In this document: in pieces, positions 1 through 64,000 of the stretch
Layout of the letters: every line of letters starts with the position of its first letter
How positions within the stretch are numbered: the first letter of the stretch is position 1
DNA from: Alphaproteobacteria bacterium
GTDB lineage: Bacteria; Pseudomonadota; Alphaproteobacteria; Acetobacterales; Acetobacteraceae
Assembly: GCA_017307285.1 (NCBI GenBank)
Contig: JAFKFI010000048.1
Location: forward strand, 1-64,000
Length of the DNA: 64,000 nt
Direction: 5' to 3'
Program-made: the position numbers and the translations under genes
The notes under the pieces: generated by a model
Told to the model about the DNA's origin: nothing
What the model saw: only the letters and a program-made list of their open reading frames with translations
Databases searched by the model: none

Positions 1-205
1 TTGCGTGCAGGGCGGTGAACCGCGCCAGGGTGTGGGCGAGATAGCCCCGCAGCACCTCGGCCATCGGCGCCAGCCACGCCTCTCCCCAGCCAAACCGCCG
101 CTGCCGCTCCAGGCTGTCGCTCAACCCCCACACGATCGCCCCGATCAGCCCGGCGAAGCGGGCCATCAGGCCGCTTGGGGGTGAGGGGGACACGGTGGGG
201 CTCAT
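1..205 (-). CDS. Hypothetical protein, partial (runs off left edge)
   Basis: The gene starts at the ATG at 205-203 on the minus strand and runs off the left edge; 68 codons are visible without a stop. An N-terminal Ser/Pro-rich stretch is followed by a moderately hydrophobic segment (about residues 13-28, GLMARFAGLIGAIVWG) and then a Trp/Arg-rich amphipathic region. A second ATG at residue 14 could be the true start. I do not recognise the family and assign no function. It is separated from the next gene by 116 bp in which I see no clear signal. Confidence 0.5.
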   Translation of the reverse strand, partial: MSPTVSPSPPSGLMARFAGLIGAIVWGLSDSLERQRRFGWGEAWLAPMAEVLRGYLAHTLARFTALHA

Positions 206-321
206 GACCGGGAGATCATGCAGTTAGTTAGTGTTCGCGTCAATCGAATTTGCTGCCTTCGGATGTCGTCAGGTTGGCGACCCCGGTCTAGGGACCGCAG
301 CGCCGCCCAAATCGCCCGGCG

Positions 322-2124
322 TTATCGGCGACCGGCCAGCCTCGTGAAGCCATCCGCGCTCCAGTCCTCGCTGCCCACACCGTGATGCACGAAGAACAGG
401 CCGTCGGGATCGTATTGCCGCTTCACCGCGAGCAGCCTCGGGTAGTTGGACCCCCAGAAGGAGCGCTGCCAGTTCGGCTCGAAGTAGTTGCTTTCGGAGA
501 CATAGGAGCCCGGCTCGGCCACCAGCTTGCGCAATTCGCCCGTCGCCGCATCGATGCTGGCGGCATGTTGCCGCGCGAGCGCGAGATCGGGCTCATGGCC
601 GGGAACACCGGGACGCGCCGGTGGTCCGCCGGTTGCGACGATCGCCAGCGCGAAGGCGTCCAGCACCGCCGGGTTCATGGCGGTGTCCCGCGCCGCCGCC
701 ACGGCCTCGGCGGGCGCGCCGGCCAGTCCCTTGTTGCAATGCCAGGCCACCCACCAATGCCGGGTCGCCGCGAACAACGTGTCCGCGAGCAACTCCCGAC
801 GGTCCTTCCGCAACAGCGAGGCGGGCAGCCAGGTGGATTGGTAGGCATGGAGGAAAACCCCCGTCTCCCCGAGATTGCCTGCCCAGAACACGTTGTCCGC
901 CGGCGCCCCCGGCCGATCGTCGCTCAGCACGACGCCTTGTGCTCGCTTGAGCAGAGCGGGGTTCCAGAAATTGCGGGCAGGCAAGCTCACGATCCTCGGC
1001 GCCGTCGTCACCCGGAAATCCTGCGGCGAGCCCGCGATCCAATCCAGGAACGGCCGCCAGACCGCCTCGGCCTGCGGCTTGTCCAACCCCTGAAACACCA
1101 TCGCGATCGTGACGCTGTTGTCGGGCTGGAACCTGATCTGCTCGCCCCAATGCGGGTTGAACAGGCTCTCGGCATAGAACGCGACCATGCGGCCGATCAG
1201 CCGGCGGAAGGCGGCATCGGAGGTCGCCTGGATCGTGGCGTTCACCCCGCCGAAGAATTCCGGCAGCTCCCGCGTGCGCAGCGTCAGCCGGGTAACGACG
1301 CCGAGGCTGCTCCCGCCGCCTCCCTTGAGCCCCCAGAACAGCTCGGGCTCGTTGCACGCATTCGCGGTTCGCGTCACGCCGTCGGCGGTGACGATCTCGG
1401 CCTCCAGCAGGCCAGCTGCAGCCATGCCATAGTTCTTCGAGAAACTACCGAACCCGCCGCTCTGGATCAGCCCGGCGACGCCCACCGTCATGCAGCCGCC
1501 GCCTTGCACATAGCGGCCCGCGTCGGTCGTCACCGCGTTATAGGCGTGTATCCAGATCGTGCCGGCCCCCAGCGTGACGGCGGGCTGCGGCGCCTGCTTC
1601 CCCTCGCAACCTCGGCCGACGAACCCGTCGTGCAGGGCGATCTCGTTGATCGCCCGCGTCCAGATCAGCAGGGAGTCGGCCGCGTTGGAGGTTCCCTGGT
1701 AGCTATGGCCGCCGCCCTTGACCACCAGCCGCAGCTTGTTTTCCCGCGCGAAGTTGACGGCGGCGGCGACGTCCTCGGTCGTGTGCGCCGCGACCGCGTA
1801 GGCGCTCGGCTCGGAGACCCACGCATCGGCCCAGCCGGTGGTCTGGGTCAGCGCCGGGTTGTCGCCGATGAAATACGGGTTCTTCAGCTCCTTGAACAAC
1901 GCGTCGCACGCGGCACCGCGCGGCGCATCGATGCACGCCTCGAAGGGCGATCGCAGCTCAACGAGTCGCCCGCCGACATCGCGCTTCAACTGCTCCCATC
2001 GTGCCGGCGCGGGCCAGCCTGGGTCGGTGGGGCGAACGCGGCGTAGGGGTGCCGCCGCGCGCGTCGGGGGGATCGGCAGGAGCGGAAGCGTGCCGGCGAG
2101 CGCGAGCAAATGTCTCCTGCGCAT
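322..2124 (-). CDS. Exported FAD-linked oxidase, BBE (berberine bridge enzyme) type
   Basis: A 600-residue flavoprotein of the PCMH/VAO superfamily. The N-terminus (residues 1-25) carries RRHLL followed by a hydrophobic stretch and an Ala-rich cleavage region, consistent with a Tat signal. The FAD domain has GGGHSYQG (His140) and GGGCMTVGVAG (Cys211), the two residues that in BBE-like oxidases bind the 8alpha and 6 positions of FAD covalently, so bicovalent flavinylation is plausible. The C-terminal BBE motif (SNYFEPNW ... YDPDGLFF) is present at about 555-590. It probably oxidises an alcohol, sugar or aromatic side chain in the periplasm; the substrate cannot be read from sequence. It is the last gene of a minus-strand operon, 18 bp after the MsrQ-like haem protein. 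Confidence 0.85.
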   Translation of the reverse strand: MRRRHLLALAGTLPLLPIPPTRAAAPLRRVRPTDPGWPAPARWEQLKRDVGGRLVELRSPFEACIDAPRGAACDALFKELKNPYFIGDNPALTQTTGWADAWVSEPSAYAVAAHTTEDVAAAVNFARENKLRLVVKGGGHSYQGTSNAADSLLIWTRAINEIALHDGFVGRGCEGKQAPQPAVTLGAGTIWIHAYNAVTTDAGRYVQGGGCMTVGVAGLIQSGGFGSFSKNYGMAAAGLLEAEIVTADGVTRTANACNEPELFWGLKGGGGSSLGVVTRLTLRTRELPEFFGGVNATIQATSDAAFRRLIGRMVAFYAESLFNPHWGEQIRFQPDNSVTIAMVFQGLDKPQAEAVWRPFLDWIAGSPQDFRVTTAPRIVSLPARNFWNPALLKRAQGVVLSDDRPGAPADNVFWAGNLGETGVFLHAYQSTWLPASLLRKDRRELLADTLFAATRHWWVAWHCNKGLAGAPAEAVAAARDTAMNPAVLDAFALAIVATGGPPARPGVPGHEPDLALARQHAASIDAATGELRKLVAEPGSYVSESNYFEPNWQRSFWGSNYPRLLAVKRQYDPDGLFFVHHGVGSEDWSADGFTRLAGRR

Positions 2125-2142
2125 TCGGTCCAGCCTCCCCCG

Positions 2143-3006
2143 TCAGGCCGGGCGAACCACGCTCCGACGATGGTTGCGCGCGGTCGCGACGGCTGCGATG
2201 CAAACTGCCACGATCAGCACCCAGACGGCCGGGCGCAGGCCGTCCTCGAAATCGAGATTGGCGGCGAGCACCCGCTCGGCCGGTATGCGCGTGGCGACCG
2301 CGTACCAGGTGTACTCGATCCCCGCCGTGGCGGCCGACGCCAGCGCCGCCAGCGGCAGCAGGGCCAGTGGCGAGCGTTGCCGCTCCACCGGCAGCAGCCG
2401 CCACAGCATCAGCCAGACGAAGCAGCCCGCCATCACCATCGCCTCGCTGACATCGATCTTGGACTGCAAGGTGGCGTGGAACACCGCCAGTACGCCGATC
2501 GGGTAGGCCAGCCAGTGCAGCCGCTTCCAGTTCTTCCCCATGCGCCGCACCGAGGCGTCGGTCGAGGTGATCCCGAGCGCCGCAAGCCCGACCAGGGCGG
2601 TGAAGCCGATCGTGAGATAGAAGCGGTGAATGATCTCGGACGCGACGTGCAGCATGTGGCCGTTCTGGTCGATCACGTAGAGCGACAGATGGGTCAGCCC
2701 GTAGGCCAGGGCACCCACGCCGAGCATCCGCCGTACCACCGGCAAGCCCGGCCAGTCGAACACCGCCCGCGCCGGCGTCACGGCGAGCGCGATCAGCAGC
2801 AGGCGGATGGTCCACAGACCGGTGCCGTGGATCACCGCGTTGAGCGGGCGGGCGCCGAGCATTCCCAGCGCGAACTGCCCCGCCAGCACGATGCCGGGGG
2901 CGAACAGCGCGAGGAACACGGCGAGCTTGAACGGCGCGAGCCGGCCGGCGCGATCGCGCCAGGGCAGCTTCGCCGGTCGGCGGCGAGGTGCGGGAGGCCG
3001 GGTCAT
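2143..3006 (-). CDS. MsrQ-like haem-b membrane protein (ferric reductase-like transmembrane domain)
   Basis: A 287-residue membrane protein with about six to seven hydrophobic segments, and the ferric-reductase-like arrangement of MsrQ/YedZ: His106 (in LTHLSLY), His164 (KRLHWLAYP) and His177 (AVFHATL) are candidate haem ligands, and ITSTDASVRRMGKNW matches the conserved MsrQ loop. MsrQ normally passes quinol electrons to the periplasmic molybdoenzyme MsrP, which repairs methionine sulfoxide. No msrP is present here; the neighbour is instead an exported flavoprotein. The ATG overlaps the stop of the upstream exported protein by 4 bp, so the two are translationally coupled. Family assignment is good; the MsrP partnership is unproven and I leave the symbol blank. 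Confidence 0.75.
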   Translation of the reverse strand: MTRPPAPRRRPAKLPWRDRAGRLAPFKLAVFLALFAPGIVLAGQFALGMLGARPLNAVIHGTGLWTIRLLLIALAVTPARAVFDWPGLPVVRRMLGVGALAYGLTHLSLYVIDQNGHMLHVASEIIHRFYLTIGFTALVGLAALGITSTDASVRRMGKNWKRLHWLAYPIGVLAVFHATLQSKIDVSEAMVMAGCFVWLMLWRLLPVERQRSPLALLPLAALASAATAGIEYTWYAVATRIPAERVLAANLDFEDGLRPAVWVLIVAVCIAAVATARNHRRSVVRPA

Positions 3007-3569
3007 CGGGGTTGCGTCATTCGGGTGTAGCCCTGCGGGAGCTGGAACAGCGCGGGATCCTGCGGCCGGTATTCCACCCGCGCCGCCTCGGCGAGCACCC
3101 GCCCCTCCACCCGAACGCGCAGCAGCACGCCGTCGGCGGTGACGCAGATCTCGGTCGCGCGACCCTTGGCATCGTGAGTGGTCCAGTTGGTGCAGGCCAT
3201 GCCCCCCACTTCGTCGCCACCGCCCCGAACGTAACCTCCCCCCTGCGATTCCGTGGCCGCGCCTGCCATTCCTGGCAGCGTCGCCGGCGCGGCCATCTCG
3301 ACGAAGGACCGCTCGGGCTCGTGCACGACCTCCATCCGGTGTGCCACGTAGTCGATCAGCACGAAGATGCCGGGGCTCGGCGGGTCCACCCGCATCCGCT
3401 TCGCCGCGGCGGACCAGCGCATCCGCTGCTCCAGCGTCCGGCCGCCCGCGTCCATCCGGTAGGTCACGGCGACGTCCCTGGTCGGGACGAGCACCGGCCC
3501 GTCCGCCGCCCGAACGGCACCGGGCGCCAGCACCAGCCCGGCCAGCGCCAACGCGGCGAGCCGCCTCAT
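3003..3569 (-). CDS. Exported protein of unknown function (DUF4412-like), paralogue of 3566-4174
   Basis: 188 residues beginning MRRLAALALAGLVLAPGAVRA, here cited for its length and Ala cleavage site only (residues 1-21, a standard Sec signal). The mature part is beta-rich with a Cys pair spaced as CTNW ... ICVTADG at about 126 and 142. This matches the tandem upstream gene (CTVW ... VCVTADG), so the two are paralogues that probably carry one disulfide each. The layout resembles DUF4412-type periplasmic proteins, which measure or bind something unknown. I chose the ATG at 3569 because it overlaps the upstream stop by 4 bp (ATGA) and begins the signal peptide; the frame stays open far upstream, antisense to nothing real. 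Confidence 0.7.
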   Translation of the reverse strand: MRRLAALALAGLVLAPGAVRAADGPVLVPTRDVAVTYRMDAGGRTLEQRMRWSAAAKRMRVDPPSPGIFVLIDYVAHRMEVVHEPERSFVEMAAPATLPGMAGAATESQGGGYVRGGGDEVGGMACTNWTTHDAKGRATEICVTADGVLLRVRVEGRVLAEAARVEYRPQDPALFQLPQGYTRMTQPR

Positions 3570-4174
3570 CGCGCCGGTCGCGCGCCGCCGGATGCGGTCG
3601 GCAGGCGGGGAATATTCATCCGGAGATACCCGGCCGGCGGCTGGAACAGGCCGGGAGATTGCGGCCCGTAGGTCACGGACACCGCCTCCACGCTGCCGCG
3701 TCCGTATTGCGGGTCCTGTCCCTGGCCGCGCAGCACGATGCCGTCCGCGGTGACGCAGACCTGGCCCGACCGTCCCTCCGGCGCCTGCACGTCCCACACC
3801 GTGCACGACAGGCCCGCGACCCGCTCGGACCCTTTGCGGGTGAAGTGCATCCGCTCGCTCGGCAGGAAGTCCCGCACCAGCTCGGACTGCGTGGGCGTCT
3901 CGAAATAGACGTGCGGCTGCCGCATCACCACCAGCACGCGGCCGGCGTCGCGATCGACGATGAGATAGCCGGGCAGGCTGGTGGGCTCGACGCGGATCCT
4001 GCCGCCGCTGACATGCACCCGGATCGAGACCGGTTCCTGGTCGCGAGGGCCCTGGGCGCGGTACAGCACCGTCGCCTCGCGCGTCGGGGTCAATGGCGGA
4101 TGTTCGCTCGCCTGCGTCAGCCCCGGCGCGACAGCCGCAAGCAAGGCCAGCGCAGCGCGACGCCAGGCCGTCAC
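3566..4174 (-). CDS. Exported protein of unknown function (DUF4412-like), paralogue of 3003-3569
   Basis: 202 residues if started at the GTG at 4174, which overlaps the aat stop by 4 bp and opens a Sec signal (residues 1-23, ending QAS). The rest is beta-rich and soluble. The paralogue's motifs recur in order: a PTREA/V start to the mature domain, a Y/LIVDRDAGRV strand, CTVW and VCVTADGIVL, then a C-terminal Y-x-P-Q-x-P-x-LFQ-P-x-GY-x-RM. The last motif is also in the downstream copy, so the two descend from one duplication. No catalytic signature is visible. It belongs to the five-gene aat operon. Confidence 0.7.
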   Translation of the reverse strand: MTAWRRAALALLAAVAPGLTQASEHPPLTPTREATVLYRAQGPRDQEPVSIRVHVSGGRIRVEPTSLPGYLIVDRDAGRVLVVMRQPHVYFETPTQSELVRDFLPSERMHFTRKGSERVAGLSCTVWDVQAPEGRSGQVCVTADGIVLRGQGQDPQYGRGSVEAVSVTYGPQSPGLFQPPAGYLRMNIPRLPTASGGARPAR

Positions 4175-4836
4175 GCCTGGCGCCCGGCCAGGGCCCGGAA
4201 CTCCGCGGCCAGCAAGGACGGCGGCGGCGCGGCGATCCAGCGCGCCGGCACGTCGACCGCTGCCGCGAGCAGGGATTTGTAGTCCTCCCGCGCGATCTCC
4301 TCGGTGCCGAACTGCGCCAGGTGGCTGGTGACGAACTGCGTGTCCAGCAGCCGGAACCCGCCGAGCCGCAGCCGCGCCACCAGATGCACCAGCGCCACCT
4401 TCGAGGCGTCCCGCGCGGTGCTGAACATGCTCTCGCCGAAGAACGTGCCGCCGAGCGCCACGCCATAGAGCCCGCCGACGAGGCTTCCTGCCTGCCAGCA
4501 CTCGACCGAATGGGCGTGGCCCATCCGGTGCAGCTCGCCGAACAGCCGCTCGATCTGATGGTTGATCCAGGTATCCTCGCGTCCCGGCGCCGCCGCGGCG
4601 CAGCCCGCGACGGTGGCCGCGAAATCCCGGTCCGCCGTGACCTCGAACAGGCCGGACATCACCGACCGGAACAGCCGGCGCGGCAGGTGGAAGCGGTCGA
4701 GCGGCAGGATGCCGCGCCGCTCAGGATCGAGCCAATAGAGCCGGTCGCCGCGCCGCGTCTCCGCCATCGGGAACAGCCCGTGCCGGTAGGCCCGCAGTAT
4801 CAGCTCCGGCGTGATCTCCACGATGCGCCGCGACAT
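4171..4836 (-). CDS. aat: Leucyl/phenylalanyl-tRNA--protein transferase
   Basis: Transfers Leu or Phe from its tRNA to N-terminal Arg/Lys of proteins, creating an N-degron for ClpS/ClpAP. Diagnostic motifs are FPMAE near the N-terminus, YWLDPERRGILPL, TWIN, GHAHSVECW, GGLYGVALGGTFFGESMFS and LLDTQF. The frame is open to an ATG at 4956, but I use the ATG at 4836 (MSRRIVEITPELILRAYRHG), which gives 221 residues, the family's usual size; the upstream 40 codons look like non-coding Pro/Gly-rich translation. It heads a minus-strand operon with exported proteins, which have no obvious link to the N-end rule. Confidence 0.95.
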   Translation of the reverse strand: MSRRIVEITPELILRAYRHGLFPMAETRRGDRLYWLDPERRGILPLDRFHLPRRLFRSVMSGLFEVTADRDFAATVAGCAAAAPGREDTWINHQIERLFGELHRMGHAHSVECWQAGSLVGGLYGVALGGTFFGESMFSTARDASKVALVHLVARLRLGGFRLLDTQFVTSHLAQFGTEEIAREDYKSLLAAAVDVPARWIAAPPPSLLAAEFRALAGRQA

Positions 4837-5148
4837 GGCCCCATTCTGCCCTTGCCCGGCAAGCGGCGGAAGGGCCGCGTTCGGCCGCGCCTGCCCGCTG
4901 GACTTACCGCCCGGGGCGGGGGGGACGTTCATGAGCGCCACCGGGACTTCGATCACGCTATGTTACAATAACGCGATACGCCTGGCCGACGTGACCACGT
5001 TAAGATTTGTTCACCGACCCGAAATGTTGGGCTCCGGCTACTTGAACGGGTCACTGCGGCGGCCGGCTGCGTGAGCGTGCTCGATCGCCGCGAATGACCG
5101 ACGAACGCCAGACGATCAACCAAGAACAACCGGTCCGGAGGGGGCGAC
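4837..5148. other. Intergenic region between divergent aat and PEP-CTERM gene
   Basis: 312 bp without a supported gene. It should hold the promoters of both divergent units. A purine-rich ribosome-binding site (GGAGGGGG) lies just before the ATG at 5149. The middle (about 4955-5010) is locally AT-richer than its surroundings. I see no tRNA, palindromic repeat or convincing promoter hexamers. Confidence 0.5.
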
Positions 5149-6381
5149 ATGCGGCATCTGCGTTCGGCTGCGCTCGTGGGCGTGATTGGCGCGACGGCGG
5201 CGATCAGTCCGGCGGTCGCGGGTCCGTTCACCCCGTTGACGCTGCTCACGACCATCGCAATCCCCAGCGCCGGCGACACGATCAACCCCAACCCGGGTGG
5301 GGCGTTCACGGCCTTCGACATCAGCTTCTTCGATCCCGCGACGCGACGCGACTATGTGGCCGATCGGTCGAACGCGGCCGTGGACGTGTTCGCCGGCAAC
5401 ATGTTCCTCGGGCGAGTGCCCGGCTTCGCGGGTCAGCAGAAACACACCTCGACCTCTGGCCCCGACGGCGTGCTGACGGTCAGCAACCCCACGCAGCACA
5501 CGCTCTTCGCGGGCGACGCGGGAAGCCTGCTGCGGACCTACAACATAACCGGCACCGCGCTGCCGCCGCCGACCCAGTTCCCGCCGATCAACACCGGCGG
5601 GACGTTTCGCGTCGACGAGATGGCGTATTCGCCCTCCGCCAATCTGGTGCTCGTCGCCAACAACGCGGACACTCCCGCGTTCGGCACGCTGGTCAACGCC
5701 AGCACCGGCGCGATTGTGCACGGCCATATCGTCGTTCCCGGCGCGGTCGGGCTCGAGCAGTCGGTATGGAATCCCAACACCGGCTCGTTTTTCATATCCG
5801 TTCCGCAATTGGGTGCCGCCGGCAATCCTGGCGGGGTCGCGGAAATCAAAACTGACGGGACGATCGGAAAGATCATCAACTTCGCGAATCTCGGGATCGC
5901 CTCGTGCTCGCCGACGGGCCTCGTCCTCGGCAAGAGCGGCAATCTCATGGTTGGCTGCGGCAACAAAGGCACCCAGACCGTCGTGCTCGACCCGTCCGGT
6001 ACGGGTTCGATCGTCAAAACGCTCACACAGATCAGCGGATCTGACGAGCTCTGGTACGACCCCAAGACGAACGACTACTACGTCACCGGCGTGAACAGCT
6101 CGGGCGGCCGGGTGTTCGACATCGTCAACGACATGACCTTGAGCATCCTGCAGTCGGTATCGCTGCCGGACGTCAACGCACACTCGATCGCGGTCGATCC
6201 GGGCAACGGGTTCGTCTACGTGCCGCTGGAGGGCAGCACTTCTGCGGGTGTCAATCCGTTGTGCCCGCTCGGCTGCGTCGCGGTATACGGCGTCCCCGAA
6301 CCGGGCAGCCTGCCGCTTCTGCTTGCCGGATTGACCGCGCTCGTTGGCCTCGAGCTGCGCCGTCGCGCTCGTTCCGAATAG
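5149..6381 (+). CDS. PEP-CTERM sorting-domain protein with a YncE/SMP-30-like beta-propeller
   Basis: 410 residues. A Sec signal (1-24) is followed by a long region of beta-propeller character: repeated blades with motifs such as DPATRRDYVADRSNAAVDVF, LVLVANNADTP and HSIAVDPGNGFVYVPL, rich in G/D/N turns. The C-terminus is a textbook PEP-CTERM anchor: VPEPG, a hydrophobic helix and RRRAR. Such proteins are exported, recognised by an exosortase (EpsH family) and usually delivered to the envelope or exopolysaccharide. Exosortase is not in the window. Strong RBS upstream; a hairpin terminator follows at 6402. The ligand of the propeller is unknown. Confidence 0.85.
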   Translation: MRHLRSAALVGVIGATAAISPAVAGPFTPLTLLTTIAIPSAGDTINPNPGGAFTAFDISFFDPATRRDYVADRSNAAVDVFAGNMFLGRVPGFAGQQKHTSTSGPDGVLTVSNPTQHTLFAGDAGSLLRTYNITGTALPPPTQFPPINTGGTFRVDEMAYSPSANLVLVANNADTPAFGTLVNASTGAIVHGHIVVPGAVGLEQSVWNPNTGSFFISVPQLGAAGNPGGVAEIKTDGTIGKIINFANLGIASCSPTGLVLGKSGNLMVGCGNKGTQTVVLDPSGTGSIVKTLTQISGSDELWYDPKTNDYYVTGVNSSGGRVFDIVNDMTLSILQSVSLPDVNAHSIAVDPGNGFVYVPLEGSTSAGVNPLCPLGCVAVYGVPEPGSLPLLLAGLTALVGLELRRRARSE

Positions 6382-6401
6382 TGCAACTTCAGAAGTTTGC
6401 A

Positions 6402-6433
6402 GTAAGGCGCTGAGAGAAACCTCGGCGCCTTAC
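6402..6433 (+). terminator. Probable intrinsic terminator after the PEP-CTERM gene
   Basis: A perfect 9-bp inverted repeat (GTAAGGCGC / GCGCCTTAC at 6402-6410 and 6425-6433) can extend by a T-G wobble and GAG/CTC to a 13-bp stem with a 6-nt loop. It is followed only by a short TTT, so termination efficiency is uncertain. Confidence 0.65.
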
Positions 6434-6654
6434 TTTGGCGTCGTCCGACCGGCCAGCAGATTTCTGCTAACGCACGTCGAATCGTTGTCGACACTTCATT
6501 CTGTCGAGCGTAATGTCGTTCCGTAAAACGATGTTATACGGGCGTGCAACGAGCCTGATCCCCGATCTGAAAGCGCGACGAACTGCACCCTTCCGCTCGC
6601 AGTGCGAGTGTCTCTGTCCCCGCCAGCGGCGAGCGGCACATGAGGAGGCCTCGG

Positions 6655-6951
6655 ATGAAATATGCTTTGCTGCTTCTGGCGCTTTGCGCCGCAGCTTGCA
6701 CCGCGCCCACCCAGGGCGCGCTGAATTCGGCGACGGCGGCCTGCAGTGTCGGTGACAGGAACGCCTGCGCGCAACTGCCGATGCTCAACGCGCAAGTGCA
6801 GTCGGAAAACCAGCAGAACGAGGTCGCCACGGGGCTTGCCGCTGGTGTGGGTGGGCTGGTCGGCGGTGCAGTCCTCGGCGGGGCGCTCGCTGGCCCGCAT
6901 TATTACGGCTATCCGTACGGTTACTATCACCGTTGCTGGAATTGCTGGTAA
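6655..6951 (+). CDS. Small lipoprotein with glycine-zipper-like segment
   Basis: 98 residues starting at ATG 6655, preceded by a strong AGGAGG at 6642. The signal (MKYALLLLALCAAAC) ends in a lipobox-like AAAC, so Cys15 is the likely lipidation site. The C-terminal half is Gly-rich (GLAAGVGGLVGGAVLGGALAG, split here as a zipper at about 62-82) followed by an aromatic tail rich in Tyr and Gly ending in CWNCW. Glycine-zipper segments often insert in or pack against the outer membrane. Two further Cys pairs (about 29/40 and in the tail) may form disulfides. Function unknown. It stands alone, convergent with accC. Confidence 0.7.
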   Translation: MKYALLLLALCAAACTAPTQGALNSATAACSVGDRNACAQLPMLNAQVQSENQQNEVATGLAAGVGGLVGGAVLGGALAGPHYYGYPYGYYHRCWNCW

Positions 6952-6961
6952 TCAGCTCCAC

Positions 6962-8314
6962 TCAACCCGTTCGATCGGCGTCGCTCACGAACCGTTCGAG
7001 CCAGTGGATGGTGTACTCGCCAGCCTGAAACGCCGGATCGTCGACGATGCGCCGATGCAGCGGGATCGTCGTGGAGACGCCGACGATGGCGAACTCGTCG
7101 AGCGCGCGCCGCAGCCGCGCAATCGCCCCGGCGCGCGTCGGCGCATGCACGACGAGCTTGGCGATCAGGCTGTCGTAATAGGGCGGCACCTGGTAGCCGG
7201 CGTACAGCGCTGAATCCACCCGCACCCCGAGCCCGCCCGGCGCATGAAACGCCGTGACCAAGCCGGGAGAGGGCGCGAAGCTCTCGGGGTCCTCGGCGTT
7301 GATCCGGCACTCGATCGCGTGGCCGCTGAACAAGATGTCCGTCTGCGCATAACCGAGCGGCGCGCCATCGGCGATGCGGATCTGCTCGCGCACGAGATCG
7401 ATGCCGCACACCATCTCCGTCACCGGATGCTCGACCTGCAAGCGCGTGTTCATCTCGATGAACGCGAACTGCCCATCCTGGAACAGGAACTCGAGCGTCC
7501 CCGCATTGCGGTAGCCGAGGCGGCGCAGCGCCGAGGTCACGGTGCCGCCAAGCTGGTCGCGCATTACCGGAGTCAGCACTGGCGAGCCCGCCTCCTCCAG
7601 CAGCTTCTGGTGCCGCCGCTGCAGGCTGCAATCCCGCTCGCCGAGATGCACGACATTGCCATGCGCGTCGGCCAGCACCTGCAGCTCGATATGGCGCGGA
7701 CGATCGAGATACTTCTCGACGTACACAGCGTCGTTACCGAAGCCGGCGCGGGCCTCGGCGCGGGCGACGCGGAACGCCTCCTCGAGCCCGTCCGCGTCCC
7801 GCGCCACCTTCATGCCGCGCCCGCCGCCGCCCGCCGCTGCCTTGATGAGCACCGGATAGCCAATCCGCTCGGCCACCTCGGCGGCGGCCGCAAGGTCCGG
7901 CACCGCGCCGGTCGAGCCCGGCACCAGCGGCACCCCGAGCGCGGCCATCGCCTCCTTGGCGGCGATCTTGTCGCCCATCATGCGAATATGCGCGGGCGAG
8001 GGGCCGATGAAGGTGAGGCCGTGCGCCTCCACCATCTCGGCGAAATCGGCGTTCTCGCTGAGAAACCCGTAGCCCGGATGGATCGCGTCCGCCCCGGTGA
8101 TGCTGGCGGCGGAGAGGATCGCGTGGCTGTTGAGATAGCTGCCGCGCGCCGCGGGCGGGCCGATGCACACGCTCTCGTCCGCGAGCCGCACATGCATCGC
8201 CTCGGCATCCGCCGTCGAGTGCACGGCGACAGTGGCGATGCCGAGCTCGCGGCAGGCGCGCTGCACCCGAAGCGCGATTTCGCCCCGATTGGCGATCAGG
8301 ATCTTCTGGAACAA
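6962..8314 (-). CDS. accC: Biotin carboxylase subunit of acetyl-CoA carboxylase
   Basis: 450 residues, the usual AccC length. It carboxylates biotin on AccB with ATP and bicarbonate, the first step of malonyl-CoA formation. Visible motifs: FQKILIANRGEIALR at the N-terminus, the ATP-grasp glycine loop AAAGGGGRGMKV, the ATP/Mg site motif EMNTRLQVEHPVTE and GHAIECRINAEDP. It lies 4 bp after accB in the conserved aroQ-accB-accC operon. Confidence 0.97.
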   Translation of the reverse strand: MFQKILIANRGEIALRVQRACRELGIATVAVHSTADAEAMHVRLADESVCIGPPAARGSYLNSHAILSAASITGADAIHPGYGFLSENADFAEMVEAHGLTFIGPSPAHIRMMGDKIAAKEAMAALGVPLVPGSTGAVPDLAAAAEVAERIGYPVLIKAAAGGGGRGMKVARDADGLEEAFRVARAEARAGFGNDAVYVEKYLDRPRHIELQVLADAHGNVVHLGERDCSLQRRHQKLLEEAGSPVLTPVMRDQLGGTVTSALRRLGYRNAGTLEFLFQDGQFAFIEMNTRLQVEHPVTEMVCGIDLVREQIRIADGAPLGYAQTDILFSGHAIECRINAEDPESFAPSPGLVTAFHAPGGLGVRVDSALYAGYQVPPYYDSLIAKLVVHAPTRAGAIARLRRALDEFAIVGVSTTIPLHRRIVDDPAFQAGEYTIHWLERFVSDADRTG

Positions 8315-8318
8315 CAGG

Positions 8319-8780
8319 CTATTCCAAAACCATCAGCACCTCGCCGTATTCCACCGGCCCGCCGGAGACGACGAGGATCTGCGCCACGACGCCGGATTTC
8401 GGCGCCTTGATCTGATTGAACGTCTTCATCGCCTCGATCAGCATCAAGGTCTGGCCCGCCTCGACGGTCTGGCCGATCGTGACATAGGGCGGCGTGCCCG
8501 GCTCGGGCGACAGATAGGCGACGCCGACCATCGGGCTCAGCACCGCGCCGGGATGCTGGCTCAGATCGGTGATCGCCGGCACGGTCTGCACCGGCCCGCC
8601 GGAAGCCGCGACGGGCGCCAACTCCGCCGGCGCCGTCGCGTACGCCGCCACCGGCGCGGGCGCGCGAGCCACGCGGATGCGGCTCTCCTTCTCGGCGATC
8701 TCGATTTCGGTGAGGCCGGTCTCGGTCAGGATGGCGGCGAGCGTCCTGATCGCCTCGGCGTCGAAGGGAACACGGGTCAT
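8319..8780 (-). CDS. accB: Biotin carboxyl carrier protein of acetyl-CoA carboxylase
   Basis: 153 residues from ATG 8780. The N-terminal helix region (residues 1-40) is joined by an Ala/Pro-rich linker to a biotinyl domain. The biotin acceptor is Lys119 in EAMKT, and the thumb region ([10 protein letters not shown]) typical of AccB is present. The start overlaps the aroQ stop by 4 bp (ATGA). A longer open frame upstream (to 9569) is antisense or out-of-frame with aroQ and not real. Confidence 0.96.
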
Positions 8781-9238
8781 GGGCGCTCCGTCAGCAGATC
8801 GGCCACAGCCGTCAGGGCCAGGGCATAGCCGCGGATACCGAGCCCGCAGATCACGCCCACCGCCGCCTTGGAGACGTAGGAGTGATGCCGGAACTCCTCG
8901 CGGCGGTGAATGTTCGTCACGTGCACCTCGATCACCGGGCACTCCGCCGCGAACAGCGCGTCCATCAGCGCGACCGAGGTGTGGCTGTAGCCGCCGGGGT
9001 TGATCACGATGGCCGCCGCCCGGTCGCGGCATTCCTGCACCCAGGAAATCAACTCGCCCTCGCCGTTGGTCTGGCGGAAGTCGATGGCGAGCCCCAGTTC
9101 CTCGGCTGCCTCGGCGCACAGCTGTTCCACGTCGTCGAGCGTCGCGCTGCCGTACAGATGCGGCTGCCGCAGCCCGAGCATATTGAGGTTCGGGCCGTTC
9201 AGCACGGCTATGAGCGGCAATGGCGCTGCATGGGACAT
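8777..9238 (-). CDS. aroQ: Type II 3-dehydroquinate dehydratase
   Basis: 153 residues. Converts 3-dehydroquinate to 3-dehydroshikimate in the shikimate pathway; the active form is a dodecamer. Motifs: [17 protein letters not shown] (flexible lid with the catalytic Tyr), [10 protein letters not shown], and [18 protein letters not shown] with the catalytic His. First gene of aroQ-accB-accC, an arrangement widespread in Proteobacteria. Confidence 0.97.
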
Positions 9239-9288
9239 TCGCGCCGCCTAGCACAAGCCAGGGTTCCGGTCCAACGCCCGGCGACCCA

Positions 9289-9810
9289 TCACGTGTCGTC
9301 GGGCCGCCGATGCACCCAGACATCCGCAGTAGTGCCGCGCAGCACAACCGTGCCCTCCCGGACTGCTCCGAGCTTTTCGGCAACCCGGATGGAGCGCGTG
9401 TTGGACGGCACGATGAAGCTGACCAGGCGAGGGAAGGCGTAGCTGTCGAAGGCCCAAGCACGCACCGCGCGGGCCGCCTCCGTGGCATAGCCGTGACCCC
9501 ATGCGGTGGGACCGATGGTGTAAGCGATCTCGGGTTCGGGCCAGTCGACCGGGTGCAGAATCCCGACATGCCCGATCGCCCGGCGGGACGCGCCCTCCTC
9601 GATCGCGAACACGCCGTAGCCGCGCAGCGCCCATTGCCCGACCATCACCGCCAAGCGGTCCCAGGTCTCGGAGCGCGACAGCGGCCCGCCGATATGCCGC
9701 GCGACGTCGGGCTCGGCGCGCACCGCGGCGTAGTCGTCGAGATCATCGGCCCGGAAGCCGCGCAGGCGCAGCCGCGCCGTGCGAAGCTCAGGGATGTCGA
9801 GATGCGTCAT
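9289..9810 (-). CDS. GNAT N-acetyltransferase, RimJ/RimL type
   Basis: 173 residues. The N-terminal LRTARLRLRGFRADDLDDYA is the standard start of the RimJ/RimL-like acetyltransferases; the acetyl-CoA-binding loop appears as IGPTAWGHGYATEAARAV, and VPSNTRSIRVAEKLGAVREG is the conserved C-terminal strand-helix. It likely acetylates a protein N-terminus or a small amine, but the acceptor is unknown. It reads toward aroQ with a 50-bp gap and may be transcribed with it. Confidence 0.85.
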   Translation of the reverse strand: MTHLDIPELRTARLRLRGFRADDLDDYAAVRAEPDVARHIGGPLSRSETWDRLAVMVGQWALRGYGVFAIEEGASRRAIGHVGILHPVDWPEPEIAYTIGPTAWGHGYATEAARAVRAWAFDSYAFPRLVSFIVPSNTRSIRVAEKLGAVREGTVVLRGTTADVWVHRRPDDT

Positions 9811-10148
9811 GGCTGGCTTCCGCCGTTGCTGTCCGTTTAGCTTAGCCTGCTAATTCAGTTGCTTGGCCCAGACTCCAATCCAACATCGTCATGGTCGGCG
9901 CAGGCCGACCATCCACGACTTCGCGAGCGGGCAAGCAAAGTCGTGGATGCCCGGCCTTCGCCGGGCATGACGAGTAGAGTACTTGCGCAGTCACGCGATT
10001 CGACTTGCGGCCACTCCGAAGACCGATGGCTTGCGCCGGGGATTCCGACATTGGCGGCCACTATGCTACGGTCCGAGCCATTCCGAAATCGCGCTCGGCG
10101 CGTGCGGGTGGGTGAACCTCCCGGAGGAACACCACACTCGGGGGCTTG
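9811..10148. other. Intergenic region holding repeat copy 1 and the GT39 leader
   Basis: 338 bp between the divergent acetyltransferase and glycosyltransferase genes. It contains the palindromic repeat at 9887-9972 (listed separately) and about 175 bp that should include the glycosyltransferase promoter. CTCCCGGAGGAAC at about 10118-10130 is the purine-rich ribosome-binding region, rather far (about 18 bp) from the ATG at 10149. Nothing else seen. Confidence 0.5.
9887..9972. repeat. Intergenic palindromic repeat, copy 1
   Basis: About 86 bp. Outer arms CGTCATG.../...GCATGACG; an internal GTCGGC-GCCGAC hairpin; the conserved core ATCCACGACTT ... AAGTCGTGGAT; and a second small hairpin (CCCGGC-GCCGGG). 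Three more copies lie at 14253, 25999 and 33176. It has no coding capacity and its compensating changes suggest that the folded form is what is conserved. Confidence 0.85.
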
Positions 10149-11681
10149 ATGCGCAGATCGCCCAGTGCGGCACGGGCAGACGACGCGACGCTCGTGGTGC
10201 TGCTGATCCTGGCTACCGCCGTGCTGCGCATCCTGTTCGGCCTCGCACTCGGCCTCGGCGTGGACGAGAGCTACATGGTGGCGGCCGGGCGCGAGCTCAG
10301 GCTCGGCTATTTCGACCATCCGCCGGCCGCGTGGTGGCTCGCCTGGGGCGCCAGCTGGCTCGCCGGCAGCGACGCGGCGATTGTCGTGCGGCTGCCCTTC
10401 ATCGCCCTGTTCGGCGTCTCGACCTGGCTGCTCTACCGGCTCACCGCAACGCTCTATACCACGCGCGCGGGGCTGTGGGCGGCGGTGACGCTCAACCTGG
10501 CGCCGGTCTTCGGCGTCACCACCGGCGGTTGGGTGCTGCCCGACGGTCCGCTCGACGCCGCGCTGCTCGGTGCCGCCTTGTGCCTGGTTCACGCGGTGCA
10601 GGGCACGAGCCGCCGCTCGGCCCTGCTTTGGTGGCTCGGCAGCGGGCTCTGCATCGGCCTGGCGCTGTTCAGCAAATACTCCGCCGGCCTGACCCTCATG
10701 GGCGCTTGCGTCTATCTCGCGACCCAGCAGGAGCATCGGCGCTGGCTGGCTCGGCCCGAGCCCTATCTCGCCGGCCTGATCGCGACGCTGATTTTCTCCC
10801 CCGTGCTGATCTGGAACGCGGCGCATGGCTGGGCGTCCTTCGCCTTCCAGGCCGGCCGCGCCGAGGGCGCCGAGTTCGCGCCGGCGATGCCGCTCGTAAC
10901 CCTGGGCGGCGAGGCGTTGTTCCTGCTGCCGTGGATCTGGCTGCCGCTGATGGTCGTCTTCGTCCGGGCGGTCTGGCGCGGGCCACGGGAATGGCGCGGG
11001 TGGCTGCTCGCTTGCCTCGCGGCGCCGCCCATCTTGGTGTTCACCCTGGTCTCCGCCTGGTCGAGCCATCGCGTGCTCTACCACTGGGCGGCACCCGGCT
11101 ACCTGATGCTGTTCCCGCTGCTCGGCGTGCTCGTCGCGCACGACCTGGAGCGCGGCTGGCGCGTGACCCGCATCTGGCTGGCCGGCACCGCCATCTTCGT
11201 GCTGGCTGGGGTGACGGTGACGGGGCTCCAGGTCGGCTACGGCCTGCTGCCCGGCTTCTCGTCTTATTTCGCCCCCGGCAAGGACCCGTCGCTGGAAGCG
11301 GTGGACTGGACGGACCTACGCAAGGCGCTGACCTCGCGCGGGCTGACGGAACGGCCCGATCTCGTGGTCGCGGGCGTCGACTGGCACGACACCGGGAAGA
11401 TCGACTACGCGCTCGGCGGCAGCGCGACCGTCATCTGCCTCAACACCGACGACCGCCAATTCGGCCTCAATCGATCGGCCGCCACGGCCCTGGGCAAGAA
11501 CGTGCTCATCGTCGTGCGCGCCGAGGATGCCAAGCGCACTGCCGCCAAATACGCACCAATCTTTTCCCGCCTCGAGACGCTGCCGCCCGTGACGATCGAA
11601 CACGGGGGTGGTGCCGGACTAAAACTGTCGCTGCTGCTGGGCCACACCCTCCGGACCTGGCCGCCACCCGATATGCCCTAG
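10149..11681 (+). CDS. GT39/ArnT-type membrane glycosyltransferase
   Basis: 510 residues with about ten to twelve transmembrane helices in the first 380 residues. The first periplasmic loop contains the catalytic acidic pair VDESYM (Asp39-Glu40) and YFDHPPAAWWL (Asp56, His57), the signature of polyprenyl-phosphate-sugar-dependent transferases (PMT_2 domain) such as ArnT. A soluble C-terminal domain (about 385-510) follows. It probably transfers a sugar from a lipid carrier to a lipid, glycan or protein outside the cytoplasmic membrane. I use ATG 10149; a TTG directly before it (10146) is also possible. It stands alone. Confidence 0.85.
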   Translation: MRRSPSAARADDATLVVLLILATAVLRILFGLALGLGVDESYMVAAGRELRLGYFDHPPAAWWLAWGASWLAGSDAAIVVRLPFIALFGVSTWLLYRLTATLYTTRAGLWAAVTLNLAPVFGVTTGGWVLPDGPLDAALLGAALCLVHAVQGTSRRSALLWWLGSGLCIGLALFSKYSAGLTLMGACVYLATQQEHRRWLARPEPYLAGLIATLIFSPVLIWNAAHGWASFAFQAGRAEGAEFAPAMPLVTLGGEALFLLPWIWLPLMVVFVRAVWRGPREWRGWLLACLAAPPILVFTLVSAWSSHRVLYHWAAPGYLMLFPLLGVLVAHDLERGWRVTRIWLAGTAIFVLAGVTVTGLQVGYGLLPGFSSYFAPGKDPSLEAVDWTDLRKALTSRGLTERPDLVVAGVDWHDTGKIDYALGGSATVICLNTDDRQFGLNRSAATALGKNVLIVVRAEDAKRTAAKYAPIFSRLETLPPVTIEHGGGAGLKLSLLLGHTLRTWPPPDMP

Positions 11682-11691
11682 GGCCCCTGCC

Positions 11692-12570
11692 TCACGGCCA
11701 GAGCCAGGCAGCGCCGCGTACCCCGGAGCTGTCGCCGTGCATCGGTTTGAGGATCGGCGTCGCCGAGCTTCCGCCGAACACGTGCTCGGCGAGCAGGGCG
11801 GGCAGCCGAGCGTAGAGATGGCCCATATTCGACAGCCCGCCGCCCAGCACGATGGCGTCCGGGTCGATCAGGTTCACCACCCAGCCGAGCGCGCGCGCGA
11901 GCCGCTCCGCGTGCCGGTCGAGCGCCGCTCGGGCAGCCTCATCGCCGGCGGCCGCGCGGTCAGGCAGGCCGCTCGCGTCACGGGCAAGCGGCCCGTCGGC
12001 GTCGCGCGCCAGCGCAGGCCCGGCCAGCACGGCCTCGATGCAGCCCGCTCGGCCGCACCAGCAGCGCGGCGGCGGGAAGTCGGACCCGCTGACGAACGGA
12101 AACGGGCTGTGGCCCCACTCCCCCGCTACGCCGTTGGGGCCGTCCAGCAGCCGCCCGTCCACCGCCACCGCGCCGCCGCAGCCGGTCCCGAGGATGACCC
12201 CGAACACAGTCCGCCGGCCCGCTGCCGCGCCGTCCGTCGCCTCGGACAAGGTGAAGCAGGCGCCGTCATTGGCAATCCGCACGGGCCTGCCGAGCACGGC
12301 CTCGATGTCGTTCTGAAAGCGCTGGCCGTCGAGCGCGGTCGAACTGCGCAGCCGGCCGGTTGCCTTGTCGATCCGGCCAGGAAACCCGATGCCGACACTG
12401 GCCGCTGTGCCGGCGTCCGCCTCGATGCGCTCGACCAGCGCGGCGATTGCATCCAGCATGTCGCGATAGGCGGGCGGGGTCGGCAGGCGATGTCGTGTGG
12501 CCACCGCGCCTCCGGCCGACAGCGCCGCCGCTTCGATCTTGCTCGCGCCGATGTCGATGCCGATACGCAC
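11692..12570 (-). CDS. ROK-family sugar kinase (fructokinase/NAGK-like)
   Basis: 292 residues from GTG 12570, chosen because GAGGGAT precedes it and the protein then starts directly with the phosphate-binding strand VRIGIDIGASKIEAA; a GTG at 12600 would add ten residues with no RBS. Motifs: IGFPGRID, ANDGACFTLSEA (catalytic Asp), GVILGTGCGGAVAVDG, the zinc motif GEWGHSPF ... CWCGRAGCIE, and the C-terminal IVLGGGLSNM. ROK kinases phosphorylate fructose, mannose, glucose or N-acetyl sugars; the substrate cannot be decided. It is convergent with the glycosyltransferase. Confidence 0.85.
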   Translation of the reverse strand: MRIGIDIGASKIEAAALSAGGAVATRHRLPTPPAYRDMLDAIAALVERIEADAGTAASVGIGFPGRIDKATGRLRSSTALDGQRFQNDIEAVLGRPVRIANDGACFTLSEATDGAAAGRRTVFGVILGTGCGGAVAVDGRLLDGPNGVAGEWGHSPFPFVSGSDFPPPRCWCGRAGCIEAVLAGPALARDADGPLARDASGLPDRAAAGDEAARAALDRHAERLARALGWVVNLIDPDAIVLGGGLSNMGHLYARLPALLAEHVFGGSSATPILKPMHGDSSGVRGAAWLWP

Positions 12571-12636
12571 AATATCCCTCGGGATGCCGGACCGAAACAC
12601 GATCCAGCATCCCGGAGGAGAATGGTCAATCGGCGA

Positions 12637-13629
12637 TCAGGCTTCCGTGCTCCGCCGCCGCCGAGCGACGCCCAATCCTGCAAGTCCGGCCGCCAGGATC
12701 AGCATGGAGGCCGGTTCGGGCACCGTGCCGACGGTGCCGATCGTGTTGCCGGCCGCGTCGACATAGAATCCGACGACGGTGCCGTGGTCGTTGATGCCGT
12801 TGATCGTCGTCGCAGTCGAACCGCTCGGATCCAGCGTCGTGAATATCCCGTTGATGTCGAGGAACCCGTGCATCACCCCGGCCGCATCCACGTAATCGCC
12901 GACGATGTCGCCCAGATTGTTGACGCCGAGGGCCTGGGTCGAGTTAGAGCCCGGAGCCTGGAACGACTTGATCGTCCCGCCGATATCCGCGAAGGCGGAG
13001 AACAACGGCGTACCCGTGGCGTTGTACTGGTAGAAGCCGACGACTTCTCCGGAATTGTTCACACTGGTCGCTTGGCTGTTGAAATTCGTCGGCAGCAGCG
13101 CGTTGATGTTGGTGAAGGTCGGACTCGCGAATCCGGGACCGCCGGACACAGTGCCGGCGATCTGTCCGGTCGCGCCCGCAGGATCGTGCGACCAATAGCC
13201 AGCAGCGGTCGTACCGGCCTGGTTGATGCCGAGCAGCTGGGTGAAGGCGAAGCCAGGCTTGTTGACGGTGGTGAAGGTGCCGCCCTGCCCGCCGGTATTG
13301 GCGAAGCCGCTGGTGACGCCGCCGGTAATCGAGAAGCCAACGGTGGTGCCGCCGCCGCTGATGCCGATAACCTGCGTGCCGCCGTCAGCCCCCGGCACGT
13401 TCAGCCGTGTGAAGTTGCCCGCCACCGGCGGCAGCGTGAGCGTGAAGCCGTTGAACGTTGTCGCATTGCCATAACCGGCGATCGTGCCAGCGTCGTTGAC
13501 GCCGAGTGCCTGGGTGAAGGTGGGGTTCAGCGGGTCGATGATATTGGTGAAGGTGGTCGCGTGCGCGGTGCTGAACGTGGCCGCGGACACGACAACAGCT
13601 GCGCCGATCGCGCAGGCAAGGTGTCGCAT
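12637..13629 (-). CDS. PEP-CTERM protein with HAF-type repeats
   Basis: 330 residues. Sec signal (1-24), then about six repeats of the 'extracellular HAF' type, each with a core like GVNDAGTIAGY, GINQAGTTAAGYW, SVNNSGEVVGFY, GVNNLGDIVGDY and GINDHGTVVGFY. These form a beta-propeller-like surface. The C-terminus is a PEP-CTERM anchor: VPEPASM, a hydrophobic helix and ARRRRS. Very rich in Thr, Gly and Asn, as in other exosortase substrates. An AGGAG-type RBS (CGAGGAGCGAC) precedes the ATG. Confidence 0.85.
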   Translation of the reverse strand: MRHLACAIGAAVVVSAATFSTAHATTFTNIIDPLNPTFTQALGVNDAGTIAGYGNATTFNGFTLTLPPVAGNFTRLNVPGADGGTQVIGISGGGTTVGFSITGGVTSGFANTGGQGGTFTTVNKPGFAFTQLLGINQAGTTAAGYWSHDPAGATGQIAGTVSGGPGFASPTFTNINALLPTNFNSQATSVNNSGEVVGFYQYNATGTPLFSAFADIGGTIKSFQAPGSNSTQALGVNNLGDIVGDYVDAAGVMHGFLDINGIFTTLDPSGSTATTINGINDHGTVVGFYVDAAGNTIGTVGTVPEPASMLILAAGLAGLGVARRRRSTEA

Positions 13630-13855
13630 TATCGTCGCTCCTCGAAGGAATCGGACCTATGGGAACGCCGGCGGGCAGGCGGATCGCCCGTCCACCACGG
13701 CCGTAGGTTGGATCGGATTCCGGAAGAAACCTAGCCTGTTCCGTCCGCGCTCCCGTCACGATGGCGTGTCGTAACGCATCGTAAAGATAGATTGCACCTT
13801 GTTGCGTCGGGCTGACGCTCGGGCAACAGTGATCCGCAATTCCCAGGAGGGCGCC

Positions 13856-14230
13856 ATGAGCGACGATCTGAAGGCGATCGAGACCGTACTGCAAACCTAT
13901 TTCGACGGGCTCCACGAGGGCGATGTCGGCAAGCTCGGCGCGGCATTCCACGAGAGTTCCGACCTGCGCAGCGTTGAGCCGGACGGAACGCTCGCGATAC
14001 TGCCGCGCGCGCAGTGGTTCGAGTTCGTCAAGGGACGGCCGTCGGCGCGGAGCCGCGACCTGCCGAGGCTCGACCGGATCGTGACGATCGACCGCTCAGG
14101 GCCGATGACGGCGTTCGCCAAGGTGCAATGCCAGATCCCGCCGCGCTACTTCACGGACTATCTCACGCTGGCAAAGCTTGCCGACGGCTGGAAGATCGTC
14201 GGCAAGACGTTCCACACCGACACAAGGTGA
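13856..14230 (+). CDS. NTF2-like / putative lumazine-binding family protein
   Basis: 124 residues from ATG 13856, preceded by AGGAGGGC. The N-terminal helix (MSDDLKAIETVLQTYFDGLH) and the C-terminal LAKLADGWKIVGKTFHTD are characteristic of the small SnoaL/NTF2-like 'putative lumazine-binding' proteins. These form alpha+beta cones, usually dimers, that bind small ligands or act as enzymes. No catalytic residues can be assigned. It is followed by repeat copy 2. Confidence 0.8.
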   Translation: MSDDLKAIETVLQTYFDGLHEGDVGKLGAAFHESSDLRSVEPDGTLAILPRAQWFEFVKGRPSARSRDLPRLDRIVTIDRSGPMTAFAKVQCQIPPRYFTDYLTLAKLADGWKIVGKTFHTDTR

Positions 14231-14252
14231 GCTCCCCTTTCCATACCGCTTC

Positions 14253-14338
14253 CGTCATGCCCGGCGCAGGCCGACCATCCACGACTTTGCGTGCGTGCGG
14301 CAAAGTCGTGGATGCCCGCGACAAGCGCGGGCATGACG
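14253..14338. repeat. Intergenic palindromic repeat, copy 2
   Basis: Same family as 9887-9972: CGTCATG/GCATGACG outer arms and a perfectly paired core, ATCCACGACTTTGC ... GCAAAGTCGTGGAT. The distal hairpin reads GCCCGCG...CGCGGGC here instead of CCCGGC...GCCGGG, so both sides of the stem changed together. Confidence 0.85.
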
Positions 14339-14369
14339 ATGACAGGAGCGCCCTGCCTCAACTGGCTCG

Positions 14370-15269
14370 CTACACCATCGCGATCGGCCGCACCGGGCAG
14401 CCGGTCGCGCCCTTGTATTTGGTGGCGAGCAGGATGAAGCAGAAGCTGCGCACGCCGTCGCGCGCCAGCTCGTCGAGTGCCAGGTTCTCGATCAGATGCA
14501 CGCCGGCCTCGGCCAGCGCGTGCTGGTGCACCGGCATTCCCATGCGCGGGTCCGGGTTGGGCAGCACCTCGACCGCCATGTTGTCGGCGCCGATGGCGAC
14601 CACGCCGCGCGAGGTCAGCCAGCGTGCGGCGGGGACATCGATGCCGGGCTCGCCTTCGAGGTAGCGCGCATTGTCGACGCCGAAATAGCGGCCCCAGCCA
14701 GTGCGGATCAGCGCTACGTCGCCTTCGCCGATCTGCACGCCGGCGGCCTCTTCGGCGCGTGCGAGATCATCCGGCGTGACGACCCGGCCCGGAGTGAGGT
14801 GCGACGAGCCGTCGAACCCAGCCACGTCGAGCAGCACGCCGCGCGTCACCATCGGCGGCATCTGCTCGATGCCGAGGCGTTCGAGCCCCCAATCGGTCAC
14901 GGTCTCGTTGGCGTCGAAGCCGTTATAGAGCCGGTCGCCCTTGGTGAAGTGGCCGAGCGCGTCGATATGCGTCCCGACATGCGTGGTCATCTCGATGCGC
15001 TCGAGGTTGCCGCCCGCGTCGTTGGTGAAACCGAGCTTGCGCCGCCGCTTCAGGCTGTCGCGCCAGGAGGCGAAGATCGACAGCAGGTACGGCGTCTGGT
15101 TGGGCGCCATGTAGGGCGCCCCGGCGGCGATGGTGTGGCTGACGTCGTAGATGCGCGCTTGCCGGACCAGGCCGAGAGCGGCGAGCCGCCGTTCCGCCGT
15201 GAGCAGATTGGCGGCGCCGATCTGGTCGGCGGCACCCCATTGCGAATGATCGTGTGTGACGCCGCTCAT
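14370..15269 (-). CDS. Cyclase-family metal hydrolase (kynurenine-formamidase-like)
   Basis: 299 residues from ATG 15269 (GGAGAA eight bases upstream). The cyclase-family metal motif HVGTHIDALGHF (HxGTHxDxxxH) is present at about 106-117; RTGWGRYFG and CFILLATKYKGATG are further family motifs. Members hydrolyse amides or lactones such as N-formylkynurenine or isatin, or act as polyketide cyclases, using Mn or Zn. Proteins of this length subclass (about 300-330) are common in Alphaproteobacteria with unknown substrate. Not clearly in an operon. Confidence 0.85.
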   Translation of the reverse strand: MSGVTHDHSQWGAADQIGAANLLTAERRLAALGLVRQARIYDVSHTIAAGAPYMAPNQTPYLLSIFASWRDSLKRRRKLGFTNDAGGNLERIEMTTHVGTHIDALGHFTKGDRLYNGFDANETVTDWGLERLGIEQMPPMVTRGVLLDVAGFDGSSHLTPGRVVTPDDLARAEEAAGVQIGEGDVALIRTGWGRYFGVDNARYLEGEPGIDVPAARWLTSRGVVAIGADNMAVEVLPNPDPRMGMPVHQHALAEAGVHLIENLALDELARDGVRSFCFILLATKYKGATGCPVRPIAMV

Positions 15270-15431
15270 GCTGTCGTTCTCCGTTCCGGTCAGGCGTGTA
15301 TCCTGACAGGGGCGGCGCGGCATGACGAGACGGGCGCCGCAGAAGGCCTACCAAACGATGACCGCGACGCCGGAGGGTCCGGCATCGCGGTCATTCGCCG
15401 TTCGGAACGCCGCCGGGCGGCGGACGGTGCT

Positions 15432-16004
15432 TCAGGCAATCCGGCCCAGCTTCGCGTTGTCGACGCCGCTCATATCGCCGGCATCGGCCAGCTTCGCGTT
15501 ATCGACGCCGCTCATGTCGCCCGCGTCCGCCAGCTTCGCGTTGTTCACGCCGACCATGTCGCCGGCATCGGCCAGCTTGGCATTGTCGACGCCGCTCATG
15601 TCGCCGGCATCCGCCAGCTTCGCGTTGTTCACGCCGACCATATCGCCGGCATCGGCCAACTTCGCGTTATCGACCCCGCTCATGTCGCCCGCGTCCGCCA
15701 GCTTGGCGTTATCGACGCCGCTCATGTCGCCCGCATCGGCCAACTTGGCATTGTCGACGCCGCTCATGTCGCCCGCGTCGGCCAGCCTCGCGTTGTCGAC
15801 GCCGGTTGCGTTGGCGCCGTCGGCCAGCGGCTGCACGCGCTGCGGAGCGGTGGACTGCTGGACCGCCTGGCCGCTGTGGTAGCGCTGGACGGTGTCTTCA
15901 TAGGCGGTGCGGAGCGGGTGGCTGTTATCCGTCCCGGCCGTGCCCTGGATCTGCCATCCGGCCAGACCCAGAACCGCAATCATCGCGATCATGGAAGTGC
16001 GCAT
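15432..16004 (-). CDS. Secreted protein made of 14-residue tandem repeats
   Basis: 190 residues. A short hydrophobic N-terminus (about 4-20, IAMIAVLGLAGW) serves as signal or anchor, followed by a polar spacer (about 21-66). Residues 67-178 are eight units of consensus SGVDNAKLADAGDM, and a truncated ninth unit ends the protein. Units 5 and 7 read VGVNNAKLADAGDM, so a 28-residue higher-order duplication is visible. Codons differ between units at silent positions, while protein sequence hardly varies. The unit has regular hydrophobic positions (V, L, M) and conserved D/N, which would suit a small solenoid. I do not recognise the family. RBS AGGGGAAAT upstream. Confidence 0.75.
   Translation of the reverse strand: MRTSMIAMIAVLGLAGWQIQGTAGTDNSHPLRTAYEDTVQRYHSGQAVQQSTAPQRVQPLADGANATGVDNARLADAGDMSGVDNAKLADAGDMSGVDNAKLADAGDMSGVDNAKLADAGDMVGVNNAKLADAGDMSGVDNAKLADAGDMVGVNNAKLADAGDMSGVDNAKLADAGDMSGVDNAKLGRIA
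15435..15806. repeat. 42-bp coding tandem repeats
   Basis: Eight full 42-bp units plus a partial ninth encode the repeats of the secreted protein on the minus strand. Units differ at several third positions (for example gcatcg/gcgtcc/gcatcc) yet keep the amino acids, so the array is not the product of very recent slippage. Confidence 0.9.
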
Positions 16005-16141
16005 CGGATTTCCCCTAACGAGCCCGGATGGTCATCATCCGTTGCAGGGGGTTTTCGCGCATTCCGGCCGCTGGCGCGGTGAAGCGGTTCACAGTTCCTA
16101 AGAAAAATACAAGATTCTTCGGCTGGCCGGAATCGCGAAGC

Positions 16142-17413
16142 TCAACGGCAGCATTCTTCCGCCAGCCACCACGTGAGCAGTGTCGTAGCCGCAAGAAAAT
16201 CCTTGATCTCCATCGCCTCGCGCGGGTTGTGGCTGCCGTTCCGGTTCCGCACGAACAGCATTCCCATCGGCACGCCACAGGCCGCGAACGCCGCCGCGTC
16301 GTGCGAGGCGGGGCTCCCGAGCTGCAACACCGGAATTCCCAGCGTCTCCGCGCCTGCCGTCAGCGCCGCCGCGATCGACGGATCGACCTTGCCCACCGCC
16401 GCGCGGGCCCGCGCGCCAATGTCGAAGCGCACGCGCCGCCGCTGCTCGATCTCCGCGATGATCGCGTCGACGCGCCGCTCCAGTTCGGCGAGCACCGCCG
16501 CGTCATAGGCCCGCACGTCGAGCGAGAAGCGGAACTCGCCGGGGATGATCGTCATGCCGTGCGCGTCGGCGTCCGTATGAAAGCGGCCGATGGTGCAGGC
16601 CATCGGAATGCCCCTCGCGTCGTATTCCTCCCACACCCGGTCGAGCGCCACGAAGAACTCCGCGCCCGCAAGTGCCGCGTCCCGGCGGAACCGGCGCGGC
16701 AGGCCGACATGGTCGTAGGCGCCCTCGATGCGCGCGGCGGGAAAACGGAAATTGCCCGGAATGCCGGTGCAGATCGCCACCGGCCGGTCCGCCTCGACGA
16801 GACTCGGTGCCTGCTCGATATGGACCTCCAGATACGCCCGCAAGCTCGCCGGGTCGAGATGACGCGCCCCCGCGCGCAGCGCATCTGGATTGCCGCCGCA
16901 CTCCGCAATGTGCGCCGAGAGCGGCCGTCGCGTGTCGCGCCGCAGCGCCTCCATCGCACCGTCCGGCAGCGTGCCGAGCGCGCCCCGGCTGCCGATATAG
17001 GAAACCTCGAACCACACGCTCTCCTCGGCCCGGATTGCCATGACGGTGAGATCGCAGGCGGGGGCGAGCCCCTGCCGCTTCAACGCGTCGACGGCGACGA
17101 GCCCCGCGATCACCCCGGCCGCGCCGTCGAAATTGCCGCCATGCGGCACGCTGTCGAGATGCGATCCGATGACCACCCGCTTGGCCGCCCGATCGCGTCC
17201 GGGCCAAGTCATATAGAGATTGGCCGCCGCATCCCGCGCGATTTCGAGACCAAGATCGCGCGCCGCCTGCTCGATGGTCGCATGTGCCCGTTGCTCGCCG
17301 GGGCCGTACGGGTCGCGGGTGACGCCCGGTGCGTCCAGGCTGTCGCGGCGCAGCGTATCGAACAGCCCGGTGGCGAGGGCGCGACTTGCCGCCACCGATT
17401 GGGCGATCTGCAT
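16142..17413 (-). CDS. M20-family amidohydrolase (N-carbamoyl-amino-acid hydrolase / allantoate amidohydrolase type)
   Basis: 423 residues. A binuclear metal hydrolase that splits N-carbamoyl amino acids, ureido acids or allantoate. Metal and catalytic motifs: IGSHLDSVPHGGNFDGAAGV (His85, Asp96), RAEESVWF (Glu130-Glu131), YLEVHIEQAP (His ligand and recognition) and the C-terminal SHNPREAMEI. The dimerisation/lid domain lies at about 210-330. Neighbouring genes give no purine or pyrimidine degradation context, so the substrate is open. Start ATG 17413 with AAGGAAAG upstream; divergent from the acyl-CoA dehydrogenase. Confidence 0.88.
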   Translation of the reverse strand: MQIAQSVAASRALATGLFDTLRRDSLDAPGVTRDPYGPGEQRAHATIEQAARDLGLEIARDAAANLYMTWPGRDRAAKRVVIGSHLDSVPHGGNFDGAAGVIAGLVAVDALKRQGLAPACDLTVMAIRAEESVWFEVSYIGSRGALGTLPDGAMEALRRDTRRPLSAHIAECGGNPDALRAGARHLDPASLRAYLEVHIEQAPSLVEADRPVAICTGIPGNFRFPAARIEGAYDHVGLPRRFRRDAALAGAEFFVALDRVWEEYDARGIPMACTIGRFHTDADAHGMTIIPGEFRFSLDVRAYDAAVLAELERRVDAIIAEIEQRRRVRFDIGARARAAVGKVDPSIAAALTAGAETLGIPVLQLGSPASHDAAAFAACGVPMGMLFVRNRNGSHNPREAMEIKDFLAATTLLTWWLAEECCR

Positions 17414-17482
17414 GGGCTCTTTCCTTGCGCTGGACCGGTGCTAGCTTGGCACGGGCGAAGGCGAACCAGAAGGCGGACGGGA

Positions 17483-18547
17483 ATGGACTCCACGAGCGAA
17501 ATGCTGCGCGAGACCGCATCGCGGCTGTTCCAGGAGCATTGCGAGACCAAGGTGCTGCGCGAGGCGGAGCAGGGCGTCTGGCCGGCGCCCGCCTGGGCGG
17601 CGGTCGAGGAGGCCGGGCTGCATCGGGCGCTGGTGCCCGAGGATGCCGGCGGCTTCGGCGTGGCGATCCCCGACGCGCTCAGCCTGCTCCGCGTCGCCGG
17701 CGAGCACGCCCTACCGCTGCCGCTCGCGGAGACCATGCTGGCAAGCTGGCTGCTCGCCGGGGCCAGGCTCGACATCCCGGACGGGCCGCTCACCGTCGCC
17801 CCGGTCGCCACTGGCGAAAGCCTGAGCCTCGCGCGCGAGGGCGGCGGCTGGCGCATCGAGGGCACCGCGAGCCGCGTCCCCTGGGGCCGCAGCCCCGGCA
17901 TTGGCGTTACGACGCTGGTGCAGCACGAGGGACGCAATTTCGTCGCGAGCGTCCCCTCCGGGTTCTTTCAGGCCTCGCCCGAGGAAAACCTTGCCCGCGA
18001 GCCGCGCGACACGCTGCGCTTCAACGGCGTGCTGCCGGCGGAGAACGTCAAGCCGGCGGCTGATGGCATCGGTCCACAGCAGCTGCGCGCGGTCGGGGCG
18101 GCGATGCGCAGCCTGCAAATGGCCGGCGCCCTAATGCGGATCGTGGCGATCTCCACCCAGTATGCCCAGGACCGCGTGCAGTTCGGCCGGCCGATCGGCA
18201 AGTTCCAGGCGGTGCAGCACAATCTCGCCGTGCTCGCCGGCCAGACCGCCGCTGCTATCGCCGCCTCCGACCTCGCCGCCGAGGCGGTCGCCAACAATGT
18301 CAGCCTGCTGCCGATCGCCGCCGCCAAATCTCGCGCCGGCGAGGCCGCAGGGATCGGCGCCGGCATCGCACATCAGGTGCACGGCGCGATCGGCTTCACC
18401 TACGAGCATAGCCTGCATTTCTCGACCAAGCGCCTGTGGTCCTGGCGCGACGAGTTCGGCAACGAGGCTGAGTGGAATCTCCTCATCGGCCGCCACATGG
18501 CCCGTGCCGGCGCCGACCGGCTGTGGGCGGAGATCACGGCGGCCTGA
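17483..18547 (+). CDS. Acyl-CoA dehydrogenase family protein, short form
   Basis: 354 residues from ATG 17483. The fold order is that of acyl-CoA dehydrogenases, N-terminal helices, a short beta domain (about 100-200) and a C-terminal helical domain with AISTQYAQDRVQFGRPIGKF and HQVHGAIGFTYEHSLH. Its length and poorly conserved beta domain match the 'beta-like' ACAD subunits that pair with a second, longer ACAD to form an alpha2beta2 enzyme in steroid or side-chain oxidation. A partner is not in the window. The usual catalytic Glu is not obvious, which fits a partner-dependent subunit. Substrate unknown. Confidence 0.82.
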   Translation: MDSTSEMLRETASRLFQEHCETKVLREAEQGVWPAPAWAAVEEAGLHRALVPEDAGGFGVAIPDALSLLRVAGEHALPLPLAETMLASWLLAGARLDIPDGPLTVAPVATGESLSLAREGGGWRIEGTASRVPWGRSPGIGVTTLVQHEGRNFVASVPSGFFQASPEENLAREPRDTLRFNGVLPAENVKPAADGIGPQQLRAVGAAMRSLQMAGALMRIVAISTQYAQDRVQFGRPIGKFQAVQHNLAVLAGQTAAAIAASDLAAEAVANNVSLLPIAAAKSRAGEAAGIGAGIAHQVHGAIGFTYEHSLHFSTKRLWSWRDEFGNEAEWNLLIGRHMARAGADRLWAEITAA

Positions 18548-18570
18548 CGGCAGCTCCTGCGAGAGAAGGG

Positions 18571-19665
18571 TCAAGTCCGTGCAATCGCGGCTCGCCGCTG
18601 ACCAATGCGCCGCGCCCAGGCGCGGCCCGGCTGCTCGATGACATGATAGGACACATAGGAGAGAACGAGGATAACCACGACCAAACCGACGTCGCGTATC
18701 GCCAATTCGCTTGGCGGACCGTAGCCCAGCAGCCAAGTGGAAAACTGCAACACGATCCAGTGCACTAGGTAAATTGAGTACGAGATTTCGCCGAGGAAAT
18801 GGATCGGCCGGCTCCCCAGGATGGGTGCCAGGAGGCCCCCACCCTGTGCGGCAGCGAGGACCATCAAGATGCAGGACGGCAACACAAGGATCATCGCTCC
18901 AGGAACCAGCAGGCCGACCCCCAGGAGGAGCGCCACGAGGCAATCGCGGATGTTTGGACGCAACGAAAACCCGTTTGCCTGAGCTCGGAATAAAAGACAG
19001 CCCGCGCCGAACTCGCTGGCCATTCGCACCATGCCGAGCGTTCCGGTGACGCCGATGCTGGAGACCCCGGCCAGCGCGAGCACCCCGCCGAAGGCAAGAA
19101 CGGCTGCAATAGCCAGCAGGAACGGAATGCGCCCCGAGCGCCAGGGTTGCGTAAAAGCCAGGAACACCGGAAACGCGAGATAGGCGAACCATTCCGCGCT
19201 GAGCGACCATGAAGGGCCGTTCCAGCAGGTCGGGAGCCAGTGAGCCCAGTTCTGGACAAGCATCGCGGAAGCAGCGAAGCAGCTTGGGCTGAACCGCGCT
19301 TCAGCCATCGGATATCGACTCGCGAAACCCGGCAAGGTGAGAACCAGAACCCCTAGCACGCAGAGCATGACCAAATGCAACGGGTAGATTCTCGCTATCC
19401 GTGCCCAGAGGAAATTACCATAGCCGGCAATGCTGAAGTGCCGCAGTTCAGCAGAATACCGATATGCCAGTATGTATCCGCTGAGAATGAAAAAGATATC
19501 GACGCCAAGATATCCATAACGGAACGGAAAGATCTCCCCGATTCGGTCCATGTGAAATGCAACCACCCAGATTGCGCCGATTCCACGCAGCCCTGTGAGC
19601 GCCGGAACCTCTTTGCGCGATTTCAATAAAGGGGATGCCTGGCTCGCGGAATTCATTTCCTGCAA
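18571..19665 (-). CDS. Acyltransferase-3 (OafA/YrhL-type) membrane protein
   Basis: 364 residues, about ten transmembrane helices. The N-terminal motif VPALTGLRGIGAIWVVAFHM (catalytic His38) and GYLGVDIFFILSGYILAY with the RIARIYPLH motif are typical of acyltransferase family 3, which O-acylate sugars on LPS, exopolysaccharide or antibiotics. Base composition is clearly less GC-rich than neighbouring genes, suggesting acquisition or relaxed codon use. It stands alone, divergent from dnaB. Confidence 0.88.
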   Translation of the reverse strand: MQEMNSASQASPLLKSRKEVPALTGLRGIGAIWVVAFHMDRIGEIFPFRYGYLGVDIFFILSGYILAYRYSAELRHFSIAGYGNFLWARIARIYPLHLVMLCVLGVLVLTLPGFASRYPMAEARFSPSCFAASAMLVQNWAHWLPTCWNGPSWSLSAEWFAYLAFPVFLAFTQPWRSGRIPFLLAIAAVLAFGGVLALAGVSSIGVTGTLGMVRMASEFGAGCLLFRAQANGFSLRPNIRDCLVALLLGVGLLVPGAMILVLPSCILMVLAAAQGGGLLAPILGSRPIHFLGEISYSIYLVHWIVLQFSTWLLGYGPPSELAIRDVGLVVVILVLSYVSYHVIEQPGRAWARRIGQRRAAIART

Positions 19666-19733
19666 CCATAGGTTGAATAGGCGGCCAGGGCAAGTGAATT
19701 ATAGGGGCCGGCGGAGGCCCGAACCGCCCCCCG

Positions 19734-19752
19734 ATATCCACAGGCATCCACA
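19734..19752 (+). promoter_or_regulatory. Two DnaA-box-like nonamers upstream of dnaB
   Basis: ATATCCACA (19734-19742) and GCATCCACA (19744-19752) match the DnaA box TTATCCACA at eight and seven of nine positions, spaced ten bases apart and 51-70 bases before the dnaB start. DnaA control of dnaB is an inference; there is no further origin-like structure. Confidence 0.3.
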
Positions 19753-19802
19753 GCCTGAGATGGCTAACCGGCGCGCCCCGTGCGGCGTATCCTGAGCGCC
19801 GC

Positions 19803-21302
19803 ATGAACACCATCGATTCGCCTCTCCTCGGGCTCTCCCAACGCCTCCCGCCCTCCAACGTCCAGGCCGAGCAAGCACTGCTCGGCGCGCTGCTGGCCAA
19901 CAACAAGGCCTATGAGCGGGTCAGCGAGTTCCTCGCGCCCGACCATTTCGCCGACCCGATCCACGGCCGCATCTTCCAGGCCGTCGCGCGACGGATCGAG
20001 GCGGGGCAGCTCGCCGACGCCGTGACCTTGAAGGGCGAGTTCGAGCACTCGGGCGTGCTGGAGGAGGTCGGCGGCACTGCCTATCTCGCGCAACTCCTCA
20101 CCGCGATGGTCGGCATCATCAACGCCGGCGAGTATGGCCGAGCGATCCGTGACGCGTGGCTCCGCCGGCAGCTCATCGATATCGGCGAGACGGTGGTGAA
20201 CAACGCCTTCGGCGCCGACCCGGAACTGGATGGTCCGAAGCAGATCGAGGCGGCCGAGCAGTCGCTCTTCGAGCTGGCGTCGGACGGCGGCGCGAGCGGC
20301 GGCTTCGTCACCTTCAAGGATGCGCTCACCGAGGCGATCCTCGGCGCGGAGCGCGCCTTCCACAGCGCGGGCGGCGTCTCTGGCCTGTCGAGCGGGCTGC
20401 GCGACTTCGATGCCAAGATGGGCGGGATGCACCCATCGGACCTGCTGATCCTCGCCGGGCGCCCCGGAATGGGGAAAACCGCGCTTGCCACCAAGATCGC
20501 CTTCGGCGCCGCGCGGGCGATGATGGCCGACGCGCGGCGGGACGACCCCGACGCGGTGCCGAAAGGCAGCATCGCGGTGTTCTCGCTGGAAATGAGCGCC
20601 GAGCAGCTCGCCACCCGCTTGCTCTCCGAGGAGGCGCGCATCTCGGGCGAGCGCATCCGGCGCGGCGACATCGGCCAGCGCGAGTTCGACAAGTTCGTGC
20701 AGGTGAGCCGCGAGATCGCCTCCCTGCCGATCCACATCGACGACACGCCGGCGATCACGCTCTCGGCCATGCGTACCCGCTGCCGCCGCCTCAAGCGCAC
20801 CAAGGGACTCAATCTGGTGGTGGTGGACTATCTGCAGCTCATGCGCCCCGCCGCCGGCACGCGGCCGGAAAACCGCGTGCTGGAGATCAGCCAGATCACC
20901 CAGGGGCTGAAGGCGATTGCCAAGGAGCTGGAGGTGCCGGTGCTCGCGCTATCGCAGCTCTCGCGCGCCGTCGAGAGCCGCGAGGACAAGCGGCCGCAGC
21001 TTGCCGACCTGCGCGAATCCGGCACCATCGAGCAGGATGCCGACGCGGTGATGTTCGTCTATCGCGACGAGTACTATCTGGCGCAGCGGGCGCCCAAGCA
21101 GATGGCCTTTGACTCGGAGGAGAAATTCCAGGACGCCCTGGAGAAATGGCAGCGCGAGATGGAGAAGGTGCACAACCAGGCCGACCTCATCATCGCCAAG
21201 CAGCGCCACGGCCCCACGGGCACGTTGCAACTGTTCTTCGAGGCCGAGTTCACGCGGTTCGCGGATTTGGACCTGCACCACGCGGGGCATGACGCGGATT
21301 GA
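19803..21302 (+). CDS. dnaB: Replicative DNA helicase DnaB
   Basis: 499 residues. Hexameric 5'-3' helicase of the replication fork. N-terminal DnaB domain (PSNVQAEQALLGALLANN at about 17-34), linker, and a RecA-like C-terminal domain with Walker A GRPGMGKTA (about 220), Walker B VVVDYLQLM and the arginine/Q motifs SQLSRAVESREDKRPQLADL. It ends at TGA 21300-21302, which overlaps the TTG start proposed for alr. It opens the plus-strand block to purF. Confidence 0.97.
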   Translation: MNTIDSPLLGLSQRLPPSNVQAEQALLGALLANNKAYERVSEFLAPDHFADPIHGRIFQAVARRIEAGQLADAVTLKGEFEHSGVLEEVGGTAYLAQLLTAMVGIINAGEYGRAIRDAWLRRQLIDIGETVVNNAFGADPELDGPKQIEAAEQSLFELASDGGASGGFVTFKDALTEAILGAERAFHSAGGVSGLSSGLRDFDAKMGGMHPSDLLILAGRPGMGKTALATKIAFGAARAMMADARRDDPDAVPKGSIAVFSLEMSAEQLATRLLSEEARISGERIRRGDIGQREFDKFVQVSREIASLPIHIDDTPAITLSAMRTRCRRLKRTKGLNLVVVDYLQLMRPAAGTRPENRVLEISQITQGLKAIAKELEVPVLALSQLSRAVESREDKRPQLADLRESGTIEQDADAVMFVYRDEYYLAQRAPKQMAFDSEEKFQDALEKWQREMEKVHNQADLIIAKQRHGPTGTLQLFFEAEFTRFADLDLHHAGHDAD

Positions 21303-22480
21303 CGGGCGGGAACCCCTCACCCCGGCCCTCTCCCACAAGGGGAGAGGGAGAAGAAAGCCCCCTCCCCTTGTGGGAGGGGGTTGGGGGAGGGGTCGCGCAC
21401 ACGGCAGCCGCCCGCCTGGAAATCGACCTCGACGCTATCGCCGCCAACTGGCGGCTACTGCGGGATCGCCACCCGTCCGGCCCCGTCGCCGGCGTAGTAA
21501 AGGCCGACGCATACGGCCTCGGTGCCCGAGAGGTTGTAGCGCGCCTGCATCGTGAGGGATGCCGGCACTTCTTCGTGGCGCATCTCGGCGAGGCCCTGGC
21601 GATCCGCGCGCTCGTGCCGGACGCGATGCTCGCTGTGCTCAACGGCCTCATCCCCGGCACCGAGGCCGATTACGTGGCAACCGGCATCCTGCCGGTGCTC
21701 GGCTCGCTCGCCGAAATCGACGCCTGGGCGACAGAAGCCCGCCGCCTCGGCCGCCTGCTCCCCGCGCTGCTACACGTCGACACCGGCATGTCCCGCCTCG
21801 GCCTCGATCCGCGCGAGCTCGCCACTCTGCAAGCCGACCATGCCCGGCTGGACGGCATCGCACTGCGCTACGTGATGACGCATCTGGTGTCCTCGGAAAT
21901 CCCCGACGCCCCGATGAACCAGCGGCAGCGCCGCCGCTTCGCCGCTGCCCGCGCCGGATTGCCGCCGGCCCCCAGCAGTCTCGCGAACTCCTCCGGCATC
22001 TTCCTCGGGGAAGCATTCGCCTCGGACCTCGCCCGGCCGGGGGCGGCGCTCTACGGCATCAATCCCACGCCCGGCCGGCCAAACCCGATGCACCCGGTGG
22101 TCCGTCTGCTCGCCCGCGTGCTGCAGGTGCGCGACATCCCGGCAGGCGAGACCGTCGGCTACAACGGCACGTGGCGGGCGGAGCGGCCGAGCCGCATCGC
22201 CACGGTCGGCGTCGGCTACGCCGATGGCTGGCATCGCGCCCAATCGGGCAGGGGAGCCGCGTTCTTTGACGGCAAGCCGGTCCCGCTGGTAGGGCGTGTC
22301 TCTATGGACCTGACCACCTACGACGTGACCGCCCGGCCGGAGATCGGCGTGGGCGACCATCTCGAGCTGATCGGCCCGTCCGTGCCGCCCGACACGGTGG
22401 CGGAGGCGGCGGGCACCAACGGCTACGAGGTGCTGACCTCGCTCGGTCGGCGGTTCGCACGGGTCTACCGCGGCGGGTGA
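21299..22480 (+). CDS. alr: Alanine racemase
   Basis: PLP enzyme converting L- to D-alanine for peptidoglycan. The PLP lysine is in VVKADAYGLG (Lys68 from this start), the second catalytic Tyr in VGYNGTW, and GVGYADGW and VGRVSMDLTTYDVT are further signatures. The frame has no ATG near its N-terminus. The possible starts are TTG 21299 (overlapping the dnaB stop) or TTG 21368, each falling in or before a palindromic repeat, which therefore supplies up to about 33 N-terminal residues; the true domain begins near 21416 (ARLEIDLDAI). 393 residues from 21299, 370 from 21368, the latter being closer to the usual length. Confidence 0.9.
   Translation: MTGGNPSPRPSPTRGEGEESPLPLWEGVGGGVAHTAAARLEIDLDAIAANWRLLRDRHPSGPVAGVVKADAYGLGAREVVARLHREGCRHFFVAHLGEALAIRALVPDAMLAVLNGLIPGTEADYVATGILPVLGSLAEIDAWATEARRLGRLLPALLHVDTGMSRLGLDPRELATLQADHARLDGIALRYVMTHLVSSEIPDAPMNQRQRRRFAAARAGLPPAPSSLANSSGIFLGEAFASDLARPGAALYGINPTPGRPNPMHPVVRLLARVLQVRDIPAGETVGYNGTWRAERPSRIATVGVGYADGWHRAQSGRGAAFFDGKPVPLVGRVSMDLTTYDVTARPEIGVGDHLELIGPSVPPDTVAEAAGTNGYEVLTSLGRRFARVYRGG
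21312..21394. repeat. Palindromic 'CCCTCTCCC' repeat inside the alr N-terminus
   Basis: Two arms, CCCTCTCCCACAAGGGGAGA and CCCCCTCCCCTTGTGGGAGG, are near-perfect inverted repeats that flank AGAAGAAAG, and outer C- and G-runs extend the pairing. It is translated in the alr frame into a Pro/Gly/Arg-rich stretch (RPSPTRGEGE). Repeats of this kind are scattered through many proteobacterial genomes. Confidence 0.8.
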
Positions 22481-23262
22481 ACGCGATGCTCGACCTGCTC
22501 GCCGCGGTGGGCCGCGCGAGCCTCGCCGCGTGCCGGTTCACCGGGCAGCTCGCGATCTTCGGGCTCTCCGGCCTGTCGCATCTGCTGCGCCCGCCCTTCT
22601 ACTGGCGCATGTTCGGCCGCGCACTGCTGGAGATCGGCTATTTCAGCCTGCCCGTCGTGGCGCTCACCGCCATCTTCACCGGCATGGTGCTGGCCCTGCA
22701 ATCCTACACCGGCTTCGCCCGCTTCTCCGCCGAGGGGGCGGTGGCGAGCGTCGTCGTGCTCTCCGTGACACGCGAGCTGGGCCCGGTGCTGGCCGGGTTG
22801 ATGGTGGCCGGCCGCGTCGGCGCCGCGATGGCCGCGGAGATCGGCACCATGCGCGTGACCGATCAGATCGACGCGCTCTCCACGCTGTCCACCAATCCGA
22901 TGAAATACCTGGTCGCGCCCCGGCTCCTGGCCGGCGCCATCGCGCTGCCCTTGCTGGTCATCGTCGCCGACATACTGGGCGTCATGGGCGGCTACATCAT
23001 CGCCACCTTCAAGCTCGGCTTCAATCAAGCGTTCTATTTGAAGAACACGCTCGATTTCCTCCAGCCGACCGACGTGATCTCGGGGTTGGCCAAGGCAGCG
23101 GTGTTCGGGTTCATCATCGCGCTGATGGGGTGCTTTCAGGGCTACAACAGCCGGGGCGGCGCGCAGGGCGTGGGTGCCGCGACCACCGCTGCCGTGGTGG
23201 CCGCCTCCATCCTGATCCTCGCCTTCGACTACGTGCTGACCGAGATGTTCTTCGCGCGATGA
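22477..23262 (+). CDS. mlaE: Lipid-transport ABC permease, MlaE family
   Basis: 261 residues from GTG 22477, which overlaps the alr stop; ATG 22486 is an alternative. Five to six hydrophobic helices. The MlaE hallmark regions are intact: FTGMVLALQSYTGFARF, SVTRELGPVLAGLMVAGRVG and EIGTMRVTDQIDALSTL, the last being the coupling helix that contacts the ATPase. Part of a transporter that moves phospholipids between the membranes or imports hydrophobic substrates. Followed by mlaF with a 4-bp overlap. Confidence 0.93.
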   Translation: MNAMLDLLAAVGRASLAACRFTGQLAIFGLSGLSHLLRPPFYWRMFGRALLEIGYFSLPVVALTAIFTGMVLALQSYTGFARFSAEGAVASVVVLSVTRELGPVLAGLMVAGRVGAAMAAEIGTMRVTDQIDALSTLSTNPMKYLVAPRLLAGAIALPLLVIVADILGVMGGYIIATFKLGFNQAFYLKNTLDFLQPTDVISGLAKAAVFGFIIALMGCFQGYNSRGGAQGVGAATTAAVVAASILILAFDYVLTEMFFAR

Positions 23263-24035
23263 CCGCGGCGGTCCCGAAGCTCCGCATCCGCGGGCTGCGC
23301 AAATCCTTCGGCGACAAGCGTGTGCTCGACGGCATCGACCTCGACGTCATGCCGCGCACGTCGATGGTGGTGATCGGCGGCTCGGGCTCGGGCAAGTCGG
23401 TGCTGCTGAAATGCGTGCTCGGGCTGATCCAGCCCGACGCCGGCGTCATCGAGATCGACGGGCAGGACGTGCTCAGGATGCGCCGCGCCGACGCGGAGGC
23501 GGCGCGGGCGCGTATCGGGATGCTGTTCCAGAACGGCGCGCTGTTCGACAGCCTGCCAGTCTGGGAGAACGTCGCCTTCGGCCTGCTCGCGCAACGCAGG
23601 ATCGACCGCCGGGCGGCGCGCGAGCGGGCGGGGGAAATCCTTGCCCAGGTCGGCCTGGCGGCGAGCGTCGGCGAGCTATCCCCGGCCGAGCTCTCCGGCG
23701 GCATGCAGAAGCGCGTGGCGCTCGCCCGCGCCATTGCCGCGCAGCCCGACATGATGTTCTTCGACGAGCCGACCACCGGCCTTGATCCGATCATGGGAGC
23801 CGTCATCGACGGGCTGATCGTCGATTGCGTGAAGCGCCTCGGCAGCACGGCGGTGGCGATCACCCACGACATGGCCTCGGCCCGGCGCATCGGCGACGCG
23901 GCGGCGATGATCCACCGGGGCAAGATCATCTGGAGCGGCCCGGCCTCCGCGCTGATGGACAGCGGCAACCCCGAGGTCGATCAGTTCACGCACGGCCGAC
24001 GCGAGGGGCCGATCCAGATGGAGCTGCGCCGGTGA
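23259..24035 (+). CDS. mlaF: Lipid-transport ABC ATPase, MlaF family
   Basis: 258 residues from ATG 23259 (ATGA overlap with mlaE). Walker A GGSGSGKS at about 40-47, Q-loop FQNGALFDSLPVWENV, signature LSGGMQKRVALARA, Walker B MMFFDEPTTGLDP and the switch His ITHDM. The C-terminal end (about 235-258) is the short extension found in MlaF. It energises MlaE at the inner membrane. The MCE-domain subunit MlaD and the periplasmic MlaC are missing from this block. Confidence 0.94.
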   Translation: MTAAVPKLRIRGLRKSFGDKRVLDGIDLDVMPRTSMVVIGGSGSGKSVLLKCVLGLIQPDAGVIEIDGQDVLRMRRADAEAARARIGMLFQNGALFDSLPVWENVAFGLLAQRRIDRRAARERAGEILAQVGLAASVGELSPAELSGGMQKRVALARAIAAQPDMMFFDEPTTGLDPIMGAVIDGLIVDCVKRLGSTAVAITHDMASARRIGDAAAMIHRGKIIWSGPASALMDSGNPEVDQFTHGRREGPIQMELRR

Positions 24036-24547
24036 GGGGTTCTGCCGCGCTGCTCGTCTGCGCGCTGGCGCTCGTTGCCGCCGCGCCAACCCATGCCGAC
24101 GAAGCCGAACAGTCGGTCGGGCTGTTCATGCAATCCTGCGTGCGCTTCGCCGGCGACACGGCGGGCCTGCGCCGCTGGGCGACGGAAACCGGACTCAAGC
24201 CGCTGCCGCCGGGCGGTCAGGCGGCGTTCCTGCAGAACCAGCCCGGCATCGCCTATGACGCGACGAACGCCGAGGGCAAGTTCGTCATGGCCTCCGGCGA
24301 GGCCGGCTCCTGCTTCGTGGTCGCGGAGAAGGCCGACGCTACGCAGTTGACGAACGACCTCGAGCAAGCGCTGCAACAGGCCGGCCTCGCCTTCACCGCC
24401 GGCGCGGAGACCGTCGATCCGGCGGACAAGAATTTGCGCTCCCGCGAGTTTCGCATCCGCAAGGCCGGCCACGGGTGGCGCATCGTGCTGAGCACCGGCC
24501 GTGCCGACTCGGGGGCGCATCCTATGCTGGCGATCGCCCCCGAGTGA
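24032..24547 (+). CDS. Exported protein of unknown function linked to mlaEF
   Basis: 171 residues from GTG 24032, overlapping the mlaF stop by 4 bp and starting a clear Sec signal (residues 1-22, ending THA). The mature domain has two Cys (about 36, SCVRFAG, and 94, SCFVV) that could form a disulfide, and a beta-rich C-terminus (EFRIRKAGHGWRIVLST). It looks like the NMCC_0638-type family of small exported proteins, but that match is from memory and weak. Position suggests an envelope role with the Mla-type transporter. Confidence 0.7.
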   Translation: MRGSAALLVCALALVAAAPTHADEAEQSVGLFMQSCVRFAGDTAGLRRWATETGLKPLPPGGQAAFLQNQPGIAYDATNAEGKFVMASGEAGSCFVVAEKADATQLTNDLEQALQQAGLAFTAGAETVDPADKNLRSREFRIRKAGHGWRIVLSTGRADSGAHPMLAIAPE

Positions 24548-24557
24548 CCTGGCCCGC

Positions 24558-25952
24558 ATGGTGAAATCGACCGCCCGCTTTGTTTGCCAGACCTGCGGCG
24601 CCGCGACCGCCAAATGGGCCGGCCGCTGCGAGAGCTGCGGCGAGTGGAACACCATCACCGAGGAGGCGATCGAGGCGCGTCCCGGCCCGGCGGGCAAGGC
24701 GGCGTCCGGCAAGAAGGTGAGCTTCGTCGGCCTCGCCGGCACCGCCGAGCCGCCGCCGCGCAGCGCCACCGGGATCGCCGAACTCGATCGCGTGCTGGGC
24801 GGCGGTTTGGTGCCCGCCTCGGCGGTGCTGGTCGGCGGCGATCCGGGGATCGGGAAATCCACCTTGCTGCTGCAAGCCGCCGCCGCACTCGCTCGCGCCG
24901 GCAAGCGTGTCCTCTACGTCTCGGGCGAGGAATCGATCGAGCAGATCCGCCTGCGCGCCCGGCGCCTCGGCGTGATCGACGCGCGGCTCGACCTCGCCGC
25001 CGCGATCAACGTGCGCGACATCGCCGCCAGCCTGGAGCAGGAGAGTGCCGCCACGATGGTGGTGATCGACAGCATCCAGACGATGTGGCTGGACAGCATC
25101 GAGAGCGCGCCCGGCACCGTGACACAGGTCCGGGCCTGCAGCTTCGAGCTGATCCGGCTCGCCAAGTCGCGCGGGTTCGCCCTGGTGCTGGTGGGGCATG
25201 TGACCAAGGACGGCGCCATCGCCGGGCCGCGCGTGCTGGAGCACATGGTCGACGCCGTGCTGCACTTCGAGGGCGATCGGGGCCATCAGTTCCGCATCCT
25301 GCGCGGTGTGAAGAACCGCTTCGGCGCGACCGACGAGATCGGCGTGTTCGAGATGACCGAGTTGGGCCTCGCCGAGGTGCCCAACCCATCGGCATTGTTC
25401 CTCGCCGAGCGGCGCGGCAACATCTCCGGCAGCGCGGTGTTCGCCGGCCTCGAAGGAACCCGGCCCGTGCTGCTGGAAGTCCAGGCGCTGCTCGCCCCCA
25501 ATCCCGGCGGCTCGCCGCGCCGCTCGGTGGTTGGCTGGGACGGCGGCCGGCTCTCCATGCTGCTTGCCGTGCTGGAGGCGCGCTGCGGGCTCAGGCTGAA
25601 CGCGACCGACGTGTATCTCAACGTCGCCGGCGGGTTGCGCGTGAGCGAGCCGGCGGCCGATCTGGCAGTGGCCGCCGCGATCGCCTCGGCGGCGGCGGAC
25701 CGGCCGACCAGTCCGGGGATGGTCTATTTCGGCGAGATCGGCCTGTCGGGCGAAGTACGGCAGGTGGCGCAAGCCGAGGCGCGGCTGAAGGAGGCGGCCA
25801 AGCTCGGCTTCGACGCGGCCTGTCTGCCCCGGCGGGTGGCGCGCGGCAATCGGCCGCTGGCCGCGCCCGACGGGTTGCGGCTGGATGAGATCGGGCATCT
25901 GTCCGACCTCGTGGCACGATTCGGCGAAGCGCCTCCGGGCGATCGCGTATGA
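24558..25952 (+). CDS. radA: DNA repair protein RadA
   Basis: 464 residues from ATG 24558 (MVKSTARF). It helps RecA-dependent branch migration and unwinding at recombination intermediates. The four domains appear in order: zinc finger CQTCG ... CESCG (about 10-27), RecA-like ATPase with Walker A GGDPGIGKST (about 96) and Walker B VVIDSIQTM, the RadA-specific KNRFGATDEIGVFEM, and a C-terminal Lon-protease-like domain. It follows the exported gene by 10 bp. Confidence 0.97.
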   Translation: MVKSTARFVCQTCGAATAKWAGRCESCGEWNTITEEAIEARPGPAGKAASGKKVSFVGLAGTAEPPPRSATGIAELDRVLGGGLVPASAVLVGGDPGIGKSTLLLQAAAALARAGKRVLYVSGEESIEQIRLRARRLGVIDARLDLAAAINVRDIAASLEQESAATMVVIDSIQTMWLDSIESAPGTVTQVRACSFELIRLAKSRGFALVLVGHVTKDGAIAGPRVLEHMVDAVLHFEGDRGHQFRILRGVKNRFGATDEIGVFEMTELGLAEVPNPSALFLAERRGNISGSAVFAGLEGTRPVLLEVQALLAPNPGGSPRRSVVGWDGGRLSMLLAVLEARCGLRLNATDVYLNVAGGLRVSEPAADLAVAAAIASAAADRPTSPGMVYFGEIGLSGEVRQVAQAEARLKEAAKLGFDAACLPRRVARGNRPLAAPDGLRLDEIGHLSDLVARFGEAPPGDRV

Positions 25953-25998
25953 CCATTCCCACAGGCAACCCAATTGGCTCCGAGTTTTCACTCCCATA

Positions 25999-26086
25999 CC
26001 GTCATCGTCGGCGAAGGCCGACGATCCACGACTTCACGCGCGGGCGGCAAAGTCGTGGATCCTCGGGACAAGCCCGAGGATGACGG
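25999..26086. repeat. Intergenic palindromic repeat, copy 3
   Basis: Same architecture as 9887-9972 with CCGTCAT/ATGACGG arms. Here the left hairpin is CGTCGGC...GCCGACG (position 26005 onward) and the right one CCTCGGG...CCCGAGG, while the central ATCCACGACTT ... AAGTCGTGGAT is unchanged. Lies between radA and cvpA, so it sits inside the block of housekeeping genes. The remaining 170 bp of this gap show nothing else clear. Confidence 0.85.
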
Positions 26087-26213
26087 TGGAGCATCTGGGC
26101 AAGCGAAAGTCCCCTATCCCCGGCGCCGGAATCGTCGAACTGCGTGCGGCGGCTTGGCGGCTCGCGCATTCGGGAGGATATAGCGCCCGCGATCTTCCTT
26201 TCGTGGCGGTTCG

Positions 26214-26795
26214 ATGACCTGGGTGGACCTTGTCGTGCTCGGCGTGCTGGCGGTCTCCGCGCTGCTCGCCTTCATGCGCGGCTTCGTCCGCGAGGTGCTC
26301 GGCATCGGCGCCTGGGTCGCCGCCGTGCTGGTGGCGATCTGGGCCTTCCCCTACGCCCGCCCGCAATTCCGCGAGTGGCTAGGCACGCCGGACCTCGTGG
26401 ACCCGGTGACGTTCGCCGTCGTGTTCGTCGTCACCCTTTTGGTCCTGTTGCTGATCTGTCACTGGATCGGCGCACTGGTGCGCGGCTCGGTGCTGGGCGG
26501 GGTCGATCGCACGTTGGGTCTGGTATTCGGGCTCGTGAGGGGTGCGGCGCTGGTGGTGTTTGCCTATATCGCGGCTGGGCTGGTGGTCCCGGTGGACCGC
26601 TGGCCGGACCCGGTGCTTCAGGCGCGGTCCCTGCCGGCAGCTTATGCCGGCGCCGCCTGGGCCGCCGCGCAGCTGCCGCCAGACTACCGGCCCAAGCTGC
26701 AACCGCCCCCAGCCGGGCGGCAGACCACCGCCGAGGACCTGCTGCGCGCGGCCCCGGTAGGACGGGCCACCAACCGGCCCCTTGCACGGGACTAG
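26214..26795 (+). CDS. cvpA: CvpA-family membrane protein
   Basis: 193 residues with four transmembrane helices (about 5-25, 28-48, 62-85, 103-122) and a cytoplasmic Pro-rich tail. The motifs TWVDLVVLGVLAVSALLAFM, RGFVREVLGI and DRTLGLVFGLVRGA are those of CvpA, required for colicin V export and linked to envelope stress and purine-gene operons. Its adjacency to purF, 13 bp downstream, is the conserved cvpA-purF pair. Confidence 0.94.
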   Translation: MTWVDLVVLGVLAVSALLAFMRGFVREVLGIGAWVAAVLVAIWAFPYARPQFREWLGTPDLVDPVTFAVVFVVTLLVLLLICHWIGALVRGSVLGGVDRTLGLVFGLVRGAALVVFAYIAAGLVVPVDRWPDPVLQARSLPAAYAGAAWAAAQLPPDYRPKLQPPPAGRQTTAEDLLRAAPVGRATNRPLARD

Positions 26796-26808
26796 GAGAG
26801 AGCACGGA

Positions 26809-28269
26809 ATGCTGATCCATCCTCGGGACGACGCCGGCTTGGACGACAAGCTGCACGAGGAATGCGGCGTCATCGGCCTATGGAACGTCCCCGACGCCTC
26901 GGCCGTCACCGCGCTAGGCCTGCATGCGCTGCAGCATCGTGGTCAGGAGGCAACCGGCATCGTCTCGTTCGACGGCGCGCGCTTCCACTCGCATCGCGGC
27001 CTCGGCCTGGTCGGCGACAATTTCGGCGATGCCAAGGTGATCGCCTCGCTGCCCGGACTGAACGCCGTCGGCCACAATCGCTACGCCACCACCGGCGACA
27101 CCATCCTGCGCAACGTCCAGCCGCTCTATGCCGATTTCGAGTTCGGCGGCTTCGCGGTCGCCCATAACGGCAACCTCACCAACGCCCATCTGCTGCGCCG
27201 CGCCCTGGTGCGCCGGGGCTGCCTTTTTCAGTCCACCACCGATAGCGAGGTGTTCATCCACCTCATCGCGATCAGCCTCTATTCCACCGTGGTCGATCGG
27301 CTGATCGACGCGCTGAAGCAGGTGGTCGGCGCCTACTCGCTCGTCGCTCTCTCGCACGAGCAGCTCATGGGCGTGCGCGATCCGCTCGGCGTGCGGCCGC
27401 TCATCCTGGGGCGGCTCGGTTCGGGCTGGGTGCTGGCGAGCGAGACCTGCGCGCTCGATATCGTCGGTGCCGAATTCGTGCGCGACGTGGAGCCGGGCGA
27501 GATCGTCATCATCAACGACCAGGGCGTGCGCAGCATCAAGCCGTTCAGTCGCCAAGCCGAGCGGTTCTGCGTGTTCGAGTACATCTACTTCGCCCGGCCG
27601 GATTCGATCATGGAGGGGATGCCGGTCTACGAATCGCGCAAGCGGATCGGCATCGAGCTCGCGCGTGAATCGCACGTCCCAGCGGACGTTATCGTCCCGG
27701 TGCCTGATTCTGGCGTGCCGGCGGCGATGGGCTACGCGCAGGAGAGCGGCGTGCCGTTCGAGCTCGGCATCATCCGCAACCATTATGTCGGCCGCACCTT
27801 CATCGAACCGACCGACAGCATTCGCAACCTGGGCGTCAAGCTGAAGCACTCCGCCAACCGCGCCGTGCTGCAAGGCAAGCGCGTGGTGCTGGTGGACGAC
27901 AGCATCGTGCGCGGCACCACGAGCCGGAAGATCGTCGAGATGGTGCGCCAGGCCGGGGCGGCCGAGGTCCATATGCGGATCTCCTCGCCGCCGACCACGC
28001 ATTCCTGCTTCTACGGCATCGACACGCCGGAACGCGGCAAGCTCTTGGCCGCGCTGCACAATGTCGACGAGATGGCCAAGCTGATCGGCGCCGACAGCCT
28101 GGCCTTCATTTCGATCGACGGCCTCTACCGCGCACTCGGCAAGCCCGGTCGGCAGCCCGAGCGGCCGCATTACTGCGACGCTTGCTTCACCGGCGATTAC
28201 CCGGTGCCGCTGCCCGACGTGGCGGATAATTCCGAGCGCCAGCTCAGTCTGCTGACGGAGAGCCGCTGA
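26809..28269 (+). CDS. purF: Amidophosphoribosyltransferase
   Basis: 486 residues. Forms 5-phosphoribosylamine from PRPP and glutamine, the committed step of purine synthesis. I choose ATG 26809 (AGGAGAG upstream), which puts the N-terminal nucleophile Cys at 19 in EECGVIG, to be exposed by processing of the propeptide, as in the B. subtilis type. The glutaminase domain is followed by the PRPP-binding loop VVLVDDSIVRGTTSRK and the C-terminal HYCDACFTGDYPVPLP, including Cys residues that bind the [4Fe-4S] cluster in that type. Confidence 0.97.
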   Translation: MLIHPRDDAGLDDKLHEECGVIGLWNVPDASAVTALGLHALQHRGQEATGIVSFDGARFHSHRGLGLVGDNFGDAKVIASLPGLNAVGHNRYATTGDTILRNVQPLYADFEFGGFAVAHNGNLTNAHLLRRALVRRGCLFQSTTDSEVFIHLIAISLYSTVVDRLIDALKQVVGAYSLVALSHEQLMGVRDPLGVRPLILGRLGSGWVLASETCALDIVGAEFVRDVEPGEIVIINDQGVRSIKPFSRQAERFCVFEYIYFARPDSIMEGMPVYESRKRIGIELARESHVPADVIVPVPDSGVPAAMGYAQESGVPFELGIIRNHYVGRTFIEPTDSIRNLGVKLKHSANRAVLQGKRVVLVDDSIVRGTTSRKIVEMVRQAGAAEVHMRISSPPTTHSCFYGIDTPERGKLLAALHNVDEMAKLIGADSLAFISIDGLYRALGKPGRQPERPHYCDACFTGDYPVPLPDVADNSERQLSLLTESR

Positions 28270-28980
28270 GTGTCCGGCCCGCTCGATGGCCGGATCGCGC
28301 TTGTCACGGGTGCCAGCCGCGGCATCGGCGCCGCATCCGCGATCGCGCTCGCCGGTCTCGGGGCGCATGTCGTGATCACCGCGCGCACCGAGGGCGGGCT
28401 CGAGGAAACGGACGACGCCATCCGCGCGGCGGGTGGCACGGCCACCCTGCTGCCGCTCGATCTCTGCGAGGGCGATCAGCTCGACGCGATCGGGCCGAGC
28501 CTGTACGAGCGATTCCAGCGGCTCGACATCCTGGCGCATTGCGCGGGCACGCTCGGCAAGCTGACGCCCGCCTCCCACATCCTGCCGAACGATTGGACCG
28601 AGGTGGTTGCGGTCAACCTGAGCGCCACCTGGCGGCTGATCCGCACCTGCGCGCCGCTTCTCCAGGCTGCAGAGGCGGGCCGCGCCGTGTTCGTCACCGA
28701 TTCGCGGGCAAGCCATCCAGGCGCCTATTGGGGGGCCTACGGTGCGACCAAGGCGGGGTCCGAGCATCTCGTGCTGACCTGGGCGGACGAGGTGAAGACC
28801 AGTCGGCTCAAGGTCAACCTGTTCGACCCCGGCGTCGTCGCGACACGGCTGCGCCGGCAGGCGTTCCCCGGCGAGGACGCCGCCGCCCTGCGAAGGCCCG
28901 AATCGGTTGCCCCAGCACTCGCGGCTCTCTGCCTGCCGGCCGAGACGCGGCACGGCGAGGTGGTGCGGCTCGCCGACTGA
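28270..28980 (+). CDS. Short-chain dehydrogenase/reductase linked to purF
   Basis: 236 residues from GTG 28270, which follows the purF stop with no gap. Rossmann motif TGASRGIG (about 13-20), NAG-like motif HCAGTLGKL, catalytic Ser at TDSRAS and YGATK (Y-x3-K). A classical NAD(P)-dependent SDR. The purF-SDR pair is widespread in Alphaproteobacteria but the substrate is not known; no purine role is implied by the sequence. Confidence 0.88.
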   Translation: MSGPLDGRIALVTGASRGIGAASAIALAGLGAHVVITARTEGGLEETDDAIRAAGGTATLLPLDLCEGDQLDAIGPSLYERFQRLDILAHCAGTLGKLTPASHILPNDWTEVVAVNLSATWRLIRTCAPLLQAAEAGRAVFVTDSRASHPGAYWGAYGATKAGSEHLVLTWADEVKTSRLKVNLFDPGVVATRLRRQAFPGEDAAALRRPESVAPALAALCLPAETRHGEVVRLAD

Positions 28981-29074
28981 AAGTTGGTTATCGGCCCCTG
29001 ATCCGCATACGCCGCTTTGCAAGCCTGAGCCGGTTGCGTAGCTTGCCCCGAGCACGACTGGTGGGACGAGCTGG

Positions 29075-30493
29075 ATGACTCATGGCATCGACGCGCTAAT
29101 CCTCGCCCGCGCGCAGTTTGCCTTCACGCTCGGCTTTCACATCGTGCTGCCGGCTTTCTCGATCGGCCTGGCGAGCTATCTGATGGTGCTGGAGGCGCTG
29201 TGGCTGCGCACCGGTCGCCAAGTCTATCTCGACGTGTTCCAGTACTGGCTCAAGATCTTCGCCATCAGCTTCGCGATGGGCGTCGTCTCCGGCGTCGTCA
29301 TGTCCTACCAGTTCGGCACCAACTGGGCGGTGTTCTCCGACAAGGCCGGGCCGGTGATCGGGCCGCTGATGGGCTACGAGGTGATGACCGCCTTCTTCCT
29401 TGAGGCGGGCTTCCTCGGCGTCATGCTGTTCGGCATGAACCGCGTGCCGCGCGTGGTGCATTTCATGGCGACGTGCTTGGTTGCCGCCGGCAGCCTGATG
29501 AGCGCGTTCTGGATTCTGTCGGCGAATTCCTGGATGCAGACGCCGCAGGGCTTCACCCGCACCCCGGACGGCCGCTTTTTCCCGGCCGATTGGTGGGCGG
29601 TGATCTTCAACCCCTCGTTCCCCTATCGCCTCGCTCACATGGTGATCGCCTCCTACCTCACCGTCGCCTTCGTGGTCGGCGCGGTCGGCGCCTATCACCT
29701 GCTGCGCGACAAGCAGAATGTCGCGGCGCGCACCATGTTCTCGATGGCGATGTGGATGGCGGTGATCGTGGCCCCGATCCAGATCTACGTTGGGGACGCG
29801 CACGGGCTGAATACGCTTCAATACCAGCCGGCCAAGATCGCCGCGTTGGAGGGCGATTTCGAGTCGATTCCCGGCCAGCCGCTGATCCTCTTCGGCTGGC
29901 CGAACATGAAGACAGAGACCACCGACTACGAAATCTCCATCCCGCATCTCGGGGCGCTGATCCTCACCCACACCTGGGACGGCTCGATCAAGGGCCTCAA
30001 GGATTTCCCGCCGGAGGACCGGCCCTATTCGCCGGTGGTGTTCTTCGCCTTCCGCATCATGGTGGGCCTCGGACTCCTGATGGCCGCGGCGGGCATCGCC
30101 GGGCTGGTGCAGCGCATCCGTGGGCGGCTCTATGACACGCGCTGGCTGCTGCGCACGATGGTGGTGATGGCGCCGGCGGGGTTCATCGCGCTTCTGGCGG
30201 GCTGGACCGTTACTGAAGTCGGACGTCAGCCTTTCACCGTCTATGGCCTATTGCGCACCGAACACAGCGTGTCGCCGATCGACCTGCCAGGCGTCGCGAC
30301 CTCGATCACGGCTTTCGCGGTGGTGTACTTCATCGTGTTCGGCGCGGGACTCGTGTTCCTGCTCCGGCTGATGCGCCGAGCTCCCAGCGTAGGCGAGAGC
30401 GGGCCGCCGAAGGGCATCCCGGTGCGCAGCGCCGGCATCACCCCGGCACAAGCGCTCGACGAGACGCATCCCGAACACCCGGTGGCATCATGA
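29075..30493 (+). CDS. cioA: Cytochrome bd-type (CIO) quinol oxidase subunit I
   Basis: 472 residues, nine helices. Carries haems b558, b595 and d and oxidises quinol. The N-terminal His of haem b595/d is in FTLGFHIVLP (His22); GYEVMTAFFLEAGFLGVMLFG, with the conserved Glu pair region, and SYRLAHM-like FPYRLAHMV (b558 His) are present. The Q-loop (about 250-330) is short, as in the cyanide-insensitive oxidases CioA and not as in the long-loop E. coli CydA. The gene pair supplies a high-affinity, cyanide-resistant terminal oxidase. Confidence 0.93.
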   Translation: MTHGIDALILARAQFAFTLGFHIVLPAFSIGLASYLMVLEALWLRTGRQVYLDVFQYWLKIFAISFAMGVVSGVVMSYQFGTNWAVFSDKAGPVIGPLMGYEVMTAFFLEAGFLGVMLFGMNRVPRVVHFMATCLVAAGSLMSAFWILSANSWMQTPQGFTRTPDGRFFPADWWAVIFNPSFPYRLAHMVIASYLTVAFVVGAVGAYHLLRDKQNVAARTMFSMAMWMAVIVAPIQIYVGDAHGLNTLQYQPAKIAALEGDFESIPGQPLILFGWPNMKTETTDYEISIPHLGALILTHTWDGSIKGLKDFPPEDRPYSPVVFFAFRIMVGLGLLMAAAGIAGLVQRIRGRLYDTRWLLRTMVVMAPAGFIALLAGWTVTEVGRQPFTVYGLLRTEHSVSPIDLPGVATSITAFAVVYFIVFGAGLVFLLRLMRRAPSVGESGPPKGIPVRSAGITPAQALDETHPEHPVAS

Positions 30494-31497
30494 TAGACCT
30501 GCCAACGATCTGGGCGGCAATCATCGCCTTCGCCGTGCTCGCCTACGTGCTGCTCGACGGCTTCGATCTTGGGCTCGGCCTGCTGTTCGCCGTCGAGCGG
30601 CATGAGGAAGACCGGGACGTGATGGTCAACACCGTCGCCCCGGTGTGGGACGGCAACGAGACCTGGCTGGTGATGGGTGGCGCGGGCTTGTTCGCGGTGT
30701 TCCCGCTGGCCTACGCGGTTATCATGCCGGCGCTCTACCCGACCATCATCGCCATGCTGCTCGGCCTGGTGTTCCGCGGCGTCGCCTTCGAGTTCCGCTT
30801 CCGCGCCATCACGGAACAGGGCCGCATCTGGTGGGACCGTGCATTCCTGCTCGGCTCGCTGATCGCGGCCTTGGCCCAGGGCCTCACGCTCGGCGGCCTG
30901 CTGCAAGGCATCAAGGTCGTGGACCGCGCCTATGCCGGCGGCTGGTTCGATTGGCTGACGCCGTTTAGCGTGTTGTGCGCCGTCGCCCTAGTGATCGGCT
31001 ACGCGCTACAAGGCTCGGCCTGGCTGATATGGCGCACCGAAGGATCGTTGCAGCGCCGCGCTCGCACCCGCGCCCGCGTGCTCGCGATCGCCATGCTGGC
31101 GATGATCGTCGCCGTGAGCATCTGGACCCCGCTGCTCTCCTCTCACTTCACCGACCGCTGGTTTACCTGGCCGAACATCCTGCTGCTGAGCCCGGTACCT
31201 GTGCTGGTTGCGCTGGTCGGCTGGGGCTTCTGGACCGGGCTTGCGCGCGAACATCATGTGACCCCGTTCCTCTGCGCCCAGGCGTGGTTCGTGCTGTGCT
31301 ACGCTGGGCTCGGCATCAGCATCTGGCCGATGATGGTGCCGCCCTCGATCACCGTGCATGAGGCCGCCGCCCCGCCTGAGAGCCAGCTGTTCCTGCTGAT
31401 CGGCGCGGTGATCCTCATTCCGATCATCCTGATCTACACGGGCTTCGCCTACTGGGTGTTTCGCGGCAAGGTGAAGCCGGGCATGCATACCTACTGA
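30490..31497 (+). CDS. cioB: Cytochrome bd-type (CIO) quinol oxidase subunit II
   Basis: 335 residues, eight to nine helices, starting at an ATG that overlaps the cioA stop by 4 bp. The N-terminal motif LLDGFDLGLGLLF and NTVAPVWDGNETWLVMGGAGLFAVFPLAYA are the CydB/CioB signature. No cydX-sized gene or cydCD cysteine exporter is present nearby. Confidence 0.95.
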   Translation: MIDLPTIWAAIIAFAVLAYVLLDGFDLGLGLLFAVERHEEDRDVMVNTVAPVWDGNETWLVMGGAGLFAVFPLAYAVIMPALYPTIIAMLLGLVFRGVAFEFRFRAITEQGRIWWDRAFLLGSLIAALAQGLTLGGLLQGIKVVDRAYAGGWFDWLTPFSVLCAVALVIGYALQGSAWLIWRTEGSLQRRARTRARVLAIAMLAMIVAVSIWTPLLSSHFTDRWFTWPNILLLSPVPVLVALVGWGFWTGLAREHHVTPFLCAQAWFVLCYAGLGISIWPMMVPPSITVHEAAAPPESQLFLLIGAVILIPIILIYTGFAYWVFRGKVKPGMHTY

Positions 31498-31516
31498 CCG
31501 CGACAGGAGCTTTCCG

Positions 31517-33166
31517 ATGCGGCGGCTGGCGACACCGGTACTGATCGCTGGCGGCGGCCCGGTCGGGTTGTCGCTCGCGATGGACCTCGCCTGGCGCGGC
31601 GTCGAGGTGCTGGTGCTGGAGACACGGGCGGAGGGAGAGCCGCCGAGCGTCAAGTGCAATCACGTCGGCGCCCGCACGATGGAGATTTTCCGCCGGCTCG
31701 GCGTGGCGCGCGCGGTCCGCGACGCGGGGCTCCCGGCCGACTATCCCAACGACATCGCCTTCCGCACCACCACCGTCGGGCGCGAGCTGTCACGCATCCC
31801 GATCCCCTGCCGCGCCGAGCGCTACACCGCGACCGGCGGGCCGGACACCTGGTGGCCGACACCAGAGCCACCGCACCGGATCAACCAGATCTATCTTGAG
31901 CCTGTACTGTTCGCGCACGCCGTCGCGATGCCCCGCGTGCGTGTGCTGAACCGCATGCAACTGGTCGATTTCACGCAAGATGAGAACGGCGTGACCGCGA
32001 CGGCGGAAGCTCTCGACGGCGGAGAGCCGATCACCGTCACCGCGCGCTACATGGTCGGCTGCGACGGTGCCCACTCCACCGTCCGCCGCAAGATCGGCGC
32101 CACGCTCGCCGGTGACGCGGAGCTTGAGAAGCGGCAATCGACCTTCATCCGCGCCCCAGCGCTGCTGCCGATGATCCCGACCAAGCCCGCCTGGGCCAAC
32201 ACCTCGCTCAACCCGCGCCGCAGCGCCAACATGTTCGCGATCGACGGGCGGGAGACCTGGCTGATCCACAACTACATGCGCCCCGGCGAGAGCTTCGATA
32301 GCGTGGACCGCGACTGGTGCATCCGCCAGATCCTCGGCGTCGGCCCGTCGTTTCCGTACGAAATCATCACGAAAGAGGACTGGACCGCGCGCCGCATGAT
32401 CGCCGACCGCTTCCGCGACCGCCGCGTGTTCCTCTGCGGTGACGCCGCGCATATCTGGGTGCCGAACGCCGGCTATGGCATGAACGCCGGCATCGCGGAT
32501 GCGATGAATCTCTCGTGGATGCTGGCGGGCGTGCTGAAGGGTTGGGCCGACCCAGCGATCCTCGCTGCCTACGAGTTGGAGCGAATGCCGATCACCGAGC
32601 AGGTGTCGCACTACGCGATGAACACCTCTATCAACCTCGCCCGCCAGCGCAGCGCAATCCCCGGCAACATCGAGGAGGACGGAGCGGAAGGCGACGCCTC
32701 GCGCGCCCGCATCGGCCAGGAGGCGTACGACATCAATGTCGGCCAGTTCTGCGCCGGTGGGCTGAATTTCGGCTATTTCTACGATGCGTCGCCGATCATC
32801 GCCTATGACGGCGAGTCAGCACCCGGCTACGACATCTACAATTTCACCCAATCGACCGTCCCCGGCTGCCGCACGCCGCATGTCCGGCTGCGCGACGGGC
32901 GCTCGCTGTATGACGCACTCGGTCCCGATTTTACCTTGCTGCGGTTTGATCCGTCCCTGGATGTGACCGACATTGTGCGTCCGGCCATGCAACGTGGCGT
33001 ACCGCTCGCGGTGCTGGACGTCGATTCGGATGAAACCGTCTATCCCGACAAGCTAGTGCTCTCTCGCCCCGACCAGCACGTCGCATGGCGCGGCAACGCA
33101 ATGCCGGCCGATCCGTCGGCGCTGATCGACCGCGTGCGCGGCGCGCTCGTAGGGAACCGTTGCTGA
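31517..33166 (+). CDS. FAD-dependent aromatic monooxygenase (PheA/TfdB/MhpA class)
   Basis: 549 residues. N-terminal dinucleotide fold GGGPVGLSLAMDLAWRG (about 10-26) binding FAD; second motif GCDGAHSTVRRKIG; third motif FLCGDAAHIWVPNAGYGMN with the GD pair for ribityl FAD. A C-terminal thioredoxin-like domain (about 400-549) without Cys pair completes the phenol-hydroxylase-type architecture. It hydroxylates a phenolic or related compound using NAD(P)H and O2; the substrate is unknown. It follows cioB by 19 bp, with a probable GGAGC RBS, and may share its transcript. Confidence 0.88.
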   Translation: MRRLATPVLIAGGGPVGLSLAMDLAWRGVEVLVLETRAEGEPPSVKCNHVGARTMEIFRRLGVARAVRDAGLPADYPNDIAFRTTTVGRELSRIPIPCRAERYTATGGPDTWWPTPEPPHRINQIYLEPVLFAHAVAMPRVRVLNRMQLVDFTQDENGVTATAEALDGGEPITVTARYMVGCDGAHSTVRRKIGATLAGDAELEKRQSTFIRAPALLPMIPTKPAWANTSLNPRRSANMFAIDGRETWLIHNYMRPGESFDSVDRDWCIRQILGVGPSFPYEIITKEDWTARRMIADRFRDRRVFLCGDAAHIWVPNAGYGMNAGIADAMNLSWMLAGVLKGWADPAILAAYELERMPITEQVSHYAMNTSINLARQRSAIPGNIEEDGAEGDASRARIGQEAYDINVGQFCAGGLNFGYFYDASPIIAYDGESAPGYDIYNFTQSTVPGCRTPHVRLRDGRSLYDALGPDFTLLRFDPSLDVTDIVRPAMQRGVPLAVLDVDSDETVYPDKLVLSRPDQHVAWRGNAMPADPSALIDRVRGALVGNRC

Positions 33167-33175
33167 ACAAGAGTT

Positions 33176-33257
33176 GTCATGGTCGGCGAAGGCCGACCAT
33201 CCACGACTTTGCTGCGGGCGATAAAGTCGTGGATGACCGGCCTGCGCCGGTCATGAC
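33176..33257. repeat. Intergenic palindromic repeat, copy 4
   Basis: GTCATG/CATGAC arms, left hairpin GGTCGGC...GCCGACC, core ATCCACGACTTTGC...AAAGTCGTGGAT and right hairpin ACCGGC...GCCGGT. It lies 10 bp after the monooxygenase stop, in the 150-bp gap before the convergent OBAP gene. Confidence 0.85.
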
Positions 33258-33314
33258 GGGCATTTGTGGGGTGCAGCATTCTACTTGCAGCAATGAGATC
33301 TGCTTGAGAACGCT

Positions 33315-34103
33315 CTAATGCTTGAAATCCACCTCCTCGATGCGCGTCTGCACGCTCTTCCCATTCAGCCAGGAATTCGCGCCAGGCGCGACCGTGGGCG
33401 TCGGTATCTCGGCACGTCGCTGCCGCCGGTCGGCGGTCGAGATGCCGAGCCGGCGCTCGCGCGCGGCCACCAGCCCCGCATCGATCTGACCATCCTCGGT
33501 AAACGCCATCATCAGCTGCGGAACCCCATAGGGGAAATCGTCGCGATCCACCTGCCACGTGTGGAACGTCTTGCCATAGGTCGTCACCAAATCCTTGAAA
33601 TAGGCACGCTCGGCCATTTCGGGGATTCCAGGTGCCTGCAGGATGCCCGACTTGACCTCGTAATGATGGCTATGCCACAACCGCTTCTCGTCGTCCGGCA
33701 GCCTGCGGAAGCGCTCCTCGCTGATGATGTACTCGATGCCAATAAGCCGCGCGTCCGGCCGGTTGGAGTCGAAGATCACGCACTGGTGCAAGTCGTGCCG
33801 CAAATGAATGCAGAAATGCGACGCCTCGACCTGCCGGCCCATATCGTCGGCATACATATGAAAGCCGTTGAGATAGGTGCTCATCGCGTCGAGCGGATAT
33901 TTCCGTTGCATCGCCCCTGCCGCCGCGTCGAGCACCCGGTGCTTCAGCGGATGCCCTTGGCCAATACTGGCCGTCGCGATGGCCTTGCGTCCGACGAGCA
34001 CACCTGCCGCGGCAACCAGTCCAGCCGCCAATCCCCAGCCCACGGAGACAAGCGGGCTCTTGCCTTCCCGATCGCTGTGCGTGACGTGTTGCCACTGGGC
34101 CAT
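33315..34103 (-). CDS. OBAP-family (DUF1264) protein
   Basis: 262 residues. The central part matches the oil-body-associated-protein family (DUF1264): NGFHMYADDMGRQVEASHFC, HQCVIFDSNRPDARLIGIEY, IISEERFRRLPDDEKRLWHS and HHYEVKSGIL in the usual order, from about residue 75 to 155. The family is found in plants (seed lipid bodies), fungi and bacteria, and its biochemical role is unknown. Residues 20-42 form a hydrophobic N-terminal segment, so the bacterial protein may be exported or membrane-anchored. It is convergent with the monooxygenase gene. Confidence 0.85.
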   Translation of the reverse strand: MAQWQHVTHSDREGKSPLVSVGWGLAAGLVAAAGVLVGRKAIATASIGQGHPLKHRVLDAAAGAMQRKYPLDAMSTYLNGFHMYADDMGRQVEASHFCIHLRHDLHQCVIFDSNRPDARLIGIEYIISEERFRRLPDDEKRLWHSHHYEVKSGILQAPGIPEMAERAYFKDLVTTYGKTFHTWQVDRDDFPYGVPQLMMAFTEDGQIDAGLVAARERRLGISTADRRQRRAEIPTPTVAPGANSWLNGKSVQTRIEEVDFKH

Positions 34104-34187
34104 CGCTCGACCTCCCTACTCGGTGCGTCAGAACCGAACGGCCTGCCGCCGGGAAAGTCGCGATCAAGGCTGCGCAACCAGTGCGGT

Positions 34188-35528
34188 TTATGCGCGTAGC
34201 GCCGCCTCCACGGCCGCCGCGATAGCAAACAGCCGCGCGTCGCCCATCGTCTCGCCCATCAGCATCAGCCCGACCGGCGCCTCGCCCGCGCGATGGCAGG
34301 GCAGGGAGATCGCGCAGCGGTCGAGAAAATTGCCGAACGCTGTGTTGCGCAGCAGGAGAAGATTGATCCGGTTGTACTCCCGGTCGTCCTCTAGCTCGGA
34401 AAGACGCGGCGCCACCAGCGGGCAGGTCGGCATCAGCAGCGCGTCGAAACCGGCGGTGGCCCGGTCAAACTCCGCGATCAGGCGCCGGCGCGCGGCGAGC
34501 AACTCGACATAATCCGTGCCGCTCTGCGCCTCGCCGCGCGCGATCCGCACGCGGATGCGCGGGTCGTAGAGCGCGCCTTTCTCAGCCAGTAGGTCGCGAT
34601 GCCAGGCGAACGCCTCCGCCGCCGCGAAGCCGCCCTTCGCGTTCACCACCGGGATCGCGTCGAAAGCGGCGAACTTGGTGGGAACGATCCGCGCTCCGGC
34701 CTCGGACAACCGCGAGACCGCGCGCTCGAAGCTCGCCGAAACCGTTGCATCCATCCCGTCGAGCATGACGTTCTGCGGCACCGCCAGGCGCAAGCCGGCC
34801 AGCGACGCCGGCGTGAGCCGTGCCGGCGGTTCGCCGGCAAGCACCGCGTCAAGGATCGAGCAGCATTCGACGCTGGGCGCCAGCGGGCCGACCGAATCGA
34901 GGCTCGGCGCCAGCGGCAGCACGCCCGCGATCGGCACCCGCCGCGCCGTCGGCTTGTAGCCGGTGATACCGCACAGCGCCGCCGGGATGCGGCACGAACC
35001 GCCGGTGTCGGTGCCGAGCGCGCCGAGCGCCATCCTGTCGGCCACCGACACCGCCGCCCCCGACGAGCTGCCGCCCGGAATACGCGCGGCCGCGCGGTCC
35101 CACGGGGTGAGCGGCGTGCCGTAATGCGGGTTGATGCCAAGCCCGGAGAAGGCGAACTCCGTCATGTTGCTTCGCCCCACCGGCACGAAGCCAGCTGCCA
35201 GCATCCGCGCGACCACCGGCGCGTGCGCGCTCGCCGGCGCCGCTTCGTCGAGAGCACGCGAGCCGGCCCGCGTCACTTCGCCCGCGACGTCGAACAAATC
35301 CTTGAGGCTGATCGGGATGCCGGCATAGCGGCTCGGCGCCCGCCCCACATGGCGCAGCGCGTCCATCGCATCGGCCGATGCGCGCGCCTGCTCGGCGTAG
35401 ACGGTGATGAACACCCGGCTGCCTTCACCGGCGGCGTCGGCAATGCGCGCCAGCGATTGTTCGACCAAAGCGCGGGCGGTGACGCGGCCAGCTTCGAGGG
35501 CGTCGGCGGCATCCTGGATCGTCTGCAT
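34188..35528 (-). CDS. Amidase (amidase-signature family)
   Basis: 446 residues. Ser-cisSer-Lys hydrolase: Lys in ISLKDLFDV (about 75), then PGGSSSGAAVSVADRMALGALGTDTGGSCRIPAALCG, of which the GGSSSGAA motif and TDTGGS hold the two catalytic serines (here quoted in pieces). Closest in layout to GatA-like amidases but short and without gatB/gatC neighbours, so a catabolic amidase is more likely than a tRNA amidotransferase subunit. Divergent from udh with a 74-bp gap. Confidence 0.9.
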   Translation of the reverse strand: MQTIQDAADALEAGRVTARALVEQSLARIADAAGEGSRVFITVYAEQARASADAMDALRHVGRAPSRYAGIPISLKDLFDVAGEVTRAGSRALDEAAPASAHAPVVARMLAAGFVPVGRSNMTEFAFSGLGINPHYGTPLTPWDRAAARIPGGSSSGAAVSVADRMALGALGTDTGGSCRIPAALCGITGYKPTARRVPIAGVLPLAPSLDSVGPLAPSVECCSILDAVLAGEPPARLTPASLAGLRLAVPQNVMLDGMDATVSASFERAVSRLSEAGARIVPTKFAAFDAIPVVNAKGGFAAAEAFAWHRDLLAEKGALYDPRIRVRIARGEAQSGTDYVELLAARRRLIAEFDRATAGFDALLMPTCPLVAPRLSELEDDREYNRINLLLLRNTAFGNFLDRCAISLPCHRAGEAPVGLMLMGETMGDARLFAIAAAVEAALRA

Positions 35529-35602
35529 GACGCGAGCCTGCCCCGCGCTCCGGCGCGACGCAAGCCGATGGTATAAGCGCCGATCACGACGGAGGAACGC
35601 CG

Positions 35603-36421
35603 ATGCCGACCATCCCGGAAAAGCCCGTGCTGCTCACCGGCGCCTCGGGCGCGCTCGGCCGCCAGCTGGCGCGCGCGCTCGCCACCGAGGGCTGGACCCT
35701 CCGGCTGACCGACATCGCGCCGTTCCCCGACCCACTGCCCGCCCGCGCGAGCTTCACCAAGGCCGACCTCAACGACGGCGTGGCGATTCTCAGGCTTGCG
35801 GAAGGCTGCGGCGCGATCCTGCATTTCGGCGGCGTCTCGGTGGAGCGGCCGTTCGAGGAAGTGCTCGGCCCGAACATTCGCGGCCTCTATCACATCTACG
35901 AGGCAGCGCGGCGCGAGCGGGCGCGCGTGGTGTTCGCCTCCTCGAACCACTCGATCGGCTTTCACGAGCGCAGCGAGACCATCGGCGCCGACTGCCAGTT
36001 CTTGCCGGACAGCTACTACGGACTATCGAAAGCCTATGGCGAGCTGATGGGCCGGCTCTACTGGTTCAAGCACGGCGTCGAGAGCGTGTTCGTCCGCATC
36101 GGCTCCTGCTTTCCCGAACCCGTCGACGCGCGGATGCTTGCGACCTGGCTCTCCTACGCCGACCTTTCCCGCCTCATGCAGCGCTGTGTTCTCACGGAAA
36201 AGGTCGGCCTCTCGGTGATCTGGGGAGCCTCGAACAACGCTCGCATGACCTGGTGGCGCGACGACGCGCGCGACGCACTGGGCTGGAAGCCGCAAGACAG
36301 CGCCGATCCGTTCGCCGGACAGCTCGCCGGCAAGGTCAGCGACAGCCCGGTTGCCGAGCGCTACCAGGGCGGCGGCTTCGCCGCGATGGAGTATTCCCGC
36401 CCCAGCGACTCACATGGATGA
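35603..36421 (+). CDS. udh: Uronate dehydrogenase
   Basis: 272 residues. NAD-binding motif LTGASGALGR (about 10-19). The family-specific stretches HFGGVSVERPFEEVLGPNIR, VVFASSNHSIGFHER, YYGLSKAYGELMGRLYW (catalytic Y-x3-K) and VRIGSCFPEPVDARMLATWL match uronate dehydrogenases, which oxidise galacturonate or glucuronate to the aldarolactone. The 3' end overlaps the convergent exported gene by 12 bp. The udh symbol rests on remembered family motifs; other uronate genes are absent. Confidence 0.85.
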   Translation: MPTIPEKPVLLTGASGALGRQLARALATEGWTLRLTDIAPFPDPLPARASFTKADLNDGVAILRLAEGCGAILHFGGVSVERPFEEVLGPNIRGLYHIYEAARRERARVVFASSNHSIGFHERSETIGADCQFLPDSYYGLSKAYGELMGRLYWFKHGVESVFVRIGSCFPEPVDARMLATWLSYADLSRLMQRCVLTEKVGLSVIWGASNNARMTWWRDDARDALGWKPQDSADPFAGQLAGKVSDSPVAERYQGGGFAAMEYSRPSDSHG

Positions 36422-37000
36422 GCGATCGATCCGCTTGCCAGCGGACTGGCCGATCAGCGTGCCGATATCGTAGGCGAGTTGCTGCTCGTTGCCGGTCTGC
36501 ACCTGGCATTGGATCGTGGCGATCCATAGCGGCAGGCCGGTGGCCGTGTCGCGCAGATCGGCGCGCAACATCAGCGTTTGCGGCCCCGCGCTCGGAGCGG
36601 CACCGAAGCGCGGCATTCCCGGCTGCTCGATGGAAACGCCGCCGGACATGCCGCCCCATTGGCTCTGCGCGCCCCACTGATCGTAGCTGTTGCGCACCCG
36701 GCCATACCCGCCGCCACCGCCGCCGGTCAGGGTATAGGAGACGCTGAGGCGCACATTGCCCGATCCGGCGGTAGCCAGCCCCGCGTTGTTCATGCCCCTG
36801 GTGAGCGCCTGCGAGAGTTGCAGGTTGCGCGGCGAGTTGTCGAACACGTCGATGGTCGCCACGGTCGGCTGCGGCAACGGTTTCAGCGCGGCGGCGGAAT
36901 ACTGTCCGCTGCAACTGCCCATCGCCCATGTCCCGGACGGCGCCGCCGCGAGGCAGAGAGCGGCAAGCACAATGCGGCTGCCGGTAATTGTGTTCGTCAT
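36410..37000 (-). CDS. Exported protein of unknown function (Gly-rich, putative lipid/peptidoglycan-interacting)
   Basis: 196 residues. Sec signal (1-26, ending TWA), mature domain with two Cys near 30 (SCSG) and about 166 (IQCQ) and a central Gly-rich loop (about 90-120). The C-terminal DIGTLIGQSAGK is helical. I cannot name the family; the sequence has the look of DUF4136-type lipoproteins but lacks a lipobox. Its ATG overlaps the preceding stop by one base, so it is the last gene of a three-gene unit with the transaminase and the small lipoprotein. GTG/ATG stop-start coupling makes co-translation likely. Confidence 0.6.
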   Translation of the reverse strand: MTNTITGSRIVLAALCLAAAPSGTWAMGSCSGQYSAAALKPLPQPTVATIDVFDNSPRNLQLSQALTRGMNNAGLATAGSGNVRLSVSYTLTGGGGGGYGRVRNSYDQWGAQSQWGGMSGGVSIEQPGMPRFGAAPSAGPQTLMLRADLRDTATGLPLWIATIQCQVQTGNEQQLAYDIGTLIGQSAGKRIDRSSM

Positions 37001-37418
37001 CAGAACGTCCCCGTCCGGTCCGCCTCGAAATCATAGCCGCACGCATCGCCGGCAATCGCGCCCTGCATGTGGCCAGCCTTCACTGTGCCCCGGATGAAGG
37101 TCGGGCCGTCGCGGCTGACGAAGGAGCCGTCCGGCGCGATCGTAGCGTCGAAGGCGCGCGTACTCTGCTCCGGCACTTGCGGCTGATTCAGCACGAAATG
37201 GAAGCTCCCGCCGCGCACGGCAATCGTCATCGGGTCCTGCGAGCCGCACAGCTCGCCGCCGCGCACGCTCTGCATCGTCCCGTCGTATCGCCCGTCGGGT
37301 GTGGCCGGTCCGGTCGATGCAAGCGGATCAGGCGGCGGCGGTGGCGGCGCCCGGCCATCGCCGGAACAGCCGCCCAGCGAGACGCCCAGCATGGCGCAGA
37401 ACAAGCCGACGCCGCGCC

Positions 37419-37422
<4 letters not shown>
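37000..37422 (-). CDS. Small Pro-rich lipoprotein of unknown function
   Basis: 140 residues from GTG 37422, which overlaps the transaminase stop (GTGA). A signal with a lipobox (SLGGC, Cys19) is followed by a Pro-rich linker (about 26-31) and a small beta-rich domain with two Cys (about 59, ELCGS, and 127, DACGYD) that could pair. Outer- or inner-membrane lipoprotein by inference. Function unknown. Confidence 0.65.
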
Positions 37423-38750
<1,328 letters not shown>

Positions 38751-38840
38751 GGCGCTCTCCGGTCGGGACGGCGCACGTTGGCGCTTTGCGGCCGGGCGGG
38801 CAACTGGCATCGTCGCGTCGCCCAGCGAGGAATCACGCCC

Positions 38841-39506
38841 ATGCCCGACGGCCGCCTCACCATCGCGACCCGCCGCTATTCGTCGTGGTCGATGCGCGGG
38901 TGGCTCGCCGTGCGGCTGGCCGGGCTCGATGTCGAGGAGGTGCTGATCCCGGTCAGCGGCACCGGCACGACCGAGGCAATCCGCCGGGTCTCGCCGAACG
39001 GGCGTGTGCCGTTCCTCGAGCATCGCGGGCATCGCATATGGGAATCGCTCGCTATCGTCGAATACTGCGCCGAACTGTCGCCAGGAATCTGGCCCGCCGA
39101 TCTCGCCGCCCGCACCCATGCCAGGGCAATCAGCGCCGAGATGCACGCGGGGTTCGCCGCACTGCGCACGGCGATGCCGATGAATCTCGGTCGACCGGAT
39201 TTCGCCGGCCGCGGCCGCACGCCGGAGGCGCTCGCCGACATCGGGCGCATCGAGGCGCTGTGGGCGGAGACGCGCGAGCGCTTCGGCATCGGCGGCCCGT
39301 TCCTGTTCGGCGCGGCGTTCAGCGGTGCCGACGCGATGTTCGCCCCGGTGGTGACGCGCTTTCTCACCTACCGGCCCGACCTCGCACCCGCAACGTGGGA
39401 CTACTGCAATGCCGTGCGCCGGCATAGGCTGGTCGATGAATGGTACTCTGCGGTGCCGGGAGAATCTGACGCCTGGCTGATCCCCGCCTACGAGAACCCG
39501 GCATGA
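38841..39506 (+). CDS. Glutathione S-transferase family protein
   Basis: 221 residues from ATG 38841. The N-terminal thioredoxin-like domain opens with LTIATRRYSSWSMRGWLAVR (Ser/Tyr region near 13-17), has the cis-Pro region GRVPFLEH and ends with WESLAIVEYCAEL (the E-S pair that binds gamma-Glu of glutathione). A helical C-terminal domain follows (about 90-215). Conjugation partner unknown. It overlaps the VOC gene by 4 bp and is divergent from the transaminase. Confidence 0.9.
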   Translation: MPDGRLTIATRRYSSWSMRGWLAVRLAGLDVEEVLIPVSGTGTTEAIRRVSPNGRVPFLEHRGHRIWESLAIVEYCAELSPGIWPADLAARTHARAISAEMHAGFAALRTAMPMNLGRPDFAGRGRTPEALADIGRIEALWAETRERFGIGGPFLFGAAFSGADAMFAPVVTRFLTYRPDLAPATWDYCNAVRRHRLVDEWYSAVPGESDAWLIPAYENPA

Positions 39507-40363
39507 GCACCGCCGCCTCCCTCGACCATGTCGGCATCGCCGGCCGTGACCTCGGCGCGATGGCCGCTGCCTTCGAGCGCCTCGGCTTCCAGCTCACGCC
39601 GCTCGCCCGCCATTCCGGCAAGCGCACGCCCGACGGGCCGGTGGTGCCCTTTGGCACCGGCAATCGCTGCATCATGCTGCGCGAGGGCTACATCGAGCTC
39701 ATCGCCATCGTCGATCCAGCGGCGTTCAGCAACACGCTCGACCGCTTCCTCGCGCGCTATGCCGGTATCCACATCATCGCCCTCGGCATCGAAGACGAGA
39801 CGGCGAATCTCGACCGCCTGCGCCAAGCGGGGATCGACATTCCCGGCGTCGCCTATCTCGAACGCCCGGTGGACGACGCCGACCCGGACGGCCCGCGCGC
39901 CCGCTTCGCCCGCCTGCCGCTGCCCGAGGCGCCCGAGGGCCGGCTGCAGCTGATCCGCCATCTCACCCCCGAGGCGATCTGGCAGGAGCGGTTCCTCACC
40001 CACCCAAACCACGCGGCGGGTCTCGCCGAGGTGGTGATCGCCGTCGAGCACCCCGCCGAATCCGCCGCCCGCTTCTCCCGCCTGGCCGGCCGCCCGGTGG
40101 TCCCAGACCCCGCCGGCGGCTTCGCCCTGCCGCTGCCGCGCGGCACGGTGCGCTTGCTGCCGCCCGATGGGTTGGATGCAGCATTTCCCGGTGCCGCCGC
40201 TCCCTCGCTGCCGTTCATCGCGGGAATCGTGGTGCGGAGCGACGATGTCGACGCGACGGCGCGGCTGCTCGCAGGGCGGGGCGTTCCGCATCAGTCGCTC
40301 GGGACGGGCCTGCTCGTCGGCGCGGATCAAGGCGCGGGTGCCGCGCTCCGCTTCGTACCCTGA
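39503..40363 (+). CDS. VOC-superfamily / glyoxalase-like protein
   Basis: 286 residues, ATGA overlap with GST. The N-terminal LDHVGIAGRDLGAMAAAFER is the first beta-alpha unit of a VOC module with His8 or a nearby residue as a potential metal ligand, and the paired module in the C-terminal half (about 175-285) is weaker. It matches the large 'glyoxalase-like domain' family of unknown chemistry. With GST upstream it could form a glutathione-dependent detoxification pair, an inference from context. Confidence 0.82.
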   Translation: MSTAASLDHVGIAGRDLGAMAAAFERLGFQLTPLARHSGKRTPDGPVVPFGTGNRCIMLREGYIELIAIVDPAAFSNTLDRFLARYAGIHIIALGIEDETANLDRLRQAGIDIPGVAYLERPVDDADPDGPRARFARLPLPEAPEGRLQLIRHLTPEAIWQERFLTHPNHAAGLAEVVIAVEHPAESAARFSRLAGRPVVPDPAGGFALPLPRGTVRLLPPDGLDAAFPGAAAPSLPFIAGIVVRSDDVDATARLLAGRGVPHQSLGTGLLVGADQGAGAALRFVP

Positions 40364-40389
40364 AGCAATCAATATCGGAGGAAGCGACC

Positions 40390-40560
40390 ATGCGCGCCGC
40401 ACTTCTCGCGGTTCTGCTGCTGGGCGCCGCCGTGTCTGGCGATGCGCGCGCAGGGCTATCTCGTGTCTGCGGCGATCGCGGATCAGGGCGGCACGCTTCG
40501 CGCCGTAGTGCGCGACGATGGCGCGGGTCCCGGACAGATCGGGAAAATTCGCGCCTTACC
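40390..40560 (+). pseudogene. Remnant of a secreted GlcG/HbpS-like haem-binding protein
   Basis: A GGAGGAAG RBS and an ATG at 40390 open a convincing Sec signal (MRAALLAVLLLGAAVSGDAR), but the frame then loses sense. In the +1 frame, from about 40447, YLVSAAIADQGGTLRAVVRD reads like the core strand-turn of GlcG/HbpS proteins (their consensus is of the form IAVVDxGGxLxAxxRxDGAxPxSI), followed by DGAGPGQIGKI. The rest of that domain is missing where the convergent purD ends. It looks like a gene broken by a frameshift and a large deletion. Confidence 0.5.
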
Positions 40561-41830
40561 TACTCAACGCCCGCCACCCAATATCCTCGCGATAAAACCC
40601 CTCCGGCCAGGTGATCGCCTTCACCCCCGCATACGCCGCGTCCCGTGCCGTACGCAAAGTGGGCGCGGTGGCGCAGACGGTCAGCACGCGCCCGCCCGCC
40701 GCCAGCAGCCGCCCATCGGGCGCGAGCTCGGTCCCAGCCTGGAACACCTGCACGCCCGGAACCGAGGCGGCGCGCTCGATCCCGACGATCTCGCTGCCCC
40801 GCACCGGCTCGCCGGGATAGCCCTTGGCGGCCATCACCACGGCGATCGACGGTGCCGGATGCCAACGCAGGTCGAAATCCGCCAGCTCGCCGTCGCAGGC
40901 AGCGACGAGCGCGGGCAGGAGGTCCGACATCAGGCGCGGCATCAGCGCCTGGCACTCCGGGTCGCCGAAGCGGACGTTGAACTCGATCAGCACTGGCCCG
41001 TCGGCGGTGAGCATCAGCCCCGCGAACAGGATGCCGCGGAACGGCGTGCCGCGCCGCGCCATCTCGGCCAGCGCCGGGCGGACGATGCGCGCCATCGCCT
41101 CCTCCTGCATCGCCTCGGTAAACCGGGGTGGCGGCGAATAGGCGCCCATGCCGCCGGTGTTCGGGCCGGTGTCGCCCTCGCCCACGCGCTTGTGGTCCTG
41201 CGCCGCCCCGAGCGGCAGCGCGTGCGCGCCGTCGCACAATGCGAACAGCGACACCTCCTCGCCTTCGAGACACTCCTCGATCAGCACCGACGCGCCGGCT
41301 GCGCCAAGCGCGCGCGACTCCATCATCGCCTCGACCGCCGCGAGCGCCTCGGCTTCGGAGCCAGCGACCACCACGCCCTTGCCCGCGGCCAGCCCGTCCG
41401 CCTTGACCACGATCGGCGTGCCGCGACGACGGATGAACTCCTTCGCCGCCTCGGGGTCGTCGAACCGTTCCCAGCGCGCGGTCGGGATGCCGGCGGCCTC
41501 GCAAACCTCCTTCATGAAGCTCTTGCTGCCCTCGAGTTGCGCCGCAGCGGCGGTTGGGCCGCAGCACGCAATGCCAACGGCATCCAGCGCGTCCGCCAGT
41601 CCAGCGACCAGCGGTGCTTCCGGCCCTGGCAGCACCAGATCGACGCGATTGTCGCGGGCGAACGCTGCGAGTCCGACAACATCCGTCGCGCCGATCGGCA
41701 CGTTGTCGGCGACTGCCGCCGTGCCGGGATTGCCCGGCGCGCACCACAGCTTGTCGAGCAGCGGGCTCGCCGACAGCGCCCAGCACAGCGCGTGCTCCCG
41801 TCCGCCTGACCCGACCACCAGCACGCGCAT
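40556..41830 (-). CDS. purD: Phosphoribosylamine--glycine ligase
   Basis: 424 residues. Second step of purine synthesis, forming GAR with ATP. N-terminal RVLVVGSGGREHALCWALS, ATP-grasp motifs KADGLAAGKGVVVA and the C-terminal FNVRFGDPECQALMPRL are diagnostic. GGMGAYSPPPRF is present. Divergent from xseA (49-bp gap). Its 3' end touches the remnant at 40390-40560. Confidence 0.97.
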   Translation of the reverse strand: MRVLVVGSGGREHALCWALSASPLLDKLWCAPGNPGTAAVADNVPIGATDVVGLAAFARDNRVDLVLPGPEAPLVAGLADALDAVGIACCGPTAAAAQLEGSKSFMKEVCEAAGIPTARWERFDDPEAAKEFIRRRGTPIVVKADGLAAGKGVVVAGSEAEALAAVEAMMESRALGAAGASVLIEECLEGEEVSLFALCDGAHALPLGAAQDHKRVGEGDTGPNTGGMGAYSPPPRFTEAMQEEAMARIVRPALAEMARRGTPFRGILFAGLMLTADGPVLIEFNVRFGDPECQALMPRLMSDLLPALVAACDGELADFDLRWHPAPSIAVVMAAKGYPGEPVRGSEIVGIERAASVPGVQVFQAGTELAPDGRLLAAGGRVLTVCATAPTLRTARDAAYAGVKAITWPEGFYREDIGWRALSR

Positions 41831-41879
41831 TCCCGGAGCCCTCCTTCAAGCCGGGCCGCTGGTAGCATAGGCTGGCGCG

Positions 41880-43463
41880 ATGAACGAACTGGCGCTCGCC
41901 CCAGCCACCAACCTGCCCGAATTCACCGTCTCCGAGATTTCCGGGGCGGTGAAGCGAACCCTGGAAGGCGCCTTCGGTCGCGTCCGCGTGCGAGGCGAGA
42001 TCACCGAGCTGAAGCGCTATCCGTCGGGCCACGTCTATCTCTGCCTCAAGGACGAGGGCGCCAAGATGCGCGCGGTGGCCTGGCGCTCCGCCGTGCCGCG
42101 ACTCGGCATGGTACCGGAGAACGGCGTCGAGGTGATCGTTACCGGCCGCCTCTCCTCCTATCCCGAACGCTCCGAGTACCAGCTCATCGTCGAGCGGATG
42201 GAATACGCCGGCGCTGGCGCATTGCTGGCGCGCATCGAGATGCTCCGCGTCCGGCTCGCCGCCGAGGGCCTGTTCGAGGCCGAACGCAAGCGCGCCCTGC
42301 CCATGCTGCCGCGCATCATCGGCGTCGTGACCTCAGAGCGCGGCGCGGTGATCCAGGACATCCGCACCACCATCGCCCGGCGCTTCCCGCGCCAGATTCT
42401 CTTGTGGTCCGTCCCGGTGCAGGGCGAAGGCGCACCGGCGCGCATCGCTGCCGCCATCCGAGGCTTCGAGGCGCTGGTCGAGGGCGGGGCAGTGCCGCGC
42501 CCCGACGTGCTGATCGTGGCGCGCGGCGGCGGCAGCCTGGAAGACCTCATGGCGTTCAACGAGGAAGAGGTGATCCGCGCCGTGGCGGCCTGCCGCATCC
42601 CGCTGATTTCCGCTGTCGGGCATGAGACCGACACCACGCTGATCGACTTTGTCTCCGACCGCCGCGCCCCCACCCCCACCGCCGCCGCCGAGCTCGCCGT
42701 CCCGGCGCGGGCCGATCTAGTGGCCGACATGCAGCACAAGGCAGCCCGGCTGCTGGGCGGCCTCAACCGTCTCGTGCAGGAACAGCGTCTACGCCTTGGC
42801 CGCGCCGAACGCGGACTGCCCGACCTGCCCACGCTGCTCGGCACCGCGCGTCAGCGAGTGGACGATCGCGCGGAGCGGCTGCTTCTCGCGCTACCGAACC
42901 TCCTCGCCGCCCGCCGCGCCGCCCTGGCGCGTGCCGAGCGTGCAATGCCCGACCTGCCCGGCCAGCTGGTTGCCTGCCGCGAACGGGTGAGGGACCGCGG
43001 GCTGCGCTTGCGGCTGGCATTGCCCAATCTCGTCGCCGCGCGACGGGCCAAGCTGGAGCGGCAGGGACGCTTGCCCTCGCCGCATCAGGCGATCACCGCG
43101 CGACGTTCAGCTGTCGCGGTGGCTGGCGCACACCTCGCTGGCGGGTTGCGCCATGCGGTGGCGGGGAACCGAGTGCGGGCCGGACGCACTCTCGCCCGCC
43201 TCACCGCCGCGCCTTTGCAAGCCGGCCTCCGCGAGGGCCGCGCGCATCTCGCCGGGCTCGCCGCCCGATTAGAGTCGGTCTCGCCCGAGGCAGTGCTGAA
43301 GCGCGGCTATGCCCTGGTGTTCGACGGCGCCGGCCACGCCCTGACCAGCGCCGCCGCCGTCGCGCCCGGCGCACGGCTCCGGCTCAAATTCGGCGACGGC
43401 GACGTGCGCGCCACCGCCGACGGCGGCAAGCCGGCCTCGCGTCAAGGCTCACTGCCCCTGTGA
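41880..43463 (+). CDS. xseA: Exodeoxyribonuclease VII large subunit
   Basis: 527 residues, longer than the usual 400-460. N-terminal OB fold (EFTVSEISGAVKRTLEGAFG, about 14-33) and the catalytic core with RGGGSLEDLMAFNEE (about 215-229) and VGHETDTTLIDFVSDRRAPT (246-265) are intact. The extra length lies in the coiled-coil region: a 43-residue unit is present twice, GRAERGLPDLP (307-317) with LALPNLLAARRA (336-347) recurring as ARAERAMPDLP (350-360) and LALPNLVAARRA (379-390), a 129-bp tandem duplication. The C-terminal segment (SPEAVLKRGYALV) returns to the family. xseB is not adjacent. Confidence 0.95.
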   Translation: MNELALAPATNLPEFTVSEISGAVKRTLEGAFGRVRVRGEITELKRYPSGHVYLCLKDEGAKMRAVAWRSAVPRLGMVPENGVEVIVTGRLSSYPERSEYQLIVERMEYAGAGALLARIEMLRVRLAAEGLFEAERKRALPMLPRIIGVVTSERGAVIQDIRTTIARRFPRQILLWSVPVQGEGAPARIAAAIRGFEALVEGGAVPRPDVLIVARGGGSLEDLMAFNEEEVIRAVAACRIPLISAVGHETDTTLIDFVSDRRAPTPTAAAELAVPARADLVADMQHKAARLLGGLNRLVQEQRLRLGRAERGLPDLPTLLGTARQRVDDRAERLLLALPNLLAARRAALARAERAMPDLPGQLVACRERVRDRGLRLRLALPNLVAARRAKLERQGRLPSPHQAITARRSAVAVAGAHLAGGLRHAVAGNRVRAGRTLARLTAAPLQAGLREGRAHLAGLAARLESVSPEAVLKRGYALVFDGAGHALTSAAAVAPGARLRLKFGDGDVRATADGGKPASRQGSLPL

Positions 43464-43479
43464 CGCCGAGAACGGCCGG

Positions 43480-44802
43480 TCACAGAATGAACCGGCTAAG
43501 ATCGCCCTTCTGCGCCAATGGGGCCACCCGCTCGTTCACGTAGGCGGCGTCCACCGTGATCGTCTCGCCCCGGCGGTCGGTGGCGGAGAAGCTGATCTCC
43601 TCCAGCAGCCGCTCCAGCACCGTGTGCAGCCGGCGGGCGCCGATATTCTCCACCCGGTCGTTGATGTCGGCGGCGAGCTGGGCAAGCGCGTCCACTGCGT
43701 CATCCGTGAAGTCGAGGGTGACGCTCTCCGTCTCCATCAGCGCGGCGTATTGCTTCAGCAGCGAGTGCTCGGGCTCGGTGAGGATGCGGCGCAGATCGTC
43801 CCGCGACAGCGGCGCGAGCTCCACCCGGATCGGCAGCCGGCCCTGCAACTCGGGCAAGAGATCGGCGGGCTTGGCGAGGTGGAAGGCGCCGGAGGCGACG
43901 AACAGCACGTGGTCAGTCTTCACCGTGCCGTATTTGGTGCTGACCGTGGTGCCCTCGATCAGCGGCAGCAAGTCGCGCTGCACGCCCTCGCGGGAGACAT
44001 CGCCGCCGCGGAAGCCGCCCTCCGTCGTGCGGGCGCAGATCTTGTCGATCTCGTCGATGAACACGATGCCGTTGTTCTCGGCGTGCGCCACGGCGTCCTT
44101 GGCGAGCTGTTCGGTATCCAGCAGCCGGTCCGCCTCTTCGCGCTCCAGCGCGCGCCGGGCGGCCTCGACCGTCATTCGCCGCTTCTGCGCCGGGCGGCCG
44201 AACATGCCCTTCATCATGTCGCCGAGATTGATCATCTGGCCGGGCGGCATTCCGGGAATGTCGAGCTGGCCAATCGGCATTCCGCCGGCGGGCTCGCTCA
44301 CCGCGACCTCGATCTCGCGCTGCTCCAGCTCCCCCGAGCGCAGCATCCGGCGGAATTTGGAGCGGGTGTCGGCCGCCGCCCCCTCGCCGACCAGGGCGGT
44401 GATGAGACGCTCCTCAGCGCCGAGCTCGGCCTTGGCCTGAACCTCCTTGCGGGAGGCGTCACGCAGCATATTGAGGCTGACCTCCACGAGGTCGCGGACG
44501 ATGCTCTCGACGTCGCGCCCGACATAGCCGACCTCGGTGAACTTGGTCGCCTCGACCTTGAGGAACGGCGCCTGCGCGAGCTTGGCGAGGCGCCGGGCGA
44601 TCTCGGTCTTGCCGCAACCGGTCGGGCCGATCATCAGGATATTCTTGGGCACCACCTCCTCGCGCATCGCCTCGGGCAGCTGCTGGCGGCGCCAGCGGTT
44701 GCGCATGGCGATGGCCACCGCGCGCTTGGCGTCGGACTGGCCGACGATGAAGCGGTCGAGCTCGGAGACGATCTCCCGTGGGGTGTAGGTGGGAACGTCC
44801 AT
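43480..44802 (-). CDS. hslU: HslUV protease ATPase subunit HslU
   Basis: 440 residues. AAA+ unfoldase of the two-component protease. Opening motif [22 protein letters not shown], Walker [10 protein letters not shown], Walker [11 protein letters not shown] and the arginine-finger/sensor region [19 protein letters not shown]. The I-domain insertion (about 110-235) is present and the C-terminus ends in LSRFIL, the tail that activates HslV. It starts directly after the hslV stop. Confidence 0.97.
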
Positions 44803-45369
44803 TCAGATGGTCTCTACGATGACGTTGTTGTTGGTATAGACACAGATATCGGCGGCGATCCGCATGGCGCGGCGGGCGATCTCCTCGGCCGTCACGTCCG
44901 GCACGGTGATGAGCGCGCGGGCCGCAGCGAGGGCAAAATTGCCGCCCGAACCGATGGCGATAACTCCGTCCTCCGGCTCCAGCACGTCGCCGTTGCCGGT
45001 CAGCGTAAAGCTCCGGTCGCGGTCGGCGACGGCCATCATCGCCTCCAGCCGGCGCAGGTAGCGGTCCGTGCGCCAGTCCTTCGCTAGCTCAACGCAGGCG
45101 CGCTCGAGCTGGTTGGGGAAGCGCTCGAGCTTGGCCTCCAGGCGTTCCAGCAGGGTGAAGGCGTCGGCCGTCGCGCCCGCGAAGCCGGCGAGCACGGCCC
45201 CGCCGGCGCCGATGCGGCGCACCTTGCGGGCGTTGCCCTTCACCACGGTCTGCCCAAGGCTGACCTGGCCGTCCCCGGCCATCGCCACCTGCCCGTCGCG
45301 ACGGACGCAGAGGATCGTGGTCCCGTGCCAGCCCACGGGATCGTAGGGGTTGGTTGATTGGGTTTGCAT
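44803..45369 (-). CDS. hslV: HslUV protease peptidase subunit HslV
   Basis: 188 residues from ATG 45369. Proteasome-like N-terminal nucleophile peptidase: after a 16-residue leader the mature chain would begin [20 protein letters not shown], with the two threonines at 17-18, and contains the [13 protein letters not shown] motif. The leader is longer than in E. coli (1 residue) but such leaders are common in Alphaproteobacteria. The next open frame upstream is not coding. Confidence 0.96.
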
Positions 45370-45375
45370 GGCCCC

Positions 45376-45406
45376 GAGATGGCCCCAACGGCGCGGCTCA
45401 ACAAGA
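45376..45406 (-). promoter_or_regulatory. Possible heat-shock (sigma-32) promoter of hslVU
   Basis: On the minus strand CTTGTTG (about 45406-45400) and GGCCATCT (about 45384-45377) resemble the sigma-32 elements CTTGAAA and CCCCATNT, with a spacer of about 15 bases. The -10 is only seven bases before the start codon, which would give a nearly leaderless transcript, so the match may be fortuitous. Confidence 0.2.
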
Positions 45407-45462
45407 CTTGACCCACGGCGGCGGGGCGCCATGCTGGCCTGCAACCAATAAGGGGGAAACTC

Positions 45463-46860
45463 ATGGCCAGCAGCACCGCCGCGGAAATCGCCGCCCGGCT
45501 CGACCGGCTGCCGAGCTCGCGCCATGTGTGGTCGATGGTCGTGCTGCTCTCGCTGGGCGGTTGCTTCGAGTTCTACGACCTGTTCTTCACCGGCTACGTC
45601 GCCCCCGGCATGGTCAAGAGCGGGATGTTCGCCCCCGCCTCGCTCGGCGCCTTCAACGTGCTGGGGCCGCTCGGGGTGGCCGGGATCGGCACCTTCGTGT
45701 TCGCCACCTTCGCCGGCCTTTTCGTCGGCGCTCTGCTGTTCGGCTGGGTGCCGGACCGCCTGGGGCGGCGAACCGTGTTCACCTATTCGCTCATTTGGTA
45801 CTCGATCGCCACGGTGGTCCTGGCCTTCCAAACTAGCGGCTTCGGCATCGACCTATGGCGCTTCATCGCCGGCATCGGCATCGGCGTCGAGCTGGTGACG
45901 ATCGACACCTACATCTCGGAACTGGTGTCCCGACACGATCGCGGGAAGGCCTTCGCCTACAGCCAGCTCATCACCTTCTGCGTCGTGCCGGTTGTTGCGC
46001 TGCTGGCTTGGCTGCTGGTGCCGCTGCAGCCGCTCGGCTTCGACGGCTGGCGCTGGGTGGTGCTGATTGGCGCGACCGGGGCCGTGTTCGTCTGGTGGAT
46101 CAGGCTCGGCGTGCCGGAGAGCCCACGCTGGCTCGCCCGCCACGGCCGGCTCGACGAGGCCGAGCGTGTCGTCACGCGCATCGAGGCGGCGGTCAGCGCC
46201 GAGAAGGGGCCGCTCCGGCCGCCCGAGGTCGCGCCCCCGGAGGTGCAGGGCGGCGGCACCTTCGGCGAAATCTGGCAGCCGCCTTATCGGGCGCGCACCA
46301 TCATGCTGTCGGTGTTCAACTTCTTCCAGACGATCGGCTATTACGGCTTCGCTGCCTGGGTGCCGACCTTGCTGATCGCCAAGGGCATCAACATCACCCA
46401 CAGCCTGCAATACGCCTTCATCATCGCCATCGCCAACCCGTTCGGCCCGCTGCTCGGCTCGTTCGTCGCCGACCGGATGGAGCGCAAATGGCAGATTGTC
46501 GTCTCCGCCATCTGCATCGGCGTGTTCATGTACCTGTTCGGTAGCTCGACCGACACCGTGGCCCTGATCGTGCTCGGCGTGCTGGTGACGCTGTCGAACA
46601 ACTGGATGTCCTTCTCCTTCCACAACTACCAGGCCGAGCTCTACCCGACCCGCATCCGCGGCCGCGCGATCGGCTTCGTCTACGCCTGGAGCCGGCTCTC
46701 AGCGGCGTTCGCCGGCCTGTTCATCGCCTTCTTCCTGCACACCGGCGGGACCGTCGCGGTGGGTCTGTTCATCGCCTTCGCGATGCTGATGGTGGTCATC
46801 ACCATCGGCGGCTTCGGCCCGCGCACCCGCGGGCTGGCGCTGGAGGCGATCTCGCGGTGA
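45463..46860 (+). CDS. MFS transporter, sugar/metabolite:H+ symporter type
   Basis: 465 residues, twelve helices. Loop 2-3 motif [13 protein letters not shown] and, after helix 6, [20 protein letters not shown] (the PESPRWL of the sugar-porter and related symporter families). The second half has [12 protein letters not shown] and the conserved [20 protein letters not shown]. The N-terminal [16 protein letters not shown] resembles metabolite:H+ symporters for organic acids. Substrate unknown. An AAGGGGGA RBS precedes the ATG; divergent from hslV. Confidence 0.9.
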
Positions 46861-46867
46861 CGGGAAA

Positions 46868-48303
46868 CTACGGGGCGAGCCACGCCGCGAACGCCTGGAA
46901 CAGATGGAGCGCGACGGGAAGGACGTAGGGCGCTTCGAGCAGCGCCTCCCAGAACAGCCAGAGCGCCAGAATCGTGAGCCCGACGCCGAACGCGACCTGC
47001 GCGGCGAGATAGGCGGCCAGCCGGGCGCGGGTTCCGTCCCGCCCCGGCTCGTCGAGCAGTGCCATTTGCTCGCTCGCCCAGTGTCGCAAGGGTGGGCAGA
47101 GCCAGGCGCCGAGGCTCATCGACCCGATCGCGGCATTCAGCGCGCTTGGAATCAGGGTCGAGAACAGGGTGGCGTATGCCCAATAATTGGCCGGGTCGCG
47201 CGGGTCGCGGGCGATGTTGTCGAGCAACGCCCCGACATGGGCGAGCGGCTCGCCGCCGGCACACAACAGGACCGCATCGGCCAATTGCAGCGCCGCGATG
47301 AGTGCCAGTGCCAGCAGCACCAGCAAGACGAGGCCGATTGCGAGATCCGCAAGACCCAACAGTAGCGGGGAGGGCGGTCGCGGGTCGCAGCCGCGCCGCA
47401 GCAGCGCACGGGTGAACCCGATCGAGGCCCAATCGAATGGGACATTTACTAGGGGAACGATACCCAGCATGACCAAGAATGTCCGCAAGAATTCGGTGCC
47501 CTCGCTGGTCGCGGACGCCATAGGCCGCTGTAGGCACCGGCCAATGCCAGGGGTAGGAATGTGGCCCAGAAGATCAGCAACCGGCCCCGCTGGCCGGCTG
47601 AACCGGCACTGAAATCGACAGCGACAGCGACAGCGATAGCGATAGTGCTCGCGATAGCGATAGCGACAGTGCTCGCGATAGGGATAGCGATAGCGAAAGC
47701 GACAGCCGCGTCCGCGCCAGTGACAGCGGCAGTGCCTGCGCCAGCGACAGCAAAAGCGCCAGCGCCACCGACAGCGAGCCAGCCGATCTGTCGCCAGCCT
47801 TCTGCTCGCAATCCGCGCCAAAAGGAAAAAAATTCAAAACTCAACGCGGCCATCACGGGCCCGCGGTGCCAACCGTCGGACTCCGGCATCAGGCCGAGGA
47901 AGCGGACCAGCTCCCCGTCTTCGCCAGTCCACACCCAGACAGCAAACAGACTGAGGAGCGGATAAACCAGCGCCAGCAACGTGCAACGGTCGAAGGAGCG
48001 ACCGGTCCAGTACGGATAGCGATGCCGGTTGCCGAAGGGCGACGGCAGCGACTGGTCTGCCCGCCCGGCATCCCCCATGAAGCCATCCAGCCAGTCCAGA
48101 GCCCGAGTAAGCAGCCGGATTTAGAGAGTTCGCGGCAAACCGCCCAGCGCCTGGGCCAGACGCAGCCGATCGCGGTCGTTACCGGGCTCCTTCAGGTCCG
48201 CGCTGAAGTGAAAGAACGCGATACTGAATGCTGCCAGCGCGCAAGCGCCGATCAAGCCAAGGATCGGCCACTTCTCCCCGGCGAGCCCGATGAGCTTGTC
48301 CAT
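46868..48303 (-). pseudogene. Broken membrane-protein gene (in-frame stop and frameshift)
   Basis: Three sense segments, reading right to left. Residues from ATG 48303 (MDKLIGLAGEKWPILGLIGA, one helix, then FHFSADLKEPGNDRDRLRLA) end at TAA 48123-48121. The same frame at once continues with IRLLTRALDWLDGFMGDAG and runs to 47449 through helices at LLALVYPLLSLFAVWVW, a low-complexity Ala/Ile/Val stretch and LLIFWATFLPLALAGAYSGL. Sense then jumps frame near 47520 to SATSEGTEFLRTFLVML and continues to 46868 with several helices. The coherent reading across both lesions suggests one former protein of about 475 residues; alternatively 46868-47521 could be a separate 217-residue gene from ATG 47521. 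Family and function unknown. Confidence 0.6.
47612..47790. repeat. Degenerate hexanucleotide-like tract (GCGATA/GCGACA)
   Basis: Imperfect tandem hexamers, mostly GCGATA, GCGACA and GTGCTC variants, inside the broken membrane gene. On the minus strand they encode a hydrophobic run of alternating Ala and Ile/Val. Because the period is a multiple of three, slippage alone by whole units would keep the frame, so the tract need not have caused the frameshift found about 100 bp further on. Confidence 0.75.
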
Positions 48304-48414
48304 TTCGTCCTCGCCGGCCTGCGCCGCCCGCCAGATTCACAGCAGTCCGATATGTTGCCCTTTCGTGACCGATAGCAGAGCTGCGCCGTGCTGCGCTACG
48401 CGCTTCCGCCAGCG

Positions 48415-49647
48415 TTAAGCCTTCACCAGCGGGCAGCCGCCTTCCGAGAGCGGGCGGAAGGCCTCGTCGGCCGGGGTGGTGGCGATCAGCTTGTAGACCG
48501 CGCCGGGCTCGGCTCGCTCGGCAGCTGGCTTGACCCGGAACAGATACGAGGGATGGATCTTGCGCCCGTCGATGCGGATTGAGCCCTTGCCGAAGCAATC
48601 GTCGTCGGTCGGCAGCTTCTTCATCATCGCCACCGTGTCGCGGCCCGAGGCCTTGGCCTTCTCGACCCCGAGCTCTTTCACCGCCTTGAGGAAATGCAAG
48701 GTTCCGGCGTAGTTCCCGGCCTGCATCGAATTCGGGATCGCGCCCTCACTGAGCCGCGGCTTGACCCTGGCGTACCAAGCGCGGGTCTGGTCGTTCAAAT
48801 CCCAGTAGAAGTTCTCGGTCATCACCAGTCCCGCCGAGATACTCGGCCCCATGCCGAGGATGTCCGTGATGAAGCCGGTCATGCCGACCAAGGTGGCGCT
48901 CCGGTCGAGGCCGAACTCGCGGGCCTGTTTCACCAGATTGACGAAATCGGTGCCGCCGACGCCGAAGCCGATCACTTTGGCGCCGCTGCTCTGCGCCTGG
49001 ACAAGGAAGCTCGAGAAATCCGTCGTCTCGGGGAACGGATAGGAGGCATTGCCAAGTACCTTTCCGCCCGCGGCGTCCACGAAGCGCGCCGCGTCGGCTT
49101 GGATCGCCTTGCCATAGGCGTAGTTCGGGGTGACGAAAAACCAACTCGTGCCGCCGTTGCGGGTGACGGCGGTGGCGGTCGAGTGCGCGAGGTTCCAGCT
49201 GTCATAAGTCCAGTGCACCAAGTTCGCCGTGCAGGCCGGCCCGGTCAGCGTCGAGGCGCCGCCGGCGGTGACGATGCAAACCTTGTTCTTCTCGGCCGAA
49301 ACGTTGTTGCAGGCGAGCGCCACGGCGGAGTTGGTGAGGTCCGTCACCATGTCGACGCCCTCGAGATCGTACCAGCGGCGCAGGATGCCGACGCCGACAT
49401 CCGGCTTGTTCTGGTGGTCGGCGGCGATCACCTCGACCTTGATGCCCGGATTGGCCGCCATGAACTCCGCCGCCGCCTGCCGGGCGCAAGCGATCCCGTT
49501 CGGGCCATTGATGTCACGATAGGGACCGGAGAGGTCGGTGAGCACCCCGACCTTCACGACTGGCTGTTGCGCGCGGGCCCGTCGGCCCGCTCCCGCCACG
49601 GCGGTAGCCGCCACCGCGCCGAGTGCGGCCCTGCGTGTGAGATTCAT
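48415..49647 (-). CDS. ABC transporter substrate-binding protein (branched-chain amino acid type)
   Basis: 410 residues from ATG 49647. Twin-Arg signal (MNLTRRAALGAVAATAVAGA, cleavage near RARA). Mature periplasmic-binding fold type I (Peripla_BP_6): VVKVGVLTDLSGPYRDINGP, ACNNVSAEKNKVCIVTAGGA, and the hinge strand KVIGFGVGGTDFVNLVK. The C-terminal SIRIDGRKIHPSYLFRVKP is typical of the Liv-like proteins used for amides, aromatic acids and amino acids. No permease or ATPase genes are next to it. Confidence 0.9.
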   Translation of the reverse strand: MNLTRRAALGAVAATAVAGAGRRARAQQPVVKVGVLTDLSGPYRDINGPNGIACARQAAAEFMAANPGIKVEVIAADHQNKPDVGVGILRRWYDLEGVDMVTDLTNSAVALACNNVSAEKNKVCIVTAGGASTLTGPACTANLVHWTYDSWNLAHSTATAVTRNGGTSWFFVTPNYAYGKAIQADAARFVDAAGGKVLGNASYPFPETTDFSSFLVQAQSSGAKVIGFGVGGTDFVNLVKQAREFGLDRSATLVGMTGFITDILGMGPSISAGLVMTENFYWDLNDQTRAWYARVKPRLSEGAIPNSMQAGNYAGTLHFLKAVKELGVEKAKASGRDTVAMMKKLPTDDDCFGKGSIRIDGRKIHPSYLFRVKPAAERAEPGAVYKLIATTPADEAFRPLSEGGCPLVKA

Positions 49648-49727
49648 GGTGGTCCCTCGTTGGTGTTTCAAAGCCACTGTGATGGAAGCCGTGCCCTCGG
49701 GGAAGGCGGCCCGCGACCGTCTAGCGC

Positions 49728-50633
49728 TCAGTCCCGCTCGGCTTTGCTGCCGCGCACCTCGGCGCCCGCCCAGCGTTCCATCAGCTTGATCAACGTCGAA
49801 TAGTCGTCTTCGCCCATGCCCTGGCTGAGCGCGAACCGCCAGACTTGGCGCGCGGTTTCGGCGGTCCACATCGGCACCCCCAACGCCTCTGCTTCCGCGA
49901 GGCCAAGTGCCAGATCCTTGTAGGGAACCGCGAGCCGGGCGCCGAAATCGAAGCTGCCGGTCAGCACGGCCCGAGGCACGATCCCTTCGGTGGCCACGCT
50001 GCGGCCGGTCGACCGGTTCACCACCTCGACCATCAGGTCGGGGTCGAGGCCGCCCTTTGCCCCGAGCACCAGCGCCTCGAAGGCGATCGTCTGGTTGGCG
50101 ATGGCCATGAGGTTGTTGACCAGCTTCATCATTTGCCCGAGCCCCGGCGTCTCGCCGATCTCGAAGGGCGAACTGCCGATCCGAGCGAGCAGGGGTCGCA
50201 GCTCGTCGAGCGCGGCGCGCGGTCCGGCGGCCATCGTCGCGAGCGTTCCGGCCCGCGCGCCGGCCGGCCCGCCGCTCACCGGACAGTCGACCACGGTGAC
50301 GCCACGCGCACCGAGCCGTTCGGCGATCCCGCTCATGGTGCGCCGGCCGATCGTCGACATCTCGACATAGATGCGCAGTGCACCGGGCGCGGCCGCGATC
50401 TGGTCGGCAACGCGGTCGCTGACGCTGGGCTCGGGCAAGCAGGCGAATACGATCGGCGCGACGGCGGCGACCGCGACCGGCGACGCCTGGACTATCGCGC
50501 CGAGATCGCGAAAGCGCGCCAAGGTGGGCTCGGCCGGGTCGAACACATGCAGCTGGTCGTCATGGCCCAGCAAACGCTCGGCGATCGCGCCGCCCATGTG
50601 GCCAAGCCCGAGAAACCCGAGATCCATCGCCAT
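49728..50633 (-). CDS. Beta-hydroxyacid dehydrogenase (3-hydroxyisobutyrate dehydrogenase-like)
   Basis: 301 residues from ATG 50633. N-terminal NAD(P) motif LGFLGLGHMGGAIAERLL, catalytic/substrate motif DCPVSGGPAGARAGTLATMA, then the conserved Lys in GLGQMMKLVNNLMAIANQ. All-helical C-terminal domain as in HIBADH, tartronate semialdehyde reductase and GLYR enzymes. The substrate cannot be chosen from the motifs. It is followed by the solute-binding protein after an 80-bp gap on the same strand. Confidence 0.9.
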   Translation of the reverse strand: MAMDLGFLGLGHMGGAIAERLLGHDDQLHVFDPAEPTLARFRDLGAIVQASPVAVAAVAPIVFACLPEPSVSDRVADQIAAAPGALRIYVEMSTIGRRTMSGIAERLGARGVTVVDCPVSGGPAGARAGTLATMAAGPRAALDELRPLLARIGSSPFEIGETPGLGQMMKLVNNLMAIANQTIAFEALVLGAKGGLDPDLMVEVVNRSTGRSVATEGIVPRAVLTGSFDFGARLAVPYKDLALGLAEAEALGVPMWTAETARQVWRFALSQGMGEDDYSTLIKLMERWAGAEVRGSKAERD

Positions 50634-50650
50634 CGCCTTGTCCTGCCCCG

Positions 50651-51361
50651 CTAAGCCGTCTCCGCCAGCACGAGCCGCCGGCGCGGCACCGCATCCGCGG
50701 GCATCGCGGCGTAAACGTCCTTCACCGCCTCGGTGATGGTGACGCCGGCGAAGCGCGACAGCATCCGCCGGCCGGCGCGTTCCAGCAACGGGGCGCTGCG
50801 CAGCACCAGGCGGATGCTGGTCGGGGGCATATGCAGCGCGGCGTCCCGCCGCTCGACGCGAAACAATGAGCTCGCCAGCAGTCGACCGAGCTGGGCGGCG
50901 GAGTAGGGCTGGCCCTGGCCGAACGGTGTGGACTCGACATACGCCCATAGGCCGCGACGGTTGGGCGCCACCACCAGCAACACCCCATCGTCGCGCAGGA
51001 CGCGCCAAATCTCGCGCAGCAGCGCGCGTGCGTTCTCCGCTGCCTCCAACCCATGCACCAGCAGGATGCGGTCGAAGGACAGATCGGGGAACGGCAGCGC
51101 GTTCTCCTCGGCGGTGCAGGAGAGATTGGGTGCGCCGGCTGGCCAGCGGGCGACGCCCACCTGTGCCGGGGTCAGTGCAATGCAGCGCGCTGCCTGCTCC
51201 CGCCACAATCGCAGGTAGGGGGCGGCGTAACCAAGTCCCAGCACCGACTCACCCGTGAGGTCAGGCCAGAGTTGCGCAAGATGCTGGCGCAGTACGCGGG
51301 CCGCCACTATGCCGCGCGAGGTGGCGTAGAAATCCATCGCCAAATGTGCATCGGCCGCCAT
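50651..51361 (-). CDS. Class I SAM-dependent methyltransferase
   Basis: 236 residues. Motif I is VLGLGYAAPYL (about 40-50; the usual E/D-x-GxGxG is degenerate), and post-I and later motifs ENALPFPDLSFDRILLVHGL and LREIWRVLRDDGVLLVVAPN are the standard Methyltransf_11 blocks. An extended C-terminal region (about 150-236) could bind substrate or a partner. Divergent from gloB by 61 bp; such methyltransferase-gloB pairs are common in Alphaproteobacteria but the acceptor is unknown. Confidence 0.85.
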   Translation of the reverse strand: MAADAHLAMDFYATSRGIVAARVLRQHLAQLWPDLTGESVLGLGYAAPYLRLWREQAARCIALTPAQVGVARWPAGAPNLSCTAEENALPFPDLSFDRILLVHGLEAAENARALLREIWRVLRDDGVLLVVAPNRRGLWAYVESTPFGQGQPYSAAQLGRLLASSLFRVERRDAALHMPPTSIRLVLRSAPLLERAGRRMLSRFAGVTITEAVKDVYAAMPADAVPRRRLVLAETA

Positions 51362-51422
51362 CCCATCCGTATAGCACGATGCCGGATTTGCCGCCGCCCC
51401 GGCGCGGGCTTAAAATCTCGCC

Positions 51423-52148
51423 ATGAGCATCATCGCAACCCCCGTCCCCATCCTCTCCGACAACTATGCCTGGATGCTGCGCGACAGCGGCTCCGGCGCG
51501 GTCGGCATCGTGGACCCGGCCGACGCGAAGGCCATCATCGCCGCGCTGGAGCGCGAGGGCGGCCGGCTCGATCTCATCCTGCTCACCCATCACCACGACG
51601 ATCACATTGCCGGCACCGACGAGGTGCGGGCGCGGTTCAACTGCAAGGTAGTAGGCGCGGCGGCCGACCAGCACCGGCTCCCCAAGCTCGACCAGGCGGT
51701 GGTCGAGGGCGACAAGGTGACGCTTGGCGGCTCGCGCGCCCGCGTGATCGACACGCCGGGTCACACGCGCGGGCAGATCAATTACTTCTTTCCCGAGGGC
51801 GAGGTGCTGCTCTCCGGCGATACGCTGTTCAGCCTCGGCTGTGGCCGGCTGATCGAAGGCACGGCGGCGGAGATGTTCTCCTCGTTACGCAAGCTCGCCG
51901 CGCTACCCGGCGGGACCAAGGTATGCTGCGGCCACGAATACACCGAGTCGAACGGCCGCTTCGCAATCACCGTCGAGCCAAACAATGACGCGCTGAAGGC
52001 CCGCATCGCCGAGGTCAAGCAACAGCGGGCGGCCGGCCAGCCGAGCGTGCCGTCAACGATGGCGAGCGAGCTTGCCGCGAACCCGTTCCTGCGCGCGAAG
52101 GACGAGGCCACCTTCGCCGACATCCGCGCGAAGAAAGACAAGTTCTGA
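51423..52148 (+). CDS. gloB: Hydroxyacylglutathione hydrolase (glyoxalase II)
   Basis: 241 residues. Splits S-D-lactoylglutathione to lactate and glutathione. Metallo-beta-lactamase fold: THHHDDHIAGTDE is the binuclear metal motif (about 56-68), followed by DTPGHTRGQINYFF, SGDTLFSLGCGRL and a C-terminal CGHEYTESNGRF. The C-terminal helical domain (about 175-241) is the GloB-specific glutathione-binding part. N-terminal SIIATPVPILSDNYAWMLRD matches the family. Confidence 0.95.
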   Translation: MSIIATPVPILSDNYAWMLRDSGSGAVGIVDPADAKAIIAALEREGGRLDLILLTHHHDDHIAGTDEVRARFNCKVVGAAADQHRLPKLDQAVVEGDKVTLGGSRARVIDTPGHTRGQINYFFPEGEVLLSGDTLFSLGCGRLIEGTAAEMFSSLRKLAALPGGTKVCCGHEYTESNGRFAITVEPNNDALKARIAEVKQQRAAGQPSVPSTMASELAANPFLRAKDEATFADIRAKKDKF

Positions 52149-52160
52149 GCGGCGCGCGCT

Positions 52161-53252
52161 TCAGCCCAGCAGCCGGCCGATGACCCGCGCCGTGTAATCC
52201 ACGACAGGGATGATGCGGCCGTAATTGATCCGGGTCGGCCCGATCACGCCGATAGCGCCGACGATGCGGCCACCCTCGCCACGCGCTGGCGCGACCACCA
52301 TCGAGACGCCAGTGTTGCCGAACAGTCCGCTCTCCGCGCCGATGAAGATGCGCACGCCCTCGGACTGCTCCGCAAGTTCCAGCAGGCGCAGCATGGTCTC
52401 CTGCGTCTCCAGCCGCTCGAACAGCGACTGAATCGCGGCGAGGCGCTCGATCTGCGTCACGTCCGACAGCAGCCGGGCTTGGCCGCGCACGATCAGGCTG
52501 CCGCCGCGGCCCTCGCCGGTCCAGGTGGCGAGGCCGGCCTCGACCACCAGCGCGGAGAGCGCGTCAAGCTCGGTCCGGTCCTCGGCCATCTCCTCGGCGA
52601 CGATGCGGCGCAGCTCGGCGAGCGGCCGGCCGGACAACCTCGCATTGAGAAAATTGCTCGCCTGCTGCAGCGCCGAGGGCGGCAGGCCGGGCGGCGTCTC
52701 GATCACCCGGTTCTCGACGTGCCCGTCGGCGTTGACCAGGATTACCAAGGCGCGCCCCGAGCCGAGCGGGACGAACTCGATGTGCCGCACGGCGCCTTCC
52801 GATTTCGGCGCCAGCACCAGCCCCGCCGCCGAGGACAGGCCCGACAGCATGAGGCTCGCCTCTGAGAGCGTATCCTCCAAGCTACGACCGCTCGCCGCGA
52901 GCGCGGCGCCGATAGTCTCGCGATCCTCGTCGGCCAGCTCGCCGAATTGCAGCAGCCCGTCGACGAACAGGCGGAGTCCGAGCTCAGTCGGCAGCCGGCC
53001 GGCGGAGGTGTGCGGCGCGAACAGGAGGCCGGCGTCGGTGAGATCGGCCATGACATTGCGGATGGTGGCCGGCGACAGCGCCATCGGCAGCCGGCGCGAC
53101 AGCGTGCGGCTGCCGACCGGCTCGCCGGTTTCGACATATTGCTCGACGATCTCGCGCAGCACGGCCGCGGAGCGCGCATCCAGCGGCGGCGGCACCCCGG
53201 CACCGCGCCCCAGTCCGCGTGTCGCGCTCGGCGTGTTCAACGGCTTGTCCAT
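52161..53252 (-). CDS. hrcA: Heat-inducible transcription repressor HrcA
   Basis: 363 residues. Winged-helix DNA-binding domain (about 22-100) with REIVEQYVETGEPVGSRTLS and LSPATIRNVMADLTDAGLLF, followed by the GAF-like and inserted dimerisation domains. IFIGAESGLFGNTGVSMVVA and the C-terminal GVIGPTRINYGRIIPVVDY are diagnostic. It represses groESL/dnaKJ-type operons through CIRCE; those genes are not in the window and no CIRCE element was seen here. Convergent with gloB. Confidence 0.95.
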   Translation of the reverse strand: MDKPLNTPSATRGLGRGAGVPPPLDARSAAVLREIVEQYVETGEPVGSRTLSRRLPMALSPATIRNVMADLTDAGLLFAPHTSAGRLPTELGLRLFVDGLLQFGELADEDRETIGAALAASGRSLEDTLSEASLMLSGLSSAAGLVLAPKSEGAVRHIEFVPLGSGRALVILVNADGHVENRVIETPPGLPPSALQQASNFLNARLSGRPLAELRRIVAEEMAEDRTELDALSALVVEAGLATWTGEGRGGSLIVRGQARLLSDVTQIERLAAIQSLFERLETQETMLRLLELAEQSEGVRIFIGAESGLFGNTGVSMVVAPARGEGGRIVGAIGVIGPTRINYGRIIPVVDYTARVIGRLLG

Positions 53253-53317
53253 CAGGCCTCAGTGCCGAAATTAGGTAGCCGCACAAGACCCGTCAATGAA
53301 GCCGATCGGCGCCTTGG

Positions 53318-53512
53318 CTAGCGCATCTTGGCCTTCAGCTCCTCGCGCCAGCGGAGTGAGGCCGCGACCTCGAAAGCGCGGCCGGTGCGCGTGTCCATGA
53401 TCTCGGGTTCGACGTCGGGGTCGATCGCAGTGAACAGACGGACACGCTCCAGTGCTGTCTCCGCGTCGTCGTACCGTCCGACTGACCTCCCGTTGAGGCG
53501 CAACTCGTACAT
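53318..53512 (-). CDS. Small conserved-looking cytosolic protein
   Basis: 64 residues: a short beta-hairpin-like start (MYELRLNGRSVGRYDDAETA), a central VRLFTAIDPDVEPEIMDTRT and a basic end with KAKMR. The codon pattern is ordinary for this genome and the composition is charged, which argues for a real gene. I do not recognise the family. It reads toward hrcA with a 65-bp gap. Confidence 0.5.
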   Translation of the reverse strand: MYELRLNGRSVGRYDDAETALERVRLFTAIDPDVEPEIMDTRTGRAFEVAASLRWREELKAKMR

Positions 53513-53672
53513 GGCTCACCCCCGTCCCTCAGCGATCCGCGTTCGTTTCTCGACGTGGCTGGAAGCGAGCTTTCTACTCCGGATTGTCGCGCTTGTGGGC
53601 TCACGTACCAGCGAGTACGGTTGCGCTCGAACGGCCAGAGCAGGTTGTTCGGCGGCGTTCTCAGAGCCCGTC

Positions 53673-54746
53673 TCAGTAGATCGACTCGCGTCGAAGCGAG
53701 ATCGGCACCGTCTCCGGTCCCGGTGCGCTCGGGTGGCGTGCGACGATCAGCCCGTCGCCGGAGAACGAATCTGCCACGTTGTGTTCGGCCAGGACCTTGT
53801 ATTGGAGATCACGCACCGTCTCGAGGCAGCGCGCATGGAAGTCGTCATTGTGATGTGTGGAGATGAACAGCCATCCAACCCGACCCTCACGAAATACCGC
53901 CGCGCTCTGGTTCAGCATGTTGATCTCCTCGCCTTGGATATCGCAGTGCAGGATGTCGCAGTGCCGAATTTCTGTCGCCTCCATGTAGTTCTCGATGGTC
54001 AGCAGGGGTATATTGCGTGCTAGGCCCGGCTTTCTCAGCGAGCCGTCATAGACTAGGCCGCCCGCGGTGCCCCGAAGGTAGGCCCCCTTTCGTGGTGAAC
54101 TGAAATCCGAATAGTCCGGCGCCCCGATGCCGGCATGGGTGAACAGGCCGGACGCCTCATTAAGCTCAAAATTGCGAATGCCGATTTTCAGCAATCCTTC
54201 ATCGATCTCAATCAGATGACATTGGGCACTCTCGACTGCCTTGTGAAACCACAACGAATAATAGGCCCAGTACGCGCCTAATTCTATCATAGTCGCGCCT
54301 GGTTTCATATACTTTAAGGCTTCATAGAAGCACAACTCCTCCTGCGGCTCATGAATTCCACGCAGATACTGGATGATCGACGTCATGTGCTCGGAGTAGT
54401 AACAATCACGGACAATCAGTACGCCATTGTGCATCACCTGGCACTCGACGCCGTCCCGTTGGACAAAGCCGCCGGCATCCGCGACACGCGGGATCACGTC
54501 TGCATCGCGGCACGCCAGGGTGATCCGCGTGCGGTCGATCCAATCGTGCATGTTGAGGCGGCCGCTCTTTTCTGCCTCCGCCGGAGCATTGCTTTGAGGC
54601 TCGGCAGAATCGGCCGACGGCTCCGTCGCTGAGCCTGCGTCTGGAGCGGGGTCATGCGTCAGCAGTGCCGGAGCGCCACTGTCGCGTCGCTCGGCTACAC
54701 GCGCGCCCAGCAGGCGTTGCCCTAAAGCTTTGGCTCGTCGGATCAT
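53673..54746 (-). CDS. FkbM-family SAM-dependent methyltransferase
   Basis: 357 residues. The N-terminal 90 residues are disordered-looking (Ala/Pro/Glu-rich), then an FkbM-type domain with motif I ATMIELGAYWAYYSLWF (about 150-166), a YDGSLRKPG linker, LLTIENYME and CDILHCDIQGEEINML, which matches the FkbM signature (D-x-E/QG). FkbM proteins methylate sugars or polyketides, often next to glycan genes. Its DNA is clearly less GC-rich than the rest (AT-rich codons), suggesting transfer from elsewhere. It has no glycan cluster beside it. Confidence 0.85.
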   Translation of the reverse strand: MIRRAKALGQRLLGARVAERRDSGAPALLTHDPAPDAGSATEPSADSAEPQSNAPAEAEKSGRLNMHDWIDRTRITLACRDADVIPRVADAGGFVQRDGVECQVMHNGVLIVRDCYYSEHMTSIIQYLRGIHEPQEELCFYEALKYMKPGATMIELGAYWAYYSLWFHKAVESAQCHLIEIDEGLLKIGIRNFELNEASGLFTHAGIGAPDYSDFSSPRKGAYLRGTAGGLVYDGSLRKPGLARNIPLLTIENYMEATEIRHCDILHCDIQGEEINMLNQSAAVFREGRVGWLFISTHHNDDFHARCLETVRDLQYKVLAEHNVADSFSGDGLIVARHPSAPGPETVPISLRRESIY

Positions 54747-54879
54747 TCCGGCAATCTCCTGGCGTACAGATCGCGCAACCCGGCCATCGTAACGTCGGGC
54801 GCTGAAAGCCCTTGTTTACCTGCTCGAATCGGCGACGCCAAATCCGGCTTGGCCCAAGGTGCAACTGCCGTAGCTTGGG

Positions 54880-54913
54880 CAGTTCAGACGTTCTTGGACA
54901 GTTCAGACGTTCT
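54880..54913. repeat. 15-bp tandem duplication across the carboxylesterase 3' end
   Basis: CAGTTCAGACGTTCT occurs at 54880-54894 and 54899-54913 with period 19. The second copy contains the stop codon of the minus-strand carboxylesterase gene. Confidence 0.8.
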
Positions 54914-56453
54914 GAGCAATCTCCTGCCACAGTGCCCGCGTCTCGCCGCCGGGGTCGTTCTCGATCCGGCAATCGTCGTCGAGGATCAGCGTCGCGCGTC
55001 GCTCCGTGGTGTACGCGGGCCAGTGCGGGATCGCCGGATGATCCGGCTTGCCGGCGCGCGCGAAGGCCGCCCAAGTCCCCGCCATCTTCGCCGAGAGCGC
55101 CAGCGCCTGCTCGTTGCGGTCGCTCGGCGCGAGCAGGTGTACGGTCTCGAAGGTGAATGGGACGTCGATCGCGTGCGGCGATTTCAGCCGGCCGCCGAAC
55201 GCCGGCGTCTCCCATGCGAACGAATACATGAACGTCCCAGCACGCGATTTGCGCGCGCGGCGCTCCGCCATGAGCAGCGAGCGGATGCGGAAATTGGAAT
55301 CCGTCAACGTAGCAATCAGCCGCTCCGCCGGGCTCATCCGCGGATAGACGCGCCGATACGTCTCGATAACCCGATCCGTGTGCGCACCGGCGACCGCCGC
55401 CACCCGGTCGCGCAATTCGGCCTCGGTGAGCGTGCCCTCCCAAACCTTGTCGTCCTGCGACAGGAATAACGACGCCTCGTCTTTGGTGTCGCCCACGAGC
55501 AGGGGAATGTCGTCGGAGATGTCGGGCGTGTCCGGCGTGAACGGCTGACGCGGCACGGTTGTACCGTCCACCACCGGGCCGAACGGATAGCGGTCGAACA
55601 ACGGCCAGGGCGATGGCCCGAGCGCCTTGGTCGCGGGCTCGACGGCGGCGAGCAGGCGCTCCCACGGGAGGCGTTGCAGGTCCCCGAGTTGTGCGCGCCC
55701 AAGTCCGAGCTCGTTGAGCACCGCGTCGGTAAGCTTCGCCGCGCGCTCGCGCTCGCGCAGGCGGATCACCGCGCCGCTCTGCACGATGGCGCGATGGAAC
55801 AGACCGCGCGCCATCGGCATCGCCATCAGCGTGCTGACCTTTCCGCCCCCACCGGACTCGCCGAAGATCGTCACGTTTCCAGGGTCGCCGCCAAATAGTT
55901 CGGCATGATCACTTACCCATTCGAGGGCGGCGATCATGTCGAGCGTGCCGGCGTTGCCAGACTCCGCGAATTCCGCGCCGCCGAGCGCCGACAGGTCGAG
56001 ATGGCCGAAGACGTTGAGGCGCTGATTGACGGTAACGACGACCACGTCGCCGCGTCGCGCCAGATTGGTGCCGTCGAGCCGCGCGCTATTGGCCGAGCCG
56101 AAGGAAAACGCGCCACCGTGCAGCCACACCATCACCGGTCGCTTCGCGCCGTCGCCGAGACCCGACGTCCACACGCTCAAAGTCAGGCAGTCCTCGCTTT
56201 CCGGTGTCGTGTCGGGTGGGCTGGCGAAATGCTCGAGTTCATTGCGGCGGCCGAAGCCGACACGCGATTGCGGCGATTGCGCGACATAGGCAAGCGCATC
56301 GCGCGTCCCGGACCAAGGCGCCGGCTTGCGCGGCGGCATGAAGCGATTCTCTCCGGACGTGTCCGCGCCGTATGGAATGCCCTTGAACGCCGCCACGCCG
56401 TTCTCGCGCGTGCCCCGGATGCGTCCCGCGTTGATCTCCGCCTCGATGTACAT
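54903..56453 (-). CDS. Carboxylesterase type B
   Basis: 516 residues of the alpha/beta-hydrolase fold. N-terminal GIPYGADTSGENRFMPP, the oxyanion motif VWLHGGAFSFGSA, the nucleophile motif FGESGGGGKVS (Ser in GESGG), the acid at DTKDEASLF region and the His near PHAIDVPFTFE give the complete Ser-Glu/Asp-His arrangement. No signal peptide, so cytosolic. Could hydrolyse an ester taken up by the adjacent MFS protein; that is inference from context. Confidence 0.9.
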   Translation of the reverse strand: MYIEAEINAGRIRGTRENGVAAFKGIPYGADTSGENRFMPPRKPAPWSGTRDALAYVAQSPQSRVGFGRRNELEHFASPPDTTPESEDCLTLSVWTSGLGDGAKRPVMVWLHGGAFSFGSANSARLDGTNLARRGDVVVVTVNQRLNVFGHLDLSALGGAEFAESGNAGTLDMIAALEWVSDHAELFGGDPGNVTIFGESGGGGKVSTLMAMPMARGLFHRAIVQSGAVIRLRERERAAKLTDAVLNELGLGRAQLGDLQRLPWERLLAAVEPATKALGPSPWPLFDRYPFGPVVDGTTVPRQPFTPDTPDISDDIPLLVGDTKDEASLFLSQDDKVWEGTLTEAELRDRVAAVAGAHTDRVIETYRRVYPRMSPAERLIATLTDSNFRIRSLLMAERRARKSRAGTFMYSFAWETPAFGGRLKSPHAIDVPFTFETVHLLAPSDRNEQALALSAKMAGTWAAFARAGKPDHPAIPHWPAYTTERRATLILDDDCRIENDPGGETRALWQEIAQNV

Positions 56454-56468
56454 TCGCTCTCTCCCCCC

Positions 56469-57650
56469 TCATTCCCCGGCCAGCGCCACCTGGCGCGGCC
56501 GCAGCCACAGCCGCGTGAGCAGCAAGGTCGGCAGCATCATCAGCCAGAGCAGCCCGCCGAGCCAGAGCGACAAGTCGACTCGCCCCGACATGTCGACGAC
56601 CATGCCCGCAAGCATCGGTCCGGCGGCCATGCCGAGATAGCAGAACGCGTAGAAGATCCCGAAACCCGTGCTGCGACTCGCCGGGCTCAGCACGCGCGTC
56701 ACCAGCGTGATGATGGCGACCGTGGCCGCCGGATAGGTCAGGCCGAACAACGCCAGCCAAAGCCACGCGGGGCCACCGAGCGGCAGGGCGAAGAACGGCA
56801 GGGTGCTCGCCAGTGTGCCGCAGGCGATGAACACGCCGATGCGCCCGCTGCGGTCGAGCAAGTGGCCGAAGACGGGATAGCCGAGCACCGGCAGAAGCGA
56901 GGCGAGGCTGACCAGCGCGCCTGCCTCGCCGACCGCGAAACCCTGGCCGACCAGCAAGGTCGGCGCGAAGCCCATCAGCACCATGAAGCCCATGTTGGTC
57001 AGCAGCCACAGTAGCGATGGGCCGAGCAGGGAGCGCAGCTCGATCGGCGTAATCACCCAGAGCCGCCGCGCGGCCGGCGACGGATGCGCTGCGGGCGCGC
57101 GGTACAGCGCGAGAAACAGCAGCATCGCGACGGCGGAACTCGCCGCCGTCGCGTACACCGCGACAGGCCACGATAGCGCGCTCGCCACGGGTGGCAGCAG
57201 CGCGAGAGCGGCAGCGATGCCGACCGGCCAGGAGGAGACCAGCAACCCCGTCGCGGTGGAAATCTCCCGCCCGGCGAACCAGTCCGTCGTTACTGTCGGC
57301 AGCAACACCATCAGCACCACGGAACCGGCGCCGGCGAGCAGACGCCCCGCGAATGCCCACGCGAAGCCGTCGCTGGCGCCGAACATTATGGAGCCTACCG
57401 TCATTAGCGCGAGCGCGCCCGCGATCACCGCCGTGTCGCCAAAACGTGCGCCGAGCAGCCCACTCGGGATCGACAGCGGAATGCCGGGCAGCATGAACAG
57501 CCCGACCAGCATCCCAAGCTGTGTGTAGTCGAGTCCCAACTGCGGCACGATGAACGCCGAGAGGGCGGAAGCGGCTTGCAGCTGGAGTCCCATCACCAGC
57601 CGGATAAAGCAGAGCAGCGCGAGCACCGCCCAGCGATTGGTGAGCCTCAT
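56469..57650 (-). CDS. MFS transporter
   Basis: 393 residues, twelve helices. The loop 2-3 motif is GLLGARFGDTAVI, a variant of the classical GxxxDRxGR, and the N-terminal WAVLALLCFIRLVMGLQLQA is the first helix. The short length and general layout are those of the CynX/NimT or proteobacterial 'YbfB'-like MFS groups; substrate unknown. It precedes the carboxylesterase on the same strand with a 15-bp gap, so they form a likely two-gene unit. Confidence 0.88.
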   Translation of the reverse strand: MRLTNRWAVLALLCFIRLVMGLQLQAASALSAFIVPQLGLDYTQLGMLVGLFMLPGIPLSIPSGLLGARFGDTAVIAGALALMTVGSIMFGASDGFAWAFAGRLLAGAGSVVLMVLLPTVTTDWFAGREISTATGLLVSSWPVGIAAALALLPPVASALSWPVAVYATAASSAVAMLLFLALYRAPAAHPSPAARRLWVITPIELRSLLGPSLLWLLTNMGFMVLMGFAPTLLVGQGFAVGEAGALVSLASLLPVLGYPVFGHLLDRSGRIGVFIACGTLASTLPFFALPLGGPAWLWLALFGLTYPAATVAIITLVTRVLSPASRSTGFGIFYAFCYLGMAAGPMLAGMVVDMSGRVDLSLWLGGLLWLMMLPTLLLTRLWLRPRQVALAGE

Positions 57651-57832
57651 ACGCGATCAGAGTCCCGGCCGATCGCGGCGCCGGCGCGATGCCGCAGCTC
57701 CATCATCATCTCCGTCGTCCTCGTCATCCACGCTATTCCCATCTGCTATCGCAGCAAATAATTGCGCAACGACATTGACGGGATACGATCGCATTGGCTA
57801 GCGTCGCCGACCTTGCATACAGGAATCGAATC

Positions 57833-58588
57833 ATGCGCTGCGCCGTGCCCATTCTTGCGTTCTTAGCCTCACCCTTGCTCAGCATTCCGGCGGCGGCCGG
57901 ACCGATCGCGACCGCGACGGCTTACACGCAATATTCCATGATGACCGATGTCGCAGACCCGAACGCGGATCTGTCGGTGATCAAGGCGACCTTCACGCCG
58001 AGCGTGACCAGCTCCTTCTCTGCTACCGGTATGGCCATCGAAACGGACACGCAGGGGCCCAACCTGTTCAAGGTTTCGGTTACCGCGTCGGTCGACCACT
58101 CAGGGCAGGCGTACGCATCGGCCACTCTGAACTACTTGGTTCAGTTCACCAACACCTCGGACCAGGACATCACGTTCCGTCTGCTATGGGATTTCAGCTC
58201 CTCGATCGGGTCCAGCGCGACGATCGACGTCGGGAAATTCGAGAGCGCCGGCTATTTGTCCACCATCAATGGCCTCGGTGTGGGCGACAATCACTTTTGC
58301 CAGGTCAACGACAACGGATTCCAGGGCGATCCCGGGGGCACGACGGAGACCCACGCCGGACGCACGACATGCTTCGTGCAGTCCTCGGACTCCAGTATGA
58401 GCGACCGCACGATCTTGCTTCGTGCTGGAGAGACAATCACCGGCGGGTTCGGCGATCTGCAGGTGACAGCAAATGTGTCCGTGCCCGAGCCGATGAGCGC
58501 AGCGCTGATAGCGTTTGGCGCGCTGGCCCTTGGCGTGGCGCGTTCCTCGTGGCGATTCAAGAGCGACGGCCCGCTCGCCGGAGGGTAG
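57833..58588 (+). CDS. PEP-CTERM sorting-domain protein
   Basis: 251 residues from ATG 57833. Sec signal (1-23, MRCAVPILAFLASPLLSIPA then AAG). The mature domain is Thr/Ser-rich and beta-stranded, with two Cys (about 161 and 179) that may pair. The C-terminus is VPEPMSAALIAFGALALGVA followed by a basic tail, a PEP-CTERM anchor with the PEP motif followed by Met instead of Ala/Gly. As with the two others in the window the exosortase is elsewhere. No known domain recognised in the mature part. Confidence 0.82.
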   Translation: MRCAVPILAFLASPLLSIPAAAGPIATATAYTQYSMMTDVADPNADLSVIKATFTPSVTSSFSATGMAIETDTQGPNLFKVSVTASVDHSGQAYASATLNYLVQFTNTSDQDITFRLLWDFSSSIGSSATIDVGKFESAGYLSTINGLGVGDNHFCQVNDNGFQGDPGGTTETHAGRTTCFVQSSDSSMSDRTILLRAGETITGGFGDLQVTANVSVPEPMSAALIAFGALALGVARSSWRFKSDGPLAGG

Positions 58589-58653
58589 GTCGTCCTCTTG
58601 GAGGGCGCGCCGGGCCGGTGCTACCCTCTGGATGGGAAACAGCAGGTCCGGGA

Positions 58654-60105
58654 ATGTCCGATAGCCTCCATACACTCCCGCGGGATGGGCTCATCGCGGT
58701 GGTCAAGCGCGACTGCCCAACTTGCGTGCTCACCGCGCCGGTGCTGGGCGATCTGGCGCGCCGCGCCGGCCTCGCGGTGTTCACGCAGGACGACCCGAGC
58801 TTTCCGGAGACCGTGGCGGAGCGGATCGATGACACGGCGCTCGATGTGTCGCACCGACTGCGGATCGAGATCGTGCCGACATTGATCCGGCTGCGTGAGG
58901 GGCGCGAGGTGGAGCGCACCTATGGCTGGGATCGCACGGAGTGGCAGCGCGTCGCCGGCCTCGATGCGCTCGGCGAGGAGCTGCCGCCGTTCCGTCCCGG
59001 ATGCGGCGCCAAGAACATCGAGCCCGGTATCATCGAACGGCTGAAGATTCGTCACGGCGAAACCGGCCTCTCCGCCCGTCGTGTCGGCATCGGCGACGGC
59101 GAGGACGAGATCGAGGCGATGTTCGATCGCGGCTGGTCAGACGGCCTGCCGCTTGTGCCGCCCACGGAAGAACGCGTGATGCGGATGCTCTCGGGCACCG
59201 CGCGGGACCCGCGGGAGATCGTCGGCGCTATCCCGCCCGACCTTGTGCCGGCGACAGTGGAGAAGGTCGCGATCAACGCGGTGATGGCGGGCTGCAAGCC
59301 GGAATATTTGCCGGTGGTACTCGCTGCCGTGGAGGCGGTGCTCGACGAGAAATTCGCCATGCACGGCGTGCTCGCCACGACGATGTATGTCGGCCCCGTC
59401 GTGGTGGTGAATGGCCCGGTGCGGCGGCAGATCGGCATGAACGCGCGCGGCAACGCCCTCGGTCAGGGCAATCGCGCCAACGCGACGATCGGGCGCGCGC
59501 TCCAACTGGTGATCCGCAACATCGGCGGCGGACGCCCGCAGGAGGTGGATCGAGCGACGCTCGGCAATCCCGGCAAATACACCTACTGCTTCGCAGAGGA
59601 CGAGGAAGGGTCATCCTGGGAGCCGCTCGCTTGCGACTTCGGCATCGCGCGTGGCGTCTCGGCGGTAACGGTGTTCGCCGGCTATGGCCTGCAAGGCATC
59701 GTCGATCAGAAGTCGCGCACGCCGGAGAGCCTGTCGCGCAGCTTTGCCGAGAGCCTGAAGGCGATGCAGAACGTGAAGCTTGCGCCGGGCTGCGACGTGC
59801 TGCTCGTCGTCTGTCCCGAGCACGAGCGGACGTTCCGTGAGGCAGGGTGGAGCAAGCGCCGGCTGACCGACGAGCTTCACCGACTCACGCAAATTCCCGG
59901 CGAGGAACTGGTCGGCGGCGCCAAGGGTATCGCGGAGGGCGGACCGCCCTCACTCGCGGGGAAGACGGTTGGAAAGACGAGGCCGGGCGGCCTGTTGATC
60001 GTCCGTGCTGGCGGCGGTGCCGGGATGTTCTCCGGCATCATTGGGGGCTGGGCCGCGAGCGGCGAGCGCGGCAGCATGCCTGTAACCAGGGAGGTAAAAT
60101 CGTGA
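58654..60105 (+). CDS. Thioredoxin-fold protein with a large conserved C-terminal domain, partner of the UGSC selenoprotein
   Basis: 483 residues from ATG 58654. The N-terminal domain (1-105) is a thioredoxin fold with a CxxC in DCPTCVL (Cys22, Cys25) and the cis-Pro region EIVPTLIRLREGREV. The rest (about 150-483) is a conserved domain I cannot name: GWSDGLPLVPPTEERVMRML, VEKVAINAVMAGCKPEYLPV, MNARGNALGQGNRANATIGR and FAEDEEGSSWEPLACDFG are its densest blocks. It ends in a Gly-rich turn near RAGGGAGMFSG. The stop overlaps the GTG of the selenoprotein by 4 bp, so the two are made together. A redox role is inferred from the thioredoxin domain and partner. Confidence 0.7.
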   Translation: MSDSLHTLPRDGLIAVVKRDCPTCVLTAPVLGDLARRAGLAVFTQDDPSFPETVAERIDDTALDVSHRLRIEIVPTLIRLREGREVERTYGWDRTEWQRVAGLDALGEELPPFRPGCGAKNIEPGIIERLKIRHGETGLSARRVGIGDGEDEIEAMFDRGWSDGLPLVPPTEERVMRMLSGTARDPREIVGAIPPDLVPATVEKVAINAVMAGCKPEYLPVVLAAVEAVLDEKFAMHGVLATTMYVGPVVVVNGPVRRQIGMNARGNALGQGNRANATIGRALQLVIRNIGGGRPQEVDRATLGNPGKYTYCFAEDEEGSSWEPLACDFGIARGVSAVTVFAGYGLQGIVDQKSRTPESLSRSFAESLKAMQNVKLAPGCDVLLVVCPEHERTFREAGWSKRRLTDELHRLTQIPGEELVGGAKGIAEGGPPSLAGKTVGKTRPGGLLIVRAGGGAGMFSGIIGGWAASGERGSMPVTREVKS

Positions 60106-60620
60106 CGGTGCTTCTCGATCCCACCGCGGAGCGAAGTCCGACGGTGCGGCCACGCCTGCCCCGGCCGGATCGGCTGGACGGGCTCACGGTCGGCATCCTC
60201 GACATCTCGAAACCGCGCGGCGACGTGTTCCTCGACCGGCTGCATGAGCGCTTGAGCGAGCGCGGCATCGCCGTCCGGCGTTACATGAAGCCGACCATGA
60301 CACGCCCCGCCCCGCTGCCGCTGCGCCAGCAGATCGGCACCGAGGTGAACCTCGTCATCGAAGGGTTGGCGGATTGAGGCTCCTGCACGTCGTGCTGTAC
60401 GCATGACATGTCGGATCTGGAAATCCGCGGCATCCCCTCCGTTGGCGTGGCCACCACCGAGTTCGTCGACGCGGCTGATGTGCAGGCGAAGTCGCTCGGC
60501 TTCGACCCGGCCTACGTGTTCATCCCGCACCCGGTGCAGGACCGCACGGACGAGGAGCTGCGCAAGCTGGCGGACGAGCATTTCGAGGCGATCGTGGGAC
60601 TCCTGCTGAAAGGCAACTGA
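60102..60620 (+). CDS. UGSC-family selenoprotein (in-frame TGA read as selenocysteine)
   Basis: 173 codons with an in-frame TGA at codon 92 (60375-60377). The GTG start at 60102 overlaps the upstream stop and has AGGGAGG seven bases before it. Reading through TGA, the protein is continuous in one frame: LDISKPRGDVFLDRLHERLS and IGTEVNLVIEGLAD lie before it, then Sec-GSCTSCCTHDMSDLEIRGI and the C-terminal strand-helix VATTEFVDAADVQAK ... YVFIPHPVQDRTDEEL. The U-G-S-C motif and this surround match the UGSC selenoprotein family first noticed in marine metagenomes. The two halves have no separate start with an RBS. A hairpin directly after the TGA supports selenocysteine insertion. 172 residues; function unknown, probably redox. 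Confidence 0.85.
60382..60414 (+). promoter_or_regulatory. Bacterial SECIS-like hairpin
   Basis: Pairs 60389-60395 (GUCGUGC) with 60401-60407 (GCAUGAC), one G-U included, giving a UGUAC apical loop that starts 19 nt after the UGA. Below a C-A mismatch GCA (60385-60387) pairs with UGU (60409-60411), and beyond a U-C mismatch CC pairs with GG (60413-60414). A short apical loop with G in its first two positions at this distance is the geometry needed for SelB. Confidence 0.7.
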
Positions 60621-60674
60621 GTCCCACACGGCTTCGCCCACGCGCGGCGGAGTTGCACGAACGAAGGAACGACG

Positions 60675-61067
60675 ATGAAAGATTTGGCCGGCACCTGGAA
60701 ATTGGTGAACGTTGAGTCGCGCGATCCGGAGGGCAAGCCGCTCGCCTCGCAGTACGGTCCATTGCCTGTCGGCCGGATCGTGTTCACCAGAGAGGGGCGT
60801 GTGCTGGTTGGGGTGACCGACGGCCGCCCGTCATTGCCGCCGGGAACTAAGCGCGAATACGGCGGCTACACCGGCGCCTTCACGTTTAGCGGCACCACGC
60901 TCACGACTCAGGTCGACGCCTCGCCCAACCCCGCATTGGTCGGTACCGCTCAGGTGCGCGGCGTGCGGTTCGAGGGCGAACGCATGGTTCTGCATCCGCC
61001 GCCACGCGAGATCGGCGGCGTGCTGCACGATCGCGAGCTGACCTGGGAACGGATCAGCACGGACTGA
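60675..61067 (+). CDS. Lipocalin-like domain protein
   Basis: 130 residues. MKDLAGTWKLVNVESRDPEG opens a lipocalin-like fold; GRIVFTREGRVLVGVTDGR and FSGTTLTTQVDASPNPALVG are the following strands, and the end VLHDRELTWERI is the last strand. Proteins of this family are small beta-barrel-like and bind hydrophobic ligands. No signal peptide, so cytosolic. GAACGAAGGAACGACG gives a plausible RBS. It may be part of the same transcript as the selenoprotein (54-bp gap). Confidence 0.78.
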   Translation: MKDLAGTWKLVNVESRDPEGKPLASQYGPLPVGRIVFTREGRVLVGVTDGRPSLPPGTKREYGGYTGAFTFSGTTLTTQVDASPNPALVGTAQVRGVRFEGERMVLHPPPREIGGVLHDRELTWERISTD

Positions 61068-61141
61068 GGCCGGCACAACCGTCGGCCGCTTGCCGGGATC
61101 GCTGATCGGCGGGACAAAGAGCCTTCGGGGAGGAGGCTACG

Positions 61142-62383
61142 ATGACAGATACAAAATGGATCGGGCGCCGCGACGCGCTCGCACTCGGGCTGGCCGCGGG
61201 TGCGGCAACAGCCGTCCGGCCGGCGCGCGCGCAGCAGCCGAGCGAGGTGAAAATCGCCATGCTGGTGCCGATGTCGGGTCCGTGGGCGCGGCAGGGCATT
61301 CTTGAGCAAATGGGTGCAGAGCTGGCGATCGATGACGTCAACAGTGCAGGCGGCATCAAGTCGCTCGGCGGCGCGAAGCTCAAGCTGGTTCAGTACGATA
61401 CCGGCGACAGCGCGGAGAAGGCAAAGAACGCGGCGCAGCGCATGGTGGCGCAGGAGCCTGACCTGGTCGGCGGTTTCGGCTGCTGGCTGTCCAGCTTCAC
61501 CTTGGCAGCCACCGAGGTGACGGAGCGTGCCTCGCTACCCTGGCTCACGCTGTCCTATTCCGATCTCATCACCGGGCGCGGCTTCCGCTACGTGTTCCAG
61601 ACCTCGCCCACCGCGCCGCAGCAGGCGGACGACACGGTGCCGATCGTGATGGCATTGGCGGAGAAGACCACCGGGAAGCGGCCGACCAAGGTGGGCATCA
61701 TCGGCGACAGCACCGCGGCGGCCGTGAGCTTTCGCAAAGCGCTCGATGAGCACGTCCTCAAGGATCAGAAGCTCAGCGCCGTGGTGAACGAGGTCTACAC
61801 GCCGCCGTTGTCGGATGCGACGACGCTCGTGCAGGCGGTTCGCAGCGCGCGCCCGGACTTCATGCTGCTGCTGTCGACCAGCGTGCCAGACGACAAGCTC
61901 TTGACCGAAAAATTCAACGAGTACGGTATGGGAGCCACGAAGCTTCCGCTGGTCGGCAATGGCGGGCACTGGGGCACACCCGAACTGCTGAAGGTGACCG
62001 GCGCGGACCTGCTGCAGGGCGTGATGGTCGGTCTGGCGAATTGGCCGGGCAAGGACCAGGCAGCGCTGTCGAAGCGCTTCGAGGAGCGCACGAAGGAGCC
62101 GTGGTTCGGTCACGATTCGCTGTTCGCCTATGCACACGTCATGATCTTGAAGGAGGCGCTGGAAAAGGCCGGCGTGGCCGAGCGGCAGAAGGTTGCCGAG
62201 GCGATCCGCAAGCTCGACATGACCGACGGCCCCGCTTTGTTGTTCCCTGGGCATCACCTGCAGTTCGACGACAAGGGACGACGGAAGAACGCGCAGATGG
62301 TGATGATCCAGTGGCAGAACGGCAAGCCGGTAACGATCTACCCGACCGATATCGCTGCAGCGCCGGCGATCTGGAAGGCGTGA
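61142..62383 (+). CDS. ABC transporter substrate-binding protein (branched-chain amino acid type)
   Basis: 413 residues. N-terminal GRRDALALGLAAGAATAV is a Tat-like signal with cleavage near ARA. Type-I periplasmic binding fold: KIAMLVPMSGPWARQGILEQ, AIDDVNSAGGIKSLGGAKLK, DTGDSAEKAKNAAQRMVAQE and KVGIIGDSTAAAVSFRKALD. Probably a Liv/amide-type binder. It has no permease genes next to it and is distinct from the 48415 protein by its longer N-lobe. An AGGAGG RBS lies seven bases upstream. Confidence 0.9.
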   Translation: MTDTKWIGRRDALALGLAAGAATAVRPARAQQPSEVKIAMLVPMSGPWARQGILEQMGAELAIDDVNSAGGIKSLGGAKLKLVQYDTGDSAEKAKNAAQRMVAQEPDLVGGFGCWLSSFTLAATEVTERASLPWLTLSYSDLITGRGFRYVFQTSPTAPQQADDTVPIVMALAEKTTGKRPTKVGIIGDSTAAAVSFRKALDEHVLKDQKLSAVVNEVYTPPLSDATTLVQAVRSARPDFMLLLSTSVPDDKLLTEKFNEYGMGATKLPLVGNGGHWGTPELLKVTGADLLQGVMVGLANWPGKDQAALSKRFEERTKEPWFGHDSLFAYAHVMILKEALEKAGVAERQKVAEAIRKLDMTDGPALLFPGHHLQFDDKGRRKNAQMVMIQWQNGKPVTIYPTDIAAAPAIWKA

Positions 62384-62387
62384 CCCG

Positions 62388-63221
62388 CTAGCCGGGCGGA
62401 GGGGTCCGCCACGCTGTGGCCAGATTGCGGTATCCGGACACGGCGATACCGGCGGCGGCAAGCTGCTTGGCAACATGCCCGCTGGCGAACAGCGCGTATT
62501 CGGCCGTGCGCCATTCCGCGTGATCGGGCGCGATCGCCTCGATTTCGCCCGGGATGGTTGCGTGCAGGGCGAAATGCGTGATGCCGTCTGCCAGGTCGTC
62601 GATCAAATGCTGCCAGCCGAGCGCGAGTTCGTTCCGCGGCATCGGCAGCGTGCCTCGGCAATGATCGATCACCGGCGATCCCGCCGCATCCAGCGCCGCG
62701 ACCGTCGCGCGGTACGCGTCGAGGTCCGGCGGCCAAGTGATCGACCGCGGTAGTACGGGAAGCAGCTCGTACTCGCGCGCCAGGGATACATGCGCGGGCA
62801 GCAATTCGGCCAGCATGGCGGCACCCATATGCGCGTCGATATGAGTCGGCCTCATACCCGCCGCGAGGCAGTGCTCGATCTGTGCGCGCAATTCGGCCTC
62901 GGCCGCCTCGGGCACGAGATGGCGGCGCAGACTGGCAACGTCGCGCCACATATAGCCGTCCGCGTCGATCAGTCCGGAGGCGCGGCTCGTCGTCGAAAGC
63001 GGCGCCCAGCGATAATGCCGCCATTCGCTGGTCAGGGTGAGATGCACACCGAGATCGAGCGACGGGTCGGCCGCCGCAAGCTCGGCAATCTGGCGGAACC
63101 ACGGGCACGGCGCCATGACCGAGCCGCAGGTCACGCGGCCACCGCGGGCCAGTTCGACAAACGCCTGATTCGCTCCGTGCGTGCTGCCAAGATCGTCGAC
63201 GTGCAGGATTGCGGTTCGCAT
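62388..63221 (-). CDS. ChbG/YdjC-family deacetylase
   Basis: 277 residues from ATG 63221. Metal-dependent deacetylase/hopanoid-type hydrolase: ILHVDDLGSTHGAN (Asp-Asp), LGVHLTLTSEWRHYRW (His), THIDAHMGAAMLAEL (His, Asp, His) are the family's metal and catalytic motifs. In the best-known members it deacetylates chito-oligosaccharides or hydrolyses hopanoid precursors (HpnK). It ends 4 bp from the convergent solute-binding gene. Substrate not assigned. Confidence 0.88.
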   Translation of the reverse strand: MRTAILHVDDLGSTHGANQAFVELARGGRVTCGSVMAPCPWFRQIAELAAADPSLDLGVHLTLTSEWRHYRWAPLSTTSRASGLIDADGYMWRDVASLRRHLVPEAAEAELRAQIEHCLAAGMRPTHIDAHMGAAMLAELLPAHVSLAREYELLPVLPRSITWPPDLDAYRATVAALDAAGSPVIDHCRGTLPMPRNELALGWQHLIDDLADGITHFALHATIPGEIEAIAPDHAEWRTAEYALFASGHVAKQLAAAGIAVSGYRNLATAWRTPPPG

Positions 63222-63344
63222 CGGCCGTCGCGCCCTCCGTTCGCGTTCCGCCCCATGCTGGCGCGTCGGCCGCGACTGCGCCAGACTAAGGCATGAGTGG
63301 GGGCGCCCCGGCACACCACAACTTCCAGGAGAGAGAGGTCCAAC

Positions 63345-64000
63345 ATGCCCGCCGAGCGATTGCTAGCAGCTGAAACCAACTCCGCCGACCTCGTGGCTCA
63401 GGTGCTGCGCGAAGCCGGCATCGACATGGTGTTCGGTATCTCGGGCGGCCACACCGGGCGCATCTTTCGCGGCCTGGAAAAGCAGCAGAACGGCATCCGC
63501 ACCGTGCTGGTGCGCGAGGAGAGCCTCGGCGGCGTGATGGCGGAGGTCTACGGTCGGCTCAAGCGCAAGCCGGGCGTGCTGATCGGGCAGGGTCCGTGGG
63601 TGCTCGGCAATGGCTTGCTCGGCACGCTGGAGGCGCATCTCTCCAGCTCGCCCATGCTGCTGCTCACCGATTTCAGTGATCCCGCCAATCTCTCGCTGCA
63701 CGGACCCTACCAGTCCGGCACCGGCGACTACGGCGCGTGGGACGCGCGCACCGCGTTCCGGGGCGTCACCAAGCAGGTGTTCCAGGCGCTCGAACCCGCT
63801 TCCGCCGTGCAGGCGACCCAACTCGCGATCAAGCACGCGCTGGCTGGCCAGCCCGGCCCCGTCGCTGTGCTGTACAGCCTCGCCTCGCTCTCGGGCAATG
63901 TCGACGCCCAATCCGAGCCGCGCTTGTACGCGACTTCTTTCTACTTGCCGCCCGCTCCACAGGCGGCGGATGCTTCGCTGGTCGCCGCTGCGGCGCGCGC
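63345..64000 (+). CDS. ThDP-dependent enzyme (acetolactate-synthase-like), partial
   Basis: The first 218 codons, cut by the right edge, from ATG 63345 with AGGAGAGAGAGG upstream. The N-terminal Pyr domain shows the catalytic Glu in VREESLGGVMAEVYGRLK, FGISGGHTGRIFR and the following GPWVLGNGLLGTLEAH and SSPMLLLTDFSDPANLS, typical of acetolactate-synthase-like decarboxylases and carboligases. The cofactor-binding PP domain lies outside. It follows the YdjC gene divergently by 123 bp. Substrate unknown. Confidence 0.85.
   Translation, partial: MPAERLLAAETNSADLVAQVLREAGIDMVFGISGGHTGRIFRGLEKQQNGIRTVLVREESLGGVMAEVYGRLKRKPGVLIGQGPWVLGNGLLGTLEAHLSSSPMLLLTDFSDPANLSLHGPYQSGTGDYGAWDARTAFRGVTKQVFQALEPASAVQATQLAIKHALAGQPGPVAVLYSLASLSGNVDAQSEPRLYATSFYLPPAPQAADASLVAAAAR

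Follow-up and report, generated by a model that had tools for sequence, protein, structure and literature searches.

Six exported-protein genes of one Acetobacteraceae genome carry unequally multiplied copies of a short tail unit

What kind of protein joins an export-signal-like start to a tandem array of 14-residue units, and what keeps the units alike? The question is raised by an open reading frame encoding 190 residues on the minus strand (15432-16004; ATG at 16004, stop at 15432) of the window, by which we mean the whole 64,000-nucleotide stretch analyzed here, from contig JAFKFI010000048.1 of an Acetobacteraceae genome (assembly GCA_017307285.1). An earlier note described a secreted protein of eight such repeats under strong purifying selection, and proposed an older 28-residue doubling, a solenoid fold and no known family. 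The array, of eight full units and a ninth partial one, was confirmed at the coordinates in Table 1. The signal-peptide-like start is common to the paralogues described below and, judged from sequence, supports a secreted product; L007 has the same MRT..IA..GL.GWQ.Q start pattern as the window protein, and AxA-type sites can be read by eye in paralogues.

From residue 67 the array runs TGVDNARLADAGDM, three SGVDN units, units of V, S, V and S type, and the truncated SGVDNAKL-GRIA. Tandem Repeats Finder reported a period of 42 bases (8.5 copies, 83% matches, score 494) and a second period of 168 bases (89%). The proposed doubling survived in part: V and S types alternate in units 5-8 only, and a unit-order test was not significant, the mean unit distance being lowest at lag 4 (4.5) and lag 2 (5.2), values matched by 7.6% and 10% of all unit orders. 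Because units 2/6, 4/8 and 5/7 differ by 2 bases per pair, some block copying happened.

Codons vary between units while residues are held, as had been claimed. When the eight full units are aligned, 14 of the 42 nucleotide columns are variable, and nine of these fall at third codon positions, where one third would be expected (binomial 0.017). By the Nei-Gojobori method, with all pairs of full units pooled, pS was 0.495 and pN 0.053, a ratio of 0.106, which bears out purifying selection; few changes replace a residue, namely S/V and D/N in the V-type units plus T and R in unit 1. In the other five frames of the array pN/pS was 0.52-4.7, so that the far lower value in the minus-strand frame shows the coding strand and frame to be correct. 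Two opposite-strand open reading frames (528 and 186 residues) were rejected as genes, since the silent-site pattern fits the minus-strand frame only; the longer is antisense to a Pfam-supported cyclase gene.

The fold of the region past the stop codon (15330-15432, 103 nt; z-score -4.76) was equalled in stability by 0 of 200 shuffles. Its 17-pair hairpin, without a long T run, is a probable transcription terminator, and the window gene therefore probably terminates its own transcript; a scan for a consensus promoter plus terminator at the gene gave no match. Its same-strand neighbors, both identified by Pfam, encode an M20 peptidase (16142-17413) and, on the other side, a cyclase-family hydrolase (14370-15323); we saw no link between either and the repeat protein. 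Elsewhere in the window, a PEP-CTERM protein at 12637-13629 on the minus strand (PF07589, E 1.2e-6) has several degenerate N..G...G.Y repeats (LGVNDAGTIAGYG, VNNSGEVVGFY, INDHGTVVGFY) and contains a 30-base tandem repeat at 13289-13354. A hexamer array at 47616-47777 (27.5 copies of a CGACAG/GCGATA-like unit), within the minus-strand open reading frame 47449-48078, encodes alternating A/I/V in a membrane-like stretch and may be a length-variable tract.

Table 1. Parts of the window gene (positions in the window) and its paralogues (contigs of the same genome)
Feature	Location	Strand	Description or basis
AGGGG, Shine-Dalgarno-like	16012..16016	-	7 bases 5' of ATG; read from sequence
Signal-peptide-like N-terminus, ~residues 1-24	15933..16004	-	Translation; no program prediction of cleavage site
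Conserved N-terminal segment, ~residues 25-66 (AYEDTVQRYHSGQAVQ...PQRVQPL)	15807..15932	-	Alignment with L002, L003, L004
Eight full 14-residue units, residues 67-178	15471..15806	-	Sequence, Tandem Repeats Finder, codon analysis
Ninth unit, truncated: SGVDNAKL then GRIA	15435..15470	-	Sequence; stop codon 15432-15434
17-pair hairpin, 37 nt past stop codon	15358..15394	-	Fold z-score -4.76
L002	C9		84 residues from second ATG; one unit-like tail GGGEQNGVDTTYLRR
L003	C30		Five units AAEQTGVDN, period 15
L004	C108, about 4030-4330		Three units, period 15; 65/112 aligned positions identical to L003
L005	C139		Nine units AGEQTGV, periods 14 and 16 mixed
L007	C76		67 residues; ASEQTGVDTNYRAG plus one degenerate unit
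L014	C108, about 785-850		Broken repeat-gene fragment

The window gene does not stand alone in its genome (G000; 5.68 Mb, 182 contigs, 98% complete). A search with the window protein matched four other contigs and, weakly, C76; alignment-based searches gave more support for C76 and added a fragment at C108:785, making the window gene one of six dispersed paralogues plus one fragment (Table 1). Common to the paralogues are an export-signal-like start and the unit core [E/D][Q/M][T/S/N]GV(D/G), present in 1, 2, 3, 5, 9 and 8+1 copies with periods of 14, 15 or 14/16 residues. The N-terminal segment AVQ.Y..G..VQ...PQ..P is found in L002-L004 and joins these to the window protein, which is identical to L002 at 30 of 64 N-terminal positions (E 2e-18 for the pair) and to L003 at 24 of 68 (E 8e-11). 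L005 and L007 have no clear N-terminal segment; L007 is tied to the family by its signal sequence (13/23 identical) and unit, and L005 by the unit alone. Compared with shuffled units, 1 of 1000 was as good as the real match for window-L003, and 0 of 1000 for both L003-L007 and L005-L007. The core has drifted, to DMSGVDN in the window paralogue and EQTGVG in L005, and in all six paralogues it (GVD or GVG) lies within 10 residues of the C-terminus.

Selection acts on the units of other members as well. In L003, pairwise comparison of the five units gave a total of 42 silent differences and 0 replacements over the nine-residue core; in L005, with nine units and a core of ten residues, pS was 0.413 and pN 0.047. 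Silent divergence of this extent implies that enough time has passed for the copies to diverge and that protein-level selection holds them. The earlier note had taken the repeats to be what the protein is built from, and homologues without them are nearly what we found: L002 ends in one unit-like tail, and L007 has a clear unit plus a degenerate one, which makes the repeats a multiplied tail motif and not a defining domain. The simplest history is of a tail motif once present singly and multiplied in some copies. We thus observe six exported-protein genes in which a tail unit of one to nine copies has been multiplied unequally and the copies kept by selection.

No recurring neighbor gene of the paralogues was seen in the open reading frame lists, alignment of upstream regions revealed no clear common promoter, and the pattern GGAAC-N14-19-GTT, tried as a common promoter, had one match, which was unrelated. 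The L014 remnant lies about 3 kb from intact L004 and a neighboring segment is also present in two copies, which suggests local duplication followed by decay. L040, a weak match in the same genome, contains no open reading frame with the unit; L041-L043 lay outside this inspection.

How far does the family extend? We searched with profiles of five paralogues (A1), of the repeat only, with one row from L015, an array in genome G259 of the same family (A4), and of the N-terminal segment (A5). A1 matched 3 of 40 genomes at E <= 0.01 (G000 and two weak matches); among 397 genomes of the family, with E <= 0.001, it matched three (G000, G259 and G357). A4 matched the same three of the 397, and one each of 299 order and 385 class genomes, both G000; A5 matched G000 and three weak matches among 147 genomes. 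In an 84,980-species collection, one scan matched 594 stretches and another 52, of which 0 were confirmed, and neither three scans of viral contigs nor phages gave a match. No clear homologue outside G000 thus emerged from profile searches of the family, order and class samples and the species collection; as part of the candidates per genome was scored in the large searches, weak relatives may be missed. Same-genus genomes were absent among the relatives searched, and the narrow distribution accordingly means one genome only.

On inspection, the weak matches in G023, G039, G014, G069, G472 and G357 contained no matching secreted repeat protein. On contig C79 of G014, two adjacent, near-identical open reading frames with signal peptides (L045/L049) end in ASTVSLYPPSQSAG without the unit and are apparently very short exported peptides. 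A tandem DNA repeat on contig C138 of G357 (L016), readable as the 14-residue APVAEGVNRCGINS, extends past the start of a polyprenyl-synthase-like open reading frame and was tentatively judged unrelated. The pattern EQ.GVD..Y occurred in 9 of 299 genomes, namely G000 (L002, L007) and eight others; six of the eight were inspected (L056 and L057 being left out), and five had it in unrelated or antisense frames, the remaining match, L058, being assigned to none of the listed open reading frames.

One counterpart of interest, L015, comes from the same family but from another genus, g50. Behind a signal-like start, 14-residue units SAEQDP[TVA]DAAYRTS are repeated at least eight times before the contig end cuts the array, and the two features, together with an AEQ....D..YR pattern, resemble those of the G000 family. 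Its unit was like those of L003, L007 and L002 (4, 2 and 4 of 1000 shuffles as good), and not significantly like the window unit (522 of 1000). The units are nearly identical in DNA (pS 0.025), which makes the array recent; it may share descent with the G000 family or be an independent invention. L015 adjoins a LysR-type regulator, and matching repeat DNA lies at a second contig end (L027).

The unit could also be a minisatellite that turns over fast and does little, the exported protein around it being dispensable. Occurrence in one genome, copy numbers that differ between members and the broken fragment near L004 would all fit this, but mostly silent unit divergence in three arrays is hard to explain without protein-level selection, and a pN/pS of about 0.1 had already weakened the idea; we regard it as very improbable.

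The claim that no known family matches the unit held in Pfam, NCBIfam and PHROGs. Pfam gave no family over cut-off, and NCBIfam no convincing match, for five of the six paralogues (all except L007) or for L015. In PHROGs, searched with the window protein, L003, L005 and L007, the lowest E was 0.0012 (phrog_5154, function unknown, against L003), which we took as chance, as we did the sub-threshold or marginal matches to PDB sequences. In the literature we found no account of a secreted orphan tandem-repeat protein in Acetobacteraceae and no paper with EQTGVD.

One similarity was strong enough to need weighing. A tblastn search of plasmids matched Met-rich repeats of CopA/CopB (best 9e-11), and in 7 of 12 records the matched stretch carries a copper resistance protein annotation, so that the window array might be a metal-handling, copper-related repeat, kin to the Met/His-rich arrays of multicopper systems. 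These PcoA/PcoB-type repeats resemble the window array in their GDMSG.D..K unit (period 15) and exported context. The Shewanella CopA array, with units DGGDMSGMDHSKMAM, is identical to the window array at 41 of 73 aligned positions, with 0 of 1000 shuffled units as good, and the window unit scores higher against the copper unit (173) than against that of L003 (92), which counts against the family reading. However, the window unit AGDMSGVDNAKLAD has one Met and no His: relative to the copper unit, M is replaced by V or L and H by N, and the last M is missing. The paralogue cores have neither residue, the acidic residues of the unit are not conserved in L005, and Pfam placed no multicopper oxidase or CopB domain over cut-off in the window protein, whose N-terminus differs from those of CopA and CopB. 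Searching G000 with a copper-protein array retrieved no donor repeat, only the window family and weak matches. Since the window gene and the EQTGVD paralogues have a common N-terminus, convergence is simpler than homology to copper proteins; on these sequence comparisons the likeness looks like convergence of two low-complexity exported repeats, and a metal-handling repeat akin to those of copper proteins is highly improbable. Our reading of the plasmid matches also covered Klebsiella (a repeat in the DNA adjoining a plasmid replication gene) and Ensifer, Sinorhizobium and one Streptomyces (all judged low-complexity); an unannotated Cupriavidus match was left untranslated.

Does the array fold? 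The solenoid suggested by the regular hydrophobic spacing found little to sustain it. Without an alignment, AlphaFold2 modeled the full-length protein at a mean pLDDT of 51, with what is possibly a short helix at residues 31-43. For the array alone (residues 67-190) the best model, at a mean pLDDT of 81.8, was a beta-solenoid with 5-residue strands in regular EEEEE--EEEEE-- coils, and the other four models lay at 34-42. At E <= 10, a Foldseek search of the best model against the PDB returned 221 matches, headed by pentapeptide-repeat proteins with MfpA best (2.3e-3); none reached E <= 0.001. Pentapeptide repeats have a five-residue A(D/N)LxX period, whereas that of the window array is 14 with no Pfam match, and the likeness of fold to MfpA is a weak one, resting on a model itself in doubt.

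The array could form a short two-sided beta-solenoid of 7+7 residues per coil, or an amyloid-like stack, and serve as a rigid cell-surface rod. The one regular model favors this, as does the Q-x-G-x-x-N-x-A spacing in L003, which is reminiscent of the curlin repeat. Yet the period of curlin repeats (PF07012) is about 22, against 15 in L003, the five paralogues searched have no Pfam match over cut-off, and neither a curlin repeat nor a CsgG channel was found over cut-off in the 98%-complete G000 (CsgG best E 0.19), which speaks against a CsgA-type curli system. The disagreement among models and the mixture of 14- and 16-residue units in L005 also argue against a rod. According to the portion of one study drawn on here (PMC11795689), random perfect repeats yield confident but implausible AlphaFold2 beta-solenoids, inconsistent within sets of five, and the pattern of our models corresponds to the artefact described there. 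A solenoid is possible but unsupported by these models, and we consider the rod unlikely.

We consider it quite possible, if somewhat short of probable, that the unit is a partner-binding short linear motif whose copies add avidity. The single partner bound by the motif would be periplasmic, extracellular or located in the outer envelope; with added copies the same ligand would take on a flexible, multivalent form, the N-terminal segment would act as spacer or anchor, and the array need not fold as a solenoid. In L002 and L007, with one and two units, the motif stays close to the C-terminus, which implies that one copy can be useful, and the varying unit length (14; 15; 14 and 16 mixed in L005) is easier to reconcile with a flexible string than with a strict coil. 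Against a binding motif, the open reading frame lists showed no recurring neighbor gene, a folded repeat would equally show purifying selection on its units, core drift (DMSGVDN against EQTGVG) makes one common partner uncertain, and L005 is tied to the family by its unit only. That a single C-terminal ligand motif was expanded separately, with different periods and to 3 to 9 copies, into a graded monovalent-to-multivalent series of envelope or extracellular ligands is a more doubtful proposition.

The same layout could belong to a secreted precursor that is processed to release multiple copies of a single signal or antimicrobial peptide. A signal sequence does precede near-identical short units, and K or R occurs in every unit of the window, L005 and L015 arrays. 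But no cleavage site is conserved (R, H, H, H at the basic position in L003), genes for processing or export were not recognized next to the paralogues, and single-unit members exist, all of which leaves a precursor quite improbable.

Lineage-restricted exported short-repeat proteins are a familiar kind; the graded paralogue series is the unusual part. Both a confident solenoid model and a strong tblastn match to copper proteins can mislead for repeats of this sort. Within one genome there is a natural copy series (1, 2, 3, 5, 9, 8+1) of one short exported motif, and silent substitutions show that the copies are kept by selection. With such a series, the reason why short motifs become multiplied in exported proteins of bacteria can be tested directly.

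Follow-up and report, generated by a model that had tools for sequence, protein, structure and literature searches.

The 'UGSC-containing protein' was described in the GOS survey, and in aquatic metagenomes the UGSC proteins rank with the commonest selenoproteins (PMC2398784, PMC13188914). The survey also suggests a Trx-like fold for the protein and reports its fusion to an unnamed domain, 'Unknown_1' (PMC2398784). The family is catalogued as NF041046 (NCBIfam UGSC_fam, 'UGSC family (seleno)protein') and PF24696 (Pfam UGSC), and is functionally uncharacterised. In the glycine and D-proline reductases, a selenocysteine cleaves a C-N bond via a selenoether, which is then broken by a thiol (PMC10298544); GrdB and PrdB are the Sec components of these enzymes. 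A bacterial SECIS element is recognised as a hairpin that follows the TGA closely and has a G in its small apical loop (PMC1088965).

A UGSC gene with an in-frame TGA

The window (the whole stretch of DNA analysed, 64,000 nucleotides) carries a further member of this already catalogued family (PMC2398784; NF041046; PF24696). The gene lies at 60102-60620 on the forward strand and encodes 172 amino acids, with Sec predicted as residue 92. As read from the sequence, a Shine-Dalgarno GGAGG (60090-60094, +) is located 7 nt upstream of its GTG start, which shares the letters GTGA with the stop codon of the gene before it, and translation would end at a TGA (60618-60620, +). The only in-frame interruption is the TGA of codon 92 (60375-60377, +), found in the motif D-U-G-S-C; the codon of Cys95, presumed to be the resolving Cys, is at 60384-60386 (+). 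This reading bears out the preliminary description, which had reported one continuous frame with a TGA at codon 92 followed by G-S-C, hidden as two short open reading frames, with no ribosome-binding site for a start in the downstream part: standard ORF calling does split the gene in two, and inspection by eye revealed no Shine-Dalgarno sequence upstream of the first in-frame ATG of the 3' ORF (60408).

The read-through product scored 147.4 bits against NF041046 (curated cut-off, 125) and 143.7 bits against PF24696 (cut-off, 25). The homologues came from two sources, genome contigs and 397 genomes of the order; those of the window type were 58-80% identical over the full length. At the position of codon 92, 96 of the 111 homologous loci had TGA, 15 had TGC (Cys) and none had any other codon; some of these loci represent one genome present in two collections, and the distinct hairpin regions number 70 (59 with TGA and 11 with TGC). 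In an alignment of 42 UGSC members, D91, U/C92, G93 and C95 were invariant and S94 was nearly so. The window protein thus shares with the catalogued family and the GOS protein the U-G-S-C motif, the Sec/Cys pairs and the SECIS-like hairpin; no defining difference from the family was seen, apart from the separate, thioredoxin-fused partner gene of the window subfamily. It was also noticed that one genome (G327; L038/L148) has a TGA member inside an otherwise Cys-only UGSC branch, with selB adjoining its partner gene.

The SECIS-like hairpin

A bacterial SECIS-like hairpin was located at 60378-60418 (+). Its upper stem consists of 7 pairs (60389-60395 with 60401-60407) closed by the loop UGUAC (60396-60400), and below it are two 3-bp lower stems, giving 13 pairs in three blocks. 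The preliminary description had placed the hairpin and its loop correctly but had counted a stem of 12 bp. The folding energy was -16 to -18 kcal/mol, with a z of about -2.1 to -2.3 relative to dinucleotide shuffles; this z of a single sequence is modest, and the significance rests on conservation. All 59 distinct TGA loci kept 6 or more of the 7 pairs of the upper stem, and G60397 and U60398 of the loop were invariant among them, so that each of the 59 has the kind of hairpin and loop G described for bacterial SECIS elements (PMC1088965). Upon synonymous resampling with the same codons (300 trials), the stem was kept on average in 21 of the 59 loci and never in more than 30; likewise, 98.5% of the upper-stem cells were paired in TGA loci, versus 4-52% when the partners were slid. 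Compensating changes were found at the closing pair (C-G to T-A and G-C) and at the base pair of the stem (G-C to A-T). In the Cys loci the upper stem was retained in 3 of 11 and the GU of the loop was gone. The suggestion that the hairpin fits a bacterial SECIS is therefore well supported by its conservation in all distinct TGA loci and its loss from most Cys genes. A scan of the window against Rfam gave no family at the gathering score. Two Cys (TGC) members that branch with the window-type Sec clade (L183 and L184) have kept a SECIS-like stem, with a loop, CTCGAC, that has lost the GU, as expected for a change from Sec to Cys.

Selenocysteine machinery and predicted decoding of the TGA

The genome to which the window belongs (5.68 Mb in 182 contigs, 98% complete) was found to contain all four genes that the preliminary description had proposed to look for: selA (537.7 bits), selD (305.9 bits), selB in two copies above the cut-off, and one tRNA-Sec gene (selC) with the anticodon TCA (UCA). 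The tRNA-Sec gene begins 12 nt past the stop of one selB, an arrangement close to the overlapping selB and selC genes described for Alphaproteobacteria (PMC8124441). SelD (L011, contig C126: 15653-16552) is part of a 717-aa ORF, the N-terminus of which resembles NADH dehydrogenase; the frame resembles the Ndh-SelD fusions described in PMC2398784.

Among the 397 genomes of the order, SelA was present in 35 of the 37 that carry a TGA-containing UGSC gene versus 51 of the 360 that do not (p = 4e-24, with relatedness ignored). The two exceptions are genomes that are fragmented (920 contigs) or incomplete (85% complete). SelA was absent from 6 of the 11 genomes having Cys-type UGSC only, and in several genomes UGSC genes adjoin selA or selB.

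Because codon 92 is exclusively TGA or Cys, the hairpin is conserved, the sel genes are present and SelA co-occurs with the TGA-containing genes, insertion of selenocysteine is close to certain on computational grounds. As did the preliminary description, we infer that Sec is really inserted here, now with the support of the family profile, the Sec/Cys exchange among homologues, the hairpin and the sel genes. At 60375, SelB and Sec-tRNA-Sec would insert selenocysteine at the TGA under the direction of the hairpin, the upper stem of which starts about 11 nt past this codon, and the final TGA of the gene would terminate translation.

It is very improbable that the TGA is an ordinary stop, leaving a pseudogene or a pair of short proteins translated independently: the two short ORFs called by standard methods and the in-frame ATG at 60408 would agree with this, but about 60 distinct homologues have their TGA at this very codon and conserve both halves of the protein, Cys is the sole replacement at the site, the hairpin is conserved, the ATG lacks a Shine-Dalgarno sequence and the Sec genes are present in the genome. 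Equally remote is readthrough without Sec, by Trp or other near-cognate suppression or by a reassigned TGA; the frame alone cannot identify the inserted amino acid, but homologues have Cys and never Trp or Arg at this position, the co-occurrence with SelA and the presence of tRNA-Sec point to selenocysteine, and TGA is the final codon of both the UGSC gene and the gene upstream of it. Since TGA also serves as the gene's own terminator, the codon is not simply reassigned and its recoding must depend on context.

The partner gene and a second UGSC locus

Nearly all window-type loci have a partner gene directly or a short way upstream of UGSC; in the window it spans 58654-60105 (+) and encodes 483 amino acids. 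This linkage was observed in both Pseudomonadota and Actinomycetota (Acidimicrobiia). Among the cultured bacteria that have the window-type pair are Quisquiliibacterium transsilvanicum DSM 29781 (L073) and Marinobacter daqiaonensis (L084). In the GOS survey UGSC is fused to 'Unknown_1' (PMC2398784), whereas the window UGSC has its partner as a separate gene. Residues 1 to about 110 of the partner are thioredoxin-like, with a CPTC motif (C21 and C24) in which C21-x-T-C24 is invariant; the best match of this domain to a PDB profile had an E of 0.0015, and the structural Z was about 9. It shares the fold and the CPTC motif with thioredoxin (TIGR01068), but scored below the curated cut-off of that family and differs in being fused to an unnamed domain. 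The latter, C-terminal domain of about 345-370 aa has no family name, and searches against Pfam and NCBIfam gave only chance-level or thioredoxin matches. In the alignment of 42 partner sequences C117 and C214 were invariant, and the predicted model of the partner had a pLDDT of 86. Weak Foldseek matches to class I fumarase (TM about 0.22) were judged unreliable. The lipocalin, periplasmic binding protein and TPP-enzyme genes of the window were considered as clues to a substrate and rejected, as they are not conserved beside UGSC.

The unnamed domain is also found in other arrangements: without thioredoxin it goes with the UGSC genes of Cys type, and a paralogue, UGSC-B, is accompanied by two copies of it. 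The window's genome itself contains such a second Sec-type UGSC locus (L177, contig C142, about 56.9-63.0 kb), in which UGSC-B likewise has the TGA. The order of genes there is ABC transporter genes, including one for an NMT1/THI5-like binding protein, followed by a thioredoxin reductase (TrxR)-like flavoprotein gene, UGSC-B and two partner unnamed domains. The flavoprotein gene was found beside UGSC-B in 14 of 15 loci; its counterpart among described families is thioredoxin-disulfide reductase (TIGR01292), the curated cut-off of which it does not reach.

Predicted fold, similarity to GrdB/PrdB and possible function

A model of UGSC built with the 42 sequences (mean pLDDT 91, pTM 0.86) showed a five-strand alternating beta-alpha domain with U92 placed between strand 3 and helix 3. 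Its best structural matches were flavodoxin, PurE and CheY-like chains, and a sequence search of PDB with the UGSC profile returned no match. The predicted fold thus looks flavodoxin-like rather than thioredoxin-like; a shared fold by itself shows no function.

When the profiles of reductase selenoprotein B (TIGR01917, NF040794, TIGR01918 and TIGR04483) were compared with UGSC, the GrdB profile TIGR01917 weakly matched 33 of the 42 members over the Sec region (best E, 5.7e-6), and the score of 15.1 bits is far below the curated cut-off of 602. For the window protein alone the E was 0.008, residues 81-148 being aligned to GrdB positions 336-398. In addition, profile-profile comparison (hhalign) of UGSC with three alphaproteobacterial PrdB-like proteins having a TGA matched the selenocysteine of one to that of the other (E 5.6e-6, probability 86%); the PrdB-like genes read 'U-P-V/N-C' followed by 'GIPT', the counterparts in UGSC being 'U-G-S-C' and 'GIPS'. 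In UGSC as in GrdB/PrdB, a hydrophobic strand precedes the UxxC motif that carries Sec, and a helix and then a G-I-P strand come after it. They differ in length, GrdB/PrdB having about 430 aa and UGSC about 170 aa, and in that GrdB/PrdB has a pyruvoyl subunit (GrdE/PrdA), whereas none was recognised in the UGSC partner; no GrdE/PrdA pyruvoyl profile appeared among the matches of the 42 partner proteins (E up to 1). On the basis of these alignments, we lean slightly towards common descent of UGSC with the Sec domain of GrdB/PrdB. UGSC is not filed as a GrdB/PrdB member, because it is below the cut-off and the similarity is confined to the Sec region. PrdB/GrdB-like frames with an in-frame TGA, below that family's cut-off, were noticed in two alphaproteobacterial genomes, G475 and G486 (L228, L229 and L230).

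The likeliest role of UGSC, which we put forward tentatively, is that of the Sec-containing subunit in a reductase fed by thioredoxin. UGSC and the upstream thioredoxin-fused partner would be expressed as a two-gene unit, with U92-x-x-C95 placed at a helix start right after the central strand. The selenolate of U92 would attack the substrate, Cys95 would resolve the resulting selenenyl-sulphide or selenoether, and the partner, through its CPTC thioredoxin domain, would return electrons, a task that at the paralogous UGSC-B locus would fall to the thioredoxin-reductase-like flavoprotein. UGSC would in this way be analogous to GrdB/PrdB, likewise expected to act in a thiol-driven reductase, and by analogy its chemistry could be related to that of the glycine and D-proline reductases. 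It seems doubtful that UGSC is instead a thioredoxin-like general antioxidant oxidoreductase acting alone. Such a protein would be expected from the UxxC motif at a helix start and from the Trx-like fold proposed in 2008 (PMC2398784), but the predicted five-strand alternating alpha/beta fold, with its flavodoxin, PurE and CheY matches, speaks against it, as do the GrdB-like Sec region and the location of the thioredoxin domain in the conserved partner instead. For the reductase subunit, the partner, the flavodoxin-like fold and the link to the GrdB/PrdB Sec region together make a testable proposal of function.

SelB paralogues and UGSC paralogues

Two matches to the SelB profile were present in 10 of the 48 UGSC-carrying genomes, the second one in G011 being just below the curated cut-off; tRNA-Sec was never found in more than one copy per genome among the 48. 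In the SelB tree three clades (I, IIa and IIb) were distinguished. The paralogue UGSC-A was present in 14 of the 15 genomes with clade-I SelB versus 2 of the 17 others, and UGSC-B in all 12 genomes with clade-IIb SelB versus 2 of the 20 others, as computed with phylogeny ignored; the cross pairs, clade I with UGSC-B and clade IIb with UGSC-A, showed no association. The gene positions follow the same pattern: clade-I selB adjoins UGSC-A in five loci (L056, L066, L070, L140 and L141) and is within about 7 kb of it in two more (L142 and L143), and clade-IIb selB is near UGSC-B in L144-L147, L174 and L175. A strict one-to-one pairing was rejected in view of exceptions in G228, G339, G393, G057 and the window's genome (G000).

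Two explanations suit this pattern: selB-UGSC modules may have been transferred together, or SelB and SECIS may form dedicated pairs. It seems unlikely that bacteria of this family have two Sec-decoding channels sharing one tRNA-Sec, with each SelB paralogue reserved for the SECIS of one UGSC-type selenoprotein; if true, such dedication would add a new layer of specificity to selenocysteine decoding. It is safer to assume co-transfer with decoding that is shared, because the SECIS loops of all UGSC subfamilies keep the GU and their stems are similar, and because G228, G339 and G057 break the pairing. Text searches of the literature consulted turned up no bacterium described as having two SelB, which does not prove that none has been reported. 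The SelB pattern, together with the partner and the GrdB link, might be what a specialist would not expect of this family. The partner, the second UGSC copy and the remote GrdB link do not figure in the preliminary description.

The second SelB of the window's genome (L004:988-2883, contig C43) is 34% identical to the first and has a very long branch in the tree; its gene is the selB that precedes the single tRNA-Sec gene by 12 nt. Contamination is unlikely as a general explanation for a second selB, because several other genomes have two and the GC content of both contigs matches that of the window; for contig C43 itself it is a slight possibility. In this SelB, Pfam finds the last winged-helix domain but not SelB-wing_2.
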